From Frigoribacterium endophyticum (lineage in GTDB: Bacteria; Actinomycetota; Actinomycetes; Actinomycetales; Microbacteriaceae): DNA of 64,000 nucleotides. Of this stretch, positions 1-64,000 are shown piece by piece. Each line of letters opens with the position of its first letter. The stretch's first letter is position 1. A model generated the notes under the pieces. The model worked only from the letters and a program-made list of their open reading frames with translations, was not told where the DNA came from and searched no databases. The DNA lies in contig NZ_JAAOYV010000001.1 of assembly GCF_011759585.1 (NCBI RefSeq), positions 496,001 through 560,000 of the forward strand. The letters run 5' to 3'. The position numbers and the translations under genes are program-made.

Positions 1-236
1 GCGAGCGCGTGGTGCAGCAGGCGCTCGACGCCGCCGCCCGGGGCCGCACGACGATCGCCATCGCCCACCGGCTCTCCACCGTGCGCGCGGCGGACGTCAT
101 CTTCGTCGTCGCGGCGGGCGAGGTCGTCGAGCGCGGCACGCACGACGAGCTCGTGCAGCGAGGCGGGGTGTACGCCGACCTCTACGGCCAGCAGGTCGCC
201 TCGGTCGAGGCAGGTGCAGGGGCCGGGAAGGCCTAG
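1..236 (+). CDS. ABC transporter ATP-binding domain, C-terminal end (partial)
   Basis: The reading frame is open from the window edge and ends at TAG 234-236. The visible 78 or so residues are the end of a nucleotide-binding domain. They include the switch motif AIAHRLSTV, whose histidine contacts the ATP gamma-phosphate, followed by the usual [12 protein letters not shown] ending. This ending is typical of exporter-type subunits in which a membrane domain is fused to the ATPase (MsbA/MdlB family). Walker A and B lie outside the window, so substrate and partner are unknown. Its stop codon shares the palindrome CTAG with the stop of the convergent DUF305 gene. Confidence 0.85.
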
Positions 237-973
237 GCGCGCGCCTCGAGCATCTGCTCCATCGCGTCGATGTCGCTCTCCTGGGTCATGATCATGCCCC
301 GGGCGAAGTCGCCGACCTGACGGTCGTCGCTCCGGGCCAGCACGGCCTCGGCCATCTCGATGCCGCCCCGGTGGTGGGCGATCATCAGGGTCAGGAAGAG
401 GCGCTCGGCGTCGACGCCGTCGGCCGCGCGCAGCTCGGCCATCTGCTCGGGGGTCGCGAGGCCGGGCATCGGGTCGCCCGGGGTGTGCGACGGCGCCGAC
501 GAGCCGTCGCCGGGCGCCGCGCCGGCCGTGTGGTCGTGGTCGCCGTAGCTGCCGTCGAGGGTGGGCCGGGTCATCCACGTCATCGTGGGCTCCGTCGGCG
601 CCTGCGAGTCGCCCCAGAGCTCGAGCCACGCGTACATCTGACCGGCCTGCTGGGACTGAGCCGTCGCGATGTCGTACGCGATCGTCCTGACGTCGTCCGA
701 GTCGCTCCGGTCACGGACGGCCATCGCCATCTCGACCGCCTGCTCGTGGTGCACCTGCATGTCGCGCGAGAAGCCCGCCTCCACGCTGCGCTCGCCGGGC
801 ACGACCGGCGCCGGGGCGCTCAGGCGGCCGACGGCGACGCCGGCCACGAGCACGATCGCGAGGGCGAGCACCGCCGCGACCACGAGACGGAGCCGACGGG
901 CCCCGGAGTCGCGGGGCGCGCCTCCCTGACCGGTCGCGTCGGAGCGCGTGGTGCCGTCGCCCGCGTCGGTCAC
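233..973 (-). CDS. DUF305 family membrane-anchored protein
   Basis: The protein has 246 residues from GTG at 973. A short cytoplasmic N-terminus is followed by one hydrophobic segment at about residues 28-48. The extracytoplasmic part carries two DUF305 half-motifs, [13 protein letters not shown] near residues 71-83 and [13 protein letters not shown] near 197-209, each with an HH pair, with an Asp/His-rich linker between them. DUF305 proteins adopt ferritin-like helical bundles, and metal binding is suspected but not proven here. The GTG overlaps the stop of the upstream DUF3105 gene as GTGA (970-973), so the two are probably translationally coupled. The frame continues open far upstream, but only as an antisense shadow of cbs and metB. 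Confidence 0.85.
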
Positions 974-1632
974 GAGACCCGGCCGGGCCCGTCGACGCCT
1001 CCGCTGCACGCGGCGCCGGGCTCGGGGGCGGCGCTGGACTTCCAGTACTTGGTCACGAAGTCGGCGACGGCCGGGTCGGCCGGGTCGTCGAAGGCGAGCT
1101 GGGCGCCCCAGGCGCTCACGTACATCGGGCTGTCCATGCCCTCGTACGGCGAGACCACGGAGTACGTCGACGGCGCCAGGTCGGTGACCGCGGCGATCTG
1201 GTCGTCCGTCACCTGTGCCGGGTCGTAGGTGAACCAGATCGCGCCGTGCTCGAGGTCGTGCACCGCGTTCTCGTTCGGCACCTGCTCGGTGTAGACGCCG
1301 CAGTTCATCCAGACGCCCGCGTGGTCGCCGCCGGCCGGCGGGGTCATCTCGTAGTCGACGGAGCCCGTGACGTGGTTCGCCGTCAGGTCGTCCCAGGTCT
1401 GCACGCCGGCGACGGTGATGTCGTCCGGGTCTTGCCGGGGCTGGCCGCTCGTCACGACGAAGGTGACGAGCAGGGCGACGGCCGCGGCGCCCGCGACGGC
1501 CGCGATCGAGATGCCCACGACGCGGTTGCGCTTCTGGACGGCCTGCTGTCGCTTCAGCGCCGCGACCTTCTCCTGGCGGCGGGCGTCGCGCTGCTGCTTG
1601 ACGCTGGGCTTGTTCTTGTCGGTGCTGGCCAC
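970..1632 (-). CDS. DUF3105 family membrane protein
   Basis: The protein has 220 residues from GTG at 1632, chosen because an AGAGGA ribosome-binding site lies about 6 bases upstream and because the earlier in-frame part is low-complexity. A basic, coiled N-terminus (residues 1-37) precedes one membrane span (about 38-61). The extracytoplasmic domain contains MNCGVY and VHDLEHGAIWFTYDP, which are the hallmarks of DUF3105. A single Cys lies in MNCG and another near the C-terminus. Function is unknown. Pairing with a DUF305 gene is a recurring actinobacterial arrangement and suggests a joint envelope role, possibly metal related (inference). Confidence 0.85.
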   Translation of the reverse strand: MASTDKNKPSVKQQRDARRQEKVAALKRQQAVQKRNRVVGISIAAVAGAAAVALLVTFVVTSGQPRQDPDDITVAGVQTWDDLTANHVTGSVDYEMTPPAGGDHAGVWMNCGVYTEQVPNENAVHDLEHGAIWFTYDPAQVTDDQIAAVTDLAPSTYSVVSPYEGMDSPMYVSAWGAQLAFDDPADPAVADFVTKYWKSSAAPEPGAACSGGVDGPGRVS

Positions 1633-1915
1633 GGTGCTGGTCCTCTGCGATGGGGGATCGGTGGTCGGGGGCGGTCCTCGTCGTGCGGCGCCGGGCGAGC
1701 CCGCGGCTCGGGGCGCACGCTCGCTCTCCGGGGGACCAGTCTGCGTGACGGAGGCCGGGAGCACGAGGGCCCCGGCGCGGCCGGGCCGCGGACGGTCGTG
1801 GATGCGTCACCGACATTCTCCCCAGGCCCGTCTGGGAAGAGCGTCCACAGGGCGCGTGTCGGCGAGGCCCGCCACGGTGGCCGTCGTCCACCGTCACACG
1901 TCGGAGGGCCGCCGG

Positions 1916-1951
1916 TAGACTCGGGGGGCGGGTGGACCTCCCGCCCCCGAC
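1916..1951 (+). promoter_or_regulatory. Promoter -10 and G-rich leader hairpin before cbs
   Basis: TAGACT at 1916-1921 is a good actinobacterial -10. It is followed at once by a G-rich arm (1921-1932) that can pair with a C-rich arm (1940-1950), leaving one bulged G. The predicted leader is about 100 bases, ending in GGAG and then GTG 2030. No SAM-class riboswitch core was recognised in it. The rest of the 1633-2029 gap holds no convincing gene; the promoter for the DUF3105 gene must also lie there. Confidence 0.45.
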
Positions 1952-2029
1952 CCTCACCACAGGCCCCGCCCCGTGCGGCGGCCACCGATCCGCGAGCCCC
2001 ACGACGGCGGCGGAGAACCCGGAGACGCC

Positions 2030-3394
2030 GTGAAGTACGCCGAGACCGTCCTCGACCTCGTGGGCGACACCCCGCTCGTCAAGCTGAACAAGGTCACCGA
2101 GGGCATCACGGCCACGGTGCTGGTCAAGGTCGAGTACCTCAACCCGGGCGGCTCCTCGAAGGACAGGATCGCGACGCGCATCGTCGACGCCGCCGAGCGG
2201 GACGGCCTGCTGAAGCCCGGCGGCACGATCGTCGAGCCGACGAGCGGCAACACGGGCGTCGGCCTCGCCCTCGTCGCGCAGCAGCGCGGCTACCGCTGCG
2301 TGTTCGTGCTGCCCGACAAGGTCGGCGACGACAAGCGCAACGTGCTCAAGGCCTACGGCGCCGAGATCGTCGTGACGCCGACGGCCGTCGAGCCCACCAG
2401 CCCCGAGTCGTACTACAGCGTCTCCGACCGGCTCGTCCGCGAGATCCCCGGCGCCTTCAAGCCGAACCAGTACGCCAACCCGGCCGGGCCGCAGAGCCAC
2501 TACGAGACGACGGGCCCCGAGATCTGGCGCGACACCGAGGGGCGCGTGACCCACTTCGTCGCCGGCGTGGGCACGGGCGGCACCATCAGCGGCACCGGCC
2601 GGTACCTGAAAGAGGTCAGCGGCGGCGCCGTCCAGATCATCGGCGCCGACCCCGAGGGCAGCGTCTACAGCGGCGGGACGGGCCGGCCGTACCTCGTGGA
2701 GGGCGTCGGCGAGGACTTCTGGCCCTCGGCCTACGACCCCAGCGTCGTCGACCGGATCATCGCCGCCTCCGACGCCCGCTCGTTCGAGCTCACGCGTCGG
2801 CTGGCCCGCGAGGAGGGCCTGCTCGTCGGCGGTTCGTCGGGCCTCGCCGTGGCGGCGGCCCTCGACGTCGCCCGCGACCTCGGGCCCGACGACGTCGTCG
2901 TCGTGCTGCTGCCCGACGGCGGCCGCGGCTACCTCGGCAAGATCTTCAACGACTCCTGGATGCGCGCCTACGGCTTCAGCGAGAGCGTCGACGGGCGCAC
3001 CGTGCGCGACGTCCTCGCCGCGAAGGAGAGCGAGCTGCCCGACCTGGTGCACGCGCACCCCACCGACACCGTCCGCGACGTGGTCGGCATCATGTCGCGC
3101 TGGGGCGTCTCGCAGATGCCCGTCCTCACGGCCGAGCCTCCCGTCGTCATCGGCGAGGTCGTGGGCGCCGTCGAGGAGAAGGCGCTGCTCGAGCACGTCT
3201 TCACCGGGGCGGTCAGCATGGACGACACGCTCGAGGGCGTCGTCGGGGCCGCCCTGCCGCTGATCGGTGTCAACGAGTCGCTGGCCGGGCTCCGGGCGTC
3301 GCTCGAGACCGCCGACGCCCTGCTCGTCACCGACGACGGCGCCCCCGTGGGCGTCGTCACCCGGCACGACGTGCTGGCCTTCCTCTCCGCCTAG
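2030..3394 (+). CDS. cbs: Cystathionine beta-synthase
   Basis: The protein has 454 residues. It is a PLP enzyme condensing homocysteine and serine to cystathionine in transsulfuration. The fold-type II N-terminal domain shows the PLP lysine in NPGGSSKDR (K44), the TSGNTG loop (71-76) and the glycine-rich phosphate loop GVGTGGTISGTG. The last 120 residues or so form two CBS (Bateman) domains, the layout of actinobacterial Cbs rather than plain cysteine synthase. GTG 2030 is chosen because GGAG lies 5 bases upstream and the protein then starts KYAETVLDLVGDTP, as family members do. metB follows 75 bases downstream, consistent with an operon. A cysteine synthase-like role is a less likely alternative. 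Confidence 0.9.
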   Translation: MKYAETVLDLVGDTPLVKLNKVTEGITATVLVKVEYLNPGGSSKDRIATRIVDAAERDGLLKPGGTIVEPTSGNTGVGLALVAQQRGYRCVFVLPDKVGDDKRNVLKAYGAEIVVTPTAVEPTSPESYYSVSDRLVREIPGAFKPNQYANPAGPQSHYETTGPEIWRDTEGRVTHFVAGVGTGGTISGTGRYLKEVSGGAVQIIGADPEGSVYSGGTGRPYLVEGVGEDFWPSAYDPSVVDRIIAASDARSFELTRRLAREEGLLVGGSSGLAVAAALDVARDLGPDDVVVVLLPDGGRGYLGKIFNDSWMRAYGFSESVDGRTVRDVLAAKESELPDLVHAHPTDTVRDVVGIMSRWGVSQMPVLTAEPPVVIGEVVGAVEEKALLEHVFTGAVSMDDTLEGVVGAALPLIGVNESLAGLRASLETADALLVTDDGAPVGVVTRHDVLAFLSA

Positions 3395-3469
3395 GCCGCC
3401 GGCCCGCCCCGCCCGGGCTCGGGCACCCCGCTCCCCCACCGACCTCCTGCTCACCCCGAAAGGCGCCCC

Positions 3470-4648
3470 ATGAGCGACACCAGCTACGACCTCGGCTCCG
3501 CCGGCTTCTCCACCCGGGCGATCCACGCCGGCCAGCCCTTCGACCCCAGCACCGGCGCGGTCGTGCCGCCCATCTACCAGTCGTCGACCTTCGTGCAGGA
3601 CGGCATCGGCGGGTTCCGCGGCGGCTACGAGTACGCGCGGTCGGCGAACCCGACCCGCGACTCCCTGCAGGAGCTCCTGGCCGCCCTCGAGGGCGGCACC
3701 GCAGCCTTCAGCTTCGCCTCCGGCCTGGCGGCCGAGGACGCCCTGCTCCGGTCGGTGCTCAAGCCCGGGTCGCGCATCGTGATGGGCAACGACGTCTACG
3801 GCGGGACGCACCGCCTGGTGAACCGGGTCTGGACCCCGTGGGGCGTCACGCTCGAGACGGCCGAGATGACCGACCTCGACGCGGTGCGCGCCGCCGTCCG
3901 CCCCGGCGAGACGGCCGTGCTCTGGGTCGAGACCCCCAGCAACCCGCTGATGAAGATCAGCGACATCGCGGCCCTCGCCGAGATCGGCCACGCGGCCGGC
4001 GCGCTCGTGGTGGTCGACAACACCTTCGCCTCGCCCTACCTCCAGCAGCCCCTCGCGCTGGGCGCCGACGTGGTCGTCCACTCGACGACGAAGTACATCG
4101 GCGGGCACTCCGACGTGGTCGGCGGGGCGCTCGTCGTGAAGGACGACGCCCTGGCCGAGGCGATCGGCTTCATCCAGTTCGGTGCCGGGGCGGTCTCGGC
4201 GCCCATGGAGGCGTGGCTGACGGTGCGCGGCATCAAGACCCTCGGCGTGCGCGTCGACCGGCACTCGTCGAACGGCCTGGCCCTCGCCCGCGCCCTCGAG
4301 GCGCACCCGGCGATCGACCGCGTCTACTACCCGGGCCTCGAGTCGCACCCGGGCCACGAGCTGGCGGCCCGCCAGATGAAGGCCTTCGGCGGCATGATGT
4401 CGGTGTCGCTCGCCGCGGGCCCCGCGGCGGCCCGTCGCTTCGCCGAGTCGACGGAGCTCTTCCAGCTCGCCGAGTCGCTCGGCGGCGTCGAGTCGCTCAT
4501 CGGGTACCCGACCGAGATGACCCACGCCTCCGTGCGCGGCACCGAGCTCGAGGTGCCCGACACCGTGGTGCGCCTCTCGGTCGGCATCGAGGACGTCGCC
4601 GACCTGCTCGCCGACGTCGAGCAGGCGCTCGACCGCAGCGCCTCCTGA
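3470..4648 (+). CDS. metB: Cystathionine gamma-synthase / gamma-lyase family enzyme
   Basis: The protein has 392 residues and belongs to the Cys/Met metabolism PLP family (fold type I). The N-terminus GFSTRAIHAG and the PPIYQSSTF block are family signatures. The PLP lysine is K208 in VHSTTKYIGGHSD, and the cofactor aspartate lies in VVDNTFASPY. A GAAAGG Shine-Dalgarno sits 5-6 bases before ATG 3470. Downstream of cbs, it would make or break cystathionine, linking homocysteine and cysteine pools. The sequence alone does not separate gamma-synthase from gamma-lyase activity; pairing with cbs leaves either direction possible. Confidence 0.88.
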   Translation: MSDTSYDLGSAGFSTRAIHAGQPFDPSTGAVVPPIYQSSTFVQDGIGGFRGGYEYARSANPTRDSLQELLAALEGGTAAFSFASGLAAEDALLRSVLKPGSRIVMGNDVYGGTHRLVNRVWTPWGVTLETAEMTDLDAVRAAVRPGETAVLWVETPSNPLMKISDIAALAEIGHAAGALVVVDNTFASPYLQQPLALGADVVVHSTTKYIGGHSDVVGGALVVKDDALAEAIGFIQFGAGAVSAPMEAWLTVRGIKTLGVRVDRHSSNGLALARALEAHPAIDRVYYPGLESHPGHELAARQMKAFGGMMSVSLAAGPAAARRFAESTELFQLAESLGGVESLIGYPTEMTHASVRGTELEVPDTVVRLSVGIEDVADLLADVEQALDRSAS

Positions 4649-4665
4649 GCACCTCGGCACCGGCC

Positions 4666-4671
4666 TAGGCT
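4666..4671 (+). promoter_or_regulatory. -10 TAGGCT of a leaderless start (MFS gene)
   Basis: TAGGCT is followed by exactly six bases and then ATG 4678. No Shine-Dalgarno is present, so transcription is expected to begin at or next to the start codon. Confidence 0.6.
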
Positions 4672-4677
4672 GGCCGC

Positions 4678-6063
4678 ATGAGCACCGTCGCCCCCTCCGC
4701 CGAGCGCGAGGGCGGCGTCCTCTCGCGGCGGTACCTGCTGGCGACCCTCGGCATGGTGGCGCTGATCGGCATCGCGGCCTTCGAGTCGCTGGCGGTCACG
4801 ACCGTGATGCCGATCATCGCCCGCGAGCTCGACGGCGAGCAGCTGTACTCGCTCGCCTTCGCCGCCCCGTTGGCGACGGGGGTGGTCGGCATGGTGGTGG
4901 CCGGCAACTGGGCCGACCGCAGCGGGCCCCGGGTGGTGATCGTCGCCTCCGTGCTGGCCTTCGGGGTCGGCCTGGCCATCGTCGGCACGGCGCCCGACAT
5001 GGTGGTGCTGCTCGCCGGGCGGCTCGTCCAGGGGCTCGGCTCCGGCGCCGTCATCGTCGGGCTCTACGTGATGGTCTCGCGGCTCTACCCGCCGGCGCTC
5101 CACCCGTCGATCTTCGCGGGGTTCGCCGCGGCCTGGGTCGTGCCCGGGCTCGTCGGTCCGGTGGTCGCGGGCACCGTGGCGGAGACCGTCGGCTGGCACT
5201 GGGTGTTCCTCGGCGCGCTCGTGCTCGCGGTGCCCGCCTTCCTCATGATCCTGCCGAGCCTCCGTCGGGTCGGCCCGCCGGTCGTCGCCCCGGGGGAGCC
5301 CCGCGTCTCGTGGAGCGTCGGCCGCATCGCGTGGTCGGGGGGAGCGGCGCTCGCCGTGCTGGCGCTCAACCTCCTCAGCGAGCTGCCCCTGGGGGCGGCC
5401 GCCCTCGTGGTCGTCGTGGCGGTCGCCGTGCTCGGCGTCGCGCTGCGGCCGCTGCTGCCCCGGGGCACGCTCCGGGCGGCCCCCGGCGTGCCCACCCTCG
5501 TGCTGCTCCGCGGCCTCGTGGGCGCCGCCTTCCTCGGCAGCGACGTCTACCTGCCCTACATGCTCTCGTCCGAGTACGGCTTCTCCGCCTCCGCGTCGGG
5601 CATCACCCTGACGCTCGGCGCCGTGGCCTGGGCCGGCGCGAGCTGGGCGCAGGGTCGGCTGGGCGCCCGCGTGCCGCAGCGGCGCGGCATCCGGATCGGC
5701 GTCGCGCTCGTCGTGGTCGGGGTGCTCTCGGCCGTGGCCTCGCCGCTCCTGCACCTGACGCCCGCCGTGGTCATCGTCGGGTGGTCGCTCGCGGGGGCGG
5801 GCATGGGGTTCATGTACCCCCGCTTCTCCGTCCTCGTGCTGCGGGGCTCGGGCGACGACGAGAAGGGCTTCAACAGCTCGGCGCTCACGATCGCCGACTC
5901 GTCGGGCTCCGCCGTGGCGCTCGCCGTCACCGGGGCGGCGTTCGTGCAGCTCGGCGGGGCCGCCGAGCCGACCGCGTTCGTGGCGTGCTTCACCGTCGCG
6001 CTCGCGGTGGCCCTGCTCGCCTTCGCGGTGACCGGGCGGGCCGTGCCGCGCGACGTGACCTGA
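4678..6063 (+). CDS. MFS transporter
   Basis: The protein has 461 residues with 12 to 14 hydrophobic spans. The MFS loop motif appears as GNWADRSGPRVV near residue 75, and RLVQGLGSGAVIVGLYVMVSRLYP resembles motif C of drug:proton antiporters. This suggests export of a small molecule (DHA2-like), but the substrate cannot be read from sequence. It starts without a ribosome-binding site behind a close -10, so it is probably transcribed on its own rather than from metB, 29 bases upstream. The LacI-type gene follows after 112 bases and has its own promoter. Confidence 0.85.
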   Translation: MSTVAPSAEREGGVLSRRYLLATLGMVALIGIAAFESLAVTTVMPIIARELDGEQLYSLAFAAPLATGVVGMVVAGNWADRSGPRVVIVASVLAFGVGLAIVGTAPDMVVLLAGRLVQGLGSGAVIVGLYVMVSRLYPPALHPSIFAGFAAAWVVPGLVGPVVAGTVAETVGWHWVFLGALVLAVPAFLMILPSLRRVGPPVVAPGEPRVSWSVGRIAWSGGAALAVLALNLLSELPLGAAALVVVVAVAVLGVALRPLLPRGTLRAAPGVPTLVLLRGLVGAAFLGSDVYLPYMLSSEYGFSASASGITLTLGAVAWAGASWAQGRLGARVPQRRGIRIGVALVVVGVLSAVASPLLHLTPAVVIVGWSLAGAGMGFMYPRFSVLVLRGSGDDEKGFNSSALTIADSSGSAVALAVTGAAFVQLGGAAEPTAFVACFTVALAVALLAFAVTGRAVPRDVT

Positions 6064-6120
6064 CCGGCCGCGGGCACCGCGCCTCCCCGTCCGGCGGTCG
6101 TCGTCGTCGGAGCAGCGCTG

Positions 6121-6155
6121 CATAATGGTCTCCGCGCGATGTGTACGGTCACATC
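6121..6155 (+). promoter_or_regulatory. Promoter and LacI-type operator before the regulator gene
   Basis: CATAAT at 6121-6126 is a plausible -10. Just downstream, 6138-6155 reads GATGTGTACGGTCACATC, an imperfect palindrome centred on CG with GATGTG/CACATC outer arms. A near-identical palindrome lies at 7383-7400 in front of the sugar ABC operon. A central CG in an even palindrome is the usual LacI-family operator form, so autoregulation is likely. Confidence 0.6.
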
Positions 6156-6175
6156 GCCATCAGCGACGGAGCGAC

Positions 6176-7195
6176 GTGAAACCTGAGACGGACAAGGTGC
6201 GCGCTCCCAACATCCGCGACGTCGCGGCACTGGCGGGGGTCTCGTACCAGACCGTCTCGAGGGTGCTGAACGACAGCCCGAGCATCCGGCCGGCCACGCG
6301 GCAGCGCGTGCTCGACGTCATCGAGCAGATCGGCTACCGCCCGAACCAGGCGGCCAGGGCCCTCGTCACGAGCCGCTCCCGGGCGATCGGCGTCCTCACG
6401 CTGCAGAACGTCCACTTCGGCCCGCAGACCATGGTGAACGCCATCGAGCTCGAGGCGCGCGCGGCCGGCTACCGGCTCAGCATCGCGAGCACGACGCGCG
6501 CCGACGACGACGTCCGGGCCAGCGTCGACCTGCTGACGAACCAGGCGGTGGAGGCGATCATCGTCATCGCCCCCCAGCGCAAGTTCTTCGACGTGCTCGA
6601 CCAGCTCGACCTCGGCGTGCCGATCGTCGCCCTCGACAGCACGCGTCGCACCACGGCCCACAGCCTCTCGGTCGACCAGCACGCCGGGGCCCGCCTGGCC
6701 ACCCGGCACCTGATCGACCTCGGCCACAAGCACATCGTCCACGTCGCCGGCCCGCAGGACTGGATCGAGGCCGACGAGCGCATGCAGGGGTTCCTCTACG
6801 AGATGGGCGAGGCCGAGCTCTCGATCGAGCCGCCCATCCTCGGCGACCTCACCGCCGACTTCGGCTACCTCGCGGGCAAGGAGCTGCTGCGCCGTCGCGA
6901 CTTCACGGCGGTCTTCTCGGCGAACGACCTCATGGCCGTCGGGCTGCTGCACGCGTTCCGCGAGGCCAGCGTCGACGTGCCGCGGGAGGTCAGCGTCGTG
7001 GGCTTCGACGACTCCCCGACGGCGGCGCACCTCTGGCCGCCGTTGACGACCGTGCGGCAGGACTTCGAGCTGATCGGGCGACGGGCCGTCGAGCTCGTCG
7101 TCTCCGAGCTCGAGGGCGGCACGGTCGTCGACCGCACGCTGGTCGCGCCCGAGCTGATCGTGCGCGGCTCCACGGCCCGCCCGTGGTTCCTCTGA
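6176..7195 (+). CDS. LacI family transcriptional regulator
   Basis: The protein has 339 residues. The N-terminal helix-turn-helix is NIRDVAALAGVSYQTVSRVLN (about 12-32), with the hinge-helix region GYRPNQAARAL. It is followed by a periplasmic-binding-protein-like sensor domain that includes the conserved VVGFDDSPTAAHLWPPLTTVRQ block. GTG 6176 is preferred over the upstream ATG 6125 because GGAG lies 5 bases before it and because the upstream start would place coding sequence across the operator. It precedes the mmsA-mmsB-chvE importer, and matching palindromes lie in front of both units. It is therefore probably a sugar-released repressor of the importer. Confidence 0.88.
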   Translation: MKPETDKVRAPNIRDVAALAGVSYQTVSRVLNDSPSIRPATRQRVLDVIEQIGYRPNQAARALVTSRSRAIGVLTLQNVHFGPQTMVNAIELEARAAGYRLSIASTTRADDDVRASVDLLTNQAVEAIIVIAPQRKFFDVLDQLDLGVPIVALDSTRRTTAHSLSVDQHAGARLATRHLIDLGHKHIVHVAGPQDWIEADERMQGFLYEMGEAELSIEPPILGDLTADFGYLAGKELLRRRDFTAVFSANDLMAVGLLHAFREASVDVPREVSVVGFDDSPTAAHLWPPLTTVRQDFELIGRRAVELVVSELEGGTVVDRTLVAPELIVRGSTARPWFL

Positions 7196-7220
7196 CGGCA
7201 CCGCGTCGACGCTCCGCCCC

Positions 7221-7250
7221 GACCGCCGACGTCGCCCGCCCGCGGCGGTC
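7221..7250 (+). terminator. Possible terminator after the LacI gene
   Basis: GACCGCCG (7221-7228) and CGGCGGTC (7243-7250) form a perfect 8-bp inverted repeat with a 14-base loop. There is no T run, as is common in this genome, so the call is tentative. Confidence 0.35.
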
Positions 7251-7341
7251 GTGACACCGTTGTCGGCCGACGGTGACGGACCCGGGGGAGTCGCGCCCCG
7301 CCTCCCTCGGACCGGCGCGGATAACGGAACGGCAACGGCAT

Positions 7342-7400
7342 TTGACAGCGGCCATGAGCGGGTCTAGCTTTGCTCCAGTCGCGGTGTGAACGGTCACATC
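7342..7400 (+). promoter_or_regulatory. Promoter and operator of the sugar ABC operon
   Basis: TTGACA (7342-7347), a 17-base spacer and TAGCTT (7365-7370) form the best sigma-70-type promoter in the window. An operator-like palindrome, GGTGTGAACGGTCACATC at 7383-7400, lies just after the predicted start of transcription, where a bound LacI-family repressor would block initiation. It shares the core TGTGNACGGTCACA with the site before the regulator gene. About 160 bases of leader follow before the mmsA start; nothing else was recognised in it. Confidence 0.7.
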
Positions 7401-7563
7401 CGGTGTCACAGGAGCCAGGTCGTCAGACCCGGCCGCCAGGCCCGGACAGCGACGAGTCAGGACGAGCCCGCCGCACCCGAGAGGGGCGGTCGGCCGACGA
7501 AGAGGTCGAACGTGGAGGTCAGTGTGCCCAGTGCACCGAACACGATGAGCGGGATCCCCGGGG

Positions 7564-9126
7564 GTGCCGGCCGTGGCCGTTGACTCTCCCGTCATCCTCG
7601 AGATGCGCTCCATCACCAAGGAGTTCCCGGGCGTCAAGGCGCTCGACGACGTGTCGATGCAGGTGCGTGCCGGTGAGGTCCACGCGATCTGCGGCGAGAA
7701 CGGCGCCGGCAAGTCGACGCTGATGAAGGTGCTGTCGGGCGTCTACCCGTACGGCAGCTACAGCGGCGACATTGTCTACCAGGGCGACGTCATGCGCTTC
7801 CGCGACATCCGCTCCAGCGAGTCGCAGGGCATCGTCATCATCCACCAGGAGCTGGCGCTCATCCCCGAGCTCTCGATCACCGAGAACATCTTCCTCGGCA
7901 ACGAGCCGACGAAGTTCGGCGGAGCCATCGACTGGCGCGCGGCCAAGACCCGTGCCGTCGACCTGCTGGCCCGCGTGGGCCTCGGCGACGACCCCGACAC
8001 GGCGATCAAGAACCTCGGCGTCGGCAAGCAGCAGCTGGTCGAGATCGCCAAGGCGCTGAACAAGAACGTGAAGCTGCTCATCCTCGACGAGCCCACCGCG
8101 GCGCTCAACGAGGCCGACTCGCAGCACCTGCTCGATCTGATCCGCGGGCTCAAGGGCCGCGGCATCTCGTCGATCATGATCAGCCACAAGCTCAACGAGA
8201 TCGAGGCGATCGCCGACTCGATCACGATCATCCGCGACGGCAAGACGATCGAGACGCTCGACGTCAAGGCCGACGGCGTCAACGAGGACCGCATCATCCG
8301 CGGCATGGTCGGCCGCAACCTCGCGAGCCGCTTCCCCGACCGCACCCCGAAGATCGGCGAGGTCTTCTTCGAGGTCAAGGACTGGTGGGTCCGCCACCCG
8401 CAGACCGCCGAGCGCTTCGTCTGCAAGGGCTCGAACATCTCCGTGCGCCGCGGCGAGATCGTCGGCCTGGCGGGCCTCATGGGCGCCGGTCGCACAGAGC
8501 TCGCGATGAGCATCTTCGGCCGCTCGTACGGCCAGTTCGTCTCGGGCCAGATCATCAAGGACGGCGAGACGGTCCAGATCAAGAACGTCTCCGACGCCAT
8601 CGGCAACGGCCTCGCCTACGTCTCGGAGGACCGCAAGGTGCTCGGGCTGAACCTGCTCGACGACATCAAGCGCTCCACGGTCGCCGCGAAGCTCTCCAAG
8701 ATCTCGAAGGCCTCCGTCGTCAACACGTACGAGGAGCACTCGATCGCGGAGGAGTACCGCAAGAGCCTCCGCGTCAAGACGCCCACGGTCGACGAGGGCG
8801 TGGCCAAGCTCTCCGGCGGCAACCAGCAGAAGGTCGTGCTGGCGAAGTGGATGTTCACCGACCCCGACCTGCTCATCCTCGACGAGCCGACCCGCGGCAT
8901 CGACGTGGGCGCGAAGTTCGAGATCTACAACATCATCAACCAGCTCGCGGCACAGGGGAAGGGCGTCATCGTCATCTCCTCCGAGCTGCCCGAGCTGCTG
9001 GGGCTCTCCGACCGGATCTACACGATCTTCGAGGGCACCGTCACCAACGAGATGGACGCGTCCGAGGCCGATGCCGAGACGCTCATGAGAAGCATGACTT
9101 CGAAGAAGAGGGAGAACGCCGCATGA
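7564..9126 (+). CDS. mmsA: Multiple-monosaccharide ABC transporter ATP-binding protein
   Basis: The protein has 520 residues and two ATPase domains in tandem, as in RbsA/XylG/MmsA. The first has Walker [10 protein letters not shown] (44-52), a Q-loop [11 protein letters not shown], and the variant signature [15 protein letters not shown]. The second has the degenerate P-loop [11 protein letters not shown] and signature [15 protein letters not shown], followed by [16 protein letters not shown]. It powers sugar import through MmsB. GTG 7564 is the first in-frame start after a stop; GTG 7573 is an alternative, and neither has a strong ribosome-binding site. It overlaps mmsB by ATGA at 9123-9126. 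Confidence 0.92.
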
Positions 9127-10496
9127 GTGGCATCAAAGACCTGAAGAAGGTGTTCGGCGGCAACCAGTCGAACGCTCGCCAGTTCGGCATGATCGCGACG
9201 CTCGTCGTGGCCATCCTGATCTTCCAGTTCCTCACCGGGGGGCTCACGCTCGACCCGACCAACCTGATCGCCCTGGTCAGCCAGTACTCGTACATCCTCA
9301 TCCTCGCCATCGGCATGGTGATGGTCATCGTGGCCGGCCACATCGACCTCTCGGTCGGCTCGGTCGCCGCCTTCAGCGGCATCATGGTCGCCACGTCGAT
9401 GACGAGCTGGAACTTCCCGTGGCCCGTCGCCATCGTGTTCGGCCTCGTCGTCGGCGCCGTGATCGGCGCCTGGCAGGGCTTCTGGGTCGCCTACGTCGGC
9501 GTGCCCGCGTTCATCGTGACCCTGGCCGGCATGCTCCTCTTCCGCGGTGCGAACCAGTTCGTCGGCAACGCCGACACGCTGCCCGTGCCCGAGGGCTTCA
9601 CCGTCATCGGCGCCGGGTACCTGCCCGAGTTCGGGCCGAACACCGGCTACAACAACGCCACGCTCCTCCTCGGCCTGGTGCTCGCGCTGGTCGTGGTCTA
9701 CCGCGAGTTCCGCCTCCGCCGCGTCCAGCGCGCCATGGGCTCCGAGATGGCGCCCCTCTGGGTCAGCGTCCTCAAGCTCGTCGTGCTCGTCGGCATCATC
9801 GCCTACGCCGCGACCCTCTTCGGCGGCGGCCGCGTCGGCACCTCCTTCCCGATCTCGGGCATCATCCTCGGCGTGCTCGTCCTGGTCTACGGCTTCGTGA
9901 CGCAGAACACGATCTTCGGCCGCCACATCTACGCGGTCGGCGGCAACTCGCACGCCGCCGAGCTCTCCGGCGTCAAGGCGAAGCGCATCAACTTCTTCGT
10001 CATGATGAACATGTCGGTGCTCGCCTCGCTGGCCGGCATGATCTACGTCGCCCGCGCCGGTGCCTCCGGCCCGCAGGACGGCCTGAACTGGGAGCTCGAC
10101 GCGATCGCCTCGGTCTTCATCGGCGGCGCGGCCGTCGCCGGCGGCATCGGCACCGTGACCGGCTCGATCGTCGGTGGCTTCGTCATCGCCGTCCTGAACA
10201 ACGGCCTCCAGCTCATGGGCGTCGGCTCCGACAAGGTGCAGATGATCAAGGGCCTCGTGCTGCTGATCGCCGTCGCCGTCGACGTCTACAACAAGAGCCA
10301 GGGCCGCCCGTCGATCACGGGCTTCCTCACCCGGGGCCTCCGCCGCGACAAGAACGGCGTTGCCGCTCCCGCGGACGGCGCCCTGGCGAGCAACCAGTCC
10401 GGCGTCGGCGCCGGCCCGGAGAGCACCACGCCGGCCCTGCAGCCGAACGGCGACCTGAGCGACGTGCAGCGCCCGAAGGCCTCGACCCCCAACTAG
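9123..10496 (+). CDS. mmsB: Multiple-monosaccharide ABC transporter permease
   Basis: The protein has 457 residues and is a BPD_transp_2-type inner-membrane permease. It has about ten hydrophobic spans, with the family motifs [13 protein letters not shown] and the cytoplasmic EAA-like loop [21 protein letters not shown] charged segment near residues 195-215 separates two membrane blocks, as in GguB/MmsB and unlike the shorter RbsC. The polar 60-residue C-terminal tail is low-complexity. GGGAG lies before ATG 9123, which overlaps the mmsA stop. With MmsA and ChvE it forms a complete importer. Confidence 0.92.
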
Positions 10497-10604
10497 ACCC
10501 ACCCGCGGGCCGACCACCGACGGTCGGCTCCGCCTCCCCGGGCGGTCGTCACCACGACCGCCCCCCGCACCACCAAGTGACACCTACGAGAAAGTAGACA
10601 CAGC

Positions 10605-11702
10605 ATGCGCAAAATCGCGCTGGCGACCATGGCGGTCGCCGCAGCAACGACGCTGATCCTGAGCGGCTGCTCCAACTCCGCCCGCACCGACGCCGGTTCC
10701 GGCGACGCGGCGTCCGGCTTCGAGCAGGGCTCGACCATCGGCGTGGCGCTGCCCGCGAAGACCAGCGAGAACTGGGTCCTCGCCGGCGACCTCTTCACCG
10801 AGGGCCTCACCGAGGCGGGCTTCAAGCCCGACGTGCAGTACGCGGCCGCCTCCGGCACCGTCGCGAACCAGCAGGAGGAGATCCAGTCCATGGTCACCAA
10901 GGGCGCGAAGGTGATCATCATCGGCGCGGCCGACGGTGCCCAGCTCGGCACCCAGGTCAAGGCCGCCCACGACGCCGGCGCCGTGGTCATCGCCTACGAC
11001 CGCCTCATCCTCAACACCGAGGACGTCGACTACTACGTCGCGTACGACAACTTCAAGGTCGGCGAGCTCCAGGGCCAGGCCCTGCTCGACGGCATGGCCG
11101 CCAAGAAGGCTGAGGGCCCGTACAACGTCGAGCTCTTCTCCGGCTCGTCCGACGACGCCAACTCGAAGGTCTTCTTCGACGGCGCCATGAGCGTCCTGCA
11201 GCCGAAGATCGACGACGGCACCGTCGTCGTCGCCTCGGGCCAGACCGACATCAAGCAGACCGCGACCGACGGCTGGAAGGCCGAGAACGCCCAGCGTCGC
11301 ATGGACTCGCTGCTCACCAGCACCTACGGCTCCACCGAGCTCGACGGCGTCCTGAGCCCCAACGACACCCTCGCCCGCGCCATCATCACCTCGGTGAAGC
11401 AGGCCGGCAAGACGGTCCCCGTCGTCACGGGTCAGGACTCCGAGGTCGAGTCGGTCAAGTCGATCATGGCCGGCGAGCAGTACAGCACCATCAACAAGGA
11501 CACGCGCAACCTGGTCAAGCAGGCCATCGCGATGGTCTCCTCGCTGTCCGAGGGCGACACCGCCGAGACGAACGACGACGAGTCGTACGACAACGGCAGC
11601 AAGATCGTCCCGGCCTACCTCCTGCCCCCGCAGATCGTCACGAAGGACAACGCGGCCGAGGCCTACGCCAACGACCCGACCCTCGAGCCGCTGACGAAGT
11701 AG
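10605..11702 (+). CDS. chvE: Multiple-monosaccharide ABC transporter substrate-binding lipoprotein
   Basis: The protein has 365 residues. The signal sequence ends in the lipobox LILSGC, making C22 the lipid-anchored residue. The mature part is a periplasmic-binding-protein fold of the ChvE family (GVALPAKTSENW; VIIIGAADGAQLG; VIAYDRLI; GVLSPNDTLARAI). Family members bind aldoses such as galactose, glucose, xylose or arabinose; the exact ligand here cannot be assigned. It follows mmsB by 108 bases in the same operon and is closed by a strong hairpin at 11748-11781. Confidence 0.92.
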   Translation: MRKIALATMAVAAATTLILSGCSNSARTDAGSGDAASGFEQGSTIGVALPAKTSENWVLAGDLFTEGLTEAGFKPDVQYAAASGTVANQQEEIQSMVTKGAKVIIIGAADGAQLGTQVKAAHDAGAVVIAYDRLILNTEDVDYYVAYDNFKVGELQGQALLDGMAAKKAEGPYNVELFSGSSDDANSKVFFDGAMSVLQPKIDDGTVVVASGQTDIKQTATDGWKAENAQRRMDSLLTSTYGSTELDGVLSPNDTLARAIITSVKQAGKTVPVVTGQDSEVESVKSIMAGEQYSTINKDTRNLVKQAIAMVSSLSEGDTAETNDDESYDNGSKIVPAYLLPPQIVTKDNAAEAYANDPTLEPLTK

Positions 11703-11712
11703 TCCCACCCGC

Positions 11713-11744
11713 AGCACAGCAGCACAGCAGCACAGCACCACAGC
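11713..11744 (+). repeat. Tandem AGCACAGC octamer repeat
   Basis: Three exact copies of AGCACAGC (11713, 11721, 11729) and one copy with a single change (11737) lie in tandem between the chvE stop and its terminator. Slipped-strand copy variation would be expected. Confidence 0.8.
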
Positions 11745-11747
11745 AGC

Positions 11748-11781
11748 GAGAGCCGATCGCCCCTCCGGGCGGTCGGCTCTC
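11748..11781 (+). terminator. Terminator of the sugar ABC operon
   Basis: Two 15-base arms (11748-11762 and 11767-11781) pair with one G-T wobble around a 4-base loop. The hairpin lies 45 bases after the chvE stop. There is no T run. Confidence 0.7.
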
Positions 11782-11797
11782 GTCGTCCCCGCCCCGG

Positions 11798-11803
11798 TAC
11801 GGT
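11798..11803 (+). promoter_or_regulatory. -10 TACGGT of a leaderless start (MOSC gene)
   Basis: TACGGT is followed by exactly six bases and then GTG 11810. No Shine-Dalgarno is present. Confidence 0.55.
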
Positions 11804-11809
11804 GGTGCC

Positions 11810-12403
11810 GTGACCGGAGGCGCAGGGCAGGGCGCAGGCCCCGAGGAGGCGCGGCGCGGCGAGGCCGGCCCGCCCCGGTCGGTGCCCGTCACGGTCGAGC
11901 TGCTGCTCGCCTCGCCCCGCTCCCGCTACGTGGGCAGGCCCGCCGACGGCGCGGAGCCCGCCCTCGGGCCGGAGACGCCGAGCTCCGTCGAGGTCCGGGC
12001 CGGGCTGGGCATCGTCGGCGACCGCTACTTCGGCCGGGCCGCCCACCGCGGCGCTCAGGTGACCGTGTTCGCGGCGGAGTCCCTCGAGACGGTGGCGCGC
12101 CTCCTCGGGGTCGACGGGCCGCTCGACGCGGCGGCCACACGGCGGAACGTCGTGCTGCGCGGCCTCGACGTCGACGCGCTGCGCGGCACGACGTTCAGCG
12201 TCGACTCGGGGGAGGGGCCGGTGCTGCTGCGCGCGACCCGCGCGGCGAACCCGTGCGCGTGGATGGACCACGAGCTCGCGCCGGGCGCCTTCCGCGCGAT
12301 GCGGGGCCGCGGGGGCGTGCGCTGCGAGCCGCTCAGCGACGGCGTGCTGCGGCTCGGCCCGGCCGTCGTGCAGCTCGGGCTCGCCGACGACACGGGTCGG
12401 TGA
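11810..12403 (+). CDS. MOSC domain protein
   Basis: The protein has 197 residues. After a Gly/Ala/Glu-rich 25-residue lead comes a MOSC core: VELLLASPRSRYVGRP, VEVRAGLGIVGDRYFGRAAHRGAQVTVFAAESL, TRRNVVLRGLDVDALRGTTF and NPCAWMDHELAPGAFRAMRGRGGVRCEPLSDG. The single conserved cysteine in NPC is the proposed sulfur carrier or cofactor ligand in MOSC proteins related to molybdenum cofactor sulfurases. Stand-alone MOSC proteins often detoxify N-hydroxylated compounds or remain uncharacterised. It is a monocistronic gene convergent with tetR. A later start around residue 25 cannot be excluded, but the close -10 supports GTG 11810. Confidence 0.8.
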   Translation: MTGGAGQGAGPEEARRGEAGPPRSVPVTVELLLASPRSRYVGRPADGAEPALGPETPSSVEVRAGLGIVGDRYFGRAAHRGAQVTVFAAESLETVARLLGVDGPLDAAATRRNVVLRGLDVDALRGTTFSVDSGEGPVLLRATRAANPCAWMDHELAPGAFRAMRGRGGVRCEPLSDGVLRLGPAVVQLGLADDTGR

Positions 12404-12437
12404 CGGCCCGGCTCAGCCCAGCGACGCCGCGCTCCGC

Positions 12438-12468
12438 GCTGACGAGCAGCGACGCAGCGTCGGTCAGC
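12438..12468. terminator. Possible bidirectional terminator between MOSC and tetR genes
   Basis: CGACGC/GCGTCG (12450-12455 and 12457-12462) is nested inside GCTGAC/GTCAGC (12438-12443 and 12463-12468) in the convergent gap. The inner loop is too short to close cleanly in RNA, so support is modest. Confidence 0.3.
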
Positions 12469-12474
12469 TCGGGG

Positions 12475-13044
12475 TCACTGCCACCAGCTGGGCACCATGG
12501 CGACGATGGTGTCGAGCAGGGTCTTGCGGCTGGTGCGCTTGCCGCCGAGCCAGGCCTCGACCGCGCCGACCAGGGCGTGGGCGAAGAACCCGGCCGCGAT
12601 GTGCACCGAGAGGCCCTCGGGCAGGGCGCCCTCGGGCAGGCGCGAGATGTGCTGCAGCGACGAGGTCTCGAAGTGGCCGGCGAGGGCCTGGTGGATCGAC
12701 GCGTCGAGGGGGTCGGGCAGCGCGAGGCGGTACATCTCGCGGTAGCGCACGACGTGGTCGACGACCTTCTCGACCCCGCGGCGGGTGATCTCCGCGCCGT
12801 CGGCGTCGGGAGCGGCGTCGCGGGCCGCGGCGTCGGCCGCCCGGATCGCGTCGAGCTCGGGGGTGATCACCGCGGTCAGCAGCGCGCCGGGGGAGGTGGC
12901 GTGGCTGTAGAACGTCGCCCGGTTGATGCCGGCGGCGCGGGTGACGTCGGCCACGGTGATGGTCGACACGGGCTGCTTCGACGCGAGGTCGACGATGGCC
13001 GTGTGCAGGGCCTTCGTGGTCTGCACGATGCGGGCGTCCACCAT
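12475..13044 (-). CDS. TetR family transcriptional regulator
   Basis: The protein has 189 residues. The N-terminal helix-turn-helix fits TetR: ITVADVTRAAGINRATFYSHATSPGALL (about residues 29-56). The C-terminal half is a variable ligand-sensing helical domain ending in a Trp-rich tail. GGAGG stands 5 bases before ATG 13044. It is divergent from a Bcr/CflA drug exporter across 270 bases that contain a 17-base palindrome, which suggests local control of that pump and of itself (inference from arrangement). Confidence 0.85.
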   Translation of the reverse strand: MVDARIVQTTKALHTAIVDLASKQPVSTITVADVTRAAGINRATFYSHATSPGALLTAVITPELDAIRAADAAARDAAPDADGAEITRRGVEKVVDHVVRYREMYRLALPDPLDASIHQALAGHFETSSLQHISRLPEGALPEGLSVHIAAGFFAHALVGAVEAWLGGKRTSRKTLLDTIVAMVPSWWQ

Positions 13045-13110
13045 GGTGACCTCCAGTCGGTACGGGTGCTGGGGCCGAGCTTAGGGGGTCGCCGACGGTC
13101 GTCGCGCTAG

Positions 13111-13127
13111 CCGACATCGGGTGTCGG
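13111..13127. promoter_or_regulatory. Candidate TetR operator palindrome
   Basis: CCGACA (13111-13116) and TGTCGG (13122-13127) are perfect arms around a 5-base centre. The site lies 67 bases upstream of tetR and 32 bases before the likely -10 of the efflux gene, a natural place for a repressor. Confidence 0.45.
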
Positions 13128-13158
13128 TCGGGGCTGTCGGAGCCCGCCCGCTCGCCGG

Positions 13159-13265
13159 TAGTCTCGACGAGGCGGCCCCGCGTCGACGGGCCGACCGCCG
13201 CCTCCCCCTCCCTCCTCACCGCCGGGAGCCCACGCCGTCCGCTCGAAACGATTCGAGCCCGGCGG
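13159..13265 (+). promoter_or_regulatory. Promoter and structured leader of the Bcr/CflA gene
   Basis: TAGTCT at 13159-13164 is the best -10 candidate and leaves a leader of about 145 bases. In it, CCGCCGGG (13219-13226) can pair with CCCGGCGG (13258-13265), enclosing a perfect hairpin of GCTCGAA (13241-13247) and TTCGAGC (13252-13258) with an ACGA loop; the two helices share one base, so they fit only after trimming. A GC-only run and GAAGG then lead to GTG 13315. Control at the leader level is possible but unproven. Confidence 0.4.
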
Positions 13266-13314
13266 GCCCGGCCGGCCGGCCGGCCCCCTCCCTCCTCGAC
13301 CACGAAGGCACCGC

Positions 13315-14544
13315 GTGACCACCGTCCTCCACCCCGGCGACGCCCTGACCCGCCGTCAGCGTCTCGTCTACGTGATCGTGCTCGGCGCGCTGACCGCGCT
13401 CGGCCCGTTCACCATCGACCTCTACCTGCCGGCCTTCCCGGCGCTCGAGGACGACCTGGGGGTGTCGACCGGGCTCGTCCAGCTCACGCTGACCGCGACG
13501 ACGATCGGCTTCGGCGTCGGGCAGCTGCTCGTCGGCCCGTGGAGCGACAAGGTGGGCCGGCGGGCGCCGCTCATCGCCGCGACCGCCCTGCACGTGCTGG
13601 CGAGCATCGGCGCCGCCGCCGCGCCCGACATCGTCTGGCTCGGCGTCTTCCGGGTGCTGCAGGGCATGGGCGCCGCGGCCGGCGGCGTCGTCGCCCTCGC
13701 CATGGTGCGCGACCTGTTCGGCGGCCTGCCGCTCGTCCGGATGCTCTCGCGCCTCGCGCTCGTGAACGGCCTCGCGCCCATCCTGGCGCCGGTCATCGGC
13801 TCGCAGCTGCTCGCCTTCACGAGCTGGCGCGGCGTCTTCGTCTTCCTCGTCGCGTACGGCGCCCTCGTCATCGTCGCGGCGATGTTCCTCATCGTCGAGA
13901 CCCTGCCGAAGGAGCGCCGCCACGAGCCCGGGCACTCGAGCCTCGGCCAGCGCTACCGGGTGCTCCTCGGCGACCGGGTCTTCGTCGGCGTCGCCCTGAT
14001 CGGCGCGATGGTCTTCTCGGGGCTCTTCACCTACCTCTCGGCGTCGTCGTTCCTCTTCCAGGAGGTCTACGGCCTCGACGCGCAGCAGTACGGCTACCTC
14101 TTCGCCGTGAACTCGCTCGGCATCGTGGCGGGCGTCCAGATCAGCTCGCGCCTGGCACGGCGGTACGGCCCGCAGTGGATCCTCGCGGCGGCCACCGCCG
14201 TCCTGCTCGTCAGCGCGACCACCATCGTCGTGCTCGATTCGCTGCAGGTGGGCCTCCTCGGCATCCTCGTGCCGCTCTGGTTCTTCATCGCGGCCTGCGG
14301 GTTCACCTTCCCCCAGGTGCAGGTGCTCGGCCTGGCGAACCACGGCAAGGAGGCGGGCACGGCCGCCTCCCTCCTCGGCGCCCTCAACTTCGGCCTCGCG
14401 GGGCTCATCTCCCCGGTCGTCGGGTTCCTCGGCATCGGCTCCGCCGTGCCGATGGGCAGCGTGATGATCTGCACCTCCGTGGTGGCGATCGCCGCGCTCT
14501 GGCTGCTGGTGCGCCCTCGGACGGTGCCGGCCCTCGGGCACTGA
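13315..14544 (+). CDS. Bcr/CflA family multidrug efflux MFS transporter
   Basis: The protein has 409 residues and 12 predicted membrane spans. Family signatures are LGPFTIDLYLPAFPAL at the N-terminus, the motif A loop GPWSDKVGRRAPL, and RVLQGMGAAAGGVVALAMVRDLFGG (motif C region). The Asp in FTIDLYLPA is a conserved intramembrane acid thought to couple proton movement. It most likely exports drugs or metabolites by proton antiport. The divergent tetR gene is the obvious candidate regulator. The start is GTG 13315 with GAAGG 6 bases ahead. Confidence 0.88.
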   Translation: MTTVLHPGDALTRRQRLVYVIVLGALTALGPFTIDLYLPAFPALEDDLGVSTGLVQLTLTATTIGFGVGQLLVGPWSDKVGRRAPLIAATALHVLASIGAAAAPDIVWLGVFRVLQGMGAAAGGVVALAMVRDLFGGLPLVRMLSRLALVNGLAPILAPVIGSQLLAFTSWRGVFVFLVAYGALVIVAAMFLIVETLPKERRHEPGHSSLGQRYRVLLGDRVFVGVALIGAMVFSGLFTYLSASSFLFQEVYGLDAQQYGYLFAVNSLGIVAGVQISSRLARRYGPQWILAAATAVLLVSATTIVVLDSLQVGLLGILVPLWFFIAACGFTFPQVQVLGLANHGKEAGTAASLLGALNFGLAGLISPVVGFLGIGSAVPMGSVMICTSVVAIAALWLLVRPRTVPALGH

Positions 14545-14559
14545 CCCGCGACTCCCCGG

Positions 14560-14565
14560 TACGTT
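14560..14565 (+). promoter_or_regulatory. -10 TACGTT of a leaderless start (PAP2 gene)
   Basis: TACGTT is followed by exactly six bases (CTGGGG) and then ATG 14572. Confidence 0.55.
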
Positions 14566-14571
14566 CTGGGG

Positions 14572-15300
14572 ATGACGACCGACCCGCTCTCGCCGAAGCC
14601 GCCGACCCCCGCCGAAGAACGGGTCGCCCGCCGCGTGCAGCGCCGGTGGTGGGTGGTGAGCGCCCTCGGCGCCATCGGGGTCGTGCTGCTGCTCGGCGTC
14701 GTCATCACGGCCCGGGCCGGCAGCCTCGGCATCGACGAGGAGTTCATGGGCGAGCTCGTCGAGCACCGCAGCCCGTTCTGGCAGGCGCCGGCTCTCGTCT
14801 TCAACGTGATCGGCGCCGGCGTGATCGGCGTCTTCGTCGTGCCGCTCGGGGTGGCGGCCGTGCTGCTGCTCCGGCGCCGGCCGTGGGCGGCCCTGTACTG
14901 GATCGCGTCGTGCGCCCTCAGCGCGGGCGTCGTGCAGGTGATCAAGCACACCTTCGGGCGGGCGCGGCCGGAGGAGATCCTCGTGGTGAGCGACTACGGC
15001 TCGTTCCCGTCGGGGCACACCGCCAACGCCGCGACGCTCGCCGTGGTGCTCGGGGTGATCCTGCGCCGCGCGTGGGTCTGGATCGCCGGCGTCGTCTACA
15101 CCGTGGCGATGCTGCTCAGCCGCACGTACCTCGGGGCGCACTGGCTCACCGACACCGTCGGCGGCCTCCTGATCGGCGCGGGCGTGGCGGTCGTGCTCTG
15201 GGCGCCGGTGGCGCACCGGCTGCTCGCCGAGCAGGAGCGCGTGCGGGGCCTCGGCTGGGCCTGGCAGCACCGCCCCGACCGTGCGGCGGTGACGTCGTGA
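14572..15300 (+). CDS. PAP2 superfamily membrane phosphatase
   Basis: The protein has 242 residues and five or six membrane spans. All three catalytic blocks of type 2 phosphatidic acid phosphatases are present: KHTFGRARP (125-133), PSGHT with the general-base His (146-150), and SRTYLGAHWLTD with the nucleophilic His (183-194). Likely substrates are lipid or undecaprenyl pyrophosphates at the outer face of the membrane; the exact one cannot be read. Its stop overlaps the start of the HerA-like gene (GTGA, 15297-15300), so the two are co-translated although no functional link is known. Confidence 0.88.
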   Translation: MTTDPLSPKPPTPAEERVARRVQRRWWVVSALGAIGVVLLLGVVITARAGSLGIDEEFMGELVEHRSPFWQAPALVFNVIGAGVIGVFVVPLGVAAVLLLRRRPWAALYWIASCALSAGVVQVIKHTFGRARPEEILVVSDYGSFPSGHTANAATLAVVLGVILRRAWVWIAGVVYTVAMLLSRTYLGAHWLTDTVGGLLIGAGVAVVLWAPVAHRLLAEQERVRGLGWAWQHRPDRAAVTS

Positions 15301-17141
15301 GCGACGAGCTGGCCCGGGCCCGCGCGGAGGCCGAGGCCGCGGAGGCCGTCGCCGCCGCCGCCCGTGCCGCGGCGGACGCCGCCGTCGCCCGGGCCCGGGT
15401 GCTGGCGCTCGAGGCGGAGGCGGCCGGCAGCGCGGCGCCCGACGGCCCGGCCGCGCCGGCCAGCCCGGCCGTCCCGCCCGCCCCGCCCGCCGACGTGCCG
15501 GCCCCGCCCGCGGGCCCGCTCAGCGAGGCCGCCGTCGACGCGGTCCGCCGCGGCTACGCCTCGACCGGCCCCGTGCTCGAGATCGGCGCCCTCGTCAACG
15601 GCGAGGCCCGGCCCGACGTGCCCGTGCGAGTTCCGATCGGCATGCTCACGCGGCACGGCCTCGTGGCCGGAGCCACCGGCACCGGCAAGACGCGCACGCT
15701 GCAGGTGCTCGCCGAGCAGCTCTCGGCCGCGGGCGTCCCCGTGTTCGCCGCCGACGTGAAGGGCGACCTCTCGGGCATCGCCCGCCCCGGCGCCCCGAGC
15801 GACGCGCTCCTGGACCGCACCAGGGGCATCGGGCAGGACTGGTCGCCCGAGGCCGCCCCGACCGAGTTCTTCGCGCTCGGCGGCGTCGGCACGGGCGTGC
15901 CGGTGCGGGCCACCGTCAGCGGCTTCGGGCCCCTCCTGCTCAGCAAGGTGCTCGGCCTCAACGACACGCAGGAGTCGAGCCTCGGCCTCGTCTTCCACTG
16001 GGCCGCCCGCGCCGGGCTGCCCCTCGTCGACCTCGGCGACCTGCGGAGCGTGCTCACCCACCTGGCCAGCCCCGCGGGCAAGGCCGAGCTGGCCGACCTC
16101 GGCGGCCTCAGCACCGCGACCGTCGGCGTCGTCCTTCGCGAGCTCGTCGCGTTCGCCGACCAGGGCGCCGACCGGTTCTTCGGCGAGCCCGAGATCGACA
16201 CCGCGGAGTTCCTCCGCGTCGCCGCCGACGGCCGCGGCGTCGTCAGCCTCCTCGAGGTGCCCGGCGTGCAGGACCGCCCGGTGCTCTACTCCACCTTCCT
16301 CATGTGGCTGCTCGCCGACCTCTACAACGACCTGCCCGAGGTGGGCGACGTGGCGCTGCCGAAGCTCGTCTTCTTCTTCGACGAGGCGCACCTGCTGTTC
16401 CGCGACGCGTCGCGGGACTTCCTCGCGCAGGTGACGCAGACGGTGCGGCTGATCCGCTCGAAGGGAGTCGGCATCGTCTTCGTCACGCAGACCCCGAAGG
16501 ACGTGCCCGGGGACGTCCTCGCGCAGCTCGGCTCGCGCATCCAGCACCAGCTGCGCGCCTTCACGCCCGACGACGCCAAGGCCCTCCGCGCGACCGTCTC
16601 GACGTACCCGACGAGCGACTACGACCTCGCCGAGGTGCTGACCGGCCTCGCCACGGGGGAGGCGGTCGTGACGGTGATGAGCGAGCGCGGCGCCCCCAGC
16701 CCGGTCGCCTGGACCCGTCTGCGAGCCCCGCGCGGCTCGATGGCCCCGACCCCCGCCGACGAGATGGCGGCCGACGTCGCGGCCTCGCCGCTGACCGCCG
16801 TCTACGGCACCGCGGTCGACCGGGACTCCGCCCGCGAGATGCTCGCGCGGAAGCTCGACGCGGCGGCCGCGGCCGACCGCTCCCGCGAGGAGCGCGAGGC
16901 CGAGCAGGCGGCGACGCAGGCCGAGTACGACCGTCAGCAGCGCGAGTTCGAGCGGGCGGAGGCGACCGCGTCGCGGCGGGAGCGGCGCACGGGCTCGACC
17001 CGCGCCTCCGGCGGCTCTCGCACCTCGCGCTCCCGGAGCGACGACGGCGGGCTGCTCGACGACGTGCTCGGCACGTCGGCCGGCCGCGCGGTCGTCCGCG
17101 AGGTGGTGAAGGGCATCTTCGGCACGCTGCGCCGCCGCTGA
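15297..17141 (+). CDS. HerA-like helicase / DUF853 family ATPase
   Basis: The protein has 614 residues. An Ala/Pro-rich coil (1-75) precedes the ATPase. Walker A is GATGTGKT (125-132), Walker B is LVFFFDEAHLLF, and a sensor-like FVTQTPKDVPGDVLAQLGSRIQHQLRAFTPDD segment follows. A charged, Arg/Glu-rich coiled region and a hydrophobic GRAVVREVVKGIFGTLRRR tail close the protein. The HerA/FtsK group translocates DNA. Stand-alone members like this, annotated as helicase HerA-like C-terminal domain proteins, are widespread but poorly understood. GTG 15297 is supported by the GTGA overlap with the PAP2 gene. Confidence 0.85.
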   Translation: MSDELARARAEAEAAEAVAAAARAAADAAVARARVLALEAEAAGSAAPDGPAAPASPAVPPAPPADVPAPPAGPLSEAAVDAVRRGYASTGPVLEIGALVNGEARPDVPVRVPIGMLTRHGLVAGATGTGKTRTLQVLAEQLSAAGVPVFAADVKGDLSGIARPGAPSDALLDRTRGIGQDWSPEAAPTEFFALGGVGTGVPVRATVSGFGPLLLSKVLGLNDTQESSLGLVFHWAARAGLPLVDLGDLRSVLTHLASPAGKAELADLGGLSTATVGVVLRELVAFADQGADRFFGEPEIDTAEFLRVAADGRGVVSLLEVPGVQDRPVLYSTFLMWLLADLYNDLPEVGDVALPKLVFFFDEAHLLFRDASRDFLAQVTQTVRLIRSKGVGIVFVTQTPKDVPGDVLAQLGSRIQHQLRAFTPDDAKALRATVSTYPTSDYDLAEVLTGLATGEAVVTVMSERGAPSPVAWTRLRAPRGSMAPTPADEMAADVAASPLTAVYGTAVDRDSAREMLARKLDAAAAADRSREEREAEQAATQAEYDRQQREFERAEATASRRERRTGSTRASGGSRTSRSRSDDGGLLDDVLGTSAGRAVVREVVKGIFGTLRRR

Positions 17142-17157
17142 CCCGGCGGGCACGCGG

Positions 17158-17784
17158 TCACGAGCCGGAGAGCACGCCCCAGAGCACCGTGAGGCCGCCG
17201 GCGGCGAGGGCGAAGACGACCACGACGGCGAGGGCCGCGAGCACGGGGCGGCCCTCGTACCACGAGCGGCTGCCCGGGTACTGGCGGTAGAGCTCGCTGA
17301 ACGACAGGGGCTTCGGCACCGTCGTGGTGGGCGAGCCGAGCGTCTCGGCGACGAGCGCGATGGCCTCCTCCGACCAGTACGTGCCGCGCATGCGGAAGAG
17401 CGGGGCGCCGTCGGAGTCGGTCGCGAAGAGCTGCGGCACCGTGTCGGCCGAGTCGGAGCGGTAGGTGCGCACCACGACCACCGCCGCGATCCGCTCGCGG
17501 CGCAGCCGCACGAACCCGGGCAGCCAGCCGCGCTTGATGAACTCGTCGGCCGTGACCCCGACGAACGAGACGCTGTACCGCCAGTAGCAGATCAGCCCGA
17601 CGACGACCGCGACGTCGGCCACCCAGATCACCGCCGGCCAGTGGGCCGTGCCGCGGGTCAGCCAGAGCAGGGCGAGCACGACGGGCACGAGGCCGAAGAC
17701 GGCCGTGAGCACGGCCGTGCGGGCGACGGAGGCGCGCGGCAGGGCGTACGCCTCGAAGTCGTCGCGTGCGACGCCAGCCCTCAT
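17158..17784 (-). CDS. Membrane protein with PH-like domain
   Basis: The protein has 208 residues. Two adjacent membrane spans (about 19-62) are followed by a cytoplasmic beta-rich segment of about 110 residues, resembling bacterial PH domains (GVTADEFIKRGWLPGFVRLRRERIAAVVV and ATDSDGAPLFRMRGTYWSEEAI). One span lies at the C-terminus. ATG 17784 is chosen because GGGGGA lies 5-6 bases before it; the frame is open 18 codons further upstream but without support. Function is unknown. It is convergent with the HerA-like gene, with only 16 bases between them. Confidence 0.7.
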   Translation of the reverse strand: MRAGVARDDFEAYALPRASVARTAVLTAVFGLVPVVLALLWLTRGTAHWPAVIWVADVAVVVGLICYWRYSVSFVGVTADEFIKRGWLPGFVRLRRERIAAVVVVRTYRSDSADTVPQLFATDSDGAPLFRMRGTYWSEEAIALVAETLGSPTTTVPKPLSFSELYRQYPGSRSWYEGRPVLAALAVVVVFALAAGGLTVLWGVLSGS

Positions 17785-17888
17785 ACCGTCCCCCTGTGCG
17801 GCACGACGACGCCCCCGCCCGCGGAGGAGGACCGCCACCCCTGACAGTCCTTCGTGCAGCTCCGAGCCTACGGGATCGGCCCCTCGCC

Positions 17889-17910
17889 GACCGCACCGGG
17901 CGGTGCGGTC
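17889..17910 (-). terminator. Possible terminator downstream of the S4 gene
   Basis: GACCGCACC (17889-17897) and GGTGCGGTC (17902-17910) are perfect 9-base arms with a 4-base loop, 80 bases beyond the S4-domain gene's stop. The remaining 17785-17989 gap shows no gene. Confidence 0.45.
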
Positions 17911-17989
17911 ACGGCACCCCAGACCGGGCAGCCCGCGAACGGGGGGAGTCGCGGGTCGAGCCCCCGCAGCACCCGCCCCGGGCCCCGGC

Positions 17990-18361
17990 TCAGCGGTCGC
18001 GGAGGCGCTCCAGCTCGCGCCGCTCGCGCTTGGTCGGCCGCCCCGCCCCGCGCTCGCGCACCGGCACCGCGGCGACCTCCTCGCGCGGCGGGGGAGGCGG
18101 CGTGAGGTCGGTGACGGCCAGGGCCGCGACCGGTGCGCCGACCCGCTTCACGAGGCACTGGCGGACGACGAGGACCCGCTCGAGCCCCGCGAGGCGCACC
18201 CGCACCTCGTCGCCCGGCCGGACGGCCTGGGCGGCCTTGACCCGCTCGCCGTTGACGCGCACGTGCCCCGCCCGGCACGCGGTCGTCGCGGCCGACCGGG
18301 TCTTGACCACGCGCACGGCCCACAGCCAGGCGTCGACGCGACAGGAGGCGGGGGAGTCCAT
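17990..18361 (-). CDS. S4-domain RNA-binding protein (Hsp15-like)
   Basis: The protein has 123 residues. The S4 fold occupies residues 7-70 or so (RVDAWLWAVRVVKTRSAATTACRAGHVRVNGERVKAAQAVRPGDEVRV). It matches the heat-shock protein 15 / YabO group, which binds 50S subunits carrying stalled nascent chains. The basic, Pro-rich C-terminal tail (GRPTKRERRELERLRDR) is typical of actinobacterial members. It has a close -10 and no Shine-Dalgarno, so it is probably leaderless. It is divergent from the tRNA-Ser gene. Confidence 0.85.
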   Translation of the reverse strand: MDSPASCRVDAWLWAVRVVKTRSAATTACRAGHVRVNGERVKAAQAVRPGDEVRVRLAGLERVLVVRQCLVKRVGAPVAALAVTDLTPPPPPREEVAAVPVRERGAGRPTKRERRELERLRDR

Positions 18362-18367
18362 CCGACG

Positions 18368-18373
18368 ATGCTA
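18368..18373 (-). promoter_or_regulatory. -10 TAGCAT of a leaderless start (S4 gene)
   Basis: On the minus strand TAGCAT is followed by exactly six bases and then ATG 18361. Confidence 0.55.
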
Positions 18374-18463
18374 CGCGCGGACGACGCCCGGACCGTCCGC
18401 AGCACCCCTCCGCGTCCGCTACCATTGACGAGGTCGGGCGCCGGTCTCACCGTGCTCACCTCA

Positions 18464-18548
18464 GGAGGATTCGCCTAGTGGCCTATGGCGCACGCTTGGA
18501 AAGCGTGTTGGGTGCAAGCCCTCAGGGGTTCGAATCCCCTATCCTCCG
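18464..18548 (+). tRNA. tRNA-Ser (GGA)
   Basis: The acceptor arms GGAGGAT and ATCCTCC pair perfectly, with discriminator G at 18548. The anticodon stem-loop is CGCTTGGAAAGCG with anticodon GGA. A long variable arm follows (class II tRNA), then the T-arm AGGGGTTCGAATCCCCT. CCA is not encoded. A TACCAT -10 at 18420-18425 would leave about 30 bases of 5' leader. Confidence 0.95.
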
Positions 18549-18553
18549 CGACT

Positions 18554-18583
18554 GAATGGCCTTCCCCTTCGGGAGGGCCATTC
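18554..18583 (+). terminator. Terminator after tRNA-Ser
   Basis: Two 13-base arms (18554-18566 and 18571-18583) pair with one wobble around a CTTC loop, 5 bases after the tRNA end. Confidence 0.75.
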
Positions 18584-18623
18584 GTCGCTCTGTGCTTGTC
18601 TGGCGCCTCTCGGCGCTGGTGCG

Positions 18624-18740
18624 GGCGGCTTCGCCGCCGCACCAGAGGGGCGCTGGGCGGCTTCGCCGCCTCCGCTGGGGAGGAGCGCTGGGCGGGTTCG
18701 CCGCCTCCGCGATCCGTCGGGGCTGCGCGAGTTCGCCGCC
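18624..18740. repeat. Tandem GC-rich hairpin repeats
   Basis: The self-complementary 15-mer GGCGGCTTCGCCGCC occurs at 18624-18638 and 18656-18670, with one change at 18691-18705 and a decayed copy near 18727-18740. A 25-base direct repeat with one mismatch begins at 18650 and 18685. No gene is convincing between 18549 and 18770. Confidence 0.7.
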
Positions 18741-18770
18741 TGCGTGATCGGTCGGGGGCAGGCGGGCGGG

Positions 18771-19286
18771 TCAGGGGGCGGGGTCGGCGGGGGCGTCGTC
18801 GAGGCGGAGGGTCATGTAGCGGAGGTCGAGCCAGCGGCCGAACTTCGTGCCGACCTCGCGCAGCAGGCCCGCGTCCTCGAAGCCGAGCGACCGGTGCAGC
18901 CGCGCCGAGCCCTCGTTGCCCGCCTCGACGAGCGCGACCATCACGTGGTGGCCGGCCTCCCTCGACGACGCGATCAGCGACTCCATCAGGGCCCGCCCGG
19001 TGCCGCGACCCTGGTGGCCCTCGCGCACGTACACGCTGTTCTCGACCGTGTGGCGGTAGCCGGGCTTCGCGTGGAACGGCCCGACGCTGCCGTAGCCGAC
19101 GACGAGGTCGCCCTCCACCGCCACGATCGCGCTGCGCCCGGGCTCGCTGTGCGCCGCCAGCCAGTCGCGCCGGCCCTGCAGGTCGGGCGGCACCTCCGTG
19201 AAGATGGCGGTCGAGCGGGCCACGGCGTCGGCGTGGATCTCGAGCACGCCCGGCAGGTCGGCCTCGGTCGCGGTGCGGATCAGCAT
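18771..19286 (-). CDS. GNAT family N-acetyltransferase (phosphinothricin acetyltransferase-like)
   Basis: The protein has 171 residues. It begins with the beta strand IRTATEADLPGVLEIHADAV and has the acetyl-CoA loop VREGHQGRGTGRALMESLI (motif A), followed by ALVEAGNEGSARLHRSLGFEDAGLLREVGTKFGRWLDLRYM. The last block is characteristic of the Pat/Bar and YncA (MnaT) group, which acetylate phosphinothricin, methionine sulfone or related amines. The natural substrate here is unknown. The gene is divergent from a small acidic protein gene; both have close -10 hexamers and are predicted leaderless. Confidence 0.85.
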   Translation of the reverse strand: MLIRTATEADLPGVLEIHADAVARSTAIFTEVPPDLQGRRDWLAAHSEPGRSAIVAVEGDLVVGYGSVGPFHAKPGYRHTVENSVYVREGHQGRGTGRALMESLIASSREAGHHVMVALVEAGNEGSARLHRSLGFEDAGLLREVGTKFGRWLDLRYMTLRLDDAPADPAP

Positions 19287-19292
19287 GCGACG

Positions 19293-19298
19293 AGCTTA
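19293..19298 (-). promoter_or_regulatory. -10 TAAGCT of a leaderless start (GNAT gene)
   Basis: On the minus strand TAAGCT is followed by exactly six bases and then ATG 19286. Confidence 0.55.
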
Positions 19299-19338
19299 GG
19301 AGGCGCGGTGCGGCCGGTCACGTCGCCCGCGTCACGCG

Positions 19339-19344
19339 TAGGTT
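19339..19344 (+). promoter_or_regulatory. -10 TAGGTT of a leaderless start (small acidic protein)
   Basis: TAGGTT is followed by exactly six bases and then ATG 19351. Confidence 0.55.
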
Positions 19345-19350
19345 CGGCTC

Positions 19351-19569
19351 ATGAGCGACGACACCTACACCGCATCCTTCATCGGCGAAGACGGCGCCGA
19401 GGTCTCCTCCGAGCAGCTCGCCTACATCGACGGCCTCCCGCAGAAGAGCGTCATGCGGCCCGGCGCCGACGACGGCGAGGACCTCAACTGGGAGCTCGAC
19501 ACCGACACCACCAGCGACGACGGCTTCGTCTACCGCTCGATGGGCGTCGCGCAGCACGACTACTCCTGA
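19351..19569 (+). CDS. Small acidic hypothetical protein
   Basis: The protein has 72 residues and is rich in Asp/Glu, with almost no basic residues and no membrane segment. The N-terminal half (YTASFIGEDGAEVSSEQLAYIDGLPQKSVMRPG) could form one amphipathic unit; the rest looks disordered. I do not recognise a family. Support for a real gene is the -10 hexamer exactly six bases before ATG, start and stop fitting the gap to the next gene, and normal codon use. It lies between the divergent GNAT gene and the APC permease. Confidence 0.65.
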   Translation: MSDDTYTASFIGEDGAEVSSEQLAYIDGLPQKSVMRPGADDGEDLNWELDTDTTSDDGFVYRSMGVAQHDYS

Positions 19570-19660
19570 GCCCCCGGGCTCGGTAGGGTCGGTCGCGGGG
19601 CGGCACCCCGCTCCGCAGGACCGACCGCGCACGACGGCGTGCGCGCAGGAGGAGATCGCC

Positions 19661-21097
19661 ATGGCCCCGAAGGACGCGTCACGGTCCGTGCTCCGCAAGA
19701 AGCCCGTGCTCGAGATCGAGGACGAGACGAGCGGCACGGGCCTCTTCAAGAGCCTCGGGCTCTGGCAGCTGACCGCCATCGGCGTCGGCGGCATCATCGG
19801 GGTGGGCATCTTCTCGCTCGCCGGCCTCGTCGCCCACGGCGACGACGCGAGCCCCGGCGTCGGGCCCGCCGTGCTGTTCTCGTTCCTCATCGCGGGCCTG
19901 GCCAGTGCAGCCGCCGCGCTCTCGTACGCCGAGTTCGCCGGCATGGTGCCGCGAGCCGGCTCGGCCTACACGTACGGCTACGTCGCCCTCGGCGAGATCG
20001 TCGGCTGGTTCATCGGGTGGGACCTCCTGCTCGAGTACGTGGCCATCGTCGCGGTCGTGGCGATCGGCATCTCGGGCTACTTCGACGCGTTCCTCTCCGG
20101 TCTCGGCCTCGACCTCCCGGCGTCGATCGCCTCGACGCCCGACGCGGGGGAGGGCGGCGTCGTCAACCTCCCCGCCATCGTCGTCTGCCTGCTCGTCACG
20201 TTCATCCTGAGCCGGGGCTCGAAGGCCTTCGGCCGGTTCGAGATCGTCGCCGTCGGCATCAAGGTGCTGCTCGTGCTCTTCATCATCGGGCTCGGTCTCT
20301 TCCACCTGAACGCCGAGAACTTCTCCCCGTTCGTGCCCAACGGGTTCGGCCCGGTCTTCACCGGCGCCGCCACCGTGTTCTTCGCGGTCTTCGGCTACGA
20401 CGCGATGAGCACCGCGGCGGAGGAGAGCGTCGACGGCAAGAAGCACATGCCGAAGGCCATCGTGCTCTCGCTGATCATCGCGATGATCCTCTACGTCGCC
20501 GCGACGCTCGTACTCACCGGCATGCAGGACTGGCGCGAGATCGACCCCGAGGCCGGCTTCGCCTCGGCCTTCACGAGCGTCGGCCTGCCCGTGGTCGCGA
20601 CGATCATCTCCGTCTTCGCCGTGATCTCGATCCTCACCGTGATGCTCACCTTCCTGCTCGGCGTCACGCGCGTCTGGTTCTCGATGAGCCGCGACGGCCT
20701 CCTGCCCGGCTGGTTCGCGCGCACCGACCGCAAGGGCGTGCCGCAGCGGGTCACCTGGATCGCCGGCGTCGCCTCCGCCCTGCTCGCCGGCGTCTTCCCG
20801 ATCCGGGCCGTCGCCGACCTCACGAACATCGGCATCCTCGCCGCGTTCGTCGTCGTCTGCGTCGCCGTCATCGTCTTCCGGTACCGCAAGCCGGAGGCGC
20901 CCCGCACCTTCCGTCTCCCGCTCATGCCGTTCGTGCCCGCGTTCGGCGTGCTCGCCAGCGGCTTCCTCATCGCCCAGCTGCACTGGGAGACCTGGCTGCG
21001 CTTCGGCGTCTGGCTCGTCGTCGGCCTCGTCGTCTACTTCGGCTACGGCCGCCGCCACTCGCTGCTGAACCCTGACAGCCCGCGCCTGCCCCGCTGA
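19661..21097 (+). CDS. APC family amino acid permease
   Basis: The protein has 478 residues and 12 predicted spans. The first span carries the substrate-binding GVGGIIGVGIFSLAG motif of the amino acid/polyamine/organocation superfamily. FAGMVPRAGSAYTYGYVALGEIVGWFIGWDL resembles the cationic amino acid transporter (CAT/YfnA) branch. Transport of basic or neutral amino acids at the cytoplasmic membrane is likely; the exact substrate is not determined. AGGAGGAG 6 bases before ATG 19661 is the strongest ribosome-binding site in this stretch. It stands alone between the small acidic gene and pta. Confidence 0.88.
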   Translation: MAPKDASRSVLRKKPVLEIEDETSGTGLFKSLGLWQLTAIGVGGIIGVGIFSLAGLVAHGDDASPGVGPAVLFSFLIAGLASAAAALSYAEFAGMVPRAGSAYTYGYVALGEIVGWFIGWDLLLEYVAIVAVVAIGISGYFDAFLSGLGLDLPASIASTPDAGEGGVVNLPAIVVCLLVTFILSRGSKAFGRFEIVAVGIKVLLVLFIIGLGLFHLNAENFSPFVPNGFGPVFTGAATVFFAVFGYDAMSTAAEESVDGKKHMPKAIVLSLIIAMILYVAATLVLTGMQDWREIDPEAGFASAFTSVGLPVVATIISVFAVISILTVMLTFLLGVTRVWFSMSRDGLLPGWFARTDRKGVPQRVTWIAGVASALLAGVFPIRAVADLTNIGILAAFVVVCVAVIVFRYRKPEAPRTFRLPLMPFVPAFGVLASGFLIAQLHWETWLRFGVWLVVGLVVYFGYGRRHSLLNPDSPRLPR

Positions 21098-21143
21098 GCC
21101 TCCCCGGGGTCCGCCTCACCGGCGGCTCGGAGCCGGCCGGTCG

Positions 21144-21149
21144 TAGGCT
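21144..21149 (+). promoter_or_regulatory. -10 TAGGCT of a probable leaderless start (pta)
   Basis: TAGGCT is followed by seven bases and then GTG 21157, one base more than the other leaderless candidates here. Confidence 0.5.
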
Positions 21150-21156
21150 GAGGGCC

Positions 21157-23355
21157 GTGTCGACCCGCATCTACATCACGTCCGCAGAAGGCCACACCGG
21201 CAAGTCGACGATCGCGCTCGGCGTGCTCGACACGCTCGGTCACGAGGTGGGCCGGGTGGGGGTGTTCCGGCCCGTCGCGCGCTCCACCGACGAACGCGAC
21301 TACGTGCTCGAGCTGCTGCTCGCCCACGACAGCGTCGACCTCGCCTACGACGAGTGCGTCGGCGTCACCTACGACGACGTGCACCGTGACCCCGACGCCG
21401 CGCTCGCGACCATCGTCAGCCGCTTCGCCGCGGTCGAGCGCCAGTGCGACGCCGTCGTCGTGATCGGCTCCGACTACACCGACGTCGGCAGCCCCACCGA
21501 GCTCTCGTTCAACGCGCGGGTCGCGGCCAACCTCGGTGCCCCGGTGCTGCTCGTGCTGGGAGGCCGCACCGCCGACGGCACCGCGGCCCGCACGGGCATC
21601 GACATGCGCCAGGTCGCCGAGGTCACCACCGCCGAGCTCCGCAGCGAGCACGCCAGCCTCCTCGCCGTGGTCGCGAACCGGGTCGACCCCGAGCGGCTCG
21701 ACGAGGTCGTCGGAGGCATCGGCTCGGCCCTCGAGACCGCACCCGGCGGCCGGGTGCCCGTCTGGGCGCTGCCGGAGGACCGCCTCCTCGTGGCCCCGAC
21801 CGTCCGCGCCGTCCTGGCGGCCACCGGCGCGACGCTCGTCCGCGGCGACGACGCCCTGCTCGACCGGGAGGCGGTCGGCGTGGTCGTGGCGGCCATGTCG
21901 ATGGAGAACGTCCTGCCGCGCCTCACCGAGGGCGCCGTCGTCGTCGTGCCGGGCGACCGGTCCGACGTGCTCGTCGCCACGGTGCTCGCCCACGCCTCGG
22001 AGACCTTCCCCTCGCTCGCCGGGATCGTGCTCAACGGCGGCTTCGACCTCGCGCCCCAGGTCGACCTGCTGCTCGAGGGCCTCGGCAGCTCGCTCCCGGT
22101 CGCCCGCAACGAGCTGGGCACCTACGACACCGCGCTCGCGATCACGCAGACCCGCGGCCGCCTCGCCGCCGACTCGCCGCGCAAGTACGACCTCGCCCTC
22201 GCCCTCTTCGAGCGACACGTCGACGCTGCCGAGCTGCTCCGCCTGCTCCAGGTGAGCCCGTCGGGCGTCGTCACGCCGCTGATGTTCGAGTACCAACTGC
22301 TCGAGCGTGCCCGCGGCGCCGCGAAGCACATCGTGCTGCCCGAGGGCGACGACGACCGCATCCTCCGCGCCGCGTCGTCGCTGCTGCAGCGGAACGTCGC
22401 GAAGCTCACGCTGCTCGGCGACGAGACCGCGATCCGCGCCCGCGGGGCCGAGCTCGGCCTCGACCTCGCCGAGGCGCGGGTGCTCGACCCGTTCGACCCG
22501 AGCCTCCAGGTGCAGTTCGCGACGGAGTACGCACGGCTGCGCGCCCACAAGGGCATCTCCGCCGCGATGGCGATGGACACCGTCACCGACGTCTCGTACT
22601 TCGGCACGATGATGGTGAAGCTCGGGCTGGCCGACGGCATGGTCTCCGGCGCGGCGCACACCACGGCCCACACCATCCGGCCCGCCTTCGAGGTGATCAA
22701 GACTCTGCCCGACGTCGGCGTCGTCTCGAGCGTGTTCCTCATGGCGCTCGCCGACCGCGTGCTCGTCTACGGCGACTGCGCCGTCATCCCCGACCCGACG
22801 GCCGAGCAGCTCGCCGACATCGCCATCTCGTCGGCGCAGACGGCCGAGCAGTTCGGCATCGAGCCGCGTGTGGCGATGCTCAGCTACAGCACCGGCGACA
22901 GCGGCTCGGGCGCCGACGTCGAGAAGGTGCGCGCCGCGACCGCCCTCGTGCGCGAGCGCCGCCCCGACCTCCTCGTCGAGGGCCCGATCCAGTACGACGC
23001 GGCCGCCGACCCGACGGTCGCCGCCGCGAAGATGCCCGACTCCGACGTCGCCGGCCGGGCGACGGTGTTCATCTTCCCCGACCTCAACACGGGCAACAAC
23101 ACCTACAAGGCCGTCCAGCGGAGCGCCGGAGCAGTCGCGATCGGCCCGATCCTCCAGGGGCTCCGCAAGCCGATCAACGACCTCTCGCGCGGCGCCCTCG
23201 TCAGCGACATCGTCAACACGGTCGCGATCACCGCCATCCAGGCCGGGACCCCCGCCGCGGAGGCGCGGGTCACCGCCGACCCCGCGGTCGCGGCCCTGCC
23301 CGCCCCCGTCACCACCGCCTCCACCCCCGCCCCCGCAGAAGGGAACACCCCGTGA
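21157..23355 (+). CDS. pta: Phosphate acetyltransferase
   Basis: The protein has 732 residues and is the long (PtaI) form. The N-terminal BioD-like P-loop domain has SAEGHTGKST (residues 8-17). A central DRTGG-type regulatory region follows, and the C-terminal catalytic domain begins near 390 (HIVLPEGDDDRILRA; GMVSGAAHTTAHTIRPAF; YSTGDSGSGADVEKV; PDLNTGNNTYKAVQRSAG). It interconverts acetyl-CoA and acetyl phosphate. ackA follows with a GTGA overlap (23352-23355), giving the complete acetate overflow and activation pathway. A separate acetyl-CoA synthetase gene lies at 55688-57670. Confidence 0.95.
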   Translation: MSTRIYITSAEGHTGKSTIALGVLDTLGHEVGRVGVFRPVARSTDERDYVLELLLAHDSVDLAYDECVGVTYDDVHRDPDAALATIVSRFAAVERQCDAVVVIGSDYTDVGSPTELSFNARVAANLGAPVLLVLGGRTADGTAARTGIDMRQVAEVTTAELRSEHASLLAVVANRVDPERLDEVVGGIGSALETAPGGRVPVWALPEDRLLVAPTVRAVLAATGATLVRGDDALLDREAVGVVVAAMSMENVLPRLTEGAVVVVPGDRSDVLVATVLAHASETFPSLAGIVLNGGFDLAPQVDLLLEGLGSSLPVARNELGTYDTALAITQTRGRLAADSPRKYDLALALFERHVDAAELLRLLQVSPSGVVTPLMFEYQLLERARGAAKHIVLPEGDDDRILRAASSLLQRNVAKLTLLGDETAIRARGAELGLDLAEARVLDPFDPSLQVQFATEYARLRAHKGISAAMAMDTVTDVSYFGTMMVKLGLADGMVSGAAHTTAHTIRPAFEVIKTLPDVGVVSSVFLMALADRVLVYGDCAVIPDPTAEQLADIAISSAQTAEQFGIEPRVAMLSYSTGDSGSGADVEKVRAATALVRERRPDLLVEGPIQYDAAADPTVAAAKMPDSDVAGRATVFIFPDLNTGNNTYKAVQRSAGAVAIGPILQGLRKPINDLSRGALVSDIVNTVAITAIQAGTPAAEARVTADPAVAALPAPVTTASTPAPAEGNTP

Positions 23356-24545
23356 GCGCAGTCCTCGTCGTCAACTCCGGATCGTCGTCGTTCAAGTACC
23401 AGCTGATCGAGCTCGACGGCGAGGCCACCCTCGCGAGCGGCCTGGTCGAGCGCATCGGCGAGGCCACCGGGTCGACGAAGCACCGCAACCACCTGACGGG
23501 GGAGGAGACGAGCAGCGACTCCGCCCCCGTCGCCGACCACGCCGCCGGCTTCGCCGCGATGCTCGACGCCTTCCGCGACCACGGACCGTCGTTCGACGAG
23601 CACCCGCCCGTGGCGGTCGGCCACCGCGTCGTGCACGGCGGCGAGGAGTTCGACCGGGCCACCGTCGTCACCGACGAGGTCGAGGCCGCGATCGACCGCC
23701 TCTCGGCGCTCGCGCCCCTCCACAACCCCGCCAACCTGCAGGGCATCCGCGCCGCGAAGGAGGCCTTCGCCGACGTGCCGCACGTCGCCGTCTTCGACAC
23801 CGCCTTCCACCAGACCCTCGCGCCCGCCGCGTACACCTACGCGATCGACGCGGAGCTGGCGTCGAAGCACCACGTGCGCCGCTACGGCTTCCACGGCACG
23901 TCGCACAAGTACGTCTCCGAGGCGACGGCGGCCTTCCTCGGGCGGCCGCTCGCCGAGCTCAAGATCATCGTGCTGCACCTCGGCAACGGGGCGTCGGTCG
24001 CAGCGATCGACGGGGGCCGCTCGGTCGAGACGAGCATGGGCATGACCCCGCTCGAGGGCCTCGTGATGGGCACCCGCTCGGGCGACATCGACCCGGCCGC
24101 GGTCTTCCACCTGCACCGCGAGGCCGGCCTCGGCTTCGACGAGCTCGAGACCCTGCTCAACAAGCAGAGCGGCCTGCTGGGCCTCACCGGCAGCGGCGAC
24201 ATGCGCGACGTCCAAGACAGCGCGTCACGCGGAGACGCCGTCTCCGAGGCGGCGCTCGCCGTCTACCGCCACCGGATCCGGCACTACGTCGGCGCCTACG
24301 TCGCCCAGCTGGGCGGGCTCGACGCCGTCGTGTTCACCGCCGGCGTGGGCGAGAACAACGCCCTGCTGCGACGACGCACGCTGGCCGGCCTCGACTTCTT
24401 CGGCATCCGCGTCGACGACGACCGCAACGAGCTCTCCTCGCGCGAGGCGCGGCTCATCTCGCCCGAGGGCGCCGCCGTCTCGGTGCTCGTCGTGCCGACG
24501 AACGAGGAGCTCGAGATCGCACGTCAGGCCGCGGCGCTCAGCTGA
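23352..24545 (+). CDS. ackA: Acetate kinase
   Basis: The protein has 397 residues. It shows the ASKHA-fold signatures of acetate kinase: VLVVNSGSSSFKYQL at the start, VFDTAFHQTL, RRYGFHGTSHKYV with the catalytic histidine, and the second phosphate loop GVGENNALLRR. It converts acetyl phosphate and ADP to acetate and ATP, or the reverse. GTG 23352 overlaps the pta stop, so translation is coupled. The gene is closed by an unusually long perfect hairpin at 24554-24608. Confidence 0.95.
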   Translation: MSAVLVVNSGSSSFKYQLIELDGEATLASGLVERIGEATGSTKHRNHLTGEETSSDSAPVADHAAGFAAMLDAFRDHGPSFDEHPPVAVGHRVVHGGEEFDRATVVTDEVEAAIDRLSALAPLHNPANLQGIRAAKEAFADVPHVAVFDTAFHQTLAPAAYTYAIDAELASKHHVRRYGFHGTSHKYVSEATAAFLGRPLAELKIIVLHLGNGASVAAIDGGRSVETSMGMTPLEGLVMGTRSGDIDPAAVFHLHREAGLGFDELETLLNKQSGLLGLTGSGDMRDVQDSASRGDAVSEAALAVYRHRIRHYVGAYVAQLGGLDAVVFTAGVGENNALLRRRTLAGLDFFGIRVDDDRNELSSREARLISPEGAAVSVLVVPTNEELEIARQAAALS

Positions 24546-24553
24546 CCGACCCG

Positions 24554-24608
24554 ACGACGAGAGGGACCAGGGAGGCGCGGGTCGCGCCTCCCTGGTCCCT
24601 CTCGTCGT
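24554..24608 (+). terminator. Terminator of pta-ackA
   Basis: Two perfect 26-base arms (24554-24579 and 24583-24608) are separated by a 3-base loop, 8 bases after the ackA stop. It could also serve the convergent downstream gene. Confidence 0.85.
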
Positions 24609-24650
24609 GCAGGGGGCCGGCCTCCCGTCGTGGGGGAGGCGTGGGCCGGG

Positions 24651-25331
24651 TCAGTACTTGATCGTGGCGAGCGCGTCGGAGACGGGCGTCTCGCCGGAGA
24701 CGAGCTCGAACTGCGTCTTCACGGCCGTGCCCTCGAGGATCGCGGTGGCGATGACCTCGGCGACGTCGGCCCGGGGCACGGTGCCGCGCTCGACCGTCGT
24801 ACCTACGGTGACCTGGCCGGTGCCGGCGTCGTCGGTGAGGCCGCCGGGGCGCACGATGGTCCAGTCGAGGCCGTCACGGGCGCGGAGGTCGGCGTCGGCC
24901 TCGCTCTTCGCGCGCATGTAGACCTGGTAGACGGCGTCGTCGTCCTCCGCGGGCAGCTGGGCCTTCTCCGGGTCGAAGTCGTCGGTGCCGATGGCCGAGA
25001 CCATCACGTAGCGCGAGACGCCCGCGGCCTCGGCGGCGTCGGCCAGCAGGACGGCCCCGTCACGGTCGATGGTGAGCTTGCGCTCGGCCCCGCTCCCGCC
25101 GCCGCCGCCCGCCGCGAACACGACGGCGTCGGCCCCGTCGAGGTGACCGGCGAGGGTCTGCACGTCGGTCTGCTCGAGGTCGAGCACGAGGGCACGGGCC
25201 CCCGCCGCCTCGAGGTCGGCGGTGTGGTCGGGGTTGCGGACGATGCCGACGGGGTCGTGCCCAGCGTCGGCGAGGCGGCGTTCGAGGAGCTGGGCGATCT
25301 TGCCGTGCCCTCCGGCGATGACGATTCTCAT
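24651..25331 (-). CDS. NAD(P)-binding oxidoreductase, atypical SDR
   Basis: The protein has 226 residues with a Rossmann start MRIVIAGGHGKIAQLLERRL (glycine loop at 7-10). GADAVVFAAGGGGGS, YVMVSAIGTDDF and WTIVRPGGLTDD are typical of the NmrA/YwnB-like NAD(P)H-binding subgroup of atypical short-chain dehydrogenases. Many such proteins sense or reduce quinones or act as regulators; the function here is open. ATG 25331 is chosen because the Rossmann motif starts there; the frame remains open further upstream across the SRP RNA gene, which cannot be coding. Confidence 0.82.
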   Translation of the reverse strand: MRIVIAGGHGKIAQLLERRLADAGHDPVGIVRNPDHTADLEAAGARALVLDLEQTDVQTLAGHLDGADAVVFAAGGGGGSGAERKLTIDRDGAVLLADAAEAAGVSRYVMVSAIGTDDFDPEKAQLPAEDDDAVYQVYMRAKSEADADLRARDGLDWTIVRPGGLTDDAGTGQVTVGTTVERGTVPRADVAEVIATAILEGTAVKTQFELVSGETPVSDALATIKY

Positions 25332-25376
25332 GCCCCCATCGAACGCCCCGTGTCGCCGGAGCCGCTCAGGAGCCGC

Positions 25377-25382
25377 TAAACT
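25377..25382 (+). promoter_or_regulatory. -10 of the SRP RNA gene
   Basis: TAAACT ends 6 bases before the predicted 5' end of the RNA at 25389. Confidence 0.6.
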
Positions 25383-25388
25383 TCTCGA

Positions 25389-25476
25389 GGCTCCCCACGT
25401 GGCGTCATCCAGGCCAACTCCCCCAGGGCGGAAACGCAGCAAGGGCAACCTGGCTCTGGCGGGTGCGTGGGGAGTC
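25389..25476 (+). ncRNA. ffs: Signal recognition particle RNA (4.5S type)
   Basis: This is a single long hairpin with terminal arms GGCTCCCCACG and CGTGGGGAGTC. The apical domain holds the conserved Ffh-binding core GGGCGGAAACGCAGCAAGG with its GGAA-type tetraloop and asymmetric loop. The size and core match the small bacterial SRP RNA of actinobacteria. TTTTTTT at 25481-25487 follows the closing stem and should terminate it. The ends are accurate to a few bases. Confidence 0.92.
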
Positions 25477-25490
25477 TTCCTTTTTTTCTC

Positions 25491-25601
25491 GCGCCGCCGC
25501 CCCTGCGGCGCGACGGGGCGCGGTGCCGGGGCACGACGGGATCGGCGGGTCGCCATCCCGTGGGGGGCGCCGCCGCCCCTGCGGCGCGACGGGCGCGGTG
25601 C
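25491..25601. repeat. Direct repeat pair of about 35 bases
   Basis: Copies lie at 25491-25526 and 25567-25601 and differ by a single base in a G run. Each contains the inverted arms CGCCGC and GCGGCG. No gene is seen between 25477 and 26076. Confidence 0.75.
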
Positions 25602-25727
25602 GGGGGACATCGTCGGGCCCGGAGCGAAGGGGACGGCCGACGAGCGCAGGGCAGACCGCTCGGTCGGGGGACACCTGGCCCCCGGGATGGGGGCAACGGA
25701 GGGATGTTCAGCTTCGCGCCCTCTGCA

Positions 25728-25733
25728 TAGGAT
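25728..25733 (+). promoter_or_regulatory. Candidate -10 for the giant surface protein gene
   Basis: TAGGAT here is the most convincing -10 in the 600-base gap. If used, it gives a leader of about 335 bases before ATG 26077. No clear -35 is visible. Confidence 0.4.
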
Positions 25734-25761
25734 GACGTCACGACGAGACCCACCACCTCGT

Positions 25762-26060
25762 CGGCACGGCTCACCACCGTGCCGGTCCGCCCCTCACCAG
25801 GGCGGTCCGCCGACCGTGCGGCACCGCAGCCGCCCGACCGTCAGGATCAGGACGATGAGCCCCTCACCACGGCACGTCAGCACCACCCGCAGGCGAACGA
25901 CCCCGCGCACCCCGCGCTAGGCCGCTCGCCTCTTCGTCGTGCCCGCAGGGGCTCATCGGCGACGGCCCGGACACCCGAACACCCGAACCACAACTGAACA
26001 CACGCACCCCTCCCGTCTCACCAGCGGGGGGTCCGGATCAGGCGGCGGGTCAGTCCCGCC
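25762..26060 (+). promoter_or_regulatory. Structured leader with four CTCACCA motifs
   Basis: Two consecutive perfect hairpins (8 bp at 25762-25784 and 6 bp at 25787-25805) each display the identical 7-base loop CTCACCA. A third element spans 25853-25958. It has outer arms CGATGAGCCCCT / AGGGGCTCATCG, then GGCACG / CGTGCC (25871-25876 and 25938-25943), AGGCGA / TCGCCT (25891-25896 and 25926-25931), and an apical GCGC / GCGC hairpin, all nested in order. CTCACCA recurs at 25863-25869 and 26017-26023. A last hairpin, GGCGGG / CCCGCC (26044-26060), abuts the ribosome-binding site. No known riboswitch class was recognised. Confidence 0.5.
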
Positions 26061-26076
26061 AGGAAGAGGCACGCAC

Positions 26077-29000
26077 ATGCGACGTCATGTGGCGGAGCGC
26101 AGCACCCGCGAGCGCACCCTCAGCAAGGCCCTCGGGCTCAGGATCGCGGCGACCGCGGCCATCGCGGCCGTCGTCGGCGCCCTCGCGGTCGTCCCGGCGC
26201 AGGCCGCCACGACCGACGTCAGCGAGGCCGAGGCCTCGCTGCTGAGCGGCTCGGGCATCGTCGGCCTCGACAGCATCGTGCAGCTCCAGGGCGCCTACTC
26301 CGCCACCGGTGCGGCCGGCTCCGGCGGGGTGGTGAACAGGGGCCTGTCGGTCGAGGCGCTGAACGCCCTCCAGGTGGGCCTCGGCCCCGTCGACCTCCTC
26401 GGGACGAACGGCATCCTCAAGCTCGGCGTCGCCGGTCAGTACGCGAGCACGACGCCGACCGGCGCGTACGCGAGCGCCGGCGCCGTCGGCGCGAACGGGG
26501 CCATCGCCGTCGGCAGCGGCGCTCCCGGCACCGGGGCGACCCTGAACCTGACGCCCCTGCTCGGTCGCGTGCCGGCCGCGAGCGGCGTCGTCAGCGACGT
26601 CACCCTCGGCCTCGGCGCGCTCTCGTCGTCGATCACCGAGACGCGCACCGCCGCCGGCTCCGACGTCAGCACCGCCTACCAGGTCGCGGGCGCCCGCTAC
26701 ACGATGACGAGCCCCGCGGTCTCCGCGCTCACCGGGCAGCTGCAGGCCAGCCTCCGCGGCGTCAGCACGGGCATCAGCGGAGCCACGAGCGGCACCGGGC
26801 TGGCCGGTGCGACCACCGGGGTGGTCGCCCCGTTGACCTCGGCCCTCAGCACCCTCGGGCTCGGGGGCGTCGTCAGCCTCGACGGCACGGCCGTGACCGC
26901 CACCGCCACCGTCGACCTCGACTCCACCGTCGCCGCCGAGCTCGCGAAGCCGCTCACCTCCGGCCCCGTGACGATCACCCCGAGCACCGGCCAGGTCGTC
27001 ATCGACGTGGGTGCGCTCAACAACCTCGGCCCGAACAGCGAGCTGTTGACGACCCAGCGGGTCACGGCCATCACGAACGGCATCGCCGACATCCTGGACG
27101 TCCAGCTGCCGACGAACTTGACGGCTGCCGTCGACCGGGCCGTCAAGGCCACCGCCGTCCGCGTCGGCCTGACCACCGACGTCCTGCTCAAGACCGGGAT
27201 CCTGCCCCCCGTGCGCGTCGCGGGCCTGACCGCGACCGTCGACACGACCATCGGCCAGCTCCTGGCCGGCACGACCCCCGCCTCCGCGGTCTCGGTCACG
27301 GGCACCGGCGCCCTCGACACCGTCCTCGTCCGGCCCCTGCTCCGCGGAGTGGTCGTGCCCGTCGTGACCGGCACGCTGCTGCCCGCCGTCGGCGCGGTCT
27401 ACTCGCCCCTCGTCACCGGCGCCGGCCTCACGGCCACGACCACGGCGATCACCACGGTGACCAGCGCGACGCTGCTCACCCTGTCGCCCCTCACGGCCGT
27501 GCTCGGCCAGCTCGCCGGCGTCACGATCAACGCGCAGGACGCCCCCGGCTTCCGCGACCCCCGCGGCACCGACGCCGGCTCGCGCAGCGTCCACGCCGTC
27601 CGCCTCACCGTCCTGCCCGCGCTCGCGGGCGGGCTCCGCGTCGACCTGGCGACGTCGACGGCCCGTGCCGCCGCGTTCGTCGGCCTCACCGTGCAGACCC
27701 CCGCCCCCGGCCAGCAGTTCGTCGTCGCCGCGACGCCCGGGGCCACCCGCACGGTGACGCTCACCGGCACCGGCGAGCCCGGCGCGACCGTGCGGGTCAG
27801 CGTGCCCGCCTCCGCGGCGGGCGCCTCGGCCCTCACCGGCACCGCGACCGTGGCGGGCGACGGCACCTGGAGCGTGCCCGTCGCCGCCGTGCCCGCCGGC
27901 CAGTACCAGGCGACCGTGACCCAGACCGTCGGCGGCACCGTGACCGGCACGCAGACGCGCGCCTTCGTGGTCGTCGCGCAGCAACCCCTCGTCGTCACCA
28001 GCCCGACGGCGGGCCGTGTCTACACGGTGCTCGACGGCGCGTCGACGACCCCCGTCGTCGTGGCGGGCACCGGCACCCCCGGCGCCGCGGTCGCGATCGA
28101 CCTCGGCGGCGGGCGCACCGCGACCGCCACCGTCGGCCCCGACGGCAGCTGGACGACCACGGTCGACGGCGTCCCCGTCGGCTCGTACACCGCCTCCGTC
28201 ACGCAGTCGCTCGGCGGCGACACCTCCGCCGTCGTCACGCGGGCCTTCAGCGTGCAGGCGGGCACCGCGCTCGCCCTGACCGCCCCGACGCCCGGCAGCG
28301 TCCTGCGGGTGCCCGGTGCCGACTCCACCCGTGACGTCACGGTGAGCGGCACCGGCCAGCCCGGCGCGACCGTCACGGTCGCCCTGCCCGGCGACCGCAC
28401 GCAGACCGCGACCGTCGCGGCCGGCGGCACCTGGTCGACGGTCTTCACCGCCCTGCCGGTCGGCCAGTACCCGGTCTCCGCCACGCAGACGGTGGGAGGC
28501 GCCACCAGCGCCCCGCTGACCACGGACGTCACGATCGAGGCCGCGGAGGGCGTCGCGATCACCTCGCCCGACGACGGCGCCGTGATCACCCTCGCCGACG
28601 CCGGCTCCGTCACCCCGGTGACCGTGACCGGCACCGCCGAGCCCGGCGCCCCCGTCCGCGTCGACCTCGGCGACGGACACCTCGCGACCACGACGGCGGA
28701 CGCCGACGGCGACTGGACCGTGACGATCCAGAGCGTGCCCGTCGGGCCGCAGCGCACCGTCAGCGTGACGCAGACCGTCGCGGGCGTCGTCTCGAGCCCC
28801 GTCACCCGGGCGCTCACCGTCACGGCGGGCGCGCCCCTCGTGGTCGACGCCCCCACGCCCGGCCAGGCGTACCGGGTGCCCGCCGCGGGCTCGGTCACCA
28901 CCGTGCCCGTCTCCGGCACCGCCGCGGTCGGCGCCACGGTCTCGCTGTCGCTCGGCACCGGACTGCCGACGCAGACCGTCGTCGCCGTCGACGGCAGCTG

Positions 29001-32000
29001 GGCGACCACCTTCGAGGACGTCCCCGTCGGCGGCCGCACCCTGACGGCGACCCAGTCGATCGGCGGCACGACGTCGCCGGCGCAGACGCGGCCGATCTCC
29101 GTGGTCGCGGGCGCCCCGCTCCTGATCGACTCGCCGACCCCCGGCACGGTCGTCGCCGTGGCCGAGGCGGGCGACGTCGCGGACGTCGTCGTCACCGGCC
29201 GCGCCGACCCCGGCGCCGCGGTGCAGGTCGGCCTGGGCGCCCTCCTCGCCTCGACCGTCGCCGACCCGACGACGGGCGCGTGGACGGCGACGATCACCGG
29301 CGTGCCGGAGGGCACGTACACGCTCGGCGCGACGCAGGTCGTGGGCGGCGTGACGTCGCCCCGCGTGACCCAGCCGCTCACCGTCGAGGTCGGCGAGCCG
29401 ATCGAGATCACCGGCCCCGCCGACCAGACCGTCTACTACGTGCCGGGCGCCACCGGCACGGCGACCGTCCCGGTCACCGGCACGGCCGAGCCCGGGGCCG
29501 CCGTGCTCGTCGACCTCGGCGGCGGACGCACCGCGCAGGTCACCGCCACCGCGGTCGGCACCTGGAGCGTCGACGTGGCCGGCGTGCCGATCGGCAGCTA
29601 CGAGGTCGCGGCCACGCAGACGGTGAACGGCAGCACGTCGTCGGCGACGACGCGAGTGATCGTCGTGGAGCAGGGCGGCTTCGTCGTCATCACCGCCCCC
29701 GCGACCGGCAGCCGCCTCACCGTGGCCGACGCGGCCGGCCGCACCTCGGTCGTCGCTCGCGGCACCGGCGTCGCCGGGGTGCCCGTCACCGTCACGGTGT
29801 CGGGCGGGGTCGTCGGGCCCGTCACCCGGGACGGCGCGCTGTGGGAGGCGACCGTCACGGGCCTGGCCGTCGGCACGCACACGGTCGAGGCCCGGCAGGT
29901 GCAGGGCGGACAGACGCTCTCGGCGGCCCCCACCACGTTCCAGGTGGTCGCGGCGGAGCCCCTCGTCGTCGTCTCGCCCGCCGACGGGGACGACCCCGTG
30001 CGGATCGTCGGCCCGGGCACCGCGTCGGTGCCCGTCACGGGCACGGCGGCGCCCGGCGCCGTCGTCGCCCTCACCGTCACCGACGCCGACGGCGACCCCG
30101 TCGGCGACGCCCCCGCCCCGGTCACCGCCGACGGCGCCGGCGCCTGGAGCGCCGTGCTCACCGGGCTGCCCGTCGGGTCGGTCACCGTGCGCGCCACCCA
30201 GACCGTCGGCGGATCGACGTCCACCACCCCGGAGACCGTCGTCGTGCGGATCGAGCGCGCGGGCGACCTCGTGATCGACACGCCCCTCGGCGACCCCGAC
30301 TACGTCGTGCTCGACGCCGCGGGGGTGTCCGACGTCCTCGTGCAGGGCCGCGCCGCCGCCGGGGCGACGGTCGAGGTCAGCCTCGACGGCGCCCTCGTGG
30401 GTCGGACCGTCGCGGACGGCGCCGGCGCGTGGAGCCAGCTCATGCAGGCCGTGCCGGTCGGCGACCACGAGGTCACCGCCACCCAGCTGCTCGGCGGCAC
30501 GAGCCAGGGCGCCGGCCCGGCGACCTTCTCGGTCGTCGCGTCGCCCCTCGCCGTGACGACGCCCGACGTCGTGACCCTGGCCGACGAGCTCGCCACGACC
30601 GACGTCACCGTCCGCGGCACCGCCGCCCCCGGGGCGTCGGTGGCGGTCAGCCTCGACGGCGTCACCGTGACGGTGACCGCCACCGGGGGAGCGTGGTCGG
30701 CCGACTTCGACGACGTGCCCGTGGGCACGCACCAGATCTCGGCCGTCCAGTCCCTCGGCGGCCGCACTTCCCTGCCCCAGACGGCGCAGCTGACCGTGCA
30801 GGCCGGCGCGCCCGTCACCGTCGACGCGCCCGTCGCCGGCACCGTGGTCGAGGCGTTCGGCTCGCAGCTGCCGACGACCGTCACGGTCACCGGCCGGGCC
30901 GAGCCCGGCGCGATGGTCGACGTCGCCCTCGGCGGCGTCGTCCGCCAGGTGGTCGCCGACGGCGGCACCTGGTCGACGACCTTCCCCGTCGGGGCGGGCA
31001 GCGCCACGGTCACCGCCGTGCAGACGGTCGGCGGCACCACCTCCGCCGTCCCCGCGACGACGACGTTCCAGGTCGTGGCCCTGCCCGACCTCGACGTCGT
31101 CGAGCCCGGCGGCGACCCGATCGTGGTCGTCGACGACGACGCGACGGCGAGCGTGCCCGTCTCGGGCACCGCGGCGCCCGGCGCGACGGTCACCGTCGTG
31201 CTCGACGAGACGGTCACCGCGACCGTCCAGGCCGACCCCGAGTCCGGCGACTGGTCGACGGTGCTCGAGGGCGTCCGCACCGGAGTCCACGAGGTCGTCG
31301 TGACCCAGTCCCTCCGCGACCTGGTCTCGGCCCCCGAGACCGTCGCGTTCACCGTCGAGGCGGGAGCTCCGCTCGTCGTCGTCGACCCGCAGCGCGACGC
31401 GACGGTCACCGTCCCCGACGCCGCCGCCCGCGCGACCGTCACCGTGACCGGCACCGCCCAGCCCGGAGCCCGCGTCCGGGTCGACCTCGGCGACGACCGC
31501 GTCGTCTCGACCGACGCCGACGACGCGACCGGCGCCTGGTCGGTCGACGTGGCCGGCGTCCCGGTCGGGGTGCACGTGGTCAGCGTCACCCAGACGGTCG
31601 GCGGCACGACCTCCGCCGCCGACGAGCGCACCCTCACGGTCGCGGCCGCCCCGCCCGTCACCATCGCCACCCCGCAGGCCGGCGTCCCCGTCGTCCTGGC
31701 CGAGGCCGGCTCGGTGACCGACGTCACCCTCAGCGGCACCTCGGCGCCGGGCGTCGACGTGGTCGTGCAGCTGGGCGACCTGCCCGCCCGCACGGTGACC
31801 GCGACCGGCACCCCGGGCGGCCCCGGCACCGGCACCTGGACGCTCCTCGTCGAGGACGTCACCGTGGGCGACCGCGAGATCAGCGTCGTCCAGGTCGTCG
31901 GCGGAGCCACGTCGACCCCGGTCACGCAGCTGCTGCAGATCGTGGCCGGGGCCCCCGTCGTCGTCGCCGAGCCCACGGGCGCGGACGACGTCGTCGTGAT

Positions 32001-35000
32001 CGACGCCGACGCCACCGCCTCGGTGGTCGTCTCGGGCACGGCCCAGCCGCAGGCCGTGGTCACGGTGACCCTGGCCGGCACCACGGTGCCGACCCGGGCC
32101 GACGGCGAGGGCCGCTGGTCGGTCACCGTGCCGGGCGTGCCCGTCGGCGACCAGGTCGTCAGCGTCGTCCAGACGGTCGGCGGCACGACCTCGACGCCCG
32201 TGACCGTCGACCTCACCGTCCGCGCCGCGGGCGACCTGGTCGTCCAGCGGCCGGCCGGCGAGCTCGTCGCCACCCTCGTCGACCCCGCCGGCGTCGTCGA
32301 CGTGCCCGTCTCGGGCACGGCCGAGCGCCTCGCCACGGTGCGGGTCAGCCTCGGCGGCGACCGCGTCGTCGAGGTGCAGGCCGACGACCAGGGCGCGTGG
32401 AGCACGGTCGTGCCCGGCGTCCCCGCCGGCCGCTACGAGCTCGTCGTCACGCAGACGGTGGGAGGCGCGACCTCGGCCCCCGAGACCCGCCCCGTCCTCG
32501 TCGCGGTCGCCGACGCCCTCGTCCTCGACGAGCCGGTCGACGGCACGGTCGTGCCGCTGATCGCGGCCGGCGACACCACCGACGTCACCGTCTCTGGCTC
32601 CGCGGACCCGGGGGCGACGGTCACCGTCGACCTCGGCACGGCGGGCACCCGGACGGTCGTCGCCGACGACGTCGACGGCTCCTGGACGACGACGTTCCCG
32701 GGCGTCGGCGTCGGCGAGTACGCCGCCACCGTCACCCAGACGGTCGACGGCCGCGTCTCCGCCGCCCTCACCGCCGACGTCTCCGTCGTCGTGGCCGCCC
32801 CCGTGGTGGTCACGGTGCCCGACGTCGACGCCTCGTACACCGTCCCGACGGCCGGCGGCACCGCCGACGTCGTCGTGGTCGGCACCGCCCAGCCCGGCGC
32901 CTCGGTCGAGGTCGTCGTGGTCGACGACGACGGCACGAGCCACACCGGCACCGGCACGGTCGGCGTCGACGGCGGCTTCACCGTCACCGTCCCCGGGGTC
33001 CCCGTCGGGGAGCACACCGCGAGCGTCGTCCAGACGGTGCCCGCGGGCAGCTCCGACCCCGCGACCCGCGACTTCTCCGTCGTCGTCGCCGACGGCGTCG
33101 TCCTGACCGCGCCCGAGGCCGGCACGCCGTTCGTCGTCATCGACGCCGCGGCCACGACCGACGTCGTCGTCACCGGCACCGCCGAGGGCGACGCCGAGGT
33201 CACGGTGACCGTCGGCGGCCTCCCGCCGGTCGTCGTCACCGCCGACGCCGAGGGGGCGTGGACGGCCACCGTGCCCGACGTGCCCGTCGGCACGACCACC
33301 ATCTCGGTCGTGCAGCGGTTCGGCGGGGTCGTCACGACGCCCGTCACCCAGCCGCTCGTCGTCGCCGCGGCCGCCCCGGTCGTCGTGGCCGCGCCGGCCC
33401 CCGCCGAGCAGGTGGCGGTCCTGACCGCCGCCGACCTGGCCGACGTGACGGTGAGCGGCACCGCTCAGCCGGGCACCGTCGTCCGGGTCGACCTCGGGGA
33501 CGGCCGCGTGCTGACCGCCGACCTCGGCCAGTCGACCACGTGGTCGGTCCGCTTCGCCGACCTCCGGGTGGGGGCCTACCGGGCCTCGGTCACGCAGTCG
33601 CTCGACGGCGCCGTCTCGGCGCCCGTCACCCGCGACTTCTCCGTGGTGCCCGCCGCGGCCCTCCTCGTCGAGTCGCCGGCCGACGGAGAGGTCGTCACCG
33701 TGCCCACGGCCGACGGCACCGCCGACGTGACCGTCTCGGGCCGTGCGCAGGCCGGCGCGACCGTCCGCGTCGACCTCGGCGACGGGCTCGTCCGCACCGT
33801 GCGGGCGTCCGGCGACGGCACCTGGTCGGCCGTCATCGCCGGCGTCCCCGCCGGGGACCGCACCGTCTCGGTGACCCAGACGGTCGGCGACCGGACCTCG
33901 GCGCCCGACCGGCGACTCCTCAGGGTCGTCGCCCTCGCCCCGGTCGTGGTCTCGGCCCCGGCCGCCGGCGCGGTGGTCACCACCGCCGACCCGTCGGGCA
34001 CCGCCGACGTCGTCGTGAGCGGGACGGCGGCGCCCGGCGCGACCGTCACCGTCGACCTCGGCGACGGCCTGGTCGAGGTCGTCACCGCCGACCCGACGAC
34101 GGGCGCCTGGATCGTCACCGTCGCCGACGTCCCGGTCGGCGACCGCACCGTGACCGTGAGCCAGGTCCGTGACGGGGTCACCAACGCCCCCGTCGCGCAG
34201 CCCCTCACGGTCGCGCTCGCCGCGCCCGTCTCGGTCGACCAGCCCGCCGACGGCGACACCGTCGTCGTGCTCGCCCCCGGCGACAGCGCACCCGTGACGG
34301 TCCGCGGCGAGGCCCAGCCCGGGGCGACGGTCACCGTCGACCTCGGGGACGGCCGGGCCGTCGTCCTCCCGGTCGGCGCCGACGGCAGCTGGACCACCGG
34401 GCCCGTCGACCTCCCCGTCGGCGGCACGACGGTCACGGTCACGCAGACGATCGACGGCTCGACCTCCGCTCCCGTGGTCGTCGACCTGACGGTCGCCGTC
34501 GCGGCCCCGGTCGTCATCACGACGCCGCCCGCGGGCACGGTCGTGACGGTGCCCACGGCGGGCGCGACGACCACGGTCGTCGTCGCCGGCTCCGCCCAGC
34601 CGAGCGCGTCGGTCACGGTCGACCTCGGCGACGGCCTCGTCGGCACGGGGACGGTCGGCGTCGACGGCTCGTTCTCGGTGCCCGTGGCCGGCGTGCCCGT
34701 CGGCGACCGCGTGGTCAGCGTCACGCAGACCGTGCCGGCCGGCACGACGCCGCCCGTCGAGCAGCCGCTCACGGTCGTCGTCGCCGCCGCCGTCGTGGTC
34801 GAGACGCCGCGGGCCGACCGGCCCGTCGTGGTCGTCGACGACGCCGCGACCACCGACGTGCTGGTCTCCGGCACCGCCGAGCCGGGCGCGAGCGTCGTGG
34901 TCGGTCTCGACGGCGACCGGAGCCAGACGGTCTCGGCCGACTCGACGACCGGTCGGTGGGCGACCACCTTCCTCGCGGTCGGCGTCGGCACGCACGTCTT

Positions 35001-37107
35001 CTCGGTCTCCGAGCGGCTCGACGGCGTGCTCACTGCACCCGTGACCCGCACGCTGGTCGTGCAGGCCGCGACGCCCGTGACGGTGACGGCCCCCCTCGAC
35101 GGCAGCAGCACGACCGTCGCGACGGCCGACTCCACCGCCGACCTGACCGCCGGAGGCGCGGCGCAGCCGGGTGCACCGGTGCGCGTCTCGCTCGACGGCG
35201 GCGACCCCGTCACCGTGACGACCGGGGCGGACGGCCGGTGGGCCCTCGCGCTCCCGGGACTCGCGGTCGGGCCCCACGAGCTGTCGGTCGTCCAGACCGT
35301 CGGCGGGGTCGACTCGCAGCCGGTGACCTCGCAGTTCGAGGTCGTGGTCGCGGCGGCCGTGGTCATCACGTCGCCGACCACCGACGAGCGCTTCGTCGTC
35401 GACGGGGCCGGCACGGCCGCGGTGGTCGTGCGCGGCCAGGCCGAGCCGGGCGCGCCCGTGTCGGTCTCGCTCGACGGCGACGACCCGGTGACGGTCACCG
35501 CCGACGCCCGCGGCGCGTGGCAGGTGAGCGTCGAGGTCCGCCCCGGCGTGCACCTCGCCTCGGCCAGCCAGGTCGTCGCGGGCGGGGCCACGGCCCCGGT
35601 CGAGGTCCGGTTCGTGGTCGACCCGGCGCCGACCGTGCCGGTCGCGCCCCTGGTCGTCACCTCGCCGGCCGCCGGCCAGCTCGTGGTCGACGCCGACGGC
35701 GACGGCACCGTCGACCTCACGGTCACGGGCACCGGCCAGCCGGGCGCGGTCGTGACCGTCGACCTCGGCGCCGGCGTCGGGGCGACCGGCCAGGTGGGGC
35801 CGGAGGGCGACTTCACCGTCGTCGTCCCGGGCGTCCCGGTCGGGTCGCAGGTGGTCACGGTCGAGCAGTCCGAGGGCGGCGTCGTCGTCGGCAGCGTCAC
35901 CGTGCCCGTCACGGTGGCGCCCGCCGCCACGGTCGCGCCGCTCCGGATCGTCTCGCCCGCCCAGGGCGACGTCGTGCCGGGAGGCACCGACGGCGTCGCG
36001 GACGTGCTCGTCCGGGGCACCGGGCAGCCCGGCGCGGCCCTCTCGCTGGTGCTCGACGGCGGCGACCCCGTCGCCCTCGAGGTCACGGCGGGCGGCACGT
36101 GGGAGCTGCCCCTCGCCGGGCTGGCCTCCGGCCAGCACGCCGTCGCGGTGACCCAGACCGTGGGAGGCGCGACCTCCGCCCCCGAGACCGTCTCGTTCTC
36201 GGTGGCCCCGGCCGCCGCGGTCGGCACCCTGACCATCACGGCCCCGGCCCCCGACGAGCTGATCCGCGACGCGGACGGCGACGGGCTCGAGGACGTCGTG
36301 GTCTCGGGCACGGGCCAGCCGGGCGCCGTGGTCGTCGTGGAGGTCGCCGGCCGCGACCAGAGCGTCGTGGTCGACGAGGCCGGTCGGTGGACGCTGCCCT
36401 TCCGGGCGGTGCCCGTCGGGGCGACCCGGGTGATCGCCACCCAGGTGGTCGACGGGGCGACGAGCGTCGTCTCGCAGGGCCTCGTCATCGCGGCGGTCGC
36501 GCCGGTCGTCATCGACGACCCGGCGGCGGGGGCGCAGCTCCCGGCCGGCGCCGCGGGCACCGCCCCGGTGACGGTGTCGGGCTCGGCCGAGCCGGGCGCG
36601 CTCGTCACGGTCGTCCTCGACGACGACCGGACGGCGACCGTGACGGCCGACCCGGCCACCGGAGCCTGGACCGTCGCGTTCGCGGACGTGCCGGTCGGCG
36701 ACCACGTGGTCGCGGCGGCGCAGACCGTCGACGGCGCCACGGGCGACCCCGTGACGACCGGCTTCAGCGTCGTCGCGGCGGACGAGCCGGCACAGCCGGG
36801 CACGCCGGGCACGCCGGGCCAGCCCGGTCAGCCCGGCACGCCGGGTCAGCCCGGGTTCCCGGGCCTGCCCGGGCAGCCGGGCACGCCGGGCACGCCGGGT
36901 CAGCCCGGCGCCCCGGGGCAGCCGGGCACGCCCGGCCAGCCCGGCGGCGCCTCGCCCGCGCCGACCGTGGCGGGGTCGTCCGGCCTCGCCTTCACCGGAC
37001 AGGACGCCCTCGGGTGGGCGTCCGCGGGTGCCGGCCTCCTCCTGCTCGGCCTGGGGCTGCTCACCGCAGCCCGGGTGCGCCGGGCCGTCCGGTCGAGGAG
37101 GGCGTAG
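26077..37107 (+). CDS. Giant cell-wall-anchored Ig-repeat surface protein (choice-of-anchor G type)
   Basis: The protein has 3,676 residues. ATG 26077 follows AGGAAGAGG and opens a signal peptide ending VPAQA (cleavage about residue 44). Residues about 45-535 form a Gly/Ala/Ser/Thr-rich domain like the N-terminus of choice-of-anchor G proteins. About 32 Ig-like repeats of roughly 95 residues follow (539-3568), each running from a short S/P-x-x-G start through GTAxPGAxVxVxLG and WSxxxxxVPVG to VTQTVGGxTSxP. Next come a collagen-like run of P-G-x triplets, the sorting motif LAFTG (3637-3641), a membrane span and an Arg-rich tail. LAxTG motifs are used by class E sortases. It is probably a fibrous adhesin or surface-layer filament. 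No sortase gene is in the window. Confidence 0.88.
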   Translation: MRRHVAERSTRERTLSKALGLRIAATAAIAAVVGALAVVPAQAATTDVSEAEASLLSGSGIVGLDSIVQLQGAYSATGAAGSGGVVNRGLSVEALNALQVGLGPVDLLGTNGILKLGVAGQYASTTPTGAYASAGAVGANGAIAVGSGAPGTGATLNLTPLLGRVPAASGVVSDVTLGLGALSSSITETRTAAGSDVSTAYQVAGARYTMTSPAVSALTGQLQASLRGVSTGISGATSGTGLAGATTGVVAPLTSALSTLGLGGVVSLDGTAVTATATVDLDSTVAAELAKPLTSGPVTITPSTGQVVIDVGALNNLGPNSELLTTQRVTAITNGIADILDVQLPTNLTAAVDRAVKATAVRVGLTTDVLLKTGILPPVRVAGLTATVDTTIGQLLAGTTPASAVSVTGTGALDTVLVRPLLRGVVVPVVTGTLLPAVGAVYSPLVTGAGLTATTTAITTVTSATLLTLSPLTAVLGQLAGVTINAQDAPGFRDPRGTDAGSRSVHAVRLTVLPALAGGLRVDLATSTARAAAFVGLTVQTPAPGQQFVVAATPGATRTVTLTGTGEPGATVRVSVPASAAGASALTGTATVAGDGTWSVPVAAVPAGQYQATVTQTVGGTVTGTQTRAFVVVAQQPLVVTSPTAGRVYTVLDGASTTPVVVAGTGTPGAAVAIDLGGGRTATATVGPDGSWTTTVDGVPVGSYTASVTQSLGGDTSAVVTRAFSVQAGTALALTAPTPGSVLRVPGADSTRDVTVSGTGQPGATVTVALPGDRTQTATVAAGGTWSTVFTALPVGQYPVSATQTVGGATSAPLTTDVTIEAAEGVAITSPDDGAVITLADAGSVTPVTVTGTAEPGAPVRVDLGDGHLATTTADADGDWTVTIQSVPVGPQRTVSVTQTVAGVVSSPVTRALTVTAGAPLVVDAPTPGQAYRVPAAGSVTTVPVSGTAAVGATVSLSLGTGLPTQTVVAVDGSWATTFEDVPVGGRTLTATQSIGGTTSPAQTRPISVVAGAPLLIDSPTPGTVVAVAEAGDVADVVVTGRADPGAAVQVGLGALLASTVADPTTGAWTATITGVPEGTYTLGATQVVGGVTSPRVTQPLTVEVGEPIEITGPADQTVYYVPGATGTATVPVTGTAEPGAAVLVDLGGGRTAQVTATAVGTWSVDVAGVPIGSYEVAATQTVNGSTSSATTRVIVVEQGGFVVITAPATGSRLTVADAAGRTSVVARGTGVAGVPVTVTVSGGVVGPVTRDGALWEATVTGLAVGTHTVEARQVQGGQTLSAAPTTFQVVAAEPLVVVSPADGDDPVRIVGPGTASVPVTGTAAPGAVVALTVTDADGDPVGDAPAPVTADGAGAWSAVLTGLPVGSVTVRATQTVGGSTSTTPETVVVRIERAGDLVIDTPLGDPDYVVLDAAGVSDVLVQGRAAAGATVEVSLDGALVGRTVADGAGAWSQLMQAVPVGDHEVTATQLLGGTSQGAGPATFSVVASPLAVTTPDVVTLADELATTDVTVRGTAAPGASVAVSLDGVTVTVTATGGAWSADFDDVPVGTHQISAVQSLGGRTSLPQTAQLTVQAGAPVTVDAPVAGTVVEAFGSQLPTTVTVTGRAEPGAMVDVALGGVVRQVVADGGTWSTTFPVGAGSATVTAVQTVGGTTSAVPATTTFQVVALPDLDVVEPGGDPIVVVDDDATASVPVSGTAAPGATVTVVLDETVTATVQADPESGDWSTVLEGVRTGVHEVVVTQSLRDLVSAPETVAFTVEAGAPLVVVDPQRDATVTVPDAAARATVTVTGTAQPGARVRVDLGDDRVVSTDADDATGAWSVDVAGVPVGVHVVSVTQTVGGTTSAADERTLTVAAAPPVTIATPQAGVPVVLAEAGSVTDVTLSGTSAPGVDVVVQLGDLPARTVTATGTPGGPGTGTWTLLVEDVTVGDREISVVQVVGGATSTPVTQLLQIVAGAPVVVAEPTGADDVVVIDADATASVVVSGTAQPQAVVTVTLAGTTVPTRADGEGRWSVTVPGVPVGDQVVSVVQTVGGTTSTPVTVDLTVRAAGDLVVQRPAGELVATLVDPAGVVDVPVSGTAERLATVRVSLGGDRVVEVQADDQGAWSTVVPGVPAGRYELVVTQTVGGATSAPETRPVLVAVADALVLDEPVDGTVVPLIAAGDTTDVTVSGSADPGATVTVDLGTAGTRTVVADDVDGSWTTTFPGVGVGEYAATVTQTVDGRVSAALTADVSVVVAAPVVVTVPDVDASYTVPTAGGTADVVVVGTAQPGASVEVVVVDDDGTSHTGTGTVGVDGGFTVTVPGVPVGEHTASVVQTVPAGSSDPATRDFSVVVADGVVLTAPEAGTPFVVIDAAATTDVVVTGTAEGDAEVTVTVGGLPPVVVTADAEGAWTATVPDVPVGTTTISVVQRFGGVVTTPVTQPLVVAAAAPVVVAAPAPAEQVAVLTAADLADVTVSGTAQPGTVVRVDLGDGRVLTADLGQSTTWSVRFADLRVGAYRASVTQSLDGAVSAPVTRDFSVVPAAALLVESPADGEVVTVPTADGTADVTVSGRAQAGATVRVDLGDGLVRTVRASGDGTWSAVIAGVPAGDRTVSVTQTVGDRTSAPDRRLLRVVALAPVVVSAPAAGAVVTTADPSGTADVVVSGTAAPGATVTVDLGDGLVEVVTADPTTGAWIVTVADVPVGDRTVTVSQVRDGVTNAPVAQPLTVALAAPVSVDQPADGDTVVVLAPGDSAPVTVRGEAQPGATVTVDLGDGRAVVLPVGADGSWTTGPVDLPVGGTTVTVTQTIDGSTSAPVVVDLTVAVAAPVVITTPPAGTVVTVPTAGATTTVVVAGSAQPSASVTVDLGDGLVGTGTVGVDGSFSVPVAGVPVGDRVVSVTQTVPAGTTPPVEQPLTVVVAAAVVVETPRADRPVVVVDDAATTDVLVSGTAEPGASVVVGLDGDRSQTVSADSTTGRWATTFLAVGVGTHVFSVSERLDGVLTAPVTRTLVVQAATPVTVTAPLDGSSTTVATADSTADLTAGGAAQPGAPVRVSLDGGDPVTVTTGADGRWALALPGLAVGPHELSVVQTVGGVDSQPVTSQFEVVVAAAVVITSPTTDERFVVDGAGTAAVVVRGQAEPGAPVSVSLDGDDPVTVTADARGAWQVSVEVRPGVHLASASQVVAGGATAPVEVRFVVDPAPTVPVAPLVVTSPAAGQLVVDADGDGTVDLTVTGTGQPGAVVTVDLGAGVGATGQVGPEGDFTVVVPGVPVGSQVVTVEQSEGGVVVGSVTVPVTVAPAATVAPLRIVSPAQGDVVPGGTDGVADVLVRGTGQPGAALSLVLDGGDPVALEVTAGGTWELPLAGLASGQHAVAVTQTVGGATSAPETVSFSVAPAAAVGTLTITAPAPDELIRDADGDGLEDVVVSGTGQPGAVVVVEVAGRDQSVVVDEAGRWTLPFRAVPVGATRVIATQVVDGATSVVSQGLVIAAVAPVVIDDPAAGAQLPAGAAGTAPVTVSGSAEPGALVTVVLDDDRTATVTADPATGAWTVAFADVPVGDHVVAAAQTVDGATGDPVTTGFSVVAADEPAQPGTPGTPGQPGQPGTPGQPGFPGLPGQPGTPGTPGQPGAPGQPGTPGQPGGASPAPTVAGSSGLAFTGQDALGWASAGAGLLLLGLGLLTAARVRRAVRSRRA
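27691..36780 (+). repeat. Array of about 32 Ig-like coding repeats (period about 285 bases)
   Basis: The repeat starts were counted by eye from the recurring opening motif (for example VTSPTAGRVY, LTAPTPGSVL, ITSPDDGAVI, and lastly IDDPAAGAQL). At DNA level blocks such as CAGACGGTCGGCGGCACG recur almost unchanged. Repeats diverge more in their central strands. Such an array is prone to unequal recombination and misassembly, so the copy number should be treated as provisional. Confidence 0.8.
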
Positions 37108-37113
37108 CACCCC

Positions 37114-37186
37114 GCGTGCCCCGTCCCGTTCGGGTCGGGACGGGGCACGCCCCGACGGCCCCCGTGCAGCCCGCACGGGGGCCGTC
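37114..37186 (+). terminator. Two tandem terminator hairpins after the surface protein gene
   Basis: The first has perfect 15-base arms (37114-37128 and 37136-37150) with a 7-base loop. The second has perfect 14-base arms (37154-37167 and 37173-37186) with a 5-base loop. They start 6 bases after the stop codon and separate the giant gene from dnaX. Confidence 0.85.
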
Positions 37187-37239
37187 GCCGTGCCCGGCGG
37201 GCGGTCGCCCGGCCGGGTCGCCCTGTCGGTGGCGGCGGC

Positions 37240-37245
37240 TACTCT
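37240..37245 (+). promoter_or_regulatory. -10 TACTCT of a leaderless start (dnaX)
   Basis: TACTCT is followed by exactly six bases and then GTG 37252. Confidence 0.55.
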
Positions 37246-37251
37246 TGGGGG

Positions 37252-39666
37252 GTGGTCACCGCCCTGTATCGCCGTTACCGGCCAGAGAACTTCGCCGAGC
37301 TGATCGGGCAGTCGCAGGTGACGGACCCGCTCCGCACGGCGCTCCGCACCGACCGCGTCAACCACGCGTACCTGTTCAGCGGCCCGCGCGGCTGCGGCAA
37401 GACGACGTCCGCCCGCATCCTCGCCCGTTGCCTGAACTGCGCCGAGGGCCCCACCGACACCCCGTGCGGCGTCTGCCCGTCCTGCGTCGAGCTCGCGCGC
37501 GACGGCGGCGGATCGCTCGACGTGATCGAGATCGACGCGGCGAGCCACAACGGCGTCGACGACGCCCGCGACATCCGTGACCGCGCCGTCTTCGCGCCGG
37601 CCCGCGACCGCTTCAAGATCTTCATCCTCGACGAGGCGCACATGGTGACCCCGCAGGGGTTCAACGCGCTGCTCAAGGTCGTCGAGGAGCCGCCGGAGCA
37701 CGTCAAGTTCATCTTCGCGACGACGGAGCCCGACAAGGTCATCGGCACGATCCGCTCGCGCACGCACCATTACCCCTTCCGCCTCGTGCCCCCGGCGCAG
37801 ATGCTCGAGTACGTCCAGGAGCTCAGCGCGAGCGAGCAGGTCGCCGCCGCCCCCGGCGTGCTGCCCCTCGTGGTCCGGGCCGGGGGAGGCTCGGTGCGCG
37901 ACACCCTGTCGCTGCTCGACCAGCTGATGGCGGGCAGCGACGACGGCGGCATCGACTACGAGCGCGCCGTGGCGCTGCTCGGCTACACCCACGCCTCCCT
38001 GCTCGACGACGTCGTCGAGGCCCTCGGCGCCCGTGACGGCGCGGCGGCCTTCGCCGCCGTCGACCGGGTCGTGCAGACCGGCCAGGACCCCCGTCGCTTC
38101 GTCGAGGACCTCCTCGAGCGCCTCCGCGACCTCATCGTGGTCGGCGCGACCGTCGAGGGGGCCGCCGCCGTGCTGCGCGGAGTCACGCCGGAGGAGCTCG
38201 ACCGGCTGACGGCCCAGTCGCACGCGTTCGGCGCCGCGGAGCTCTCGCGCTCGGCCGACGTGGTGAACCGCGCCCTCACCGACATGACCGGGGCGACCTC
38301 GCCCCGCCTGCACCTCGAGCTGATGATCGCGCGCGTGCTCGTGCCGGAGTCCGACGAGACCACCCGCGGCGCCCTCGCCCGGGTCGAGCGGCTGGAGCGC
38401 CGGGTCGGCGTCGACGGGGGAGCGGAGGCCCCGCGGGCCGCGGCGCCCGCGTCGTCGCAGCCCGCCGCCCGCGGCACGGCCTCGGCAGCGCCGCGAGCGT
38501 CGGCGCCCGGCCAGGTCGAGTCGGCGCCCGCCGCGTCGTCCTCAGCGTCGACGTCGTCGGCGTCGCCCGCCTCGGCGGCCGAGGCCTGGTCGTCGGTCGC
38601 TCCCGCGGCCGCACCCGCCGCGCGGGAGGGCGCCGGCGCCGCGGCGAGCGAGCCGGCGCCGCCGAGCGCTCCGCACTCCGCGGCCTGGGCCCAGGCCCCC
38701 GCCGTCGAGAACGCGGTGCCGCCGGAGCCCGAGCGCGCCTCGTCGCCGGTCGGGCCGGTCAGCCTCCAGCAGCTGCGCGACGCCTGGCCGGAGATCGTCG
38801 AGGTCGTCGAGAAGTCGAAGCGGACGGCGTGGATGGTCGTCGTCACGGCCACCGTGCAGGCCTTCGCCGACGACGTGCTCACGCTGACCTTCCCGAGCGC
38901 GCACGACGTCGAGAGCTTCAAGAAGCCCCAGGGCGCCGGCGACGGCGTCAGCGAGCACCTGCGACGCGCCATCCAGCACGTGCTCGGCGTCAAGGTGAAG
39001 TACATCGCCCGGGTCGAGGGCCCGACCGACGCCCCGGGCGCCCCCACGGGTGCGTCGGCGACGCCCGTGGCGTCCGCGCCCGTCGACGCGCCGACCGCCG
39101 CCGCTCCTGCTGCCGCTCCGACCGCTGCCGCTCCGGTCGAACCTCCGGCTCGCCGCGAGGCGCCCGTCGGCGCGCCCGCGCCGACCCGCTCCGCGGAGCC
39201 CGTCGAGGCGCCCGCCACCCCGGCACCGACGGCTCCGACGGCCGCGGCGGCGCCGCCCCGCCGCCCTGCCGCGGCTCCGACGCGGGCGACGTCGTCCGAC
39301 CCGGTCACCGGCTGGGACGTCGCCCCGATCCCGCAGTCGGCTCCGCCGGAGCCCGACGAGCCCGAGCACATCACCGAGGAGCCCCCGGGAGGCGTGCCCA
39401 CCGTCGACGCCGCGCCCCCGCCCGTCGAGGCCGCCGCCCCGCGCACGGCGCCGGCCGCCTCGGGCACCGGGCCGGCCCCCGAGGGCCGACCCGCGACTCC
39501 CGCCGGTCCGCCCGCGGCCGCCCGCCGCGCCGCCGCCGGCGACCCGCGCCGCGGCATCCCGAACGGCTCGCGCTACGGCGAGGCCGTCGTCCGCGAGATC
39601 CTCGGGGCCCAGTTCATCGAAGAAGAGACGGTCGCCCCCCGCGTCACGCCTCAGAGAAGCGAGTAG
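37252..39666 (+). CDS. dnaX: DNA polymerase III subunits gamma and tau
   Basis: The protein has 804 residues. The AAA+ clamp-loader ATPase begins ALYRRYRPENFAELIGQ. It has Walker A GPRGCGKT (44-51), a zinc-binding cysteine cluster (C60, C63, C72, C75, C78), Walker B with DEAH (FILDEAHMV) and sensor 1 (FATTEPDKV). The core runs to about 370 and is followed by Ala/Pro/Ser-rich linkers and a tau-type C-terminal domain around 500-590 (LQQLRDAWPEIVEVVEKSKRT). It loads the sliding clamp and couples polymerases. recR starts 3 bases after the stop, the usual dnaX-recR pairing. Confidence 0.95.
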   Translation: MVTALYRRYRPENFAELIGQSQVTDPLRTALRTDRVNHAYLFSGPRGCGKTTSARILARCLNCAEGPTDTPCGVCPSCVELARDGGGSLDVIEIDAASHNGVDDARDIRDRAVFAPARDRFKIFILDEAHMVTPQGFNALLKVVEEPPEHVKFIFATTEPDKVIGTIRSRTHHYPFRLVPPAQMLEYVQELSASEQVAAAPGVLPLVVRAGGGSVRDTLSLLDQLMAGSDDGGIDYERAVALLGYTHASLLDDVVEALGARDGAAAFAAVDRVVQTGQDPRRFVEDLLERLRDLIVVGATVEGAAAVLRGVTPEELDRLTAQSHAFGAAELSRSADVVNRALTDMTGATSPRLHLELMIARVLVPESDETTRGALARVERLERRVGVDGGAEAPRAAAPASSQPAARGTASAAPRASAPGQVESAPAASSSASTSSASPASAAEAWSSVAPAAAPAAREGAGAAASEPAPPSAPHSAAWAQAPAVENAVPPEPERASSPVGPVSLQQLRDAWPEIVEVVEKSKRTAWMVVVTATVQAFADDVLTLTFPSAHDVESFKKPQGAGDGVSEHLRRAIQHVLGVKVKYIARVEGPTDAPGAPTGASATPVASAPVDAPTAAAPAAAPTAAAPVEPPARREAPVGAPAPTRSAEPVEAPATPAPTAPTAAAAPPRRPAAAPTRATSSDPVTGWDVAPIPQSAPPEPDEPEHITEEPPGGVPTVDAAPPPVEAAAPRTAPAASGTGPAPEGRPATPAGPPAAARRAAAGDPRRGIPNGSRYGEAVVREILGAQFIEEETVAPRVTPQRSE

Positions 39667-39669
39667 CCC

Positions 39670-40269
39670 GTGTACGAGGGAATCGTCCAGGAGCTGATCG
39701 ACGAGTTCGGCCGCCTCCCGGGCATCGGGCCGAAGTCGGCCCAGCGCATCGCCTTCCACATCCTGCAGAGCGAGTCGTTCGACACGACGCGGCTCTCCGA
39801 GCTGCTGGTGGACGTCAAGACGAAGGTGCGGTTCTGCGAGGTCTGCGGCAACGTGACCGAGCAGGAGACCTGCGTGATCTGCCGCGATCCGCGTCGGTCG
39901 CCCGCGACGATCTGCGTCGTCGAGGAGGCGAAGGACGTCCAGGCGATCGAGCGCACCCGGGAGTTCCGCGGGCTGTACCACGTGCTCGGCGGGGCGATCA
40001 GCCCCATCGACGGCGTCGGGCCCGACGACCTGCGCATCCGGCAGCTCGTACAGCGCCTCGCCGACGACACCGTCCAGGAGGTCATCATCGCGACCGACCC
40101 GAACCTCGAGGGCGAGGCCACCGCGACGTACCTCTCGCGGATGCTCGCCCCGTTCGGGCTCCGCGTCACCCGGCTCGCCTCGGGCCTGCCCGTGGGCGGC
40201 GACCTCGAGTACGCCGACGAGGTCACCCTCGGCCGTGCCTTCGAGGGGCGCCGGGTCGTCGGCGAGTAG
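39670..40269 (+). CDS. recR: Recombination protein RecR
   Basis: The protein has 199 residues. A helix-hairpin-helix ([18 protein letters not shown], 15-32) is followed by a C4 zinc finger ([17 protein letters not shown]) and a Toprim domain ([36 protein letters not shown]). The C-terminal segment contains [26 protein letters not shown], as in RecR. It works with RecF and RecO to load RecA at gaps. GTG 39670 lies 3 bases after the dnaX stop. Confidence 0.95.
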
Positions 40270-40280
40270 CCGGCGGCCGA

Positions 40281-40309
40281 CCGCGCCCGGCGATCAGAGC
40301 CGGGCGCGG
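40281..40309. terminator. Bidirectional terminator between recR and the DUF1206 gene
   Basis: The perfect 11-base arms CCGCGCCCGGC (40281-40291) and GCCGGGCGCGG (40299-40309) have a 7-base loop. The loop contains the stop codon of the convergent DUF1206 gene. Confidence 0.7.
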
Positions 40310-41100
40310 CGGGCCCGGACGAAGCTGTAGAGGCCGAACGCCACGAGCCCGATCGCGACGGCCGTGAGCACGACCGTGCCGAACGGCAGCTCGGCCAGCG
40401 ACCGCAGGGCCCCGTCGAGCCCGCTGGCCTCCTCGGGGTCGGAGGTGATCGCCGCCACGGCGAAGAGCACGCCGACGACCGCCAGGGCGACGCCCTTCGC
40501 GACGTAGCCGGCCACGCCGAGCCCGACGGTCGCCCGCCCGGCGCTGCCCGACGGCACGACGAGGTCCTGGCGGAACTTCTGCCTGACCCCCTTGACCACG
40601 AAGTAGACGCCGACGGCGACGATCGCCAGGGCCAGCACGACGAGGAGCACGACGCCGCCGGGCGTCGCGATCAGCCGCGCGCTCAGCGACTCGGTCTGGT
40701 CGGAGCTGTCGGAGGAGCCTCCCCGGGCGAAGGTGAACGCGGTGGCGCCGACGGCCAGGTAGGCGACGCCCTTGCCGCCCTCCTTGGCCCGCGCGCCCCA
40801 CGCCTCCCCGTCCGTCCCGCGCACCAGCGCGGCCTCGAGCAGCTGGAACAGGCCGAGGGCCCAGAGGCCGACGACGATGACCCAGAGCACGACGGCCCCG
40901 GCGGGCTGCGCGGCGAGCTGGCCGAGGGCGCCGCCCTGGTCGGCCTCGCCCCCGCCGCCGAAGGCGATGCCCACGGCGATGCCGCCGATGAGCACGTGCA
41001 GGACGCCGTTCATGGCGAAGCCCACGCGGGCGAGGGTCTGGAGGGCGCGGCTGTCCTGGACCCGCGAGGCGGCTCCGCGGGCGTCGTCGGTGTCGGGCAT
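40294..41100 (-). CDS. DUF1206 family membrane protein
   Basis: The protein has 268 residues with six hydrophobic spans arranged as three repeated two-helix units ([57 protein letters not shown]). The repeated G-x-x-A/V-K/R-G motif is the signature of DUF1206. Function is unknown. It has a close -10 and no Shine-Dalgarno, so it is predicted leaderless. It is convergent with recR and divergent from lysC. Confidence 0.87.
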
Positions 41101-41106
41101 GCCCCC

Positions 41107-41112
41107 ACCGTA
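41107..41112 (-). promoter_or_regulatory. -10 TACGGT of a leaderless start (DUF1206 gene)
   Basis: On the minus strand TACGGT is followed by exactly six bases and then ATG 41100. Confidence 0.55.
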
Positions 41113-41163
41113 CGGGGAGCGCGGCGTCGCGGGCCGCGCGACGTCACACGGCGCCCGCGCCGT

Positions 41164-41169
41164 TAGGAT
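41164..41169 (+). promoter_or_regulatory. -10 TAGGAT of the lysC-asd operon
   Basis: TAGGAT would give a leader of about 58 bases ending in TGGAG before GTG 41235, so this unit, unlike many others here, has a normal ribosome-binding site. Confidence 0.5.
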
Positions 41170-41234
41170 CGGACCACGCCCGCGCGGGCCCCGCCCGCCG
41201 CGAGCGGCCCCTCGTACCCGTCCCTGGAGTCCCC

Positions 41235-43644
<2,410 letters not shown>

Positions 43645-43654
43645 GCCCGGCAGG

Positions 43655-43700
43655 GGAGCGCGGGAGGCGCGGGGCACCGAACCCGCGCCTCCTGCGCTCC
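43655..43700 (+). terminator. Terminator of lysC-asd
   Basis: Two 19-base arms (43655-43673 and 43682-43700) pair with one G-T wobble around an 8-base loop. Confidence 0.8.
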
Positions 43701-43711
43701 GAACAGCGAGA

Positions 43712-44395
43712 GTGACCCGTCTCGCCCGCTCCCTCGTCGCCGTCGCGGCGTCCCTCCTCGTCCTCACCGGCTGCGCGCCCGACTCCGCAGCGCCGTCGGC
43801 CGGCGACGGCCGGGCCGGCGTCCCCGACGGAGACGGGCCGGTCGTCTCCTTCTACGGCGACTCGTACACCCTGGGCACCGGCGCGAGCGACCCGTCGAAG
43901 CGGTGGTCGACCGTCGTCAGCGCCGAGCGCGGCTGGCGGGAGCACAACGAGAGCGTGAACGGCCTCGGCTTCGTGAACAACCGGACGTCGTTCGAGGGCG
44001 GCGACCTGCCCGGCCAGGTGATCGCGGCCGACCCCGACATCGTGATCGTCACCATGGGGCTCAACGACGCCTTCTCGTACGACCGCAGCGCCGACGAGAT
44101 CCACGAGCAGATCGGCGTCGACCTGCACCGCCTCGACGACGCCCTGCCCGAGGCGCGCTTCGTCGTCGTCGAGCCGTTCTGGTACACCGACGAGCGGCCC
44201 GAGAGCGTCGACGTCATCGCCGGCTGGGTGCGGGAGGCGGCCGACGAGATCGACGCCGACCAGGTGCCGGGGGCCTCGCGCTGGCTGACCGGCCACCCGG
44301 AGTGGACGGCAGCCGACGGGCTGCACCCGAACGACGACGGCTACGCCGAGCTGGCACGGCGCATGGACGAGGCGCTGACCGGGCTCGGGCTCTGA
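43712..44395 (+). CDS. SGNH/GDSL hydrolase lipoprotein
   Basis: The protein has 227 residues. The signal peptide ends in the lipobox VLTGC (C21). The SGNH blocks are visible: block I FYGDSYTLG with nucleophile S51, block III TMGLNDAF with the oxyanion Asn, and block V DGLHPND with the catalytic Asp and His. It is predicted to be an esterase or lipase-like enzyme anchored outside the membrane; it might deacylate wall or surface carbohydrates (inference). GTG 43712 has only a weak GAGA ahead. Confidence 0.83.
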   Translation: MTRLARSLVAVAASLLVLTGCAPDSAAPSAGDGRAGVPDGDGPVVSFYGDSYTLGTGASDPSKRWSTVVSAERGWREHNESVNGLGFVNNRTSFEGGDLPGQVIAADPDIVIVTMGLNDAFSYDRSADEIHEQIGVDLHRLDDALPEARFVVVEPFWYTDERPESVDVIAGWVREAADEIDADQVPGASRWLTGHPEWTAADGLHPNDDGYAELARRMDEALTGLGL

Positions 44396-44498
44396 CCGGG
44401 CTCGGGCACCGACCGGCGGGGTCGTCGGCGGTCGTTCGACGTCGAGAGGCCTGCGCCGGCTCCCCGGGGCCGCTCGCCCCGCCGTGCGCGCGTCGGCC

Positions 44499-44504
44499 TA
44501 GACT
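44499..44504 (+). promoter_or_regulatory. -10 TAGACT of a leaderless start (mqo)
   Basis: TAGACT is followed by exactly six bases (GACGCC) and then GTG 44511. Confidence 0.6.
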
Positions 44505-44510
44505 GACGCC

Positions 44511-45992
44511 GTGACCGATGCACCGAAGCCAGTCGACGTCGCCCTGATCGGGGCGGGCATCATGAGCGCCACCCTCGGCGCGATGATCAAGCAGCTCGAG
44601 CCGACGTGGACGATCCAGATCTACGAGGCCCTCGGCGACGTGGCCCAGGAGTCGAGCAACCCCTGGAACAACGCGGGCACCGGCCACTCCGCGCTCTGCG
44701 AGCTGAACTACACGCCCGAGCGCTCCGACGGCACGATCGACATCAGCAGCGCCGTCAAGGTCAACGAGCAGTTCCAGGTCTCGCGGCAGTTCTGGTCGCA
44801 CCTCGTCGCGGAGGGCGCCCTGCCCGACCCGTCCGCCTTCATCTCGTCGACGCCCCACATGAGCTTCGTCTGGGGCGAGAAGAACGTCGAGTACCTGCGC
44901 AAGCGCCACGAGGCCCTGCGCGACCACCCGCTCTTCCGCGGTCTCGAGTTCAGCACCGACGCCTCCGTCATCCGGTCGTGGGCCCCCGTGCTCATCCCCG
45001 GCCGCTCGAAGGGGCAGCCGATCGCCGCGACCCGCATCGAGGCCGGCACCGACGTCGACTTCGGTGCGCTGACCCGACTGCTCATCGAGCACCTCGAGGC
45101 GAACGACGCCCGCCTCGAGCTCGACCACCGCGTGACGGGCCTCAAGAAGCTCGGCGACGGCACCTGGCGCATCAAGATGCGCAAGCAGGTCGGCGGCACG
45201 CCCACGACCGTCGACGCCCGCTTCGTCTTCGTGGGGGCCGGGGGAGGCGCGCTGCACCTCCTGCAGAAATCGCGCATCGACGAGATCAAGGGCTTCGGCG
45301 GCTTCCCGGTCAGCGGCGAGTTCCTCCGCACCGACGACCCCGAGGTCGTCGCCAAGCACCGGGCGAAGGTCTACGGCAAGGCCGCCGTCGGGTCGCCGCC
45401 CATGTCGGTGCCTCACCTCGACACCCGCATCGTCGACGGTGAGGCGAGCCTGATGTTCGGACCCTACGCCGGCTTCAGCCCAAAGTTCCTCAAGAACGGC
45501 TCCGTGCTCGACCTCGTGCTGTCGATCCGACCGCACAACCTCTACCCGATGATCCGGGCTGGCCTCGCCAACCTCGGCCTCGTGAAGTACCTCGTCGGCC
45601 AGCTGGCCGCGAGCAAGGAGACCAAGTTCGAGGCGCTGCGCGAGTTCATGCCCGATGCCGACCCGGCCGACTGGTACCGCATCACCGCGGGCCAGCGCGT
45701 CCAGGTGATCAAGCGCGACGCACAGAAGGGCGGGGTGCTGCAGTTCGGCACCGAGGTCGTGGCCGCGGCGGACGGCAGCATCGCCGGCCTCCTCGGTGCC
45801 TCGCCCGGGGCCTCGACGGCCGTGCCGATCATGCTCGACGTGCTGGAGCGCTGCTTCCCCGACCGCATCGCGGGCTGGACCCCGGTGCTCCGCCGACTCG
45901 TGCCGACCTACGGCGAGGCCGTCGCGACGGACGAGCAGCGGGCGGCCGCCACCCTCGGCGCCACGGCGGAGGCGCTCCGCATCCACGCCTGA
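44511..45992 (+). CDS. mqo: Malate:quinone oxidoreductase
   Basis: The protein has 493 residues. The FAD-binding start is DVALIGAGIMSATLGAMIKQL (glycine motif 14-19), with NPWNNAGTGHSALCELNYTP typical of Mqo. It is a peripheral membrane flavoprotein that oxidises malate to oxaloacetate and passes electrons to menaquinone in the TCA cycle, in place of or beside soluble malate dehydrogenase. The length is normal for the family. It is monocistronic, with a leaderless-type promoter. Confidence 0.95.
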   Translation: MTDAPKPVDVALIGAGIMSATLGAMIKQLEPTWTIQIYEALGDVAQESSNPWNNAGTGHSALCELNYTPERSDGTIDISSAVKVNEQFQVSRQFWSHLVAEGALPDPSAFISSTPHMSFVWGEKNVEYLRKRHEALRDHPLFRGLEFSTDASVIRSWAPVLIPGRSKGQPIAATRIEAGTDVDFGALTRLLIEHLEANDARLELDHRVTGLKKLGDGTWRIKMRKQVGGTPTTVDARFVFVGAGGGALHLLQKSRIDEIKGFGGFPVSGEFLRTDDPEVVAKHRAKVYGKAAVGSPPMSVPHLDTRIVDGEASLMFGPYAGFSPKFLKNGSVLDLVLSIRPHNLYPMIRAGLANLGLVKYLVGQLAASKETKFEALREFMPDADPADWYRITAGQRVQVIKRDAQKGGVLQFGTEVVAAADGSIAGLLGASPGASTAVPIMLDVLERCFPDRIAGWTPVLRRLVPTYGEAVATDEQRAAATLGATAEALRIHA

Positions 45993-46014
45993 CCCGACCA
46001 CGAGCGACGCTCGC

Positions 46015-46032
46015 TCGAACGTGTGTTCTAAT
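46015..46032 (+). promoter_or_regulatory. LexA (SOS) box overlapping the -10 of the radical SAM gene
   Basis: TCGAACGTGTGTTCTA (46015-46030) fits the actinobacterial LexA consensus CGAAC-R-N-R-Y-GTTC in every defined position. Its right half overlaps TCTAAT (46027-46032), a 5/6 match to the -10 consensus. That hexamer lies exactly six bases before ATG 46039. LexA bound here would block a leaderless promoter. Confidence 0.75.
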
Positions 46033-46038
46033 GGACGC

Positions 46039-47151
46039 ATGCGGTGGAGCGGGCAGGCGATGGCGGCGGAGAGCGACTCCGCCCTGCCCGGGCTCGCGAA
46101 GCTGTCGAACCTCGTGGCCTCGGTCACGACGCCGGAGTTCGCGGGCGTCACCTTCCACGAGATCCTCGCCAAGAGCGCGCTGAACCGCGTGCCCGGCGGA
46201 GACAGCGCCCTGCCCTTCGGCTGGACGGTCAACCCGTACCGGGGCTGCAGCCACGCCTGCGTCTACTGCTTCGCCCGGCCCACGCACGAGTACCTCGACC
46301 TCGACGGCGGCGACGACTTCGACCGCCAGATCGTCGTCAAGGTCAACGTCGCCGAGGTCCTGGCCCGCGAGCTCGCCCGGCCGTCCTGGCAGCGCCACCC
46401 GGTCGCGCTCGGCACGAACACCGACCCGTACCAGCGGGCCGAGGGGCGCTACCGTCTCATGCCGGGCATCATCGCGGCGCTGGCCGACTCGGGCACGCCG
46501 TTCAGCATCTTGACGAAGGGCACCCTCCTCCGGCGCGACCTGCCGCTGCTGGCGGAGGCGGCGGAGCACGTGCCGGTCGACATCGCGATGTCCGTCGCCG
46601 TCCACGACGACGAGCTGCAGCAGTCGATCGAGCCGGGCACGCCCACGACCGCGGCGCGGCTCGCCACCGTCCGGGCGGCGACCGACGCGGGCCTCCGCTG
46701 CTCCGTCTTCATGATGCCGGTGCTGCCGTACCTCACCGACACGCGCGAGCACCTCACCACGGCGCTCGAGGCCGTCCGCGACTCCGGCGCCACCGCCGTG
46801 CTCTACAGCGCGCTGCACCTCAAGCCCGGGGTCAAGGAGTGGTTCTTCGCCTGGCTCGAGCGCGAGCACCCGGAGCTGCTGCCGAAGTACCGCGAGCTCT
46901 ATGCCCACGGCACCTACGCGCCCACGGGCTACCGCCGCTGGCTCGCGGGGCGGATGCGGCCGCTGCTGGCCCAGCACGGGCTGCAGCGCGGCGAGGCCGA
47001 CCCCGCGACGGGGTCGACCCGGTCGCGGGCGCTCGACGACGCGGAGCAGTCGCTGCGGCTGATGAACCTCGCCCCGACGTCGGCTCCCCGGTCGCTCCTG
47101 GCGGAGGAGCTCCCCGGCGGGGCACGCTCCGCGCATCCCCGGCTGTTCTGA
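46039..47151 (+). CDS. Rv2578c family radical SAM protein
   Basis: The protein has 370 residues. The iron-sulfur cluster motif is CSHACVYC (C70, C74, C77) in WTVNPYRGCSHACVYCFARPTHEYLDLDGG, followed by TNTDPYQRAEGRY and LTKGTLLRRD. These match the Rv2578c-type radical SAM family, distantly related to spore photoproduct lyase-like enzymes. The reaction is unknown. In mycobacteria the homologous gene is, to my knowledge, a LexA target, and the SOS box here agrees. Translation from ATG 46039 is leaderless; an ATG at 46031 is in another frame. Confidence 0.85.
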   Translation: MRWSGQAMAAESDSALPGLAKLSNLVASVTTPEFAGVTFHEILAKSALNRVPGGDSALPFGWTVNPYRGCSHACVYCFARPTHEYLDLDGGDDFDRQIVVKVNVAEVLARELARPSWQRHPVALGTNTDPYQRAEGRYRLMPGIIAALADSGTPFSILTKGTLLRRDLPLLAEAAEHVPVDIAMSVAVHDDELQQSIEPGTPTTAARLATVRAATDAGLRCSVFMMPVLPYLTDTREHLTTALEAVRDSGATAVLYSALHLKPGVKEWFFAWLEREHPELLPKYRELYAHGTYAPTGYRRWLAGRMRPLLAQHGLQRGEADPATGSTRSRALDDAEQSLRLMNLAPTSAPRSLLAEELPGGARSAHPRLF

Positions 47152-47239
47152 ACGACCGGGGCACAGATCGCGACCCTCCTCCGAGTCGATCCGGGGGTGG
47201 CCCCAGATAACGGGGTACATGAGCTGGTCCGTGTTCTGG

Positions 47240-47245
47240 CATGAT
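47240..47245 (+). promoter_or_regulatory. Possible -10 of the histidine kinase operon
   Basis: CATGAT preceded by TGG could be an extended -10. A short palindrome ATGATCAT (47241-47248) overlaps it. A strong AAGGAGG lies 4-5 bases before GTG 47278. Confidence 0.35.
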
Positions 47246-47277
47246 CATCAGGCCAGCCACGGAGCGAAGGAGGCACG

Positions 47278-48582
47278 GTGCTGCTCGGACTGCCCGCCCA
47301 CCTCGCTCCCCAGAGCACCGGTCGCGCGCTCGCGCGCTCCTGCCACGTGATCGCGTGCGTCGTCCTCGCCGGCGCGGCCCTCCTGCTCGTGAGCAACCAG
47401 GTGGGGATGCCGTCGCTGATCCTGTGGCCCGCCCTGGTCGCGGTCGTGACGATGGCGGCGCTCGTGGTCGTCGTCGCCACCTACCGGAGCGCCACGAGCT
47501 ACGCCGCCTACCTCCTCCTCGGCTCGGCGTGCCTCTACTGGTACGCGCTCACCCTCTTCGCCCAGGTCCCGTCGATCCAGGCCTCCGACGCCTTCTCGCT
47601 CTCGCTCCCCAAGATCGCCCTGGTCATGGTGGGGGCGAGCGGGGTGCGCCCTCGTCACAGCATCGCCTGGGCGACGGGCGGCCTGGTGCTGGGGGAGGTG
47701 GCCACCCAGCTCGCGACGTGGCAGACCGGGTCCGCCCCGAAGGTCGACGTGACGACGGTCGTGGCGTGGGCGGTCGTGGTCGGCACCCTCGGGTACGCCC
47801 TCGTCGCCCGCGACCGGGCACGGCGGGCCCAGCCGAGCATCCACCGCGCCGCCGTCGACCAGCAGCTCCAGAGCATCCGTCATGACATGGAGCAGCAGGC
47901 CGCGGCGCTCGTGCACGACACCGTCCTGAACCACCTCGCCGCCGTCGCGACCGCGGGCCCCGGCCGGCTCGACAGGTCGCTCGCGTCGTCGATGGCGGCG
48001 GACCTCGAGACCCTCGTCGGCCAGGAGTGGCTCCGTGACCCCGCCCCGCCCGGGGTCGACGCCGCGACGGCCGAGTGGGACGACAGCCTGCTCGCCCGCG
48101 CGGTCGAGCAGGGGCGGGCCCGGGGGCTGGAGATCGGCGTCACGGGCGACGTCGCGGCCGTGGCCCGCCTGGCGCCCGTGGTGGGCCAGGCGCTCGGCCT
48201 GGCCGTGACCCAGTGCCTGACGAACGTCGAGAAGCACAGCGGCGTGCGGCGTGCGGAGGTCGTCGTCTACGGCGACGGCGGCGAGCTCTCGGTCATGGTC
48301 ATCGACGACGGTGCGGGCTTCGACCAGGACGCGGTGCCGCGGGACCGGCTCGGCCTGAGCAACTCGGTCCGGGCGCGCATGGAACGCGTCGGGGGCTCGG
48401 CCCAGGTCTGGTCGTCACCGGGCAGCGGGACGTCGGTCGTCATCCGCGTGCCGGCGACCGGCCCCGACGGCCCCGAGGTGCCCCAGGGGCCCGGCGCGAC
48501 CGGCGCCACGGTCCCGGTGCCCGGTGCCGAGGGCGCGTCGGACGTCGCGCGCTCGGACGACCGGACGGGCGACGCCGCATGA
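47278..48582 (+). CDS. Membrane sensor histidine kinase, NarL/DesK-like
   Basis: The protein has 434 residues. Five or so membrane spans (about 21-178) form the sensor with no large extracellular domain. The dimerisation helix RHDMEQQAAALVHDTVLNHLAAV holds the phospho-acceptor H213. The ATPase domain shows the N box LTNVEKHSG (314-322), the G1 box DDGAGF (343-348) and RLGLSNSVRARMERVGG (G2). The C-terminal 40 residues are disordered. It overlaps the next gene by ATGA (48579-48582). It should phosphorylate the response regulator two genes on; the stimulus is unknown. Confidence 0.85.
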   Translation: MLLGLPAHLAPQSTGRALARSCHVIACVVLAGAALLLVSNQVGMPSLILWPALVAVVTMAALVVVVATYRSATSYAAYLLLGSACLYWYALTLFAQVPSIQASDAFSLSLPKIALVMVGASGVRPRHSIAWATGGLVLGEVATQLATWQTGSAPKVDVTTVVAWAVVVGTLGYALVARDRARRAQPSIHRAAVDQQLQSIRHDMEQQAAALVHDTVLNHLAAVATAGPGRLDRSLASSMAADLETLVGQEWLRDPAPPGVDAATAEWDDSLLARAVEQGRARGLEIGVTGDVAAVARLAPVVGQALGLAVTQCLTNVEKHSGVRRAEVVVYGDGGELSVMVIDDGAGFDQDAVPRDRLGLSNSVRARMERVGGSAQVWSSPGSGTSVVIRVPATGPDGPEVPQGPGATGATVPVPGAEGASDVARSDDRTGDAA

Positions 48583-49721
48583 GCGACCGCGAGCGGACCC
48601 CGCAGCAGGTCGACCCCGTGGGCGCCCTCGCCTCGCGCCCCGTGTCGCTGATCACCGTCCTCGCGGCGCTCGTCGTGGCGGTGTCCGCGACCCTGAGCGG
48701 TCGTGACGAGATCGTCGACCCGGCCGCGTCCGTCGGAGCGGTCGCGGCCCTGGCCGCGGCCGGCTTCGTGCTCGTGCTCTCCGCCAGCCCGCTCCGGGCG
48801 CCGTTCCGGCGTCGGTCCCTGGTGGCCGTGGTCGGGCTCTCCTGCGCCGCCGTCGCCCTCGAGGCGCTCGGTCTCCTCGGGCAGAACGCGCTCGTGCGAG
48901 ACGACTGGTCGTCGCTCGCGGTCGGCGTCCTGCTGCTCGGCGTCGCCCCCTACCGACCCGCCGCGGAGATCCTCGTCGCCGGCCTCGTCGTCGCGGTCGT
49001 CGTGGCCGTGGTCGTGCTGCTCGAACGGCACTGGTTCGTGACCGACGTGCCGACCACGACGTTCGTGATCGTCGCCGTCGTGCCGGTCGTGGCGCTCTCC
49101 GCGGCCGCCGCCTCCTTCTCCCGCACCTTCACGCTGCTGGTCGAGCGGTGGATCGACCGCGCGACGACCTTCCGGCGCGCCAGCGCCGACGAGCTCCGGG
49201 CGAGCATCGCCCGGTCGGTGCAGCAGGACCGCGTCACCATCCTCAACCGGGAGGTCGTGCCGTTCTTCTCGTCGCTCGTCGACCGCGGGGCGGTGACGGC
49301 GGCCGACGCCCAGCGCGCCCGCGACATCGCCGACCAGCTCCGGGTGTCGATGGTGGCCGAGGCCGACCGGTCGTGGCTCGAGCACCTCTTCGTCAGCCCG
49401 ACGAGCGGCGTCTCGGGCATCGTCGTCGACCCCGACTTCGTCGCCTCCGCGATGACCCCGGACCACCGGACGTCGCTGCGCGCCCTGCTGGTCGCCTTCG
49501 GCGAGCGGGACGGCGTCCAGGCCGACGACGTCCGCGTCGACCTCCGACGGGTCGACGAGCGCGTCGAGGCCCTCGTCAGCGTCCCGACCACGGTGGGGGA
49601 GTTCGTCGTCCGCCGACGCTTCGCACCGTGGTTCGCCGTTCTCCGCATCGTCTTCGGCGATCTGCAGGTCGACGCCACCTCCCCCCTCCTGACACTAAGG
49701 TTTTCTTATGACCAGCACTGA
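48579..49721 (+). CDS. Membrane protein paralogous to the kinase, lacking catalytic residues
   Basis: The protein has 380 residues. Five or six membrane spans (about 22-180) are followed by RASADELRASIARSVQQDRVTILNREVV. This aligns with the kinase's dimerisation helix (R-A-x-x-D-x-x-L-x-S-I, then Q-Q) but has N223 where the kinase has the phospho-acceptor histidine and R224 in place of the next Asp. No N, G1 or G2 box is visible in the remaining 150 residues. I read it as a pseudokinase-like partner, perhaps forming a heterodimer with the kinase (inference). It overlaps the response regulator gene by 14 bases. Confidence 0.7.
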   Translation: MSDRERTPQQVDPVGALASRPVSLITVLAALVVAVSATLSGRDEIVDPAASVGAVAALAAAGFVLVLSASPLRAPFRRRSLVAVVGLSCAAVALEALGLLGQNALVRDDWSSLAVGVLLLGVAPYRPAAEILVAGLVVAVVVAVVVLLERHWFVTDVPTTTFVIVAVVPVVALSAAAASFSRTFTLLVERWIDRATTFRRASADELRASIARSVQQDRVTILNREVVPFFSSLVDRGAVTAADAQRARDIADQLRVSMVAEADRSWLEHLFVSPTSGVSGIVVDPDFVASAMTPDHRTSLRALLVAFGERDGVQADDVRVDLRRVDERVEALVSVPTTVGEFVVRRRFAPWFAVLRIVFGDLQVDATSPLLTLRFSYDQH

Positions 49722-50457
49722 GTCGAGCGGCCGCTCGTCCCTCCGCCCGGGCTTCGGCAGGCCCGCCGCCGCCCCGTCGTGGAGCACGGTCGGCCCCGGC
49801 GACGAGACGCCCGCCACCCGCCGGGTGCGCCTCGCCATCCTCGACGACCACGAGGTCCTCCTGGACAGCCTCTCGAGCTGGATCAACGTCAACGCGTACG
49901 ACTTCGACCTCGTGCTCACGGCGCACACGTGGCTGCAGCTGGTGCACAGCGACAACTTCCCGACCGACCTCGTCTTCCTCGACTTCCAGCTCAAGGAGCC
50001 CGTCTCGATCGAGGCCCGGGTCCGCACCTGCCGTGCCGCCGGCGCCAAGGTCGTCGTGCTGTCGAGCCTCGACACGCGGGAGTCGCGGGAGCGCGCGCTC
50101 GACGCCGGGGCGAGCGCGTTCCTGTCGAAGTCGTTGCCCATGCGCGAGGTCATGGACGCCGCGCGCCAGGTGATGGGCGTCGCTCGCGACTCGTCGCCGC
50201 AGCGCGACTGGCGGCCGCTGCCGGTCGGCGCCACGAACCAGAGTCGTCCCAAGCTGAGCGCCGGCGAGGCCGAGGCCTTCCGTCTCTACGTCTCGGGCTT
50301 CAGCACCAACGAGGTCGCGGCCCAGATGAACGTCCAGTACGAGACGGCGAAGACCTACCTGCGCCGGGTGCGCGAGAAGTACGCCAAGGCGAACCGGCCG
50401 GCGAGCAAGAAGAGCGAGCTGATCCGTCGCGCGGCGGAGGACGGCTACCTCCAGTAG
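49708..50457 (+). CDS. LuxR/NarL-type response regulator
   Basis: The protein has 249 residues. A 38-residue disordered lead is followed by a receiver domain: acidic pair D46/D47, phosphorylation site D92 in VFLDFQL, S119/S120 at the Thr/Ser position, and K141 in FLSKSLP. The C-terminal helix-turn-helix is LSAGEAEAFRLYVSGFSTNEVAAQMNVQYETAKTYLRRVREKY, with YETAKTYL as recognition helix. It would be the output of the kinase system upstream. The stop TAG shares its last base with the GTG of tdk, so tdk may be co-transcribed. Confidence 0.88.
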   Translation: MTSTESSGRSSLRPGFGRPAAAPSWSTVGPGDETPATRRVRLAILDDHEVLLDSLSSWINVNAYDFDLVLTAHTWLQLVHSDNFPTDLVFLDFQLKEPVSIEARVRTCRAAGAKVVVLSSLDTRESRERALDAGASAFLSKSLPMREVMDAARQVMGVARDSSPQRDWRPLPVGATNQSRPKLSAGEAEAFRLYVSGFSTNEVAAQMNVQYETAKTYLRRVREKYAKANRPASKKSELIRRAAEDGYLQ

Positions 50458-51062
50458 TGGCGAAGCTGTACTTCCGCTACGGGGCCATGAACAGCGGCAA
50501 GAGCACGGCCCTGCTGCAGGCGGCCTTCAACTACGAGGAGCGTGGCCAGCGCGTGCTGCTGGCGAAGCCCCGGGTCGACACGAAGGGCGACGACGCGGTC
50601 GTGTCGCGGCTCGGCGTCACGCGGACCGTCGACGTGACGTTCGCGCCGGGCGACGACGTGCTGCGGGTGTTCTGTGCCGAGCGGGTGCGCGTGCGCGACG
50701 AGACCGGCTCCGACCTCGCCTGCCTGCTCGTCGACGAGGTGCAGTTCCTGTCGCCGGCGCAGGTCGACGACCTGCTGCGCATCGCCGTGCTGGAGGACGT
50801 CCCCGTGCTGGCCTACGGCATCCGGACGGACTTCCGGACGCTGGCGTTCCCGGGCAGCCGGCGCCTGATGGAGGTCTCGCACAGCCTCGAGGAGCTCAAG
50901 ACGATCTGCCGCTGTGGGCGGAAGGCCGTCTTCAACGCGCGCAAGGTCGGTGACCGCTTCGTCTTCGACGGGGACCAGGTCGCGATCGACGGCGAGCAGG
51001 TCACGTACGAGTCGCTCTGCGGCGCCTGCTACCTCGCCGAGAGCAGCGGCCGCCTCGCCTGA
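50457..51062 (+). CDS. tdk: Thymidine kinase
   Basis: The protein has 201 residues and is type II (TK1-like). The P-loop is GAMNSGKST (about 9-17), the catalytic Asp-Glu lies in CLLVDEVQFLS, and zinc-binding cysteines lie in ICRCGRK and CGACYLAES. It phosphorylates thymidine for salvage. GTG 50457 gives the family start AKLYFRYGAMNSGKS and overlaps the response regulator stop by one base; no other start fits. Confidence 0.93.
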   Translation: MAKLYFRYGAMNSGKSTALLQAAFNYEERGQRVLLAKPRVDTKGDDAVVSRLGVTRTVDVTFAPGDDVLRVFCAERVRVRDETGSDLACLLVDEVQFLSPAQVDDLLRIAVLEDVPVLAYGIRTDFRTLAFPGSRRLMEVSHSLEELKTICRCGRKAVFNARKVGDRFVFDGDQVAIDGEQVTYESLCGACYLAESSGRLA

Positions 51063-51110
51063 CCCGGCCCCCGACTCCCGCTCACCGTTGAGGGGCACGG
51101 CACGCCCGGA

Positions 51111-51265
51111 GGCTGGACCCGTAGGGTCCACCCTCCCCTTCAGCGTCGTGAAGAAAGCACGGAACGACAGGAAGGCTGGACCCGTAGGGTCCAGACCTTC
51201 CCTTCAGCGTCGTGAAGAAAGCACAGAACGACAAAAAGGCTGGACCCGTAGGGTCCAGCCTTTTC
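51111..51265. repeat. Three tandem 63-64-base repeats each carrying a terminator hairpin
   Basis: Units start at 51111, 51174 and 51238. Each opens with the hairpin TGGACCCGTAGGGTCCA, and the first two continue through a spacer with CTTCA / TGAAG arms and ACGACA. The third (51235-51261) has arms extended by AAAAGGC / GCCTTTT and is the most terminator-like in both directions. The array lies between the convergent tdk and tRNA-Pro genes and should stop transcription from both sides. Minus-strand ORFs through it are artefacts. Confidence 0.85.
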
Positions 51266-51271
51266 GTCGTG

Positions 51272-51345
51272 TCGGGGTAGCGGGATTCGAACCCACGACC
51301 TCCTCGTCCCGAACGAGGCGCGCTACCAAGCTGCGCCACACCCCG
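51272..51345 (-). tRNA. tRNA-Pro (CGG)
   Basis: On the minus strand the acceptor CGGGGTG pairs with TACCCCG (last pair G-T), with discriminator A at 51272. The anticodon arm is CCTCGTTCGGGACGAGG with anticodon CGG. The T-arm contains GGTTCGAATCC. CCA is not encoded. A TATCCT -10 on the minus strand (51388-51393) would give a 5' leader of about 36 bases. Confidence 0.94.
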
Positions 51346-51448
51346 TCGTCTCGATCGGCATCTCTGCCAGTCGAAGCAACGTGTACAAGGATAGCGGATG
51401 AATCGGGCTCCGCGTGCCACCGCCGAGCGGTGATCGCCGGGGAGCGAC

Positions 51449-52399
51449 TCAGGCGGTCAGCGTCACGACGACCGCCTCGGGGCGGCAGTCGAACCGCACG
51501 GGGGCGTAGATCGACGTGCCCAGCCCCGCGGAGATCTCGAGGTGCGCGGTGCGCCGTGCGTGGCTCCAGGTCGACAGCCCGCTGACCTTGCTGCGGGGGA
51601 TGTCGCAGTTGGTCACGAGCGCGCCGTAGCCCGGCACCCGCACCTGGCCACCGTGCGTGTGTCCGCCGAAGATGACGTCGGCGCCGTTCGTCACGAACGA
51701 GTTGAGCACGCGCTGGTAGGGCGCGTGCGTGACGCCGATGCCGATCGGGTCCGGCCCGCCCCGGTCGTCCTGCCAGCCGACGTTCTCGCGGAGGTCGTCG
51801 AGGGCACCGGGGAGGCGGTCGAGGCGGTCCCAGCCCCGGTGGGCGTCGTTCACGCCGAAGAGCTCGAGCCGGTTGCCCCGGAGCTCCAGGGCGCGCGCGG
51901 TGTTGTTCAGGTCGAGCCAGCCCAGGTCGGCGAAGAAGGCCTCCATGCGGTCGACGTCGAGCGGTGCCGGGGCCCGGTGCGGCCGGCTGGGCCCGGCGAA
52001 GTACCTTAGCGGGCTCTTGGGGACGGGGCCGTAGTAGTCGTTGGACCCGTTCACCCAGACGCCCGGCACGCCGCGGAACGGCTCGAGGGTGTACTCGAGG
52101 GCGGTGTGGGCGTCGGCGTGGCCGAGGTTGTCGCCCGTGTTGACGACGAGGTCCGGCTCGTAGACCGACAGGCCGCGGACCCACTCCTGCTTCTCCGACT
52201 GCCACGGGGCCAGGTGCAGGTCGGACAGGTGGAGGACGGTGAGCGACCGCGACCCCGCCTCGAGGATCGGGAGGACCTCGTGGCGCACGGTGAAGCGGTT
52301 GCGCTCGACCAGGGCGCCCCAGGCGAACGCCCCCAGGCCGACGGCCGCGCCCGCCGCAGCGGTCGCGGCCGTCAGACGTCCGGCGGAGACGGGGCTCAC
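51449..52399 (-). CDS. Metallophosphoesterase, membrane-anchored
   Basis: The protein has 316 residues. One N-terminal hydrophobic segment (about 8-30) is followed by a calcineurin-like phosphoesterase domain. Metal ligands are visible as LHLSDLHL, VVNTGDNLGH, GVWVNGSND (Asn-Asp), VTHAPYQ and GGHTHGGQ. It resembles YkuE/LpxH-type enzymes, which often hydrolyse phospholipid or nucleotide phosphoesters; the substrate is unknown. GTG 52399 overlaps the stop of the upstream PBP gene (GTGA), indicating an operon with ponA. The pairing of these two is common in actinobacteria. Confidence 0.88.
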   Translation of the reverse strand: MSPVSAGRLTAATAAAGAAVGLGAFAWGALVERNRFTVRHEVLPILEAGSRSLTVLHLSDLHLAPWQSEKQEWVRGLSVYEPDLVVNTGDNLGHADAHTALEYTLEPFRGVPGVWVNGSNDYYGPVPKSPLRYFAGPSRPHRAPAPLDVDRMEAFFADLGWLDLNNTARALELRGNRLELFGVNDAHRGWDRLDRLPGALDDLRENVGWQDDRGGPDPIGIGVTHAPYQRVLNSFVTNGADVIFGGHTHGGQVRVPGYGALVTNCDIPRSKVSGLSTWSHARRTAHLEISAGLGTSIYAPVRFDCRPEAVVVTLTA

Positions 52400-54957
52400 G
52401 AGCACCCTCCGGGGTCGTTGCCGTCCTTGCCGCCGTAGAGCACGACGGAGATGGCGGTGTCCTTGGCGACGGACGTGCCCGGCGCGGGGTCGCTGCTCGC
52501 GACCCGGCACTGGTTCTTGCCGTCGCCGGTGGTGAAGCCGGAGACGCCGAGGGCGGTGGTGAAGCCGGCCCCGGCCACGGTCGCTCCGGCGCCCTTGAGG
52601 TCCTGGCCCGCGAGGTCGGGGACGGTGGTCGCCAGCGAGCCGTCCGAGGTGAAGACGCGCACCGTGGAGCCCTTGGCGACGAGCGTGCCGCCGGCGGGGT
52701 CCGACCCGCTGACCTGGCCGGCCGGGAGGGTCGACGCCTGGACGCCGCCGTCCTCGTACTTGAGGCCCGTGCTGCGGAGGAGCGTCTGGGCGGCGCTGGG
52801 CGTGCTGCCGGCGAGGTCGGGGACGCTGACGCCGGTGCCGCGCAGGACGGCGTTGGAGGGGGCCGCGAAGGCACCGCCCGGGTACGCCGCGTTGTTGACC
52901 GTCTGGACCTCGCGGAAGAAGGCCGACCGGGCGTTGGCGTAGCTGCCGTTCCGGGGCTGCACGGGCGACGAGTACGCGCGGAGGCTCTTCTTGCCGCCGT
53001 TGAAGTCGTAGTTGCCCTGCCAGATGGCCGTCGCGACGCGGGTCGACGCGCCGATGATCCAGATCTGGTCCTTGTCGTCGGTCGTGCCGGTCTTGCCGAT
53101 CTCCGGGATGCCGTCCGCGGGGAGGCCGCCGACGGCCGTGCCGGACGTCCACAGGCCGGACATCGCCCGGGCGGCGCCCGCCGCGACGTCCGGGTCGAGC
53201 GCCTGCGTGCAGGCCTGCGGCTGGCCGCCGATGTCGGTGCCGGCGGCGTCCTTGATGTTGTCGACGATGATCGACTCGCAGTACTTGCCCCCGGCGGCGA
53301 TGGCGGCGTAGGCGGTCGCCATCGTCAGCGGGGCGACCTCGTTCGAGCCGAGGATCGACGACGGGTTCTCGTAGGCCAGGGGCTTGCCGTCGGCGCGGTG
53401 CACGCCCAGCTTCTCGGCGACCCCGGCGATGTCGGCCAGGTCGAGCTGGGAGGCCATCGCGGCGTACGCCGTGTTCATCGACTGCGCGGTGGCCGCGGCG
53501 ACGGTCATGCTCCCGGGCTTCTCACCGGCGTCGTTCTTCGGGGTCCAGCGGACGGTCGGACGGCCGTCCGCCGTGAGCTGGAAGGTGCGCGGGGTGGCGT
53601 TGACGGACTGGTTCACGCCGTTGCCCTGCTCCAGCCAGTCGAGCAGGGTGAAGGGCTTGTAGGTCGAACCGGGCTGGAAGCCGCCGGAGCCGCCGTACTG
53701 CTGGTCGGTGCTGAAGTTCACCGACGTCTGCGTCCGGTCGTCGGACGCCACCTCGGAGAAGGTCGTGTTCTGGGCCATGACGAGCACGCGGCCGGTGCCG
53801 GCCTCGACGGTGTTCACCACGGAGCCGAGCTGCAGGCGGGTCTCGGTCGCCGGCGCGTAGCGGTCGACCTTCTCCTTGGCGCTGGCGGTGAGGTCGAGGT
53901 CGAGGGTCGTGTAGACGTTGTAGCCGCCGGTGGCCCAGTTCTTCTCGCGCTCCTCGGGCGACGAGCCCAGCACGGCGAGGTTCTTGATGTTCTTCTTGAC
54001 GTAGTCGCAGAAGTACTGGGCGCCGGCCGCCGTGACGGCGGCGCAGCCCTGGGTCGGCGTCGTGAGGTGCACGTAGCCGGCGATGTCGGAGGCGAGCGAG
54101 GCCTGCATCTGGGCCTCGTCGATGTAGCCCTCGGCCTTCATCGACTTGAGGATGACGTCGCGTCGGGCCTTGTTGCCCTCGTACTTCTCCGGCGTCGAGA
54201 GGTTTCGAGTGTCGGGGTACTGGACGATCGCGATGAGGCTCGCGGCCTCCTCGACCGTGAGGTCGGTCGCCGACTTGTTGTAGTAGTGCTGCGCGGCGGC
54301 CTGGACCCCGTAGGTCTGGTCGCCGAAGTAGGCGATGTTGAGGTACGCCAGGAGGATGGAGTCCTTGGTGTACTTCTTCTCGAGCCCGATCGCGAACTTC
54401 ATCTCCTCGAGCTTGCGGTCGAGGGTCGTGGTGGTCGCCTCCTTGTAGGCGGCGTCGCGCTCCTCCTGCGTGTCGAGCTGCTGCGACTGCGCGATGCGGA
54501 TGTTGCGGACGAGCTGCATCGTCAGGGTCGACCCGCCACCGCTCGCCCCGAGCTCGCCGCCGCCGAGCGACCCCACCGCGGCGCGCACGAGAGAGGTGAC
54601 GTCGACGCCGCCGTGGTCGTAGAAGCGGCGGTCCTCACCGGCGAGGACGGCGTTCTTGAGGTTCGGCGAGACCTGGTCCCACTTGAGCTCGACGCGGTTC
54701 TCGCTGTAGAGGGTCGCGAAGGGGACGTCCTGCCCGCCCTGCTTGGCGAACAGCGTGTTGCGCTGCGACAGCTTGCCGATCTCGATGTACTCGGGGATCG
54801 ACTCGAAGACCCCGATCGAGCTCGAGGCGGTCATGCCGGCCACGGCGATCGCCGGCGTCACGCCGATGGTGACGAGGAGGCCGGCCAGCACGCTGAAGCC
54901 GACGAATCCGAAGAGCGCCCCGATGACGGACGTGGGCTTCGATTTTTGGGCAGACAT
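52396..54957 (-). CDS. ponA: Bifunctional penicillin-binding protein, class A (PASTA)
   Basis: The protein has 853 residues from ATG 54957. One membrane span (about 14-38) is followed by a glycosyltransferase domain (catalytic Glu in LAGEDRRFYDHGGVD; GGSTLTMQLVRN) and a transpeptidase domain with the SxxK serine in PGSTYKPF, an SMN triad and KTGTT. Two PASTA repeats lie at the C-terminus (VPDLAGSTPSAAQTLL; VPDLAGQDLKGAGATV). It polymerises and cross-links peptidoglycan outside the membrane, and PASTA domains sense muropeptides. The start is supported by a -10 hexamer six bases upstream; an in-frame start 16 codons earlier would cross that promoter. Confidence 0.93.
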   Translation of the reverse strand: MSAQKSKPTSVIGALFGFVGFSVLAGLLVTIGVTPAIAVAGMTASSSIGVFESIPEYIEIGKLSQRNTLFAKQGGQDVPFATLYSENRVELKWDQVSPNLKNAVLAGEDRRFYDHGGVDVTSLVRAAVGSLGGGELGASGGGSTLTMQLVRNIRIAQSQQLDTQEERDAAYKEATTTTLDRKLEEMKFAIGLEKKYTKDSILLAYLNIAYFGDQTYGVQAAAQHYYNKSATDLTVEEAASLIAIVQYPDTRNLSTPEKYEGNKARRDVILKSMKAEGYIDEAQMQASLASDIAGYVHLTTPTQGCAAVTAAGAQYFCDYVKKNIKNLAVLGSSPEEREKNWATGGYNVYTTLDLDLTASAKEKVDRYAPATETRLQLGSVVNTVEAGTGRVLVMAQNTTFSEVASDDRTQTSVNFSTDQQYGGSGGFQPGSTYKPFTLLDWLEQGNGVNQSVNATPRTFQLTADGRPTVRWTPKNDAGEKPGSMTVAAATAQSMNTAYAAMASQLDLADIAGVAEKLGVHRADGKPLAYENPSSILGSNEVAPLTMATAYAAIAAGGKYCESIIVDNIKDAAGTDIGGQPQACTQALDPDVAAGAARAMSGLWTSGTAVGGLPADGIPEIGKTGTTDDKDQIWIIGASTRVATAIWQGNYDFNGGKKSLRAYSSPVQPRNGSYANARSAFFREVQTVNNAAYPGGAFAAPSNAVLRGTGVSVPDLAGSTPSAAQTLLRSTGLKYEDGGVQASTLPAGQVSGSDPAGGTLVAKGSTVRVFTSDGSLATTVPDLAGQDLKGAGATVAGAGFTTALGVSGFTTGDGKNQCRVASSDPAPGTSVAKDTAISVVLYGGKDGNDPGGCS

Positions 54958-54963
54958 AAGATC

Positions 54964-54969
54964 AGGGTA
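54964..54969 (-). promoter_or_regulatory. -10 TACCCT of a leaderless start (ponA)
   Basis: On the minus strand TACCCT is followed by exactly six bases (GATCTT) and then ATG 54957. Confidence 0.55.
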
Positions 54970-55007
54970 AGTGACACCGACGACATCCGAGCTGATAGGA
55001 ACCACAA

Positions 55008-55169
55008 ATGGTCCTTTGGGAGTACATGACCACGCCGCTCATGGTGCACAACAGCACCGCGATCCTGAACAACTGGGGGAGCGAGGGCTGGGAGCTCGTG
55101 CAGGTCACGCAGGGGCCGGAGGGCGGCCCCGTCGCCTGGTTCAAGCGCGAGAAGGCGCAGGGCGCCTGA
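55008..55169 (+). CDS. Small DUF4177-like protein
   Basis: The protein has 53 residues. It reads WEYMTTPLMVHNSTAILNN, WGSEGWELVQV and WFKREK at the C-terminus. The pattern W-E-Y ... L-N-x-x-G-x-x-G-W-E-L-V is that of small DUF4177-type proteins seen in many actinobacteria. AGGA lies 7 bases before ATG 55008. Its TGA shares one base with the ATG of the RidA gene (TGATG at 55167-55171). It is divergent from ponA. Function is unknown. Confidence 0.8.
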   Translation: MVLWEYMTTPLMVHNSTAILNNWGSEGWELVQVTQGPEGGPVAWFKREKAQGA

Positions 55170-55639
55170 TGGTCGACGTCGCCGCGCGCCTCGCCGACCT
55201 CGGCCTCGAGCTCCCCGCGGTGGCGGCCCCGGCGGGTGACTACCTCCCCGCCGTCCGCAGCGGGCAGCTGGTCTTCACCGCCGGCCAGCTGCCGTTCGTC
55301 GAGGGTTCCCTCCCCGCGACCGGCGTCGTCGGCGAGGCCCCCGGCCAGGTCACGCCGGAGGCGGCCCGTGACCTCGCGGCACGGTCCGCCCTCAACGCCC
55401 TCGCCGCCGCGGCGACCGTCCTCGGGTCGCTCGACGAGGTCGTCCGGGTCGTCAAGGTGACGGGCTTCGTCGCCTCCGACCCGGCGTTCACCGGGCAGCC
55501 CGGCGTCATCAACGGCGCGTCCGAGCTGCTGGCCCGGGTGTTCGGCGAGGCCGGTCGTCACGCACGCAGCGCCGTCGGCGTCGCCGCGCTCCCGCTCGGC
55601 AGCCCGGTCGAGGTCGAGCTCGTGCTCGAGGTGGCCTGA
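55169..55639 (+). CDS. RidA family protein
   Basis: The protein has 156 residues. The sequence LPAVAAPAGDYLPAVRSGQLVFTAGQLPFVEGSLPATGVVGE and the following LAARSALNALAAAATVLGSLDEVVRVVKVTGFVAS match RidA/YjgF proteins of the longer actinobacterial type. The usual catalytic Arg region near the end (ARSAVGVAALPLGSPVEVELVLEV) retains Arg. RidA enzymes hydrolyse reactive enamine/imine intermediates of amino acid metabolism. It is translationally coupled to the small DUF4177-like gene by a one-base overlap. Confidence 0.87.
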   Translation: MVDVAARLADLGLELPAVAAPAGDYLPAVRSGQLVFTAGQLPFVEGSLPATGVVGEAPGQVTPEAARDLAARSALNALAAAATVLGSLDEVVRVVKVTGFVASDPAFTGQPGVINGASELLARVFGEAGRHARSAVGVAALPLGSPVEVELVLEVA

Positions 55640-55651
55640 GCCCTCCCGGCC

Positions 55652-55677
55652 GCGGGGCTCCCGGGCGGGAGCCCCGC
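55652..55677. terminator. Bidirectional terminator between ridA and acs
   Basis: Perfect 11-base arms (55652-55662 and 55667-55677) with a GGGC loop stand in the convergent gap. Confidence 0.75.
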
Positions 55678-55687
55678 GCCGACCGGG

Positions 55688-57670
55688 TCAGCGCAGCCCG
55701 GCGCTGATCGCGCTCATCACGGTCGCGTCGGCGAGCGTGGTCGTGTCGCCGACCTCACGGCCCTCCGCGACGTCGCGGAGCAGGCGTCGCATGATCTTCC
55801 CCGAGCGGGTCTTGGGCAGCTCGTCGACGAGCACGACCGTGCGCGGTCGGGCGATGGAGCCGATCTGGCGCGCGACGTGCTCGCGCAGCGCGACCACCGC
55901 CTCCTCGGGGTCCTGGGCGCCGCGGGCGCCGTCGCGCAGCACGACGAAGGCGACGACGGCCTGCCCCGTCGCCTCGTCCGTCGCCCCGACGACGGCCGAC
56001 TCGGCGACGGCGGGGTGGGCGACCAGCGACGACTCGATCTCGGCGGTCGAGAGCCGGTGCCCCGACACGTTCATCACGTCGTCGACGCGCCCGAGCAGCC
56101 AGATGTCGCCGTCATCGTCGCGACGAGCGCCGTCGCCGGCGAAGTACCGGTCGCCGAAACGCCCCCAGTAGGTCTCGACGTAGCGCTCGTGGTCGCCCCA
56201 GATGCCGCGCAGCATCGACGGCCACGGCTCGGTGACGACGAGCAGCCCGCTGCCGCCGGGGCCGACGGGTGCCCCGTCGTCGTCGACCACGTCGACCACC
56301 ACGCCCGGCACCGGCGTCTGAGCAGCCCCGGGCTTCGTGGCGGTGACGCCGGGCAGCGGCGAGACCATGATCGCGCCGGTCTCGGTCTGCCACCACGTGT
56401 CGACGACGGGAGTGCGGCCCGAGCCGACCACCTCGCGGTACCAGAGCCAGGCCTCGGGGTTGATGGGCTCGCCGACGGAGCCCAGCAGGCGCAGCGACGA
56501 GAGGTCGCGGGCGAGGGGCAGCTGCCGCCCGGCCTTCATCGCGGCACGGATGGCCGTCGGGGCCGTGTAGAAGAGGGTCACCCCGTACTTCTCGACGATG
56601 TCCCACCAGCGCCCGGGAGCGGGGGAGTCGGGGGTCCCTTCGTAGAGGACCTGGGTCGCGCCGTTCGCGAGGGGCCCGTAGACGACGTAGCTGTGGCCGG
56701 TGATCCAGCCGACGTCGGCGGTGCACCACCAGACGTCGGTGGCCGGGCGGAGGTCGAAGACCGTCGCGTGGGTCGTCGCGACCTGGGTCAGGTAGCCGCC
56801 GGAGGTGTGCAGGATGCCCTTCGGTCGGCCCGTGGTGCCGCTCGTGTAGAGGATGAACAGCGGGTGCTCGGCCGGGAAGGGCTGCGCGACGTGCTCGTCG
56901 CCGACGCCGTCGAGGGCCTCGTGCCACCAGAGGTCGCGGCCCTCGACCCAGTCGACGGCCTGGCCGCCGCGGCGCACGACGAGCACGGTCTGGACGGTCG
57001 ACGGCCCGCCCGTGGCGAGCGCGGCGTCGACGGCGGGCTTCAGGGGCGACACCGTTCCCCGTCGCCAGCCGCCGTCGGCGGTGACGACGACCGTGGCCCC
57101 GGCGTCGTCGATGCGGGCCCTCAGGCTCTCGGCGCTGAACCCGCCGAAGACGACGGAGTGCACGGCGCCGAGACGGGCCACGGCGAGCATGACCACGACC
57201 GCCTCCGGGATCTGCGGCAGGTAGACGACGACGCGGTCGCCCGCCCCGACGCCGAGCGAGGCGAGGAGGTTCGCGGCGCGCTTGACCTCCCGGGTCAGCT
57301 CGTCGTAGGTGACGGCACGGCTGTCGCCGGGCTCGCCCTCCCAGAGCAGGGCGACGCGGTCGCCGTGGCCCGCCTCGACGTGCCGGTCGAGGCAGTTGTA
57401 GGCGACGTTGAGCGTGCCGTCGGCGAACCAGCGGGCGATCGGGGCCCCCGACCAGTCGAGCGCCTCGCCGGGAGGGCGGTGCCAGGTGAGCCGCTCGTGG
57501 GCCTGGCGGAGCCACCAGCCCTCGCGATCCGTGGCCGCGGCGGCGGCGAGCTCGGGGCCCGCGACGGCCTCCTCGACGAACCGTGCCGAGGGGCGGAAGA
57601 CCAGGCCGGGGGAGGCGGCGGCCCCGTGGTCGTCACCGGTGGGGGTGGAGGGGGCGGTGCCGTCGGTCAT
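55688..57670 (-). CDS. acs: Acetyl-CoA synthetase (acetate-CoA ligase)
   Basis: The protein has 660 residues. Adenylate-forming motifs are YTSGTTGRPKGILHTSGGYL (A3), WWQTETGAIM (A5), YFAGDGARRD and GRVDDVMNVSGHRLS (A7-A8). The lysine in LPKTRSGKIMRR (A10) is the residue acetylated for control in this family. It activates acetate directly to acetyl-CoA, complementing pta-ackA at higher affinity. A GAGAGGA Shine-Dalgarno precedes ATG 57670. The sequence matches Acs in length and motifs better than propionyl-CoA synthetase. Confidence 0.93.
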   Translation of the reverse strand: MTDGTAPSTPTGDDHGAAASPGLVFRPSARFVEEAVAGPELAAAAATDREGWWLRQAHERLTWHRPPGEALDWSGAPIARWFADGTLNVAYNCLDRHVEAGHGDRVALLWEGEPGDSRAVTYDELTREVKRAANLLASLGVGAGDRVVVYLPQIPEAVVVMLAVARLGAVHSVVFGGFSAESLRARIDDAGATVVVTADGGWRRGTVSPLKPAVDAALATGGPSTVQTVLVVRRGGQAVDWVEGRDLWWHEALDGVGDEHVAQPFPAEHPLFILYTSGTTGRPKGILHTSGGYLTQVATTHATVFDLRPATDVWWCTADVGWITGHSYVVYGPLANGATQVLYEGTPDSPAPGRWWDIVEKYGVTLFYTAPTAIRAAMKAGRQLPLARDLSSLRLLGSVGEPINPEAWLWYREVVGSGRTPVVDTWWQTETGAIMVSPLPGVTATKPGAAQTPVPGVVVDVVDDDGAPVGPGGSGLLVVTEPWPSMLRGIWGDHERYVETYWGRFGDRYFAGDGARRDDDGDIWLLGRVDDVMNVSGHRLSTAEIESSLVAHPAVAESAVVGATDEATGQAVVAFVVLRDGARGAQDPEEAVVALREHVARQIGSIARPRTVVLVDELPKTRSGKIMRRLLRDVAEGREVGDTTTLADATVMSAISAGLR

Positions 57671-57719
57671 GTCGGTCCTCTCGCGTCGTCGCGGTGCGGC
57701 GGCCGGGGCCGTCGCGCCG

Positions 57720-57725
57720 ACCCTA
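57720..57725 (-). promoter_or_regulatory. -10 TAGGGT of acs
   Basis: On the minus strand TAGGGT lies about 50 bases before ATG 57670, leaving a short leader with a ribosome-binding site. Confidence 0.4.
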
Positions 57726-57827
57726 CTCCGGCGGCCGTCGTCGACCAGGACGTCGCGTGGGTCGACGACGTCGCGACACGCCGAGATCCGCCCTCGTCAC
57801 CCGTGGCGCGGGAGCGGGTGGCTGGGG

Positions 57828-57833
57828 TACAGT
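57828..57833 (+). promoter_or_regulatory. -10 of the 6C RNA
   Basis: TACAGT ends 7 bases before the first helix of the RNA at 57841. Confidence 0.5.
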
Positions 57834-57840
57834 GATCCAC

Positions 57841-57940
57841 GTCGGGATTCGTCCCGACAGGCAGTGCCAGCGATTCCCCCCGATCCAGCACTGCCGTGGC
57901 GGCACCCGTTCCCCCCGACTGGTGCCGCCCCTCTCGTTTA
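57841..57940 (+). ncRNA. 6C RNA
   Basis: There are three hairpins in a row. GTCGGGA / TCCCGAC (57841-57858) has a TTCG loop. GGCAGTGC / GCACTGCC (57860-57895) and GGCGGCACC / GGTGCCGCC (57898-57929) each have a loop containing TTCCCCCCGA, that is, six consecutive C. Two hairpins with at least six C in each loop define the actinobacterial 6C RNA. The last stem followed by CTCTCGTTT is its likely terminator. In mycobacteria this RNA also lies beside tad-type genes. The C-rich loops are thought to pair with G-rich ribosome-binding sites of target mRNAs. Confidence 0.88.
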
Positions 57941-58050
57941 ACCCGGTCGTCGCCCCCGGGTGGCCAGGGCGTCGTCCCTCCCCAGGGTCCGCCGAACCAT
58001 ATCGTTCCGCGGTGTGCGTGCACTGATCTGTCTGCGCCCCCGCCGCTCGT

Positions 58051-58056
58051 TAGCGT
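58051..58056 (+). promoter_or_regulatory. -10 TAGCGT of a leaderless start (tad operon)
   Basis: TAGCGT is followed by exactly six bases (CGGCGG) and then ATG 58063. The rest of the 57941-58050 stretch shows no feature. Confidence 0.5.
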
Positions 58057-58062
58057 CGGCGG

Positions 58063-59187
58063 ATGGACGAGACCGATCCCCCCGCCACCCGACGTCACCC
58101 TCGTCTCACCCGCGGGTGGCCGCCGGGGCGGTACGTGCCTGACGTGCCGGGCGGAGGGCGTCGCGATCGGGGTACGGGCGACCGATACGGGGTACAGGTC
58201 GACGCTGTCACAGGGGTCGTCGGGCCTCACGACGACCGCCAGCGGGTCGCCGGCCACGACCTGGGGCCGCTCTCCGCGCTGCTCGACCCCGACGTCACCG
58301 ACGTCTTCGTGAACGGAGGGGCGGGCACTTGGGTCGACCGCGGGGCGGGCGCCCGGCCCGATCCCCGGGTCCACCTCTCCGAGGGCGACGTGCGCTCCCT
58401 GGCCGCCCGGCTCGTCGCCCGGGGCGGGCGGCACGTCGACGAGGCGACGCCGTGCGTCGACGTTCGGCTCCCCGGGGGCGTCCGCGTGCACGCCGTGCTG
58501 CCGTCGGTCTCGACGACGGGCACCCTGCTCTCCGTCCGGCTGCCCCGACCCGAGCCGCTCGGCCTCGACGAGCTCGCGGCCGGCGGCTTCTTCGCGCCGG
58601 GCGACGACGTGGTCGTGCGCGGGCTGGTGGAGAGGCGCGCGAACGTCCTGGTGACCGGTGCGGGAGGGGCGGGCAAGACCACCTTCCTGGCGGCCTTCCT
58701 CTCCGCGGCCGACCCGGCCGACCGCGTCGTCCTGATCGAGGACGTCGCGGAGCTGAGGCTCCGGCACCCCCACGTGGTCTCGCTCGAGGCCCGGCAGCCC
58801 AACCTGGAGGGCGTCGGCGGCATCGACACCGCGCGCCTGCTGAGGGAGGCGCTCCGGATGCGTCCCGACCGGCTCGTGGTCGGCGAGTGCCGAGGCGTGG
58901 AGGTGCGCGACCTGCTGTCGGCCCTCAACACGGGCCACGACGGCGGGGCGGGCACGCTCCACGCCAACGGTCTCGCCGACGTCCCCGCCCGGCTCGAGGC
59001 GCTCGGTGCCGTCGCCGGCCTCACCCCGGGAGCGCTCGCCCGGCAGGCGGTCAGCGCCGTCGACGCCGTGCTGCACGTCGAGCGGCGGGACGGCCGTCGC
59101 CGGCTCGCGCAGATCGGCTCGCTGGCCCTCGGGCCGTCCGGCGAGCTCGTCGCCCGGGCAGGTCTCGGCCCGGTCGGGGCGTCGTGA
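58063..59187 (+). CDS. tadA: TadA/CpaF-type pilus assembly ATPase
   Basis: The protein has 374 residues, shorter than full-length TadA because the N-terminal domain is reduced. Walker A is GAGGAGKTT (199-207). The Asp box is VVLIEDVAEL, Walker B-like is RMRPDRLVVGECRG, and the His box is TGHDGGAGTLHANGLADVPARLE. It should power assembly of a Flp/Tad-type pilus or secretion filament at the membrane. It overlaps the next gene by GTGA (59184-59187). The usual CpaE/Ssd-like partner ATPase is absent upstream, where the 6C RNA and acs lie instead. Confidence 0.87.
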   Translation: MDETDPPATRRHPRLTRGWPPGRYVPDVPGGGRRDRGTGDRYGVQVDAVTGVVGPHDDRQRVAGHDLGPLSALLDPDVTDVFVNGGAGTWVDRGAGARPDPRVHLSEGDVRSLAARLVARGGRHVDEATPCVDVRLPGGVRVHAVLPSVSTTGTLLSVRLPRPEPLGLDELAAGGFFAPGDDVVVRGLVERRANVLVTGAGGAGKTTFLAAFLSAADPADRVVLIEDVAELRLRHPHVVSLEARQPNLEGVGGIDTARLLREALRMRPDRLVVGECRGVEVRDLLSALNTGHDGGAGTLHANGLADVPARLEALGAVAGLTPGALARQAVSAVDAVLHVERRDGRRRLAQIGSLALGPSGELVARAGLGPVGAS

Positions 59188-60221
59188 GGCGGGCCCGAGA
59201 GGGGCGCGGGCGGCCCGGGCGGCCCGGGCGGCCCGGGCGGCCCGGTGGGTCGGCCGATAGGGGGTCGGGTCGGCCGACCCGACGGGCCCCGCCCACGGCG
59301 GTCGCCGTCGTCCTGGAGCGCACCGCGGTCCTGCTCGGGGTCGGGGTGGCCCCCGCGTCGGCGTGGAGGCACCTCGCCCGGTCGGAGGGCCACGCCCTGG
59401 TGGCGGCCGTCGCGGAGCGCGTCGGCGCCGCGGCGGCCCGTGGCACACCGGTCTCCGTCGCACTGCTCGCGGCCCTCGAGACCCAGCCCTTCGCGGCCGT
59501 CCCGCACGGGAGCCGCACGGACCGGGAGTGGCGGCAGGTCGCGTGCGCCTGGCGGGTGGCCGAGCAGAGCGGCGCGCCCCTGGCCGACTGCCTGAGGTCG
59601 TTCGCCCGGGCCCTGCGCCAGTCCGAGGAGGTGCGTCGCGAGGTGGAGGTGGCGCTCGCCGGCCCCCGCGCCGCGGCGAGGATCGTGCTGGGCCTGCCCG
59701 TGGTCGGCCTCCTCTTCTCCCTCGGCTCGGGCGTCGACGCCGGAGCCGTGCTGGCGTCGCCCCTCGGCGGCGCGTGCCTCGTGGGCGGCGGTGCGCTGGT
59801 CGCCGCCGCGCGGGCCTGGAACGCGCGTCTCGTCCGCGGAGCGGTGCCCCGGGGCGACGTGCCCGGCCTGCGGCTGGAGCTCCTGGCCGTGGCGCTCGCG
59901 GGAGGAGGCTCGTGGCAGGGGGCTGTGGCCCTCGTGGCCCGAGCCGTGGAGGAGTGCCTCGTCGACGGGCCGTCGGCAGACGAGCGGGGCGCCGCCGTCC
60001 TGGACCTCTCTCGGCGGGCGGGCGCCCCAGCGGCGGAGCTCCTGCGCGCCGCCGCCGCGGAGGAGCGGCTGGAGGCGGCCACCACGGCCCGTTCGGCCGC
60101 GGCGCGGCTCGGCTCGACCCTGATGCTCCCCCTGGGGGCCTGCGTCCTGCCGGCCTTCCTGCTGGTGGGGGTCGTGCCGCTCGTCGCGGCCCTCGTCTCC
60201 TCCACCGCCGGCGACCTGTGA
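59184..60221 (+). CDS. Type II secretion F-domain protein, apparent TadB/TadC fusion
   Basis: The protein has 345 residues. After a Pro/Gly/Arg lead, residues about 38-235 form one complete T2SSF-type unit (helical LLGVGVAPASAWRHLARS ... CLRSFARALRQSEEVRREVEVALAGPRAAARIVLGLPVVGLLFSLGSG ... SPLGGACLVGGGALV). Residues about 245-340 form a second, shorter unit (LLAVALAGGGSWQGAVALVARAVEE ... ARLGSTLMLPLGACVLPAFLLVGVVPLVAAL). Many actinobacteria encode these as two proteins. It would be the membrane platform of the pilus. GTG 59184 is supported by overlap with tadA; a later start after the repeats is possible. Confidence 0.75.
   Translation: MRRAREGRGRPGRPGRPGRPGGSADRGSGRPTRRAPPTAVAVVLERTAVLLGVGVAPASAWRHLARSEGHALVAAVAERVGAAAARGTPVSVALLAALETQPFAAVPHGSRTDREWRQVACAWRVAEQSGAPLADCLRSFARALRQSEEVRREVEVALAGPRAAARIVLGLPVVGLLFSLGSGVDAGAVLASPLGGACLVGGGALVAAARAWNARLVRGAVPRGDVPGLRLELLAVALAGGGSWQGAVALVARAVEECLVDGPSADERGAAVLDLSRRAGAPAAELLRAAAAEERLEAATTARSAAARLGSTLMLPLGACVLPAFLLVGVVPLVAALVSSTAGDL
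59212..59246 (+). repeat. Tandem GGCCCGGGC repeats inside the TadB/C-like gene
   Basis: Nearly four copies of the 9-base unit encode P-G-R triplets near the N-terminus. The number of copies changes only the linker length, so slippage would stay in frame. Confidence 0.8.
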
Positions 60222-60352
60222 CCTCTCTCCCCAGGGCGGCGTCCTCGTCCGCTGGTCCTGCCCGCGGCGGTCGCACACTCGAGCAGGTCGCCGCGGCGGC
60301 CGCCGTCGGCCCGGCCGGGTCGGCGGAGGACGAGAAGAAGAGGACCTCATGA
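60218..60352 (+). CDS. Possible 44-residue ORF coupled on both sides within the tad operon
   Basis: GTG 60218 overlaps the stop of the TadB/C-like gene as GTGA, and its TGA (60350-60352) overlaps the ATG of the DUF4244 gene as ATGA. The peptide (start VTSLPRAASSSAGPARGGRT, end EDEKKRTS) is hydrophilic with an Ala-rich middle and resembles nothing I know. The purine-rich AAGAAGAGGA near its end doubles as ribosome-binding site of the next gene. The double 4-base overlap matches the coupling style of this operon, but no conservation can be tested here. It may be a chance frame. Confidence 0.35.
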   Translation: MTSLPRAASSSAGPARGGRTLEQVAAAAAVGPAGSAEDEKKRTS

Positions 60353-60687
60353 CCACTGACCCCACATCCGCCGCCCGCTGCTCGGCGCCCGGCCGCTGCT
60401 CGACGACCGGCGGCTGCTCGGCGATCGGCGGCTCGACCGCGCCCGCCCGGTCGTCGGCCGAGGCCGGCACGAGCGAGCGTGTCGCGGCCCGCCTGCCCGG
60501 GGCGGTGCCGCGCCGCCGCCGACTGGTCCAGCACCTGCGCTCGGAGGTCGGCGCCGCGACGGCGGAGTACGCGATCGTCATCATGGCCGCGGTCGGGTTC
60601 GCCGGCGTGCTGCTCGCCGTGATGCGCAGCGACGAGGTGCGGGCCGTGCTCAGCGACCTCGTGCGGTCGGCCCTGTCGGTGGGCTGA
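60349..60687 (+). CDS. DUF4244 pilin-like protein
   Basis: The protein has 112 residues. A Cys/Ser/Gly-rich N-terminus (CSAPGRC, CSTTGGC, CSAIGG) and a basic stretch precede EVGAATAEYAIVIMAAVGFAGVLLAVM (about 66-92). A Glu followed by T-A-E-Y and a hydrophobic helix is the pattern of Flp-type pilin cleavage and packing, placing the processed pilin subunit here. DUF4244 is the family name in actinobacteria. The long Cys-containing lead is unusual, and a later start cannot be excluded. AAGAGGA precedes ATG 60349. Confidence 0.8.
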   Translation: MTTDPTSAARCSAPGRCSTTGGCSAIGGSTAPARSSAEAGTSERVAARLPGAVPRRRRLVQHLRSEVGAATAEYAIVIMAAVGFAGVLLAVMRSDEVRAVLSDLVRSALSVG

Positions 60688-60690
60688 CGG

Positions 60691-61035
60691 GTGCCCCACG
60701 GGCTCCGCGACGACGCAGGGAGCGTGACCGTCGAGTTCGCGGTCGTGCTGCCCGCCGTCCTCCTCCTCCTCGCCCTCGTCGTCGGGGCGTCGTCCGCCGC
60801 CGCCCAGTCGATCCGCCTCGCCGACGCGGCGGCGGTGACCGCCCGGCAGACGGCGCGCGGCGACGGCGGGCGGACCGCGGCGGTGCTCGGGCAGCTCGCG
60901 CCGGGCGCCACGGTGCAGTCGTCGGAGGGCGAGGGGCTCGTCTGCGTGGTCCTCCGCCGACCCGTCGACGCGGGCCCGCTCACGGGAGTCGTCGTCCTGA
61001 CCTCCCGCAGCTGCGCTCCGGCGCTCGGGGGCTGA
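60691..61035 (+). CDS. TadE-like minor pilin
   Basis: The protein has 114 residues. The N-terminal DDAGSVTVEFAVVLPAVLLLLALVVGASSAAAQSIRLADAAAVTARQTARG is the TadE pattern: G-x-x-x-V-E-F, then a hydrophobic helix. Two Cys residues near the C-terminus (LVCVVL; SRSCAPA) may form a disulfide. It is a minor pseudopilin of the Tad system. The start GTG 60691 lies 3 bases after the DUF4244 stop. Confidence 0.82.
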   Translation: MPHGLRDDAGSVTVEFAVVLPAVLLLLALVVGASSAAAQSIRLADAAAVTARQTARGDGGRTAAVLGQLAPGATVQSSEGEGLVCVVLRRPVDAGPLTGVVVLTSRSCAPALGG

Positions 61036-61036
61036 G

Positions 61037-61423
61037 GTGGGCGGGAGGGCGCCGGTCGGGGCCGGCGGCGACGACGGGGCCGCCTCCGTCCTGGTCGTGG
61101 CCGTCCTGGTCGGGGTCGTCGTCCTGGCGGTCGCCGTCGTGGGCGGTGGGCGCGCCCTGGCGGAGCGCAGCCGGGTCAGCGGCGCTGCTGACGCGACGGC
61201 TCTGGCGACGGCCGACGCCGCCGCCGGGCTCGTCGCGGGCTCGCCCTGCGACCGGGCCGGGGCCCTCGCAGCGGCCAACGGGGTCGTCCTGACGAGCTGC
61301 CGCGTCGACGAGCTCGTCGTCACCGTGAGGGTGACGACGAGCCTCGCCGGGGTGGTCGTGGGGGCCTCCGCGACGGCGGGACCGCCGCCGACCGGCACCG
61401 CGCCTCCCGGGCTCCCGCCGTGA
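61037..61423 (+). CDS. Rv3654c family TadE-like protein
   Basis: The protein has 128 residues. GAASVLVVAVLVGVVVLAVAVVGGGRALAERSRVSGAADATALATADAAAGLVAGSPCDRAGALAAANGVVLTSCRVDE matches the secretion/helicase-neighbourhood TadE-like group (Rv3654c type), with two conserved cysteines and a Pro-rich tail. GTG 61037 starts one base after the preceding stop. It is the last gene of the tad operon. No prepilin peptidase or TadZ gene is present in the window. Confidence 0.82.
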   Translation: MGGRAPVGAGGDDGAASVLVVAVLVGVVVLAVAVVGGGRALAERSRVSGAADATALATADAAAGLVAGSPCDRAGALAAANGVVLTSCRVDELVVTVRVTTSLAGVVVGASATAGPPPTGTAPPGLPP

Positions 61424-61444
61424 GGTGGCCGCCCGCCGCGTGTG

Positions 61445-61469
61445 TGTATGGTGTGCCTGTCGGCGGCAC
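61445..61469 (+). promoter_or_regulatory. Promoter of topA with overlapping hairpin
   Basis: TATGGT (61445-61450) is the likely -10. GTGTGCC / GGCACAC (61449-61455 and 61463-61469) is a perfect 7-base inverted repeat over the presumed start of transcription. It could be a terminator for tad or a control site for topA. The leader runs to GGAG before GTG 61579. Confidence 0.4.
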
Positions 61470-61578
61470 ACGTCAGCGCCGTCGCGCTGGTCGGGGTGCG
61501 ACGCGAGTCGCCCGCCGCCGACCGTCTGACCGGCCTCCCGGGGCTGGTCCCGTCGTTCCCCCCAATGCAAGGAGTCCC

Positions 61579-64000
61579 GTGCCAGGCACGAAGAAACTGG
61601 TCATCGTCGAGTCGCCCGCGAAGGCCAAGACGATCGCCCAGTACCTCGGCAGCGGCTACGAGGTGCTCGCCTCGGTCGGCCACATCCGCGACCTCGTCGA
61701 GCCGAAGAACCTGCCGGCCGAGCTCAAGAAGGGCTCGCTGGGCAAGTTCTCCGTCGACGTCGAGAACGGCTTCGAGCCCTACTACGTCGTCTCCGACGCG
61801 AAGAAGAAGACGGTCTCCGACCTCAAGCGGGCGCTCAAGGGCGCCGACGAGCTCTACCTCGCCACTGATGAGGACCGCGAGGGCGAGGCCATCGCGTGGC
61901 ACCTCCTCCAGGAGCTCAAGCCGAAGGTCCCCGTGAAGCGGATGGTCTTCCACGAGATCACGAAGGACGCCATCCAGCAGGCGCAGGAGAACACGCGTCA
62001 GCTCGACACCGCGCTCGTCGACGCCCAGGAGACCCGACGCATCCTCGACCGTCTCTACGGCTACGAGGTCTCGCCGGTCCTCTGGCGCAAGGTCGGCCCC
62101 GGCCTCTCCGCCGGTCGCGTGCAGTCCGCCGCCACGCGGCTCGTCGTCGACCGGGAGCGCGAGCGGCTCGCCTTCGTCTCGGCCTCCTACTGGGACCTCA
62201 CCGCGACCTTCGAGCCCGACGGTGAGGCGCTGCCCTTCTCCTCGAGGCTCGTCCGGGTCAACGGCTCGCGCGTCGCCAGCGGCCGCGACTTCGACGACCG
62301 CGGCCAGCTCAAGGGCGAGGCCGTCTCGCTCGACGAGCAGTCGGCCACGGCGCTGACGAGGGCCCTCGAGGCCGAGGGCGTCGACGTCGTCGTCTCGTCC
62401 GTCGAGTCGAAGCCCTACACGCGTCGCCCCGCCGCGCCCTTCACCACGTCGACCCTGCAGCAGGAGGCGGCGCGCAAGCTCCGCTTCTCGGCTCGCCAGA
62501 CGATGAGCGTCGCGCAGTCCCTGTACGAGAACGGGCACATCACCTACATGCGCACCGACTCGCCGTCGCTGTCGCAGCAGGCGACGAACGCCGCCCGCAA
62601 GCAGGCTGCCTCCCTCTACGGCGCCGAGACCGTGCCCGAGAAGCCCCGCACGTACGCCGGCAAGAGCAAGAACGCGCAGGAGGCGCACGAGGCGATCCGC
62701 CCCTCGGGCGACACGTTCCGCACCCCGAGCGAGATGCAGGGCGCGCTCCGCGGCAACGACTGGAAGCTGTACGACCTGATCTGGAAGCGCACCGTCGCCT
62801 CGCAGATGGCCGACGCCAAGGGCTCGACGGCCTCGGTCGTCGTGTCGGCGACGACGCCTGACGACGTCGCGGGCATCACGCCCCGCACCGCGTCCGGCAC
62901 CCTGGCGGAGTTCGTCGCGACCGGCACCGTCATCACCTTCCGCGGCTTCCTCGCCGCCTACGAGGAGGGCCGCGACGAGGACCGCCACGGCGCCGCGGAG
63001 ACCGCGGACGCGAAGCTCCCCGTCCTGGCCGAGGGCCAGCACCTCGTCCTCGACGACGTCGAGGCCAAGGGCCACGACACCAGTGCGCCGCCCCGGTACA
63101 CCGAGGCGAGCCTGGTCAAGACCCTGGAGGAGCTCGGCATCGGGCGGCCGTCGACCTACGCCGCCATCATGTCGACGATCGTCGACCGCGGCTACGTGAC
63201 CCCGCGCGGCACCGCCCTCGTGCCGAACTGGATCGCCTTCTCGGTCGTCCGGCTGCTGGAGGAGTACTTCGGCGACCTCGTCGAGTACGACTTCACGGCC
63301 AGCATGGAGGACGACCTCGACCAGATCGCCGGCGGCGACGCCGACCGGGTCGACTGGCTCAACGGGTTCTACTTCGGCAACGAGACCCACCGCGGGCTCC
63401 GCAAGGTCATCGACAACCTCGGCGAGATCGACGCCCGCGACATCAACTCCATCCCGCTGGGCGAGGGCATCACGCTCCGCATCGGCCGCTACGGGCCCTA
63501 CCTCGAGGCGCCCGGCGACGACCCGGAGACCCCGAGGCGCGTCAACGTGCCCGAGGACCTCGCCCCTGACGAGCTCACGCCCGCGAAGGCGCGCGAGCTG
63601 ATCGAGGCGCCCGTCGTGGGCGACCGCGTGGTCGGCACGAACCCGGAGTCGGGCAAGGAGGTCGTCGCGAAGGACGGCCGCTTCGGCCCGTACGTCACCG
63701 AGCGCACCCCGGAGGAGGTCGAGGCCGACCCGGCGACGGGCGAGGTCGTCGAGGCTCCCGCCGCCGTGGCCCCCGCGACCGGGGCGAAGGCCCCGGCCAA
63801 GAAGCCCGCCGCGAAGAAGGCCGCGCCGAAGGAGCGCACGGCGTCGCTCTTCAAGAGCATGAGCGTCGACACCGTCGACCTGCAGACCGCCCTCGCGCTG
63901 CTCGACCTGCCCCGCACCGTCGGGCTGGACCCCGAGAGCGGCGACGAGATCCAGGCGCAGAACGGCCGCTACGGCCCGTACCTGAAGAAGGGCACCGACA
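61579..64000 (+). CDS. topA: DNA topoisomerase I (partial, runs off the window)
   Basis: 807 residues are visible. The Toprim domain starts KKLVIVESPAKAKTIAQYL, with the metal motif ATDEDREGEAIAWHL. The catalytic tyrosine is Y323 in NGHITYMRTDSP. The core is complete to about 600, followed by C-terminal repeats (RIGRYGPYLEAP; KDGRFGPYVTERTPEE; a Lys/Ala/Pro-rich basic stretch; NGRYGPYLKKGTD), which are the zinc-less C-terminal repeats of actinobacterial TopA. It relaxes negative supercoils. GTG 61579 has GGAG 5 bases upstream. No stop occurs before the window end. Confidence 0.95.
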   Translation, partial: MPGTKKLVIVESPAKAKTIAQYLGSGYEVLASVGHIRDLVEPKNLPAELKKGSLGKFSVDVENGFEPYYVVSDAKKKTVSDLKRALKGADELYLATDEDREGEAIAWHLLQELKPKVPVKRMVFHEITKDAIQQAQENTRQLDTALVDAQETRRILDRLYGYEVSPVLWRKVGPGLSAGRVQSAATRLVVDRERERLAFVSASYWDLTATFEPDGEALPFSSRLVRVNGSRVASGRDFDDRGQLKGEAVSLDEQSATALTRALEAEGVDVVVSSVESKPYTRRPAAPFTTSTLQQEAARKLRFSARQTMSVAQSLYENGHITYMRTDSPSLSQQATNAARKQAASLYGAETVPEKPRTYAGKSKNAQEAHEAIRPSGDTFRTPSEMQGALRGNDWKLYDLIWKRTVASQMADAKGSTASVVVSATTPDDVAGITPRTASGTLAEFVATGTVITFRGFLAAYEEGRDEDRHGAAETADAKLPVLAEGQHLVLDDVEAKGHDTSAPPRYTEASLVKTLEELGIGRPSTYAAIMSTIVDRGYVTPRGTALVPNWIAFSVVRLLEEYFGDLVEYDFTASMEDDLDQIAGGDADRVDWLNGFYFGNETHRGLRKVIDNLGEIDARDINSIPLGEGITLRIGRYGPYLEAPGDDPETPRRVNVPEDLAPDELTPAKARELIEAPVVGDRVVGTNPESGKEVVAKDGRFGPYVTERTPEEVEADPATGEVVEAPAAVAPATGAKAPAKKPAAKKAAPKERTASLFKSMSVDTVDLQTALALLDLPRTVGLDPESGDEIQAQNGRYGPYLKKGTD

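Follow-up and report, generated by a model that had tools for sequence, protein, structure and literature searches.

The gene for a giant choice-of-anchor G adhesin in Frigoribacterium endophyticum (Microbacteriaceae) stands behind a long leader in which the seven-base sequence CTCACCA recurs, and the locus raises the question of what such a leader does and what might read it. We analysed the window (the whole stretch of 64,000 nucleotides that contains the locus) together with leaders from related genomes.

The adhesin gene and its candidate promoter

The adhesin gene begins with an ATG at 26077. It is flanked by an SRP RNA gene and a dnaX-type gene, and the aspartate kinase and semialdehyde dehydrogenase (asd) gene families lie downstream of it in the window.

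25386..25482, + strand: small SRP RNA gene, upstream of and separate from the leader element (RF00169, 62.7 bits)
25728..25733, + strand: -10-like box TAGGAT, read by eye
26061..26069, + strand: Shine-Dalgarno sequence AGGAAGAGG of the adhesin gene
26077..37107, + strand: choice-of-anchor G adhesin with tandem Ca_tandemer repeats, 3676 aa (NF033766, E 8e-48; NF033510, 18 stretches)

Boxes like TATGCT, TAGGAT, TAAGAT and TATCTT, again read by eye, precede the first hairpin in most related leaders, at distances that range from a few nt up to about 30. Judging from these -10-like boxes, transcription would start near 25740. A GC-rich hairpin (GCCGCCGCCCCTGCGGCGC) occurs as two close repeats at 25498-25592, in the interval from the SRP RNA gene to the promoter, and similar copies were seen upstream in loci L012 and L013.

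A hairpin array in the leader of the window

CTCACCA occurs on the + strand at 25770, 25793, 25863 and 26017, all in the adhesin leader, and six further copies are scattered over the 64 kb on both strands. Ten copies per window is not rare (5.9 expected; 10 reached in 7/100 shuffles); what is unusual about CTCACCA is its clustering and its position in loops, not its window-wide number. Counting hairpins with a 7-nt loop and a stem of 6 or more bp, G-U pairs included, we found three in the leader (25701-26080), all three with a CTCACCA loop, and 695 in the rest of the window on both strands, none with a loop of the class CNMACCA. The strand from 25728 to 26090 folded at -166.2 kcal/mol, compared with -144.3 ± 5.6 kcal/mol for its shuffles (z -3.9; 0/100 as low). 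The 5' part of the array is as follows.

25741..25763, + strand: hairpin 1, CGACGAG/CTCGTCG, loop A-CCCACCA-C (closing-pair probability 0.95)
25763..25783, + strand: hairpin 2, 7-bp core stem, loop CTCACCA at 25770-25776 (closing-pair probability 0.98)
25787..25805, + strand: hairpin 3, CCGCCC/GGGCGG, loop CTCACCA at 25793-25799 (closing-pair probability 0.94)

The preliminary description had reported four CTCACCA copies in the leader, two adjacent hairpins with this identical loop, and a fourth copy with a hairpin near the ribosome-binding site. All were found where it had placed them, the two adjacent hairpins exact in the sequence, and the fourth copy proved to be itself the loop of an 8-bp hairpin (hairpin A, below). 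Hairpin 1, the 5'-most of the array, was absent from its list. That description recognised no riboswitch class, and no Rfam family reached the curated threshold in the leader: in the whole window this search returned only the SRP RNA and two tRNAs, and at nine related loci only the SRP RNA. At the relaxed threshold the leader gave two sub-threshold matches, the best with 21.3 bits against a cut-off of 41.2.

The same sites were followed in A3, an alignment of 8 Frigoribacterium leaders. The site of hairpin 1 reads CGAACCA in six relatives, with a closing-pair probability of 0.36-0.39 in the three computed, and AGCACCA, a departure from the loop class, in G009. Hairpin 2 has another stem in relatives (GGAGCG/CGCTCC), and its loop is CCAACCA in G003 and G007 and TCAACCA in G005, G008, G010 and G013; the latter form, in 4/8 relatives, falls outside the CNMACCA class. 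The stems of hairpin 3 in relatives are GCACC/GGTGC and CGACG/CGTCG.

Conservation and covariation next to the ribosome-binding site

Next to the start codon the leader contains a compact element of two hairpins joined by a GGATCAG motif.

26009..26031, + strand: hairpin A, 8 bp including 2 G-U, loop CTCACCA at 26017-26023 (closing-pair probability 0.93)
26035..26041, + strand: GGATCAG copy 2, linking hairpins A and B
26044..26060, + strand: hairpin B, GGCGGG/CCCGCC, abutting the Shine-Dalgarno sequence (paired cells 98.9% in alignment A2, 100% in alignment A4)

The adhesin is present in 12/16 genomes of the genus, and the orthologs in all 12 showed one order: a hairpin with a CTCACCA or CCAACCA loop, GGATCAG, a second hairpin, and AGGAAGAGG or AGAAAGAGG. 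In 480-620 nt of sequence upstream of Frondihabitans (g5) orthologs, the recognised hairpins number four to six and the CNMACCA copies 5-12, and the short leader of L079 has one hairpin and two CNMACCA copies. Leaders are also short in genus g32, where each of three genomes has two element-bearing genes. Among 26 loci whose upstream sequence was examined, the element by the ribosome-binding site (RBS) was found in 6, with parts only in L052 and L055. Hairpin A of L040, one of the six, carries the variant loop CCACCCA.

Comparing orthologous leaders was the check that the preliminary description had proposed, and it showed covariation in hairpins A and B and a CTCACCA loop that persists across orthologs on many unrelated stems. 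In A2 (16 aligned RBS elements, one hairpin choice per gene), 92.8% of the cells of hairpins A and B were paired, against 44-58% in slid controls, and 21 cells were doubly changed, against 8.7 in shuffles. A4 consists of nine loci outside model building and one weak tenth row (a second match in L088); it was fitted to the model and hence leans towards it, and gave 92.7% paired cells against 41-57% in slid controls, with 15 doubly changed cells against 5.2.

Two further observations concern the sequence upstream of adhesin genes. L018 (G001) has, on the reverse strand and some 160-113 nt ahead of the matched protein start, six tandem GCACCACG-type units, an array of unpaired copies of the loop core before an adhesin. 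In L031, L032, L040, L076, L077 and L081, reading by eye showed a short ORF start MTSxxRIR (GTG/ATG-ACGTCG...AGGATCAGG), which resembles VTSHRIR, the first codons of the DUF5819 gene of G001, G006 and G014. This short ORF in Frondihabitans-type leaders may be left over from a gene that was lost.

Other genes behind the same leader

The hairpin leader also stands before genes of the SipW type (camelysin/TasA-related) and before a DUF5819 gene. These other targets were found with a tandem CTCACCA pattern, which gave 39 matches against 15 for its backward control; 30 were read, of which 17 rows (15 distinct places, the window's included) were hairpin leaders and 13 were coding or unclear. The genes at L122 and L211 matched the SipW-dependent signal peptide model TIGR04088 above cut-off, and those at L122 and L115 matched camelysin (PF12389) above cut-off. 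L186, at C2:1074062 in the window's own genome, and L114, L120 and L140, which by eye are its likely homologs, matched PF12389 below cut-off or not at all, so the designation 'TasA-like' is tentative for this group. L116 gave no family match.

G001, G006 and G014 each have a gene about 2 kb upstream of the adhesin, and it was DUF5819 in 3/3. In G002, G011, G012 and G015, where no adhesin was detected, the leader stands before a gene starting MSAATASSRAHRL, and the weak RBS-model matches in G002 and G012 coincide with leaders of such genes. Close to the leader gene of G011 are genes for aspartate kinase and semialdehyde dehydrogenase, the families found downstream of the window's adhesin. A signal peptidase I gene follows the SipW-type gene in G011 (L233) and G163 (L211/L237); it matched TIGR02228 just above cut-off and the SipW model well below that model's own cut-off.

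Taxonomic range

Among 398 genomes of the family, the RBS model matched strongly in 19, which belong to 3 genera, with 2 weak matches besides that were rejected (L084 and L085, below). The pattern CTCACCA..CTCACCA..GATCAGG occurred in 17/398 family genomes from 7 genera, and its backward control in 0/398. Beyond g1 and g5, a clear case is genus g82 (G209), where GAGTAG-CTCACCA-CTACTC stands ahead of a choice-of-anchor G gene (NF033766, E 1e-44). The case of g48 is weaker, with one 4-bp hairpin in G131 and none recognised in G185, and the gene behind the leader there probably encodes a secreted protein. Genera g57, g18 and g9 gave single pattern matches.

Weak matches of model R1 at L084 and L085 (g17 and g12; E 3e-4 and 8e-4) were taken as chance; GGATCA was found on neither strand at the match, and the 570 nt read there showed no CNMACCA hairpin. 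At the level of the order (396 genomes, 34 of them Microbacteriaceae), the search returned G000, which is the window's genome, and, in other families, single matches at L223 and L224, likewise taken as chance. The leader element may be an invention of the Microbacteriaceae, with the proviso that the exact search string misses other loop variants.

Loops persist while stems drift

We assembled 36 leaders (8885 bases), chosen by hand: 10 by protein homology, 9 by model R1 and 17 by CTCACCA patterns, with upstream lengths set by us and not taken from known transcript ends. They contain 139 CNMACCA sites, of which 86 have flanks that pair over 4 bp or more when one closing mismatch is tolerated, and 53 lie outside any recognised hairpin; with exchanged flanks, only 1147/19182 combinations paired (6.0%). 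On stems of at least 5 bp, counted as distinct flank pairs, CTCACCA occurred 44 times, CCCACCA 7, CCAACCA 6 and every other loop at most 3 times. The model behind 9 of the leaders contains the hairpin-A loop and 17 others came from CTCACCA patterns, and because this choice is biased the 10 homology-only leaders were counted separately. They gave CTCACCA 16, CCCACCA 5 and the next loop 3, or 13, 4 and 3 when the window was left out.

In whole-leader folds, which covered the 30/36 leaders short enough for them, the closing pair had a probability above 0.5 in 49/90 sites and the loop centre was mostly unpaired. As expected, hairpin counts are nearly strand-symmetric, with mirror loops on the reverse strand (reverse TGGTGAG 13, CTCACCA 16 in the 10 leaders), and the strand was therefore assigned from the promoter, the start codon and the gene. 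An origin as mobile DNA repeats (REP or MITE-like) was rejected, since the stems differ while the loops persist.

The preliminary description had suggested selection on the loop sequence, through contact with a protein or a small RNA. With CTCACCA on 44 distinct stems, the first part stands. Concerning the contact, the nature of the partner can be narrowed. One or more small RNAs with UGGU-type loops might kiss the CUCACCA loops and so control translation or decay; seven bases is the size of a kissing loop, and a partner that pairs with the loop would be in keeping with its recurrence on different stems. However, the variants CTCACCA, CCCACCA, CCAACCA and CGAACCA differ at positions 2 and 3, often within one leader, which leaves 4-5 pairs to any one sRNA, and the core is enriched outside loops as well. 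When the hairpins were masked in nine leaders of two genera, CACCA occurred 46 times unpaired, against 0-14 for its permutations except the overlapping ACCAC (33), and the commonest 6-mers were GCACCA, CACCAC and GATCAG. Unpaired AACCA was weakly enriched (8 against at most 5). We regard control by small RNAs as unlikely, and because a single leader can have different bases at loop positions 2 and 3, we favour a protein as the reader of the core.

The GGATCAG motif and CsrA

GGATCAG occurred 52 times in the 36 leaders, against a mean of 0.95 and a largest count of 4 in 200 shuffles. It lies 39-42 nt before the start codon in 19/19 adhesin leaders and 14-24 nt before it in 14/17 non-adhesin leaders, and in three DUF5819 genes it follows directly after the GTG start. 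In adhesins hairpin B separates GGATCA from AGGA, and in most non-adhesin genes the two are joined directly (GGATCAGGA or GATCAGG). In the window's genome, GGATCAGG before RTG gave 52 rows, against 3 for the backward control. The 52 rows represent 47 distinct sites, of which 45 were read (two on contig C4 were left out), and CNMACCA hairpins were found upstream of 2 of these 45, namely in the adhesin leader and before the gene at C2:1074062. Since GGATCAGG before RTG is common without hairpins, the motif alone is not specific, and it is the combination that is telling.

A GGA beside the start codon is also what CsrA would bind, and the element might be explained as CsrA control through the GGA in GGAUCAGGA, with the hairpins merely shaping the leader. 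A single-copy csrA is present in 16/16 Frigoribacterium genomes (in the window's genome at G000:C2:935138-935293), and GGATCAGGA contains two GGA. CsrA was found in 115/398 family genomes overall, and in 19/19 genomes with a strong RBS element against 96/379 others, an association that rests on 3 genera (3/3 against 31/82, p 0.06). However, the CNMACCA loops contain no GGA, and CsrA was not detected in G209 (g82), which has a clear CTCACCA hairpin leader, nor in G131, G185 (both g48) or G096, whose leaders are weaker or partial. CsrA control of the leader as a whole appears quite improbable to us, and CsrA as the general reader of the loops is unlikely, mainly because of G209. CsrA may act on the GGA of GGATCAGGA. 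Were CsrA control real, matrix production would be tied to the flagellar state.

Nested helices and a putative upstream ORF

Between the 5' hairpins and the RBS-proximal element lies a region that combines long helices with a short reading frame.

25844..25850, + strand: GGATCAG copy 1, followed by GA, an SD-like stretch of the upstream ORF (invariant in 8/8 A3 leaders)
25853..25958, + strand: three nested helices, outer arm 12 bp, visible in the sequence and also predicted by folding
25855..25920, + strand: putative upstream ORF, 21 codons and stop, MSPSPRHVSTTRRRTTPRTPR* (MSPSPRHVS...), absent from the preliminary description
25863..25869, + strand: third CTCACCA, inside the upstream ORF (closing-pair probability 0.0)

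The outer arm pairs 25853-25864 with 25947-25958, and the inner helices pair 25871-25876 with 25938-25943 and 25891-25896 with 25926-25931. The preliminary description had presented these as three nested helices with a 12-bp outer arm; all three are present, but the partner strand of the 12-bp arm occurs in only 2/8 sequences of A3, G000 (12 pairs) and G009 (10). The remaining six lack the outer arm at that place, three of them with a 6-bp remnant further on (by eye), and the arm was rejected as a conserved core. In the two inner helices, all eight sequences retain 5-6 of the 6 pairs. They are nearly invariant, with one doubly changed cell and a covariation score reached by 59/500 shuffles, so covariation neither supports nor refutes them. 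The third CTCACCA forms no 7-nt loop in the predicted fold, its first two bases belong to the 12-bp outer arm, and its site reads CTCACCC in G009 and TTCACCA in G008.

These features could form a leader-peptide attenuator, in which ribosomes translating the upstream ORF would open or close the nested helices, with the adhesin controlled as a result. The putative ORF has 20-22 codons and ends in TAG in 9/9 Frigoribacterium leaders of this type (two of the nine are identical). The SD-like AGGATCAGGA, start, stop and frame are kept in all nine with indels of 3 and 6 nt only, both changes within its first 28 nt in A3 are synonymous, and its 3' part lies within the inner helices, the ones kept in 8/8. 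Against this, later substitutions in the ORF are mixed and show no third-position bias (by eye), its frame is open far upstream in the window, the outer helix is kept in only two of the eight leaders, and the ORF is absent from the short g32 leaders and from the leaders of SipW-type genes. Nor can an attenuator account for the loops, and we give it only a slight chance of being the working principle of the leader.

Proposed mode of action

An intrinsic-terminator attenuator has a terminator hairpin and a U-run before the gene. No U-run was seen by eye after any leader hairpin in the window or in A3, and together with a site that adjoins the Shine-Dalgarno sequence this favours an effect on translation initiation over intrinsic termination. 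Stems that drift under an accessible, constant loop, unpaired copies of the core, arrays of variable length and a common class of targets would all fit an array bound by a factor in trans. On these comparisons, the leader probably presents an array of binding sites to a trans-acting RNA-binding factor, itself most probably a protein, that acts on translation initiation. The core CACCA/AACCA would be displayed in 7-nt loops of the form C-N-(A/C)-A-C-C-A, with further copies left unpaired (GCACCAC) between the hairpins, at the 5' end of mRNAs for a small set of secreted or surface proteins. Stems that merely display a loop can drift freely. Near the start codon the array would be coupled to a second fixed element, GGAUCAG, and its occupancy, that of the last site above all, would most likely set the ease with which ribosomes start. 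Repression by covering the Shine-Dalgarno sequence seems likelier than activation. The conserved loops, covarying stems, position and common target class are supported by sequence, and we infer the existence and nature of a reader, the translational level, the sign, the signal and the transcript itself.

The loops might instead act within the RNA or with the ribosome only, by a tertiary contact, as a standby site or in 5' stabilisation. The array begins near the inferred 5' end, and linkers as rich in CA and poor in G as these would suit a standby site, but no loop-complementary partner was seen by eye in the leader, and standby or stabilisation would not require one loop to be kept on 44 stems. 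We consider such an internal role very improbable.

The proposed array partly resembles known loop-read RNAs. In CsrA/RsmA target leaders and CsrB/RsmZ-type arrays, one loop core with GGA likewise recurs on small hairpins, both in leaders where sites overlap the Shine-Dalgarno sequence and in multi-site arrays, and biofilm genes are among the targets. Binding of GGA motifs represses translation there (PMC4894983). Here the core is MACCA, the array (1 to 6 recognised hairpins per leader) stands in cis before its target, and a clear case comes from a genome in which no CsrA was detected. ANTAR-target RNAs, which are common in actinobacteria, are short 5'-UTR stem-loops read through conserved loop bases, but they consist of two hairpins with hexaloops that have A at position 1 and G at position 4 (PMC8164766). 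The loops described here have 7 nt with C1, A4, C5, C6 and A7, on a variable number of hairpins, and the NmPAL aptamer loop AGCAGC (PMC10966536) differs as well. ANTAR proteins (PF03861) are present in 16/16 Frigoribacterium genomes, which does not discriminate, and they were rejected as loop readers because the published target loops differ. The Corynebacterium ilvB-II motif is another conserved RNA region with a small ORF in an actinobacterial leader (PMC10272879); it belongs to different genes, and several leaders studied here have the loop array but no upstream ORF.

No paper on the element was among those listed in literature searches, although an earlier description may exist. We regard it as a conserved candidate cis-regulatory RNA element with covariation support, which would work in a known manner (a regulator that reads loops on mRNA leaders) but takes an unusual array form, and which marks a coherent set of surface and matrix-type genes in actinobacteria of leaves and soil. 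A bolder reading, to which we give somewhat less than even odds, is that Microbacteriaceae have a hitherto undescribed post-transcriptional regulon for matrix genes. A new RNA-binding protein would read the CACCA/AACCA core on drifting 5'-UTR hairpins of adhesin and SipW-type (TasA-related) fibre genes, together with GGAUCAG at the start codon. Biofilm control of the Csr type would then have a counterpart independent of CsrA, whose array is part of the target mRNA and could also titrate the protein.

In a search for a regulator gene beside the adhesin and beside four other loci, which used rough gene calls judged mostly by eye, no RNA-binding gene was recognised; the crude GC-by-position gene finder performed poorly at L236 (g82), and four upstream ORFs that were tried, perhaps in wrong frames, had no match.
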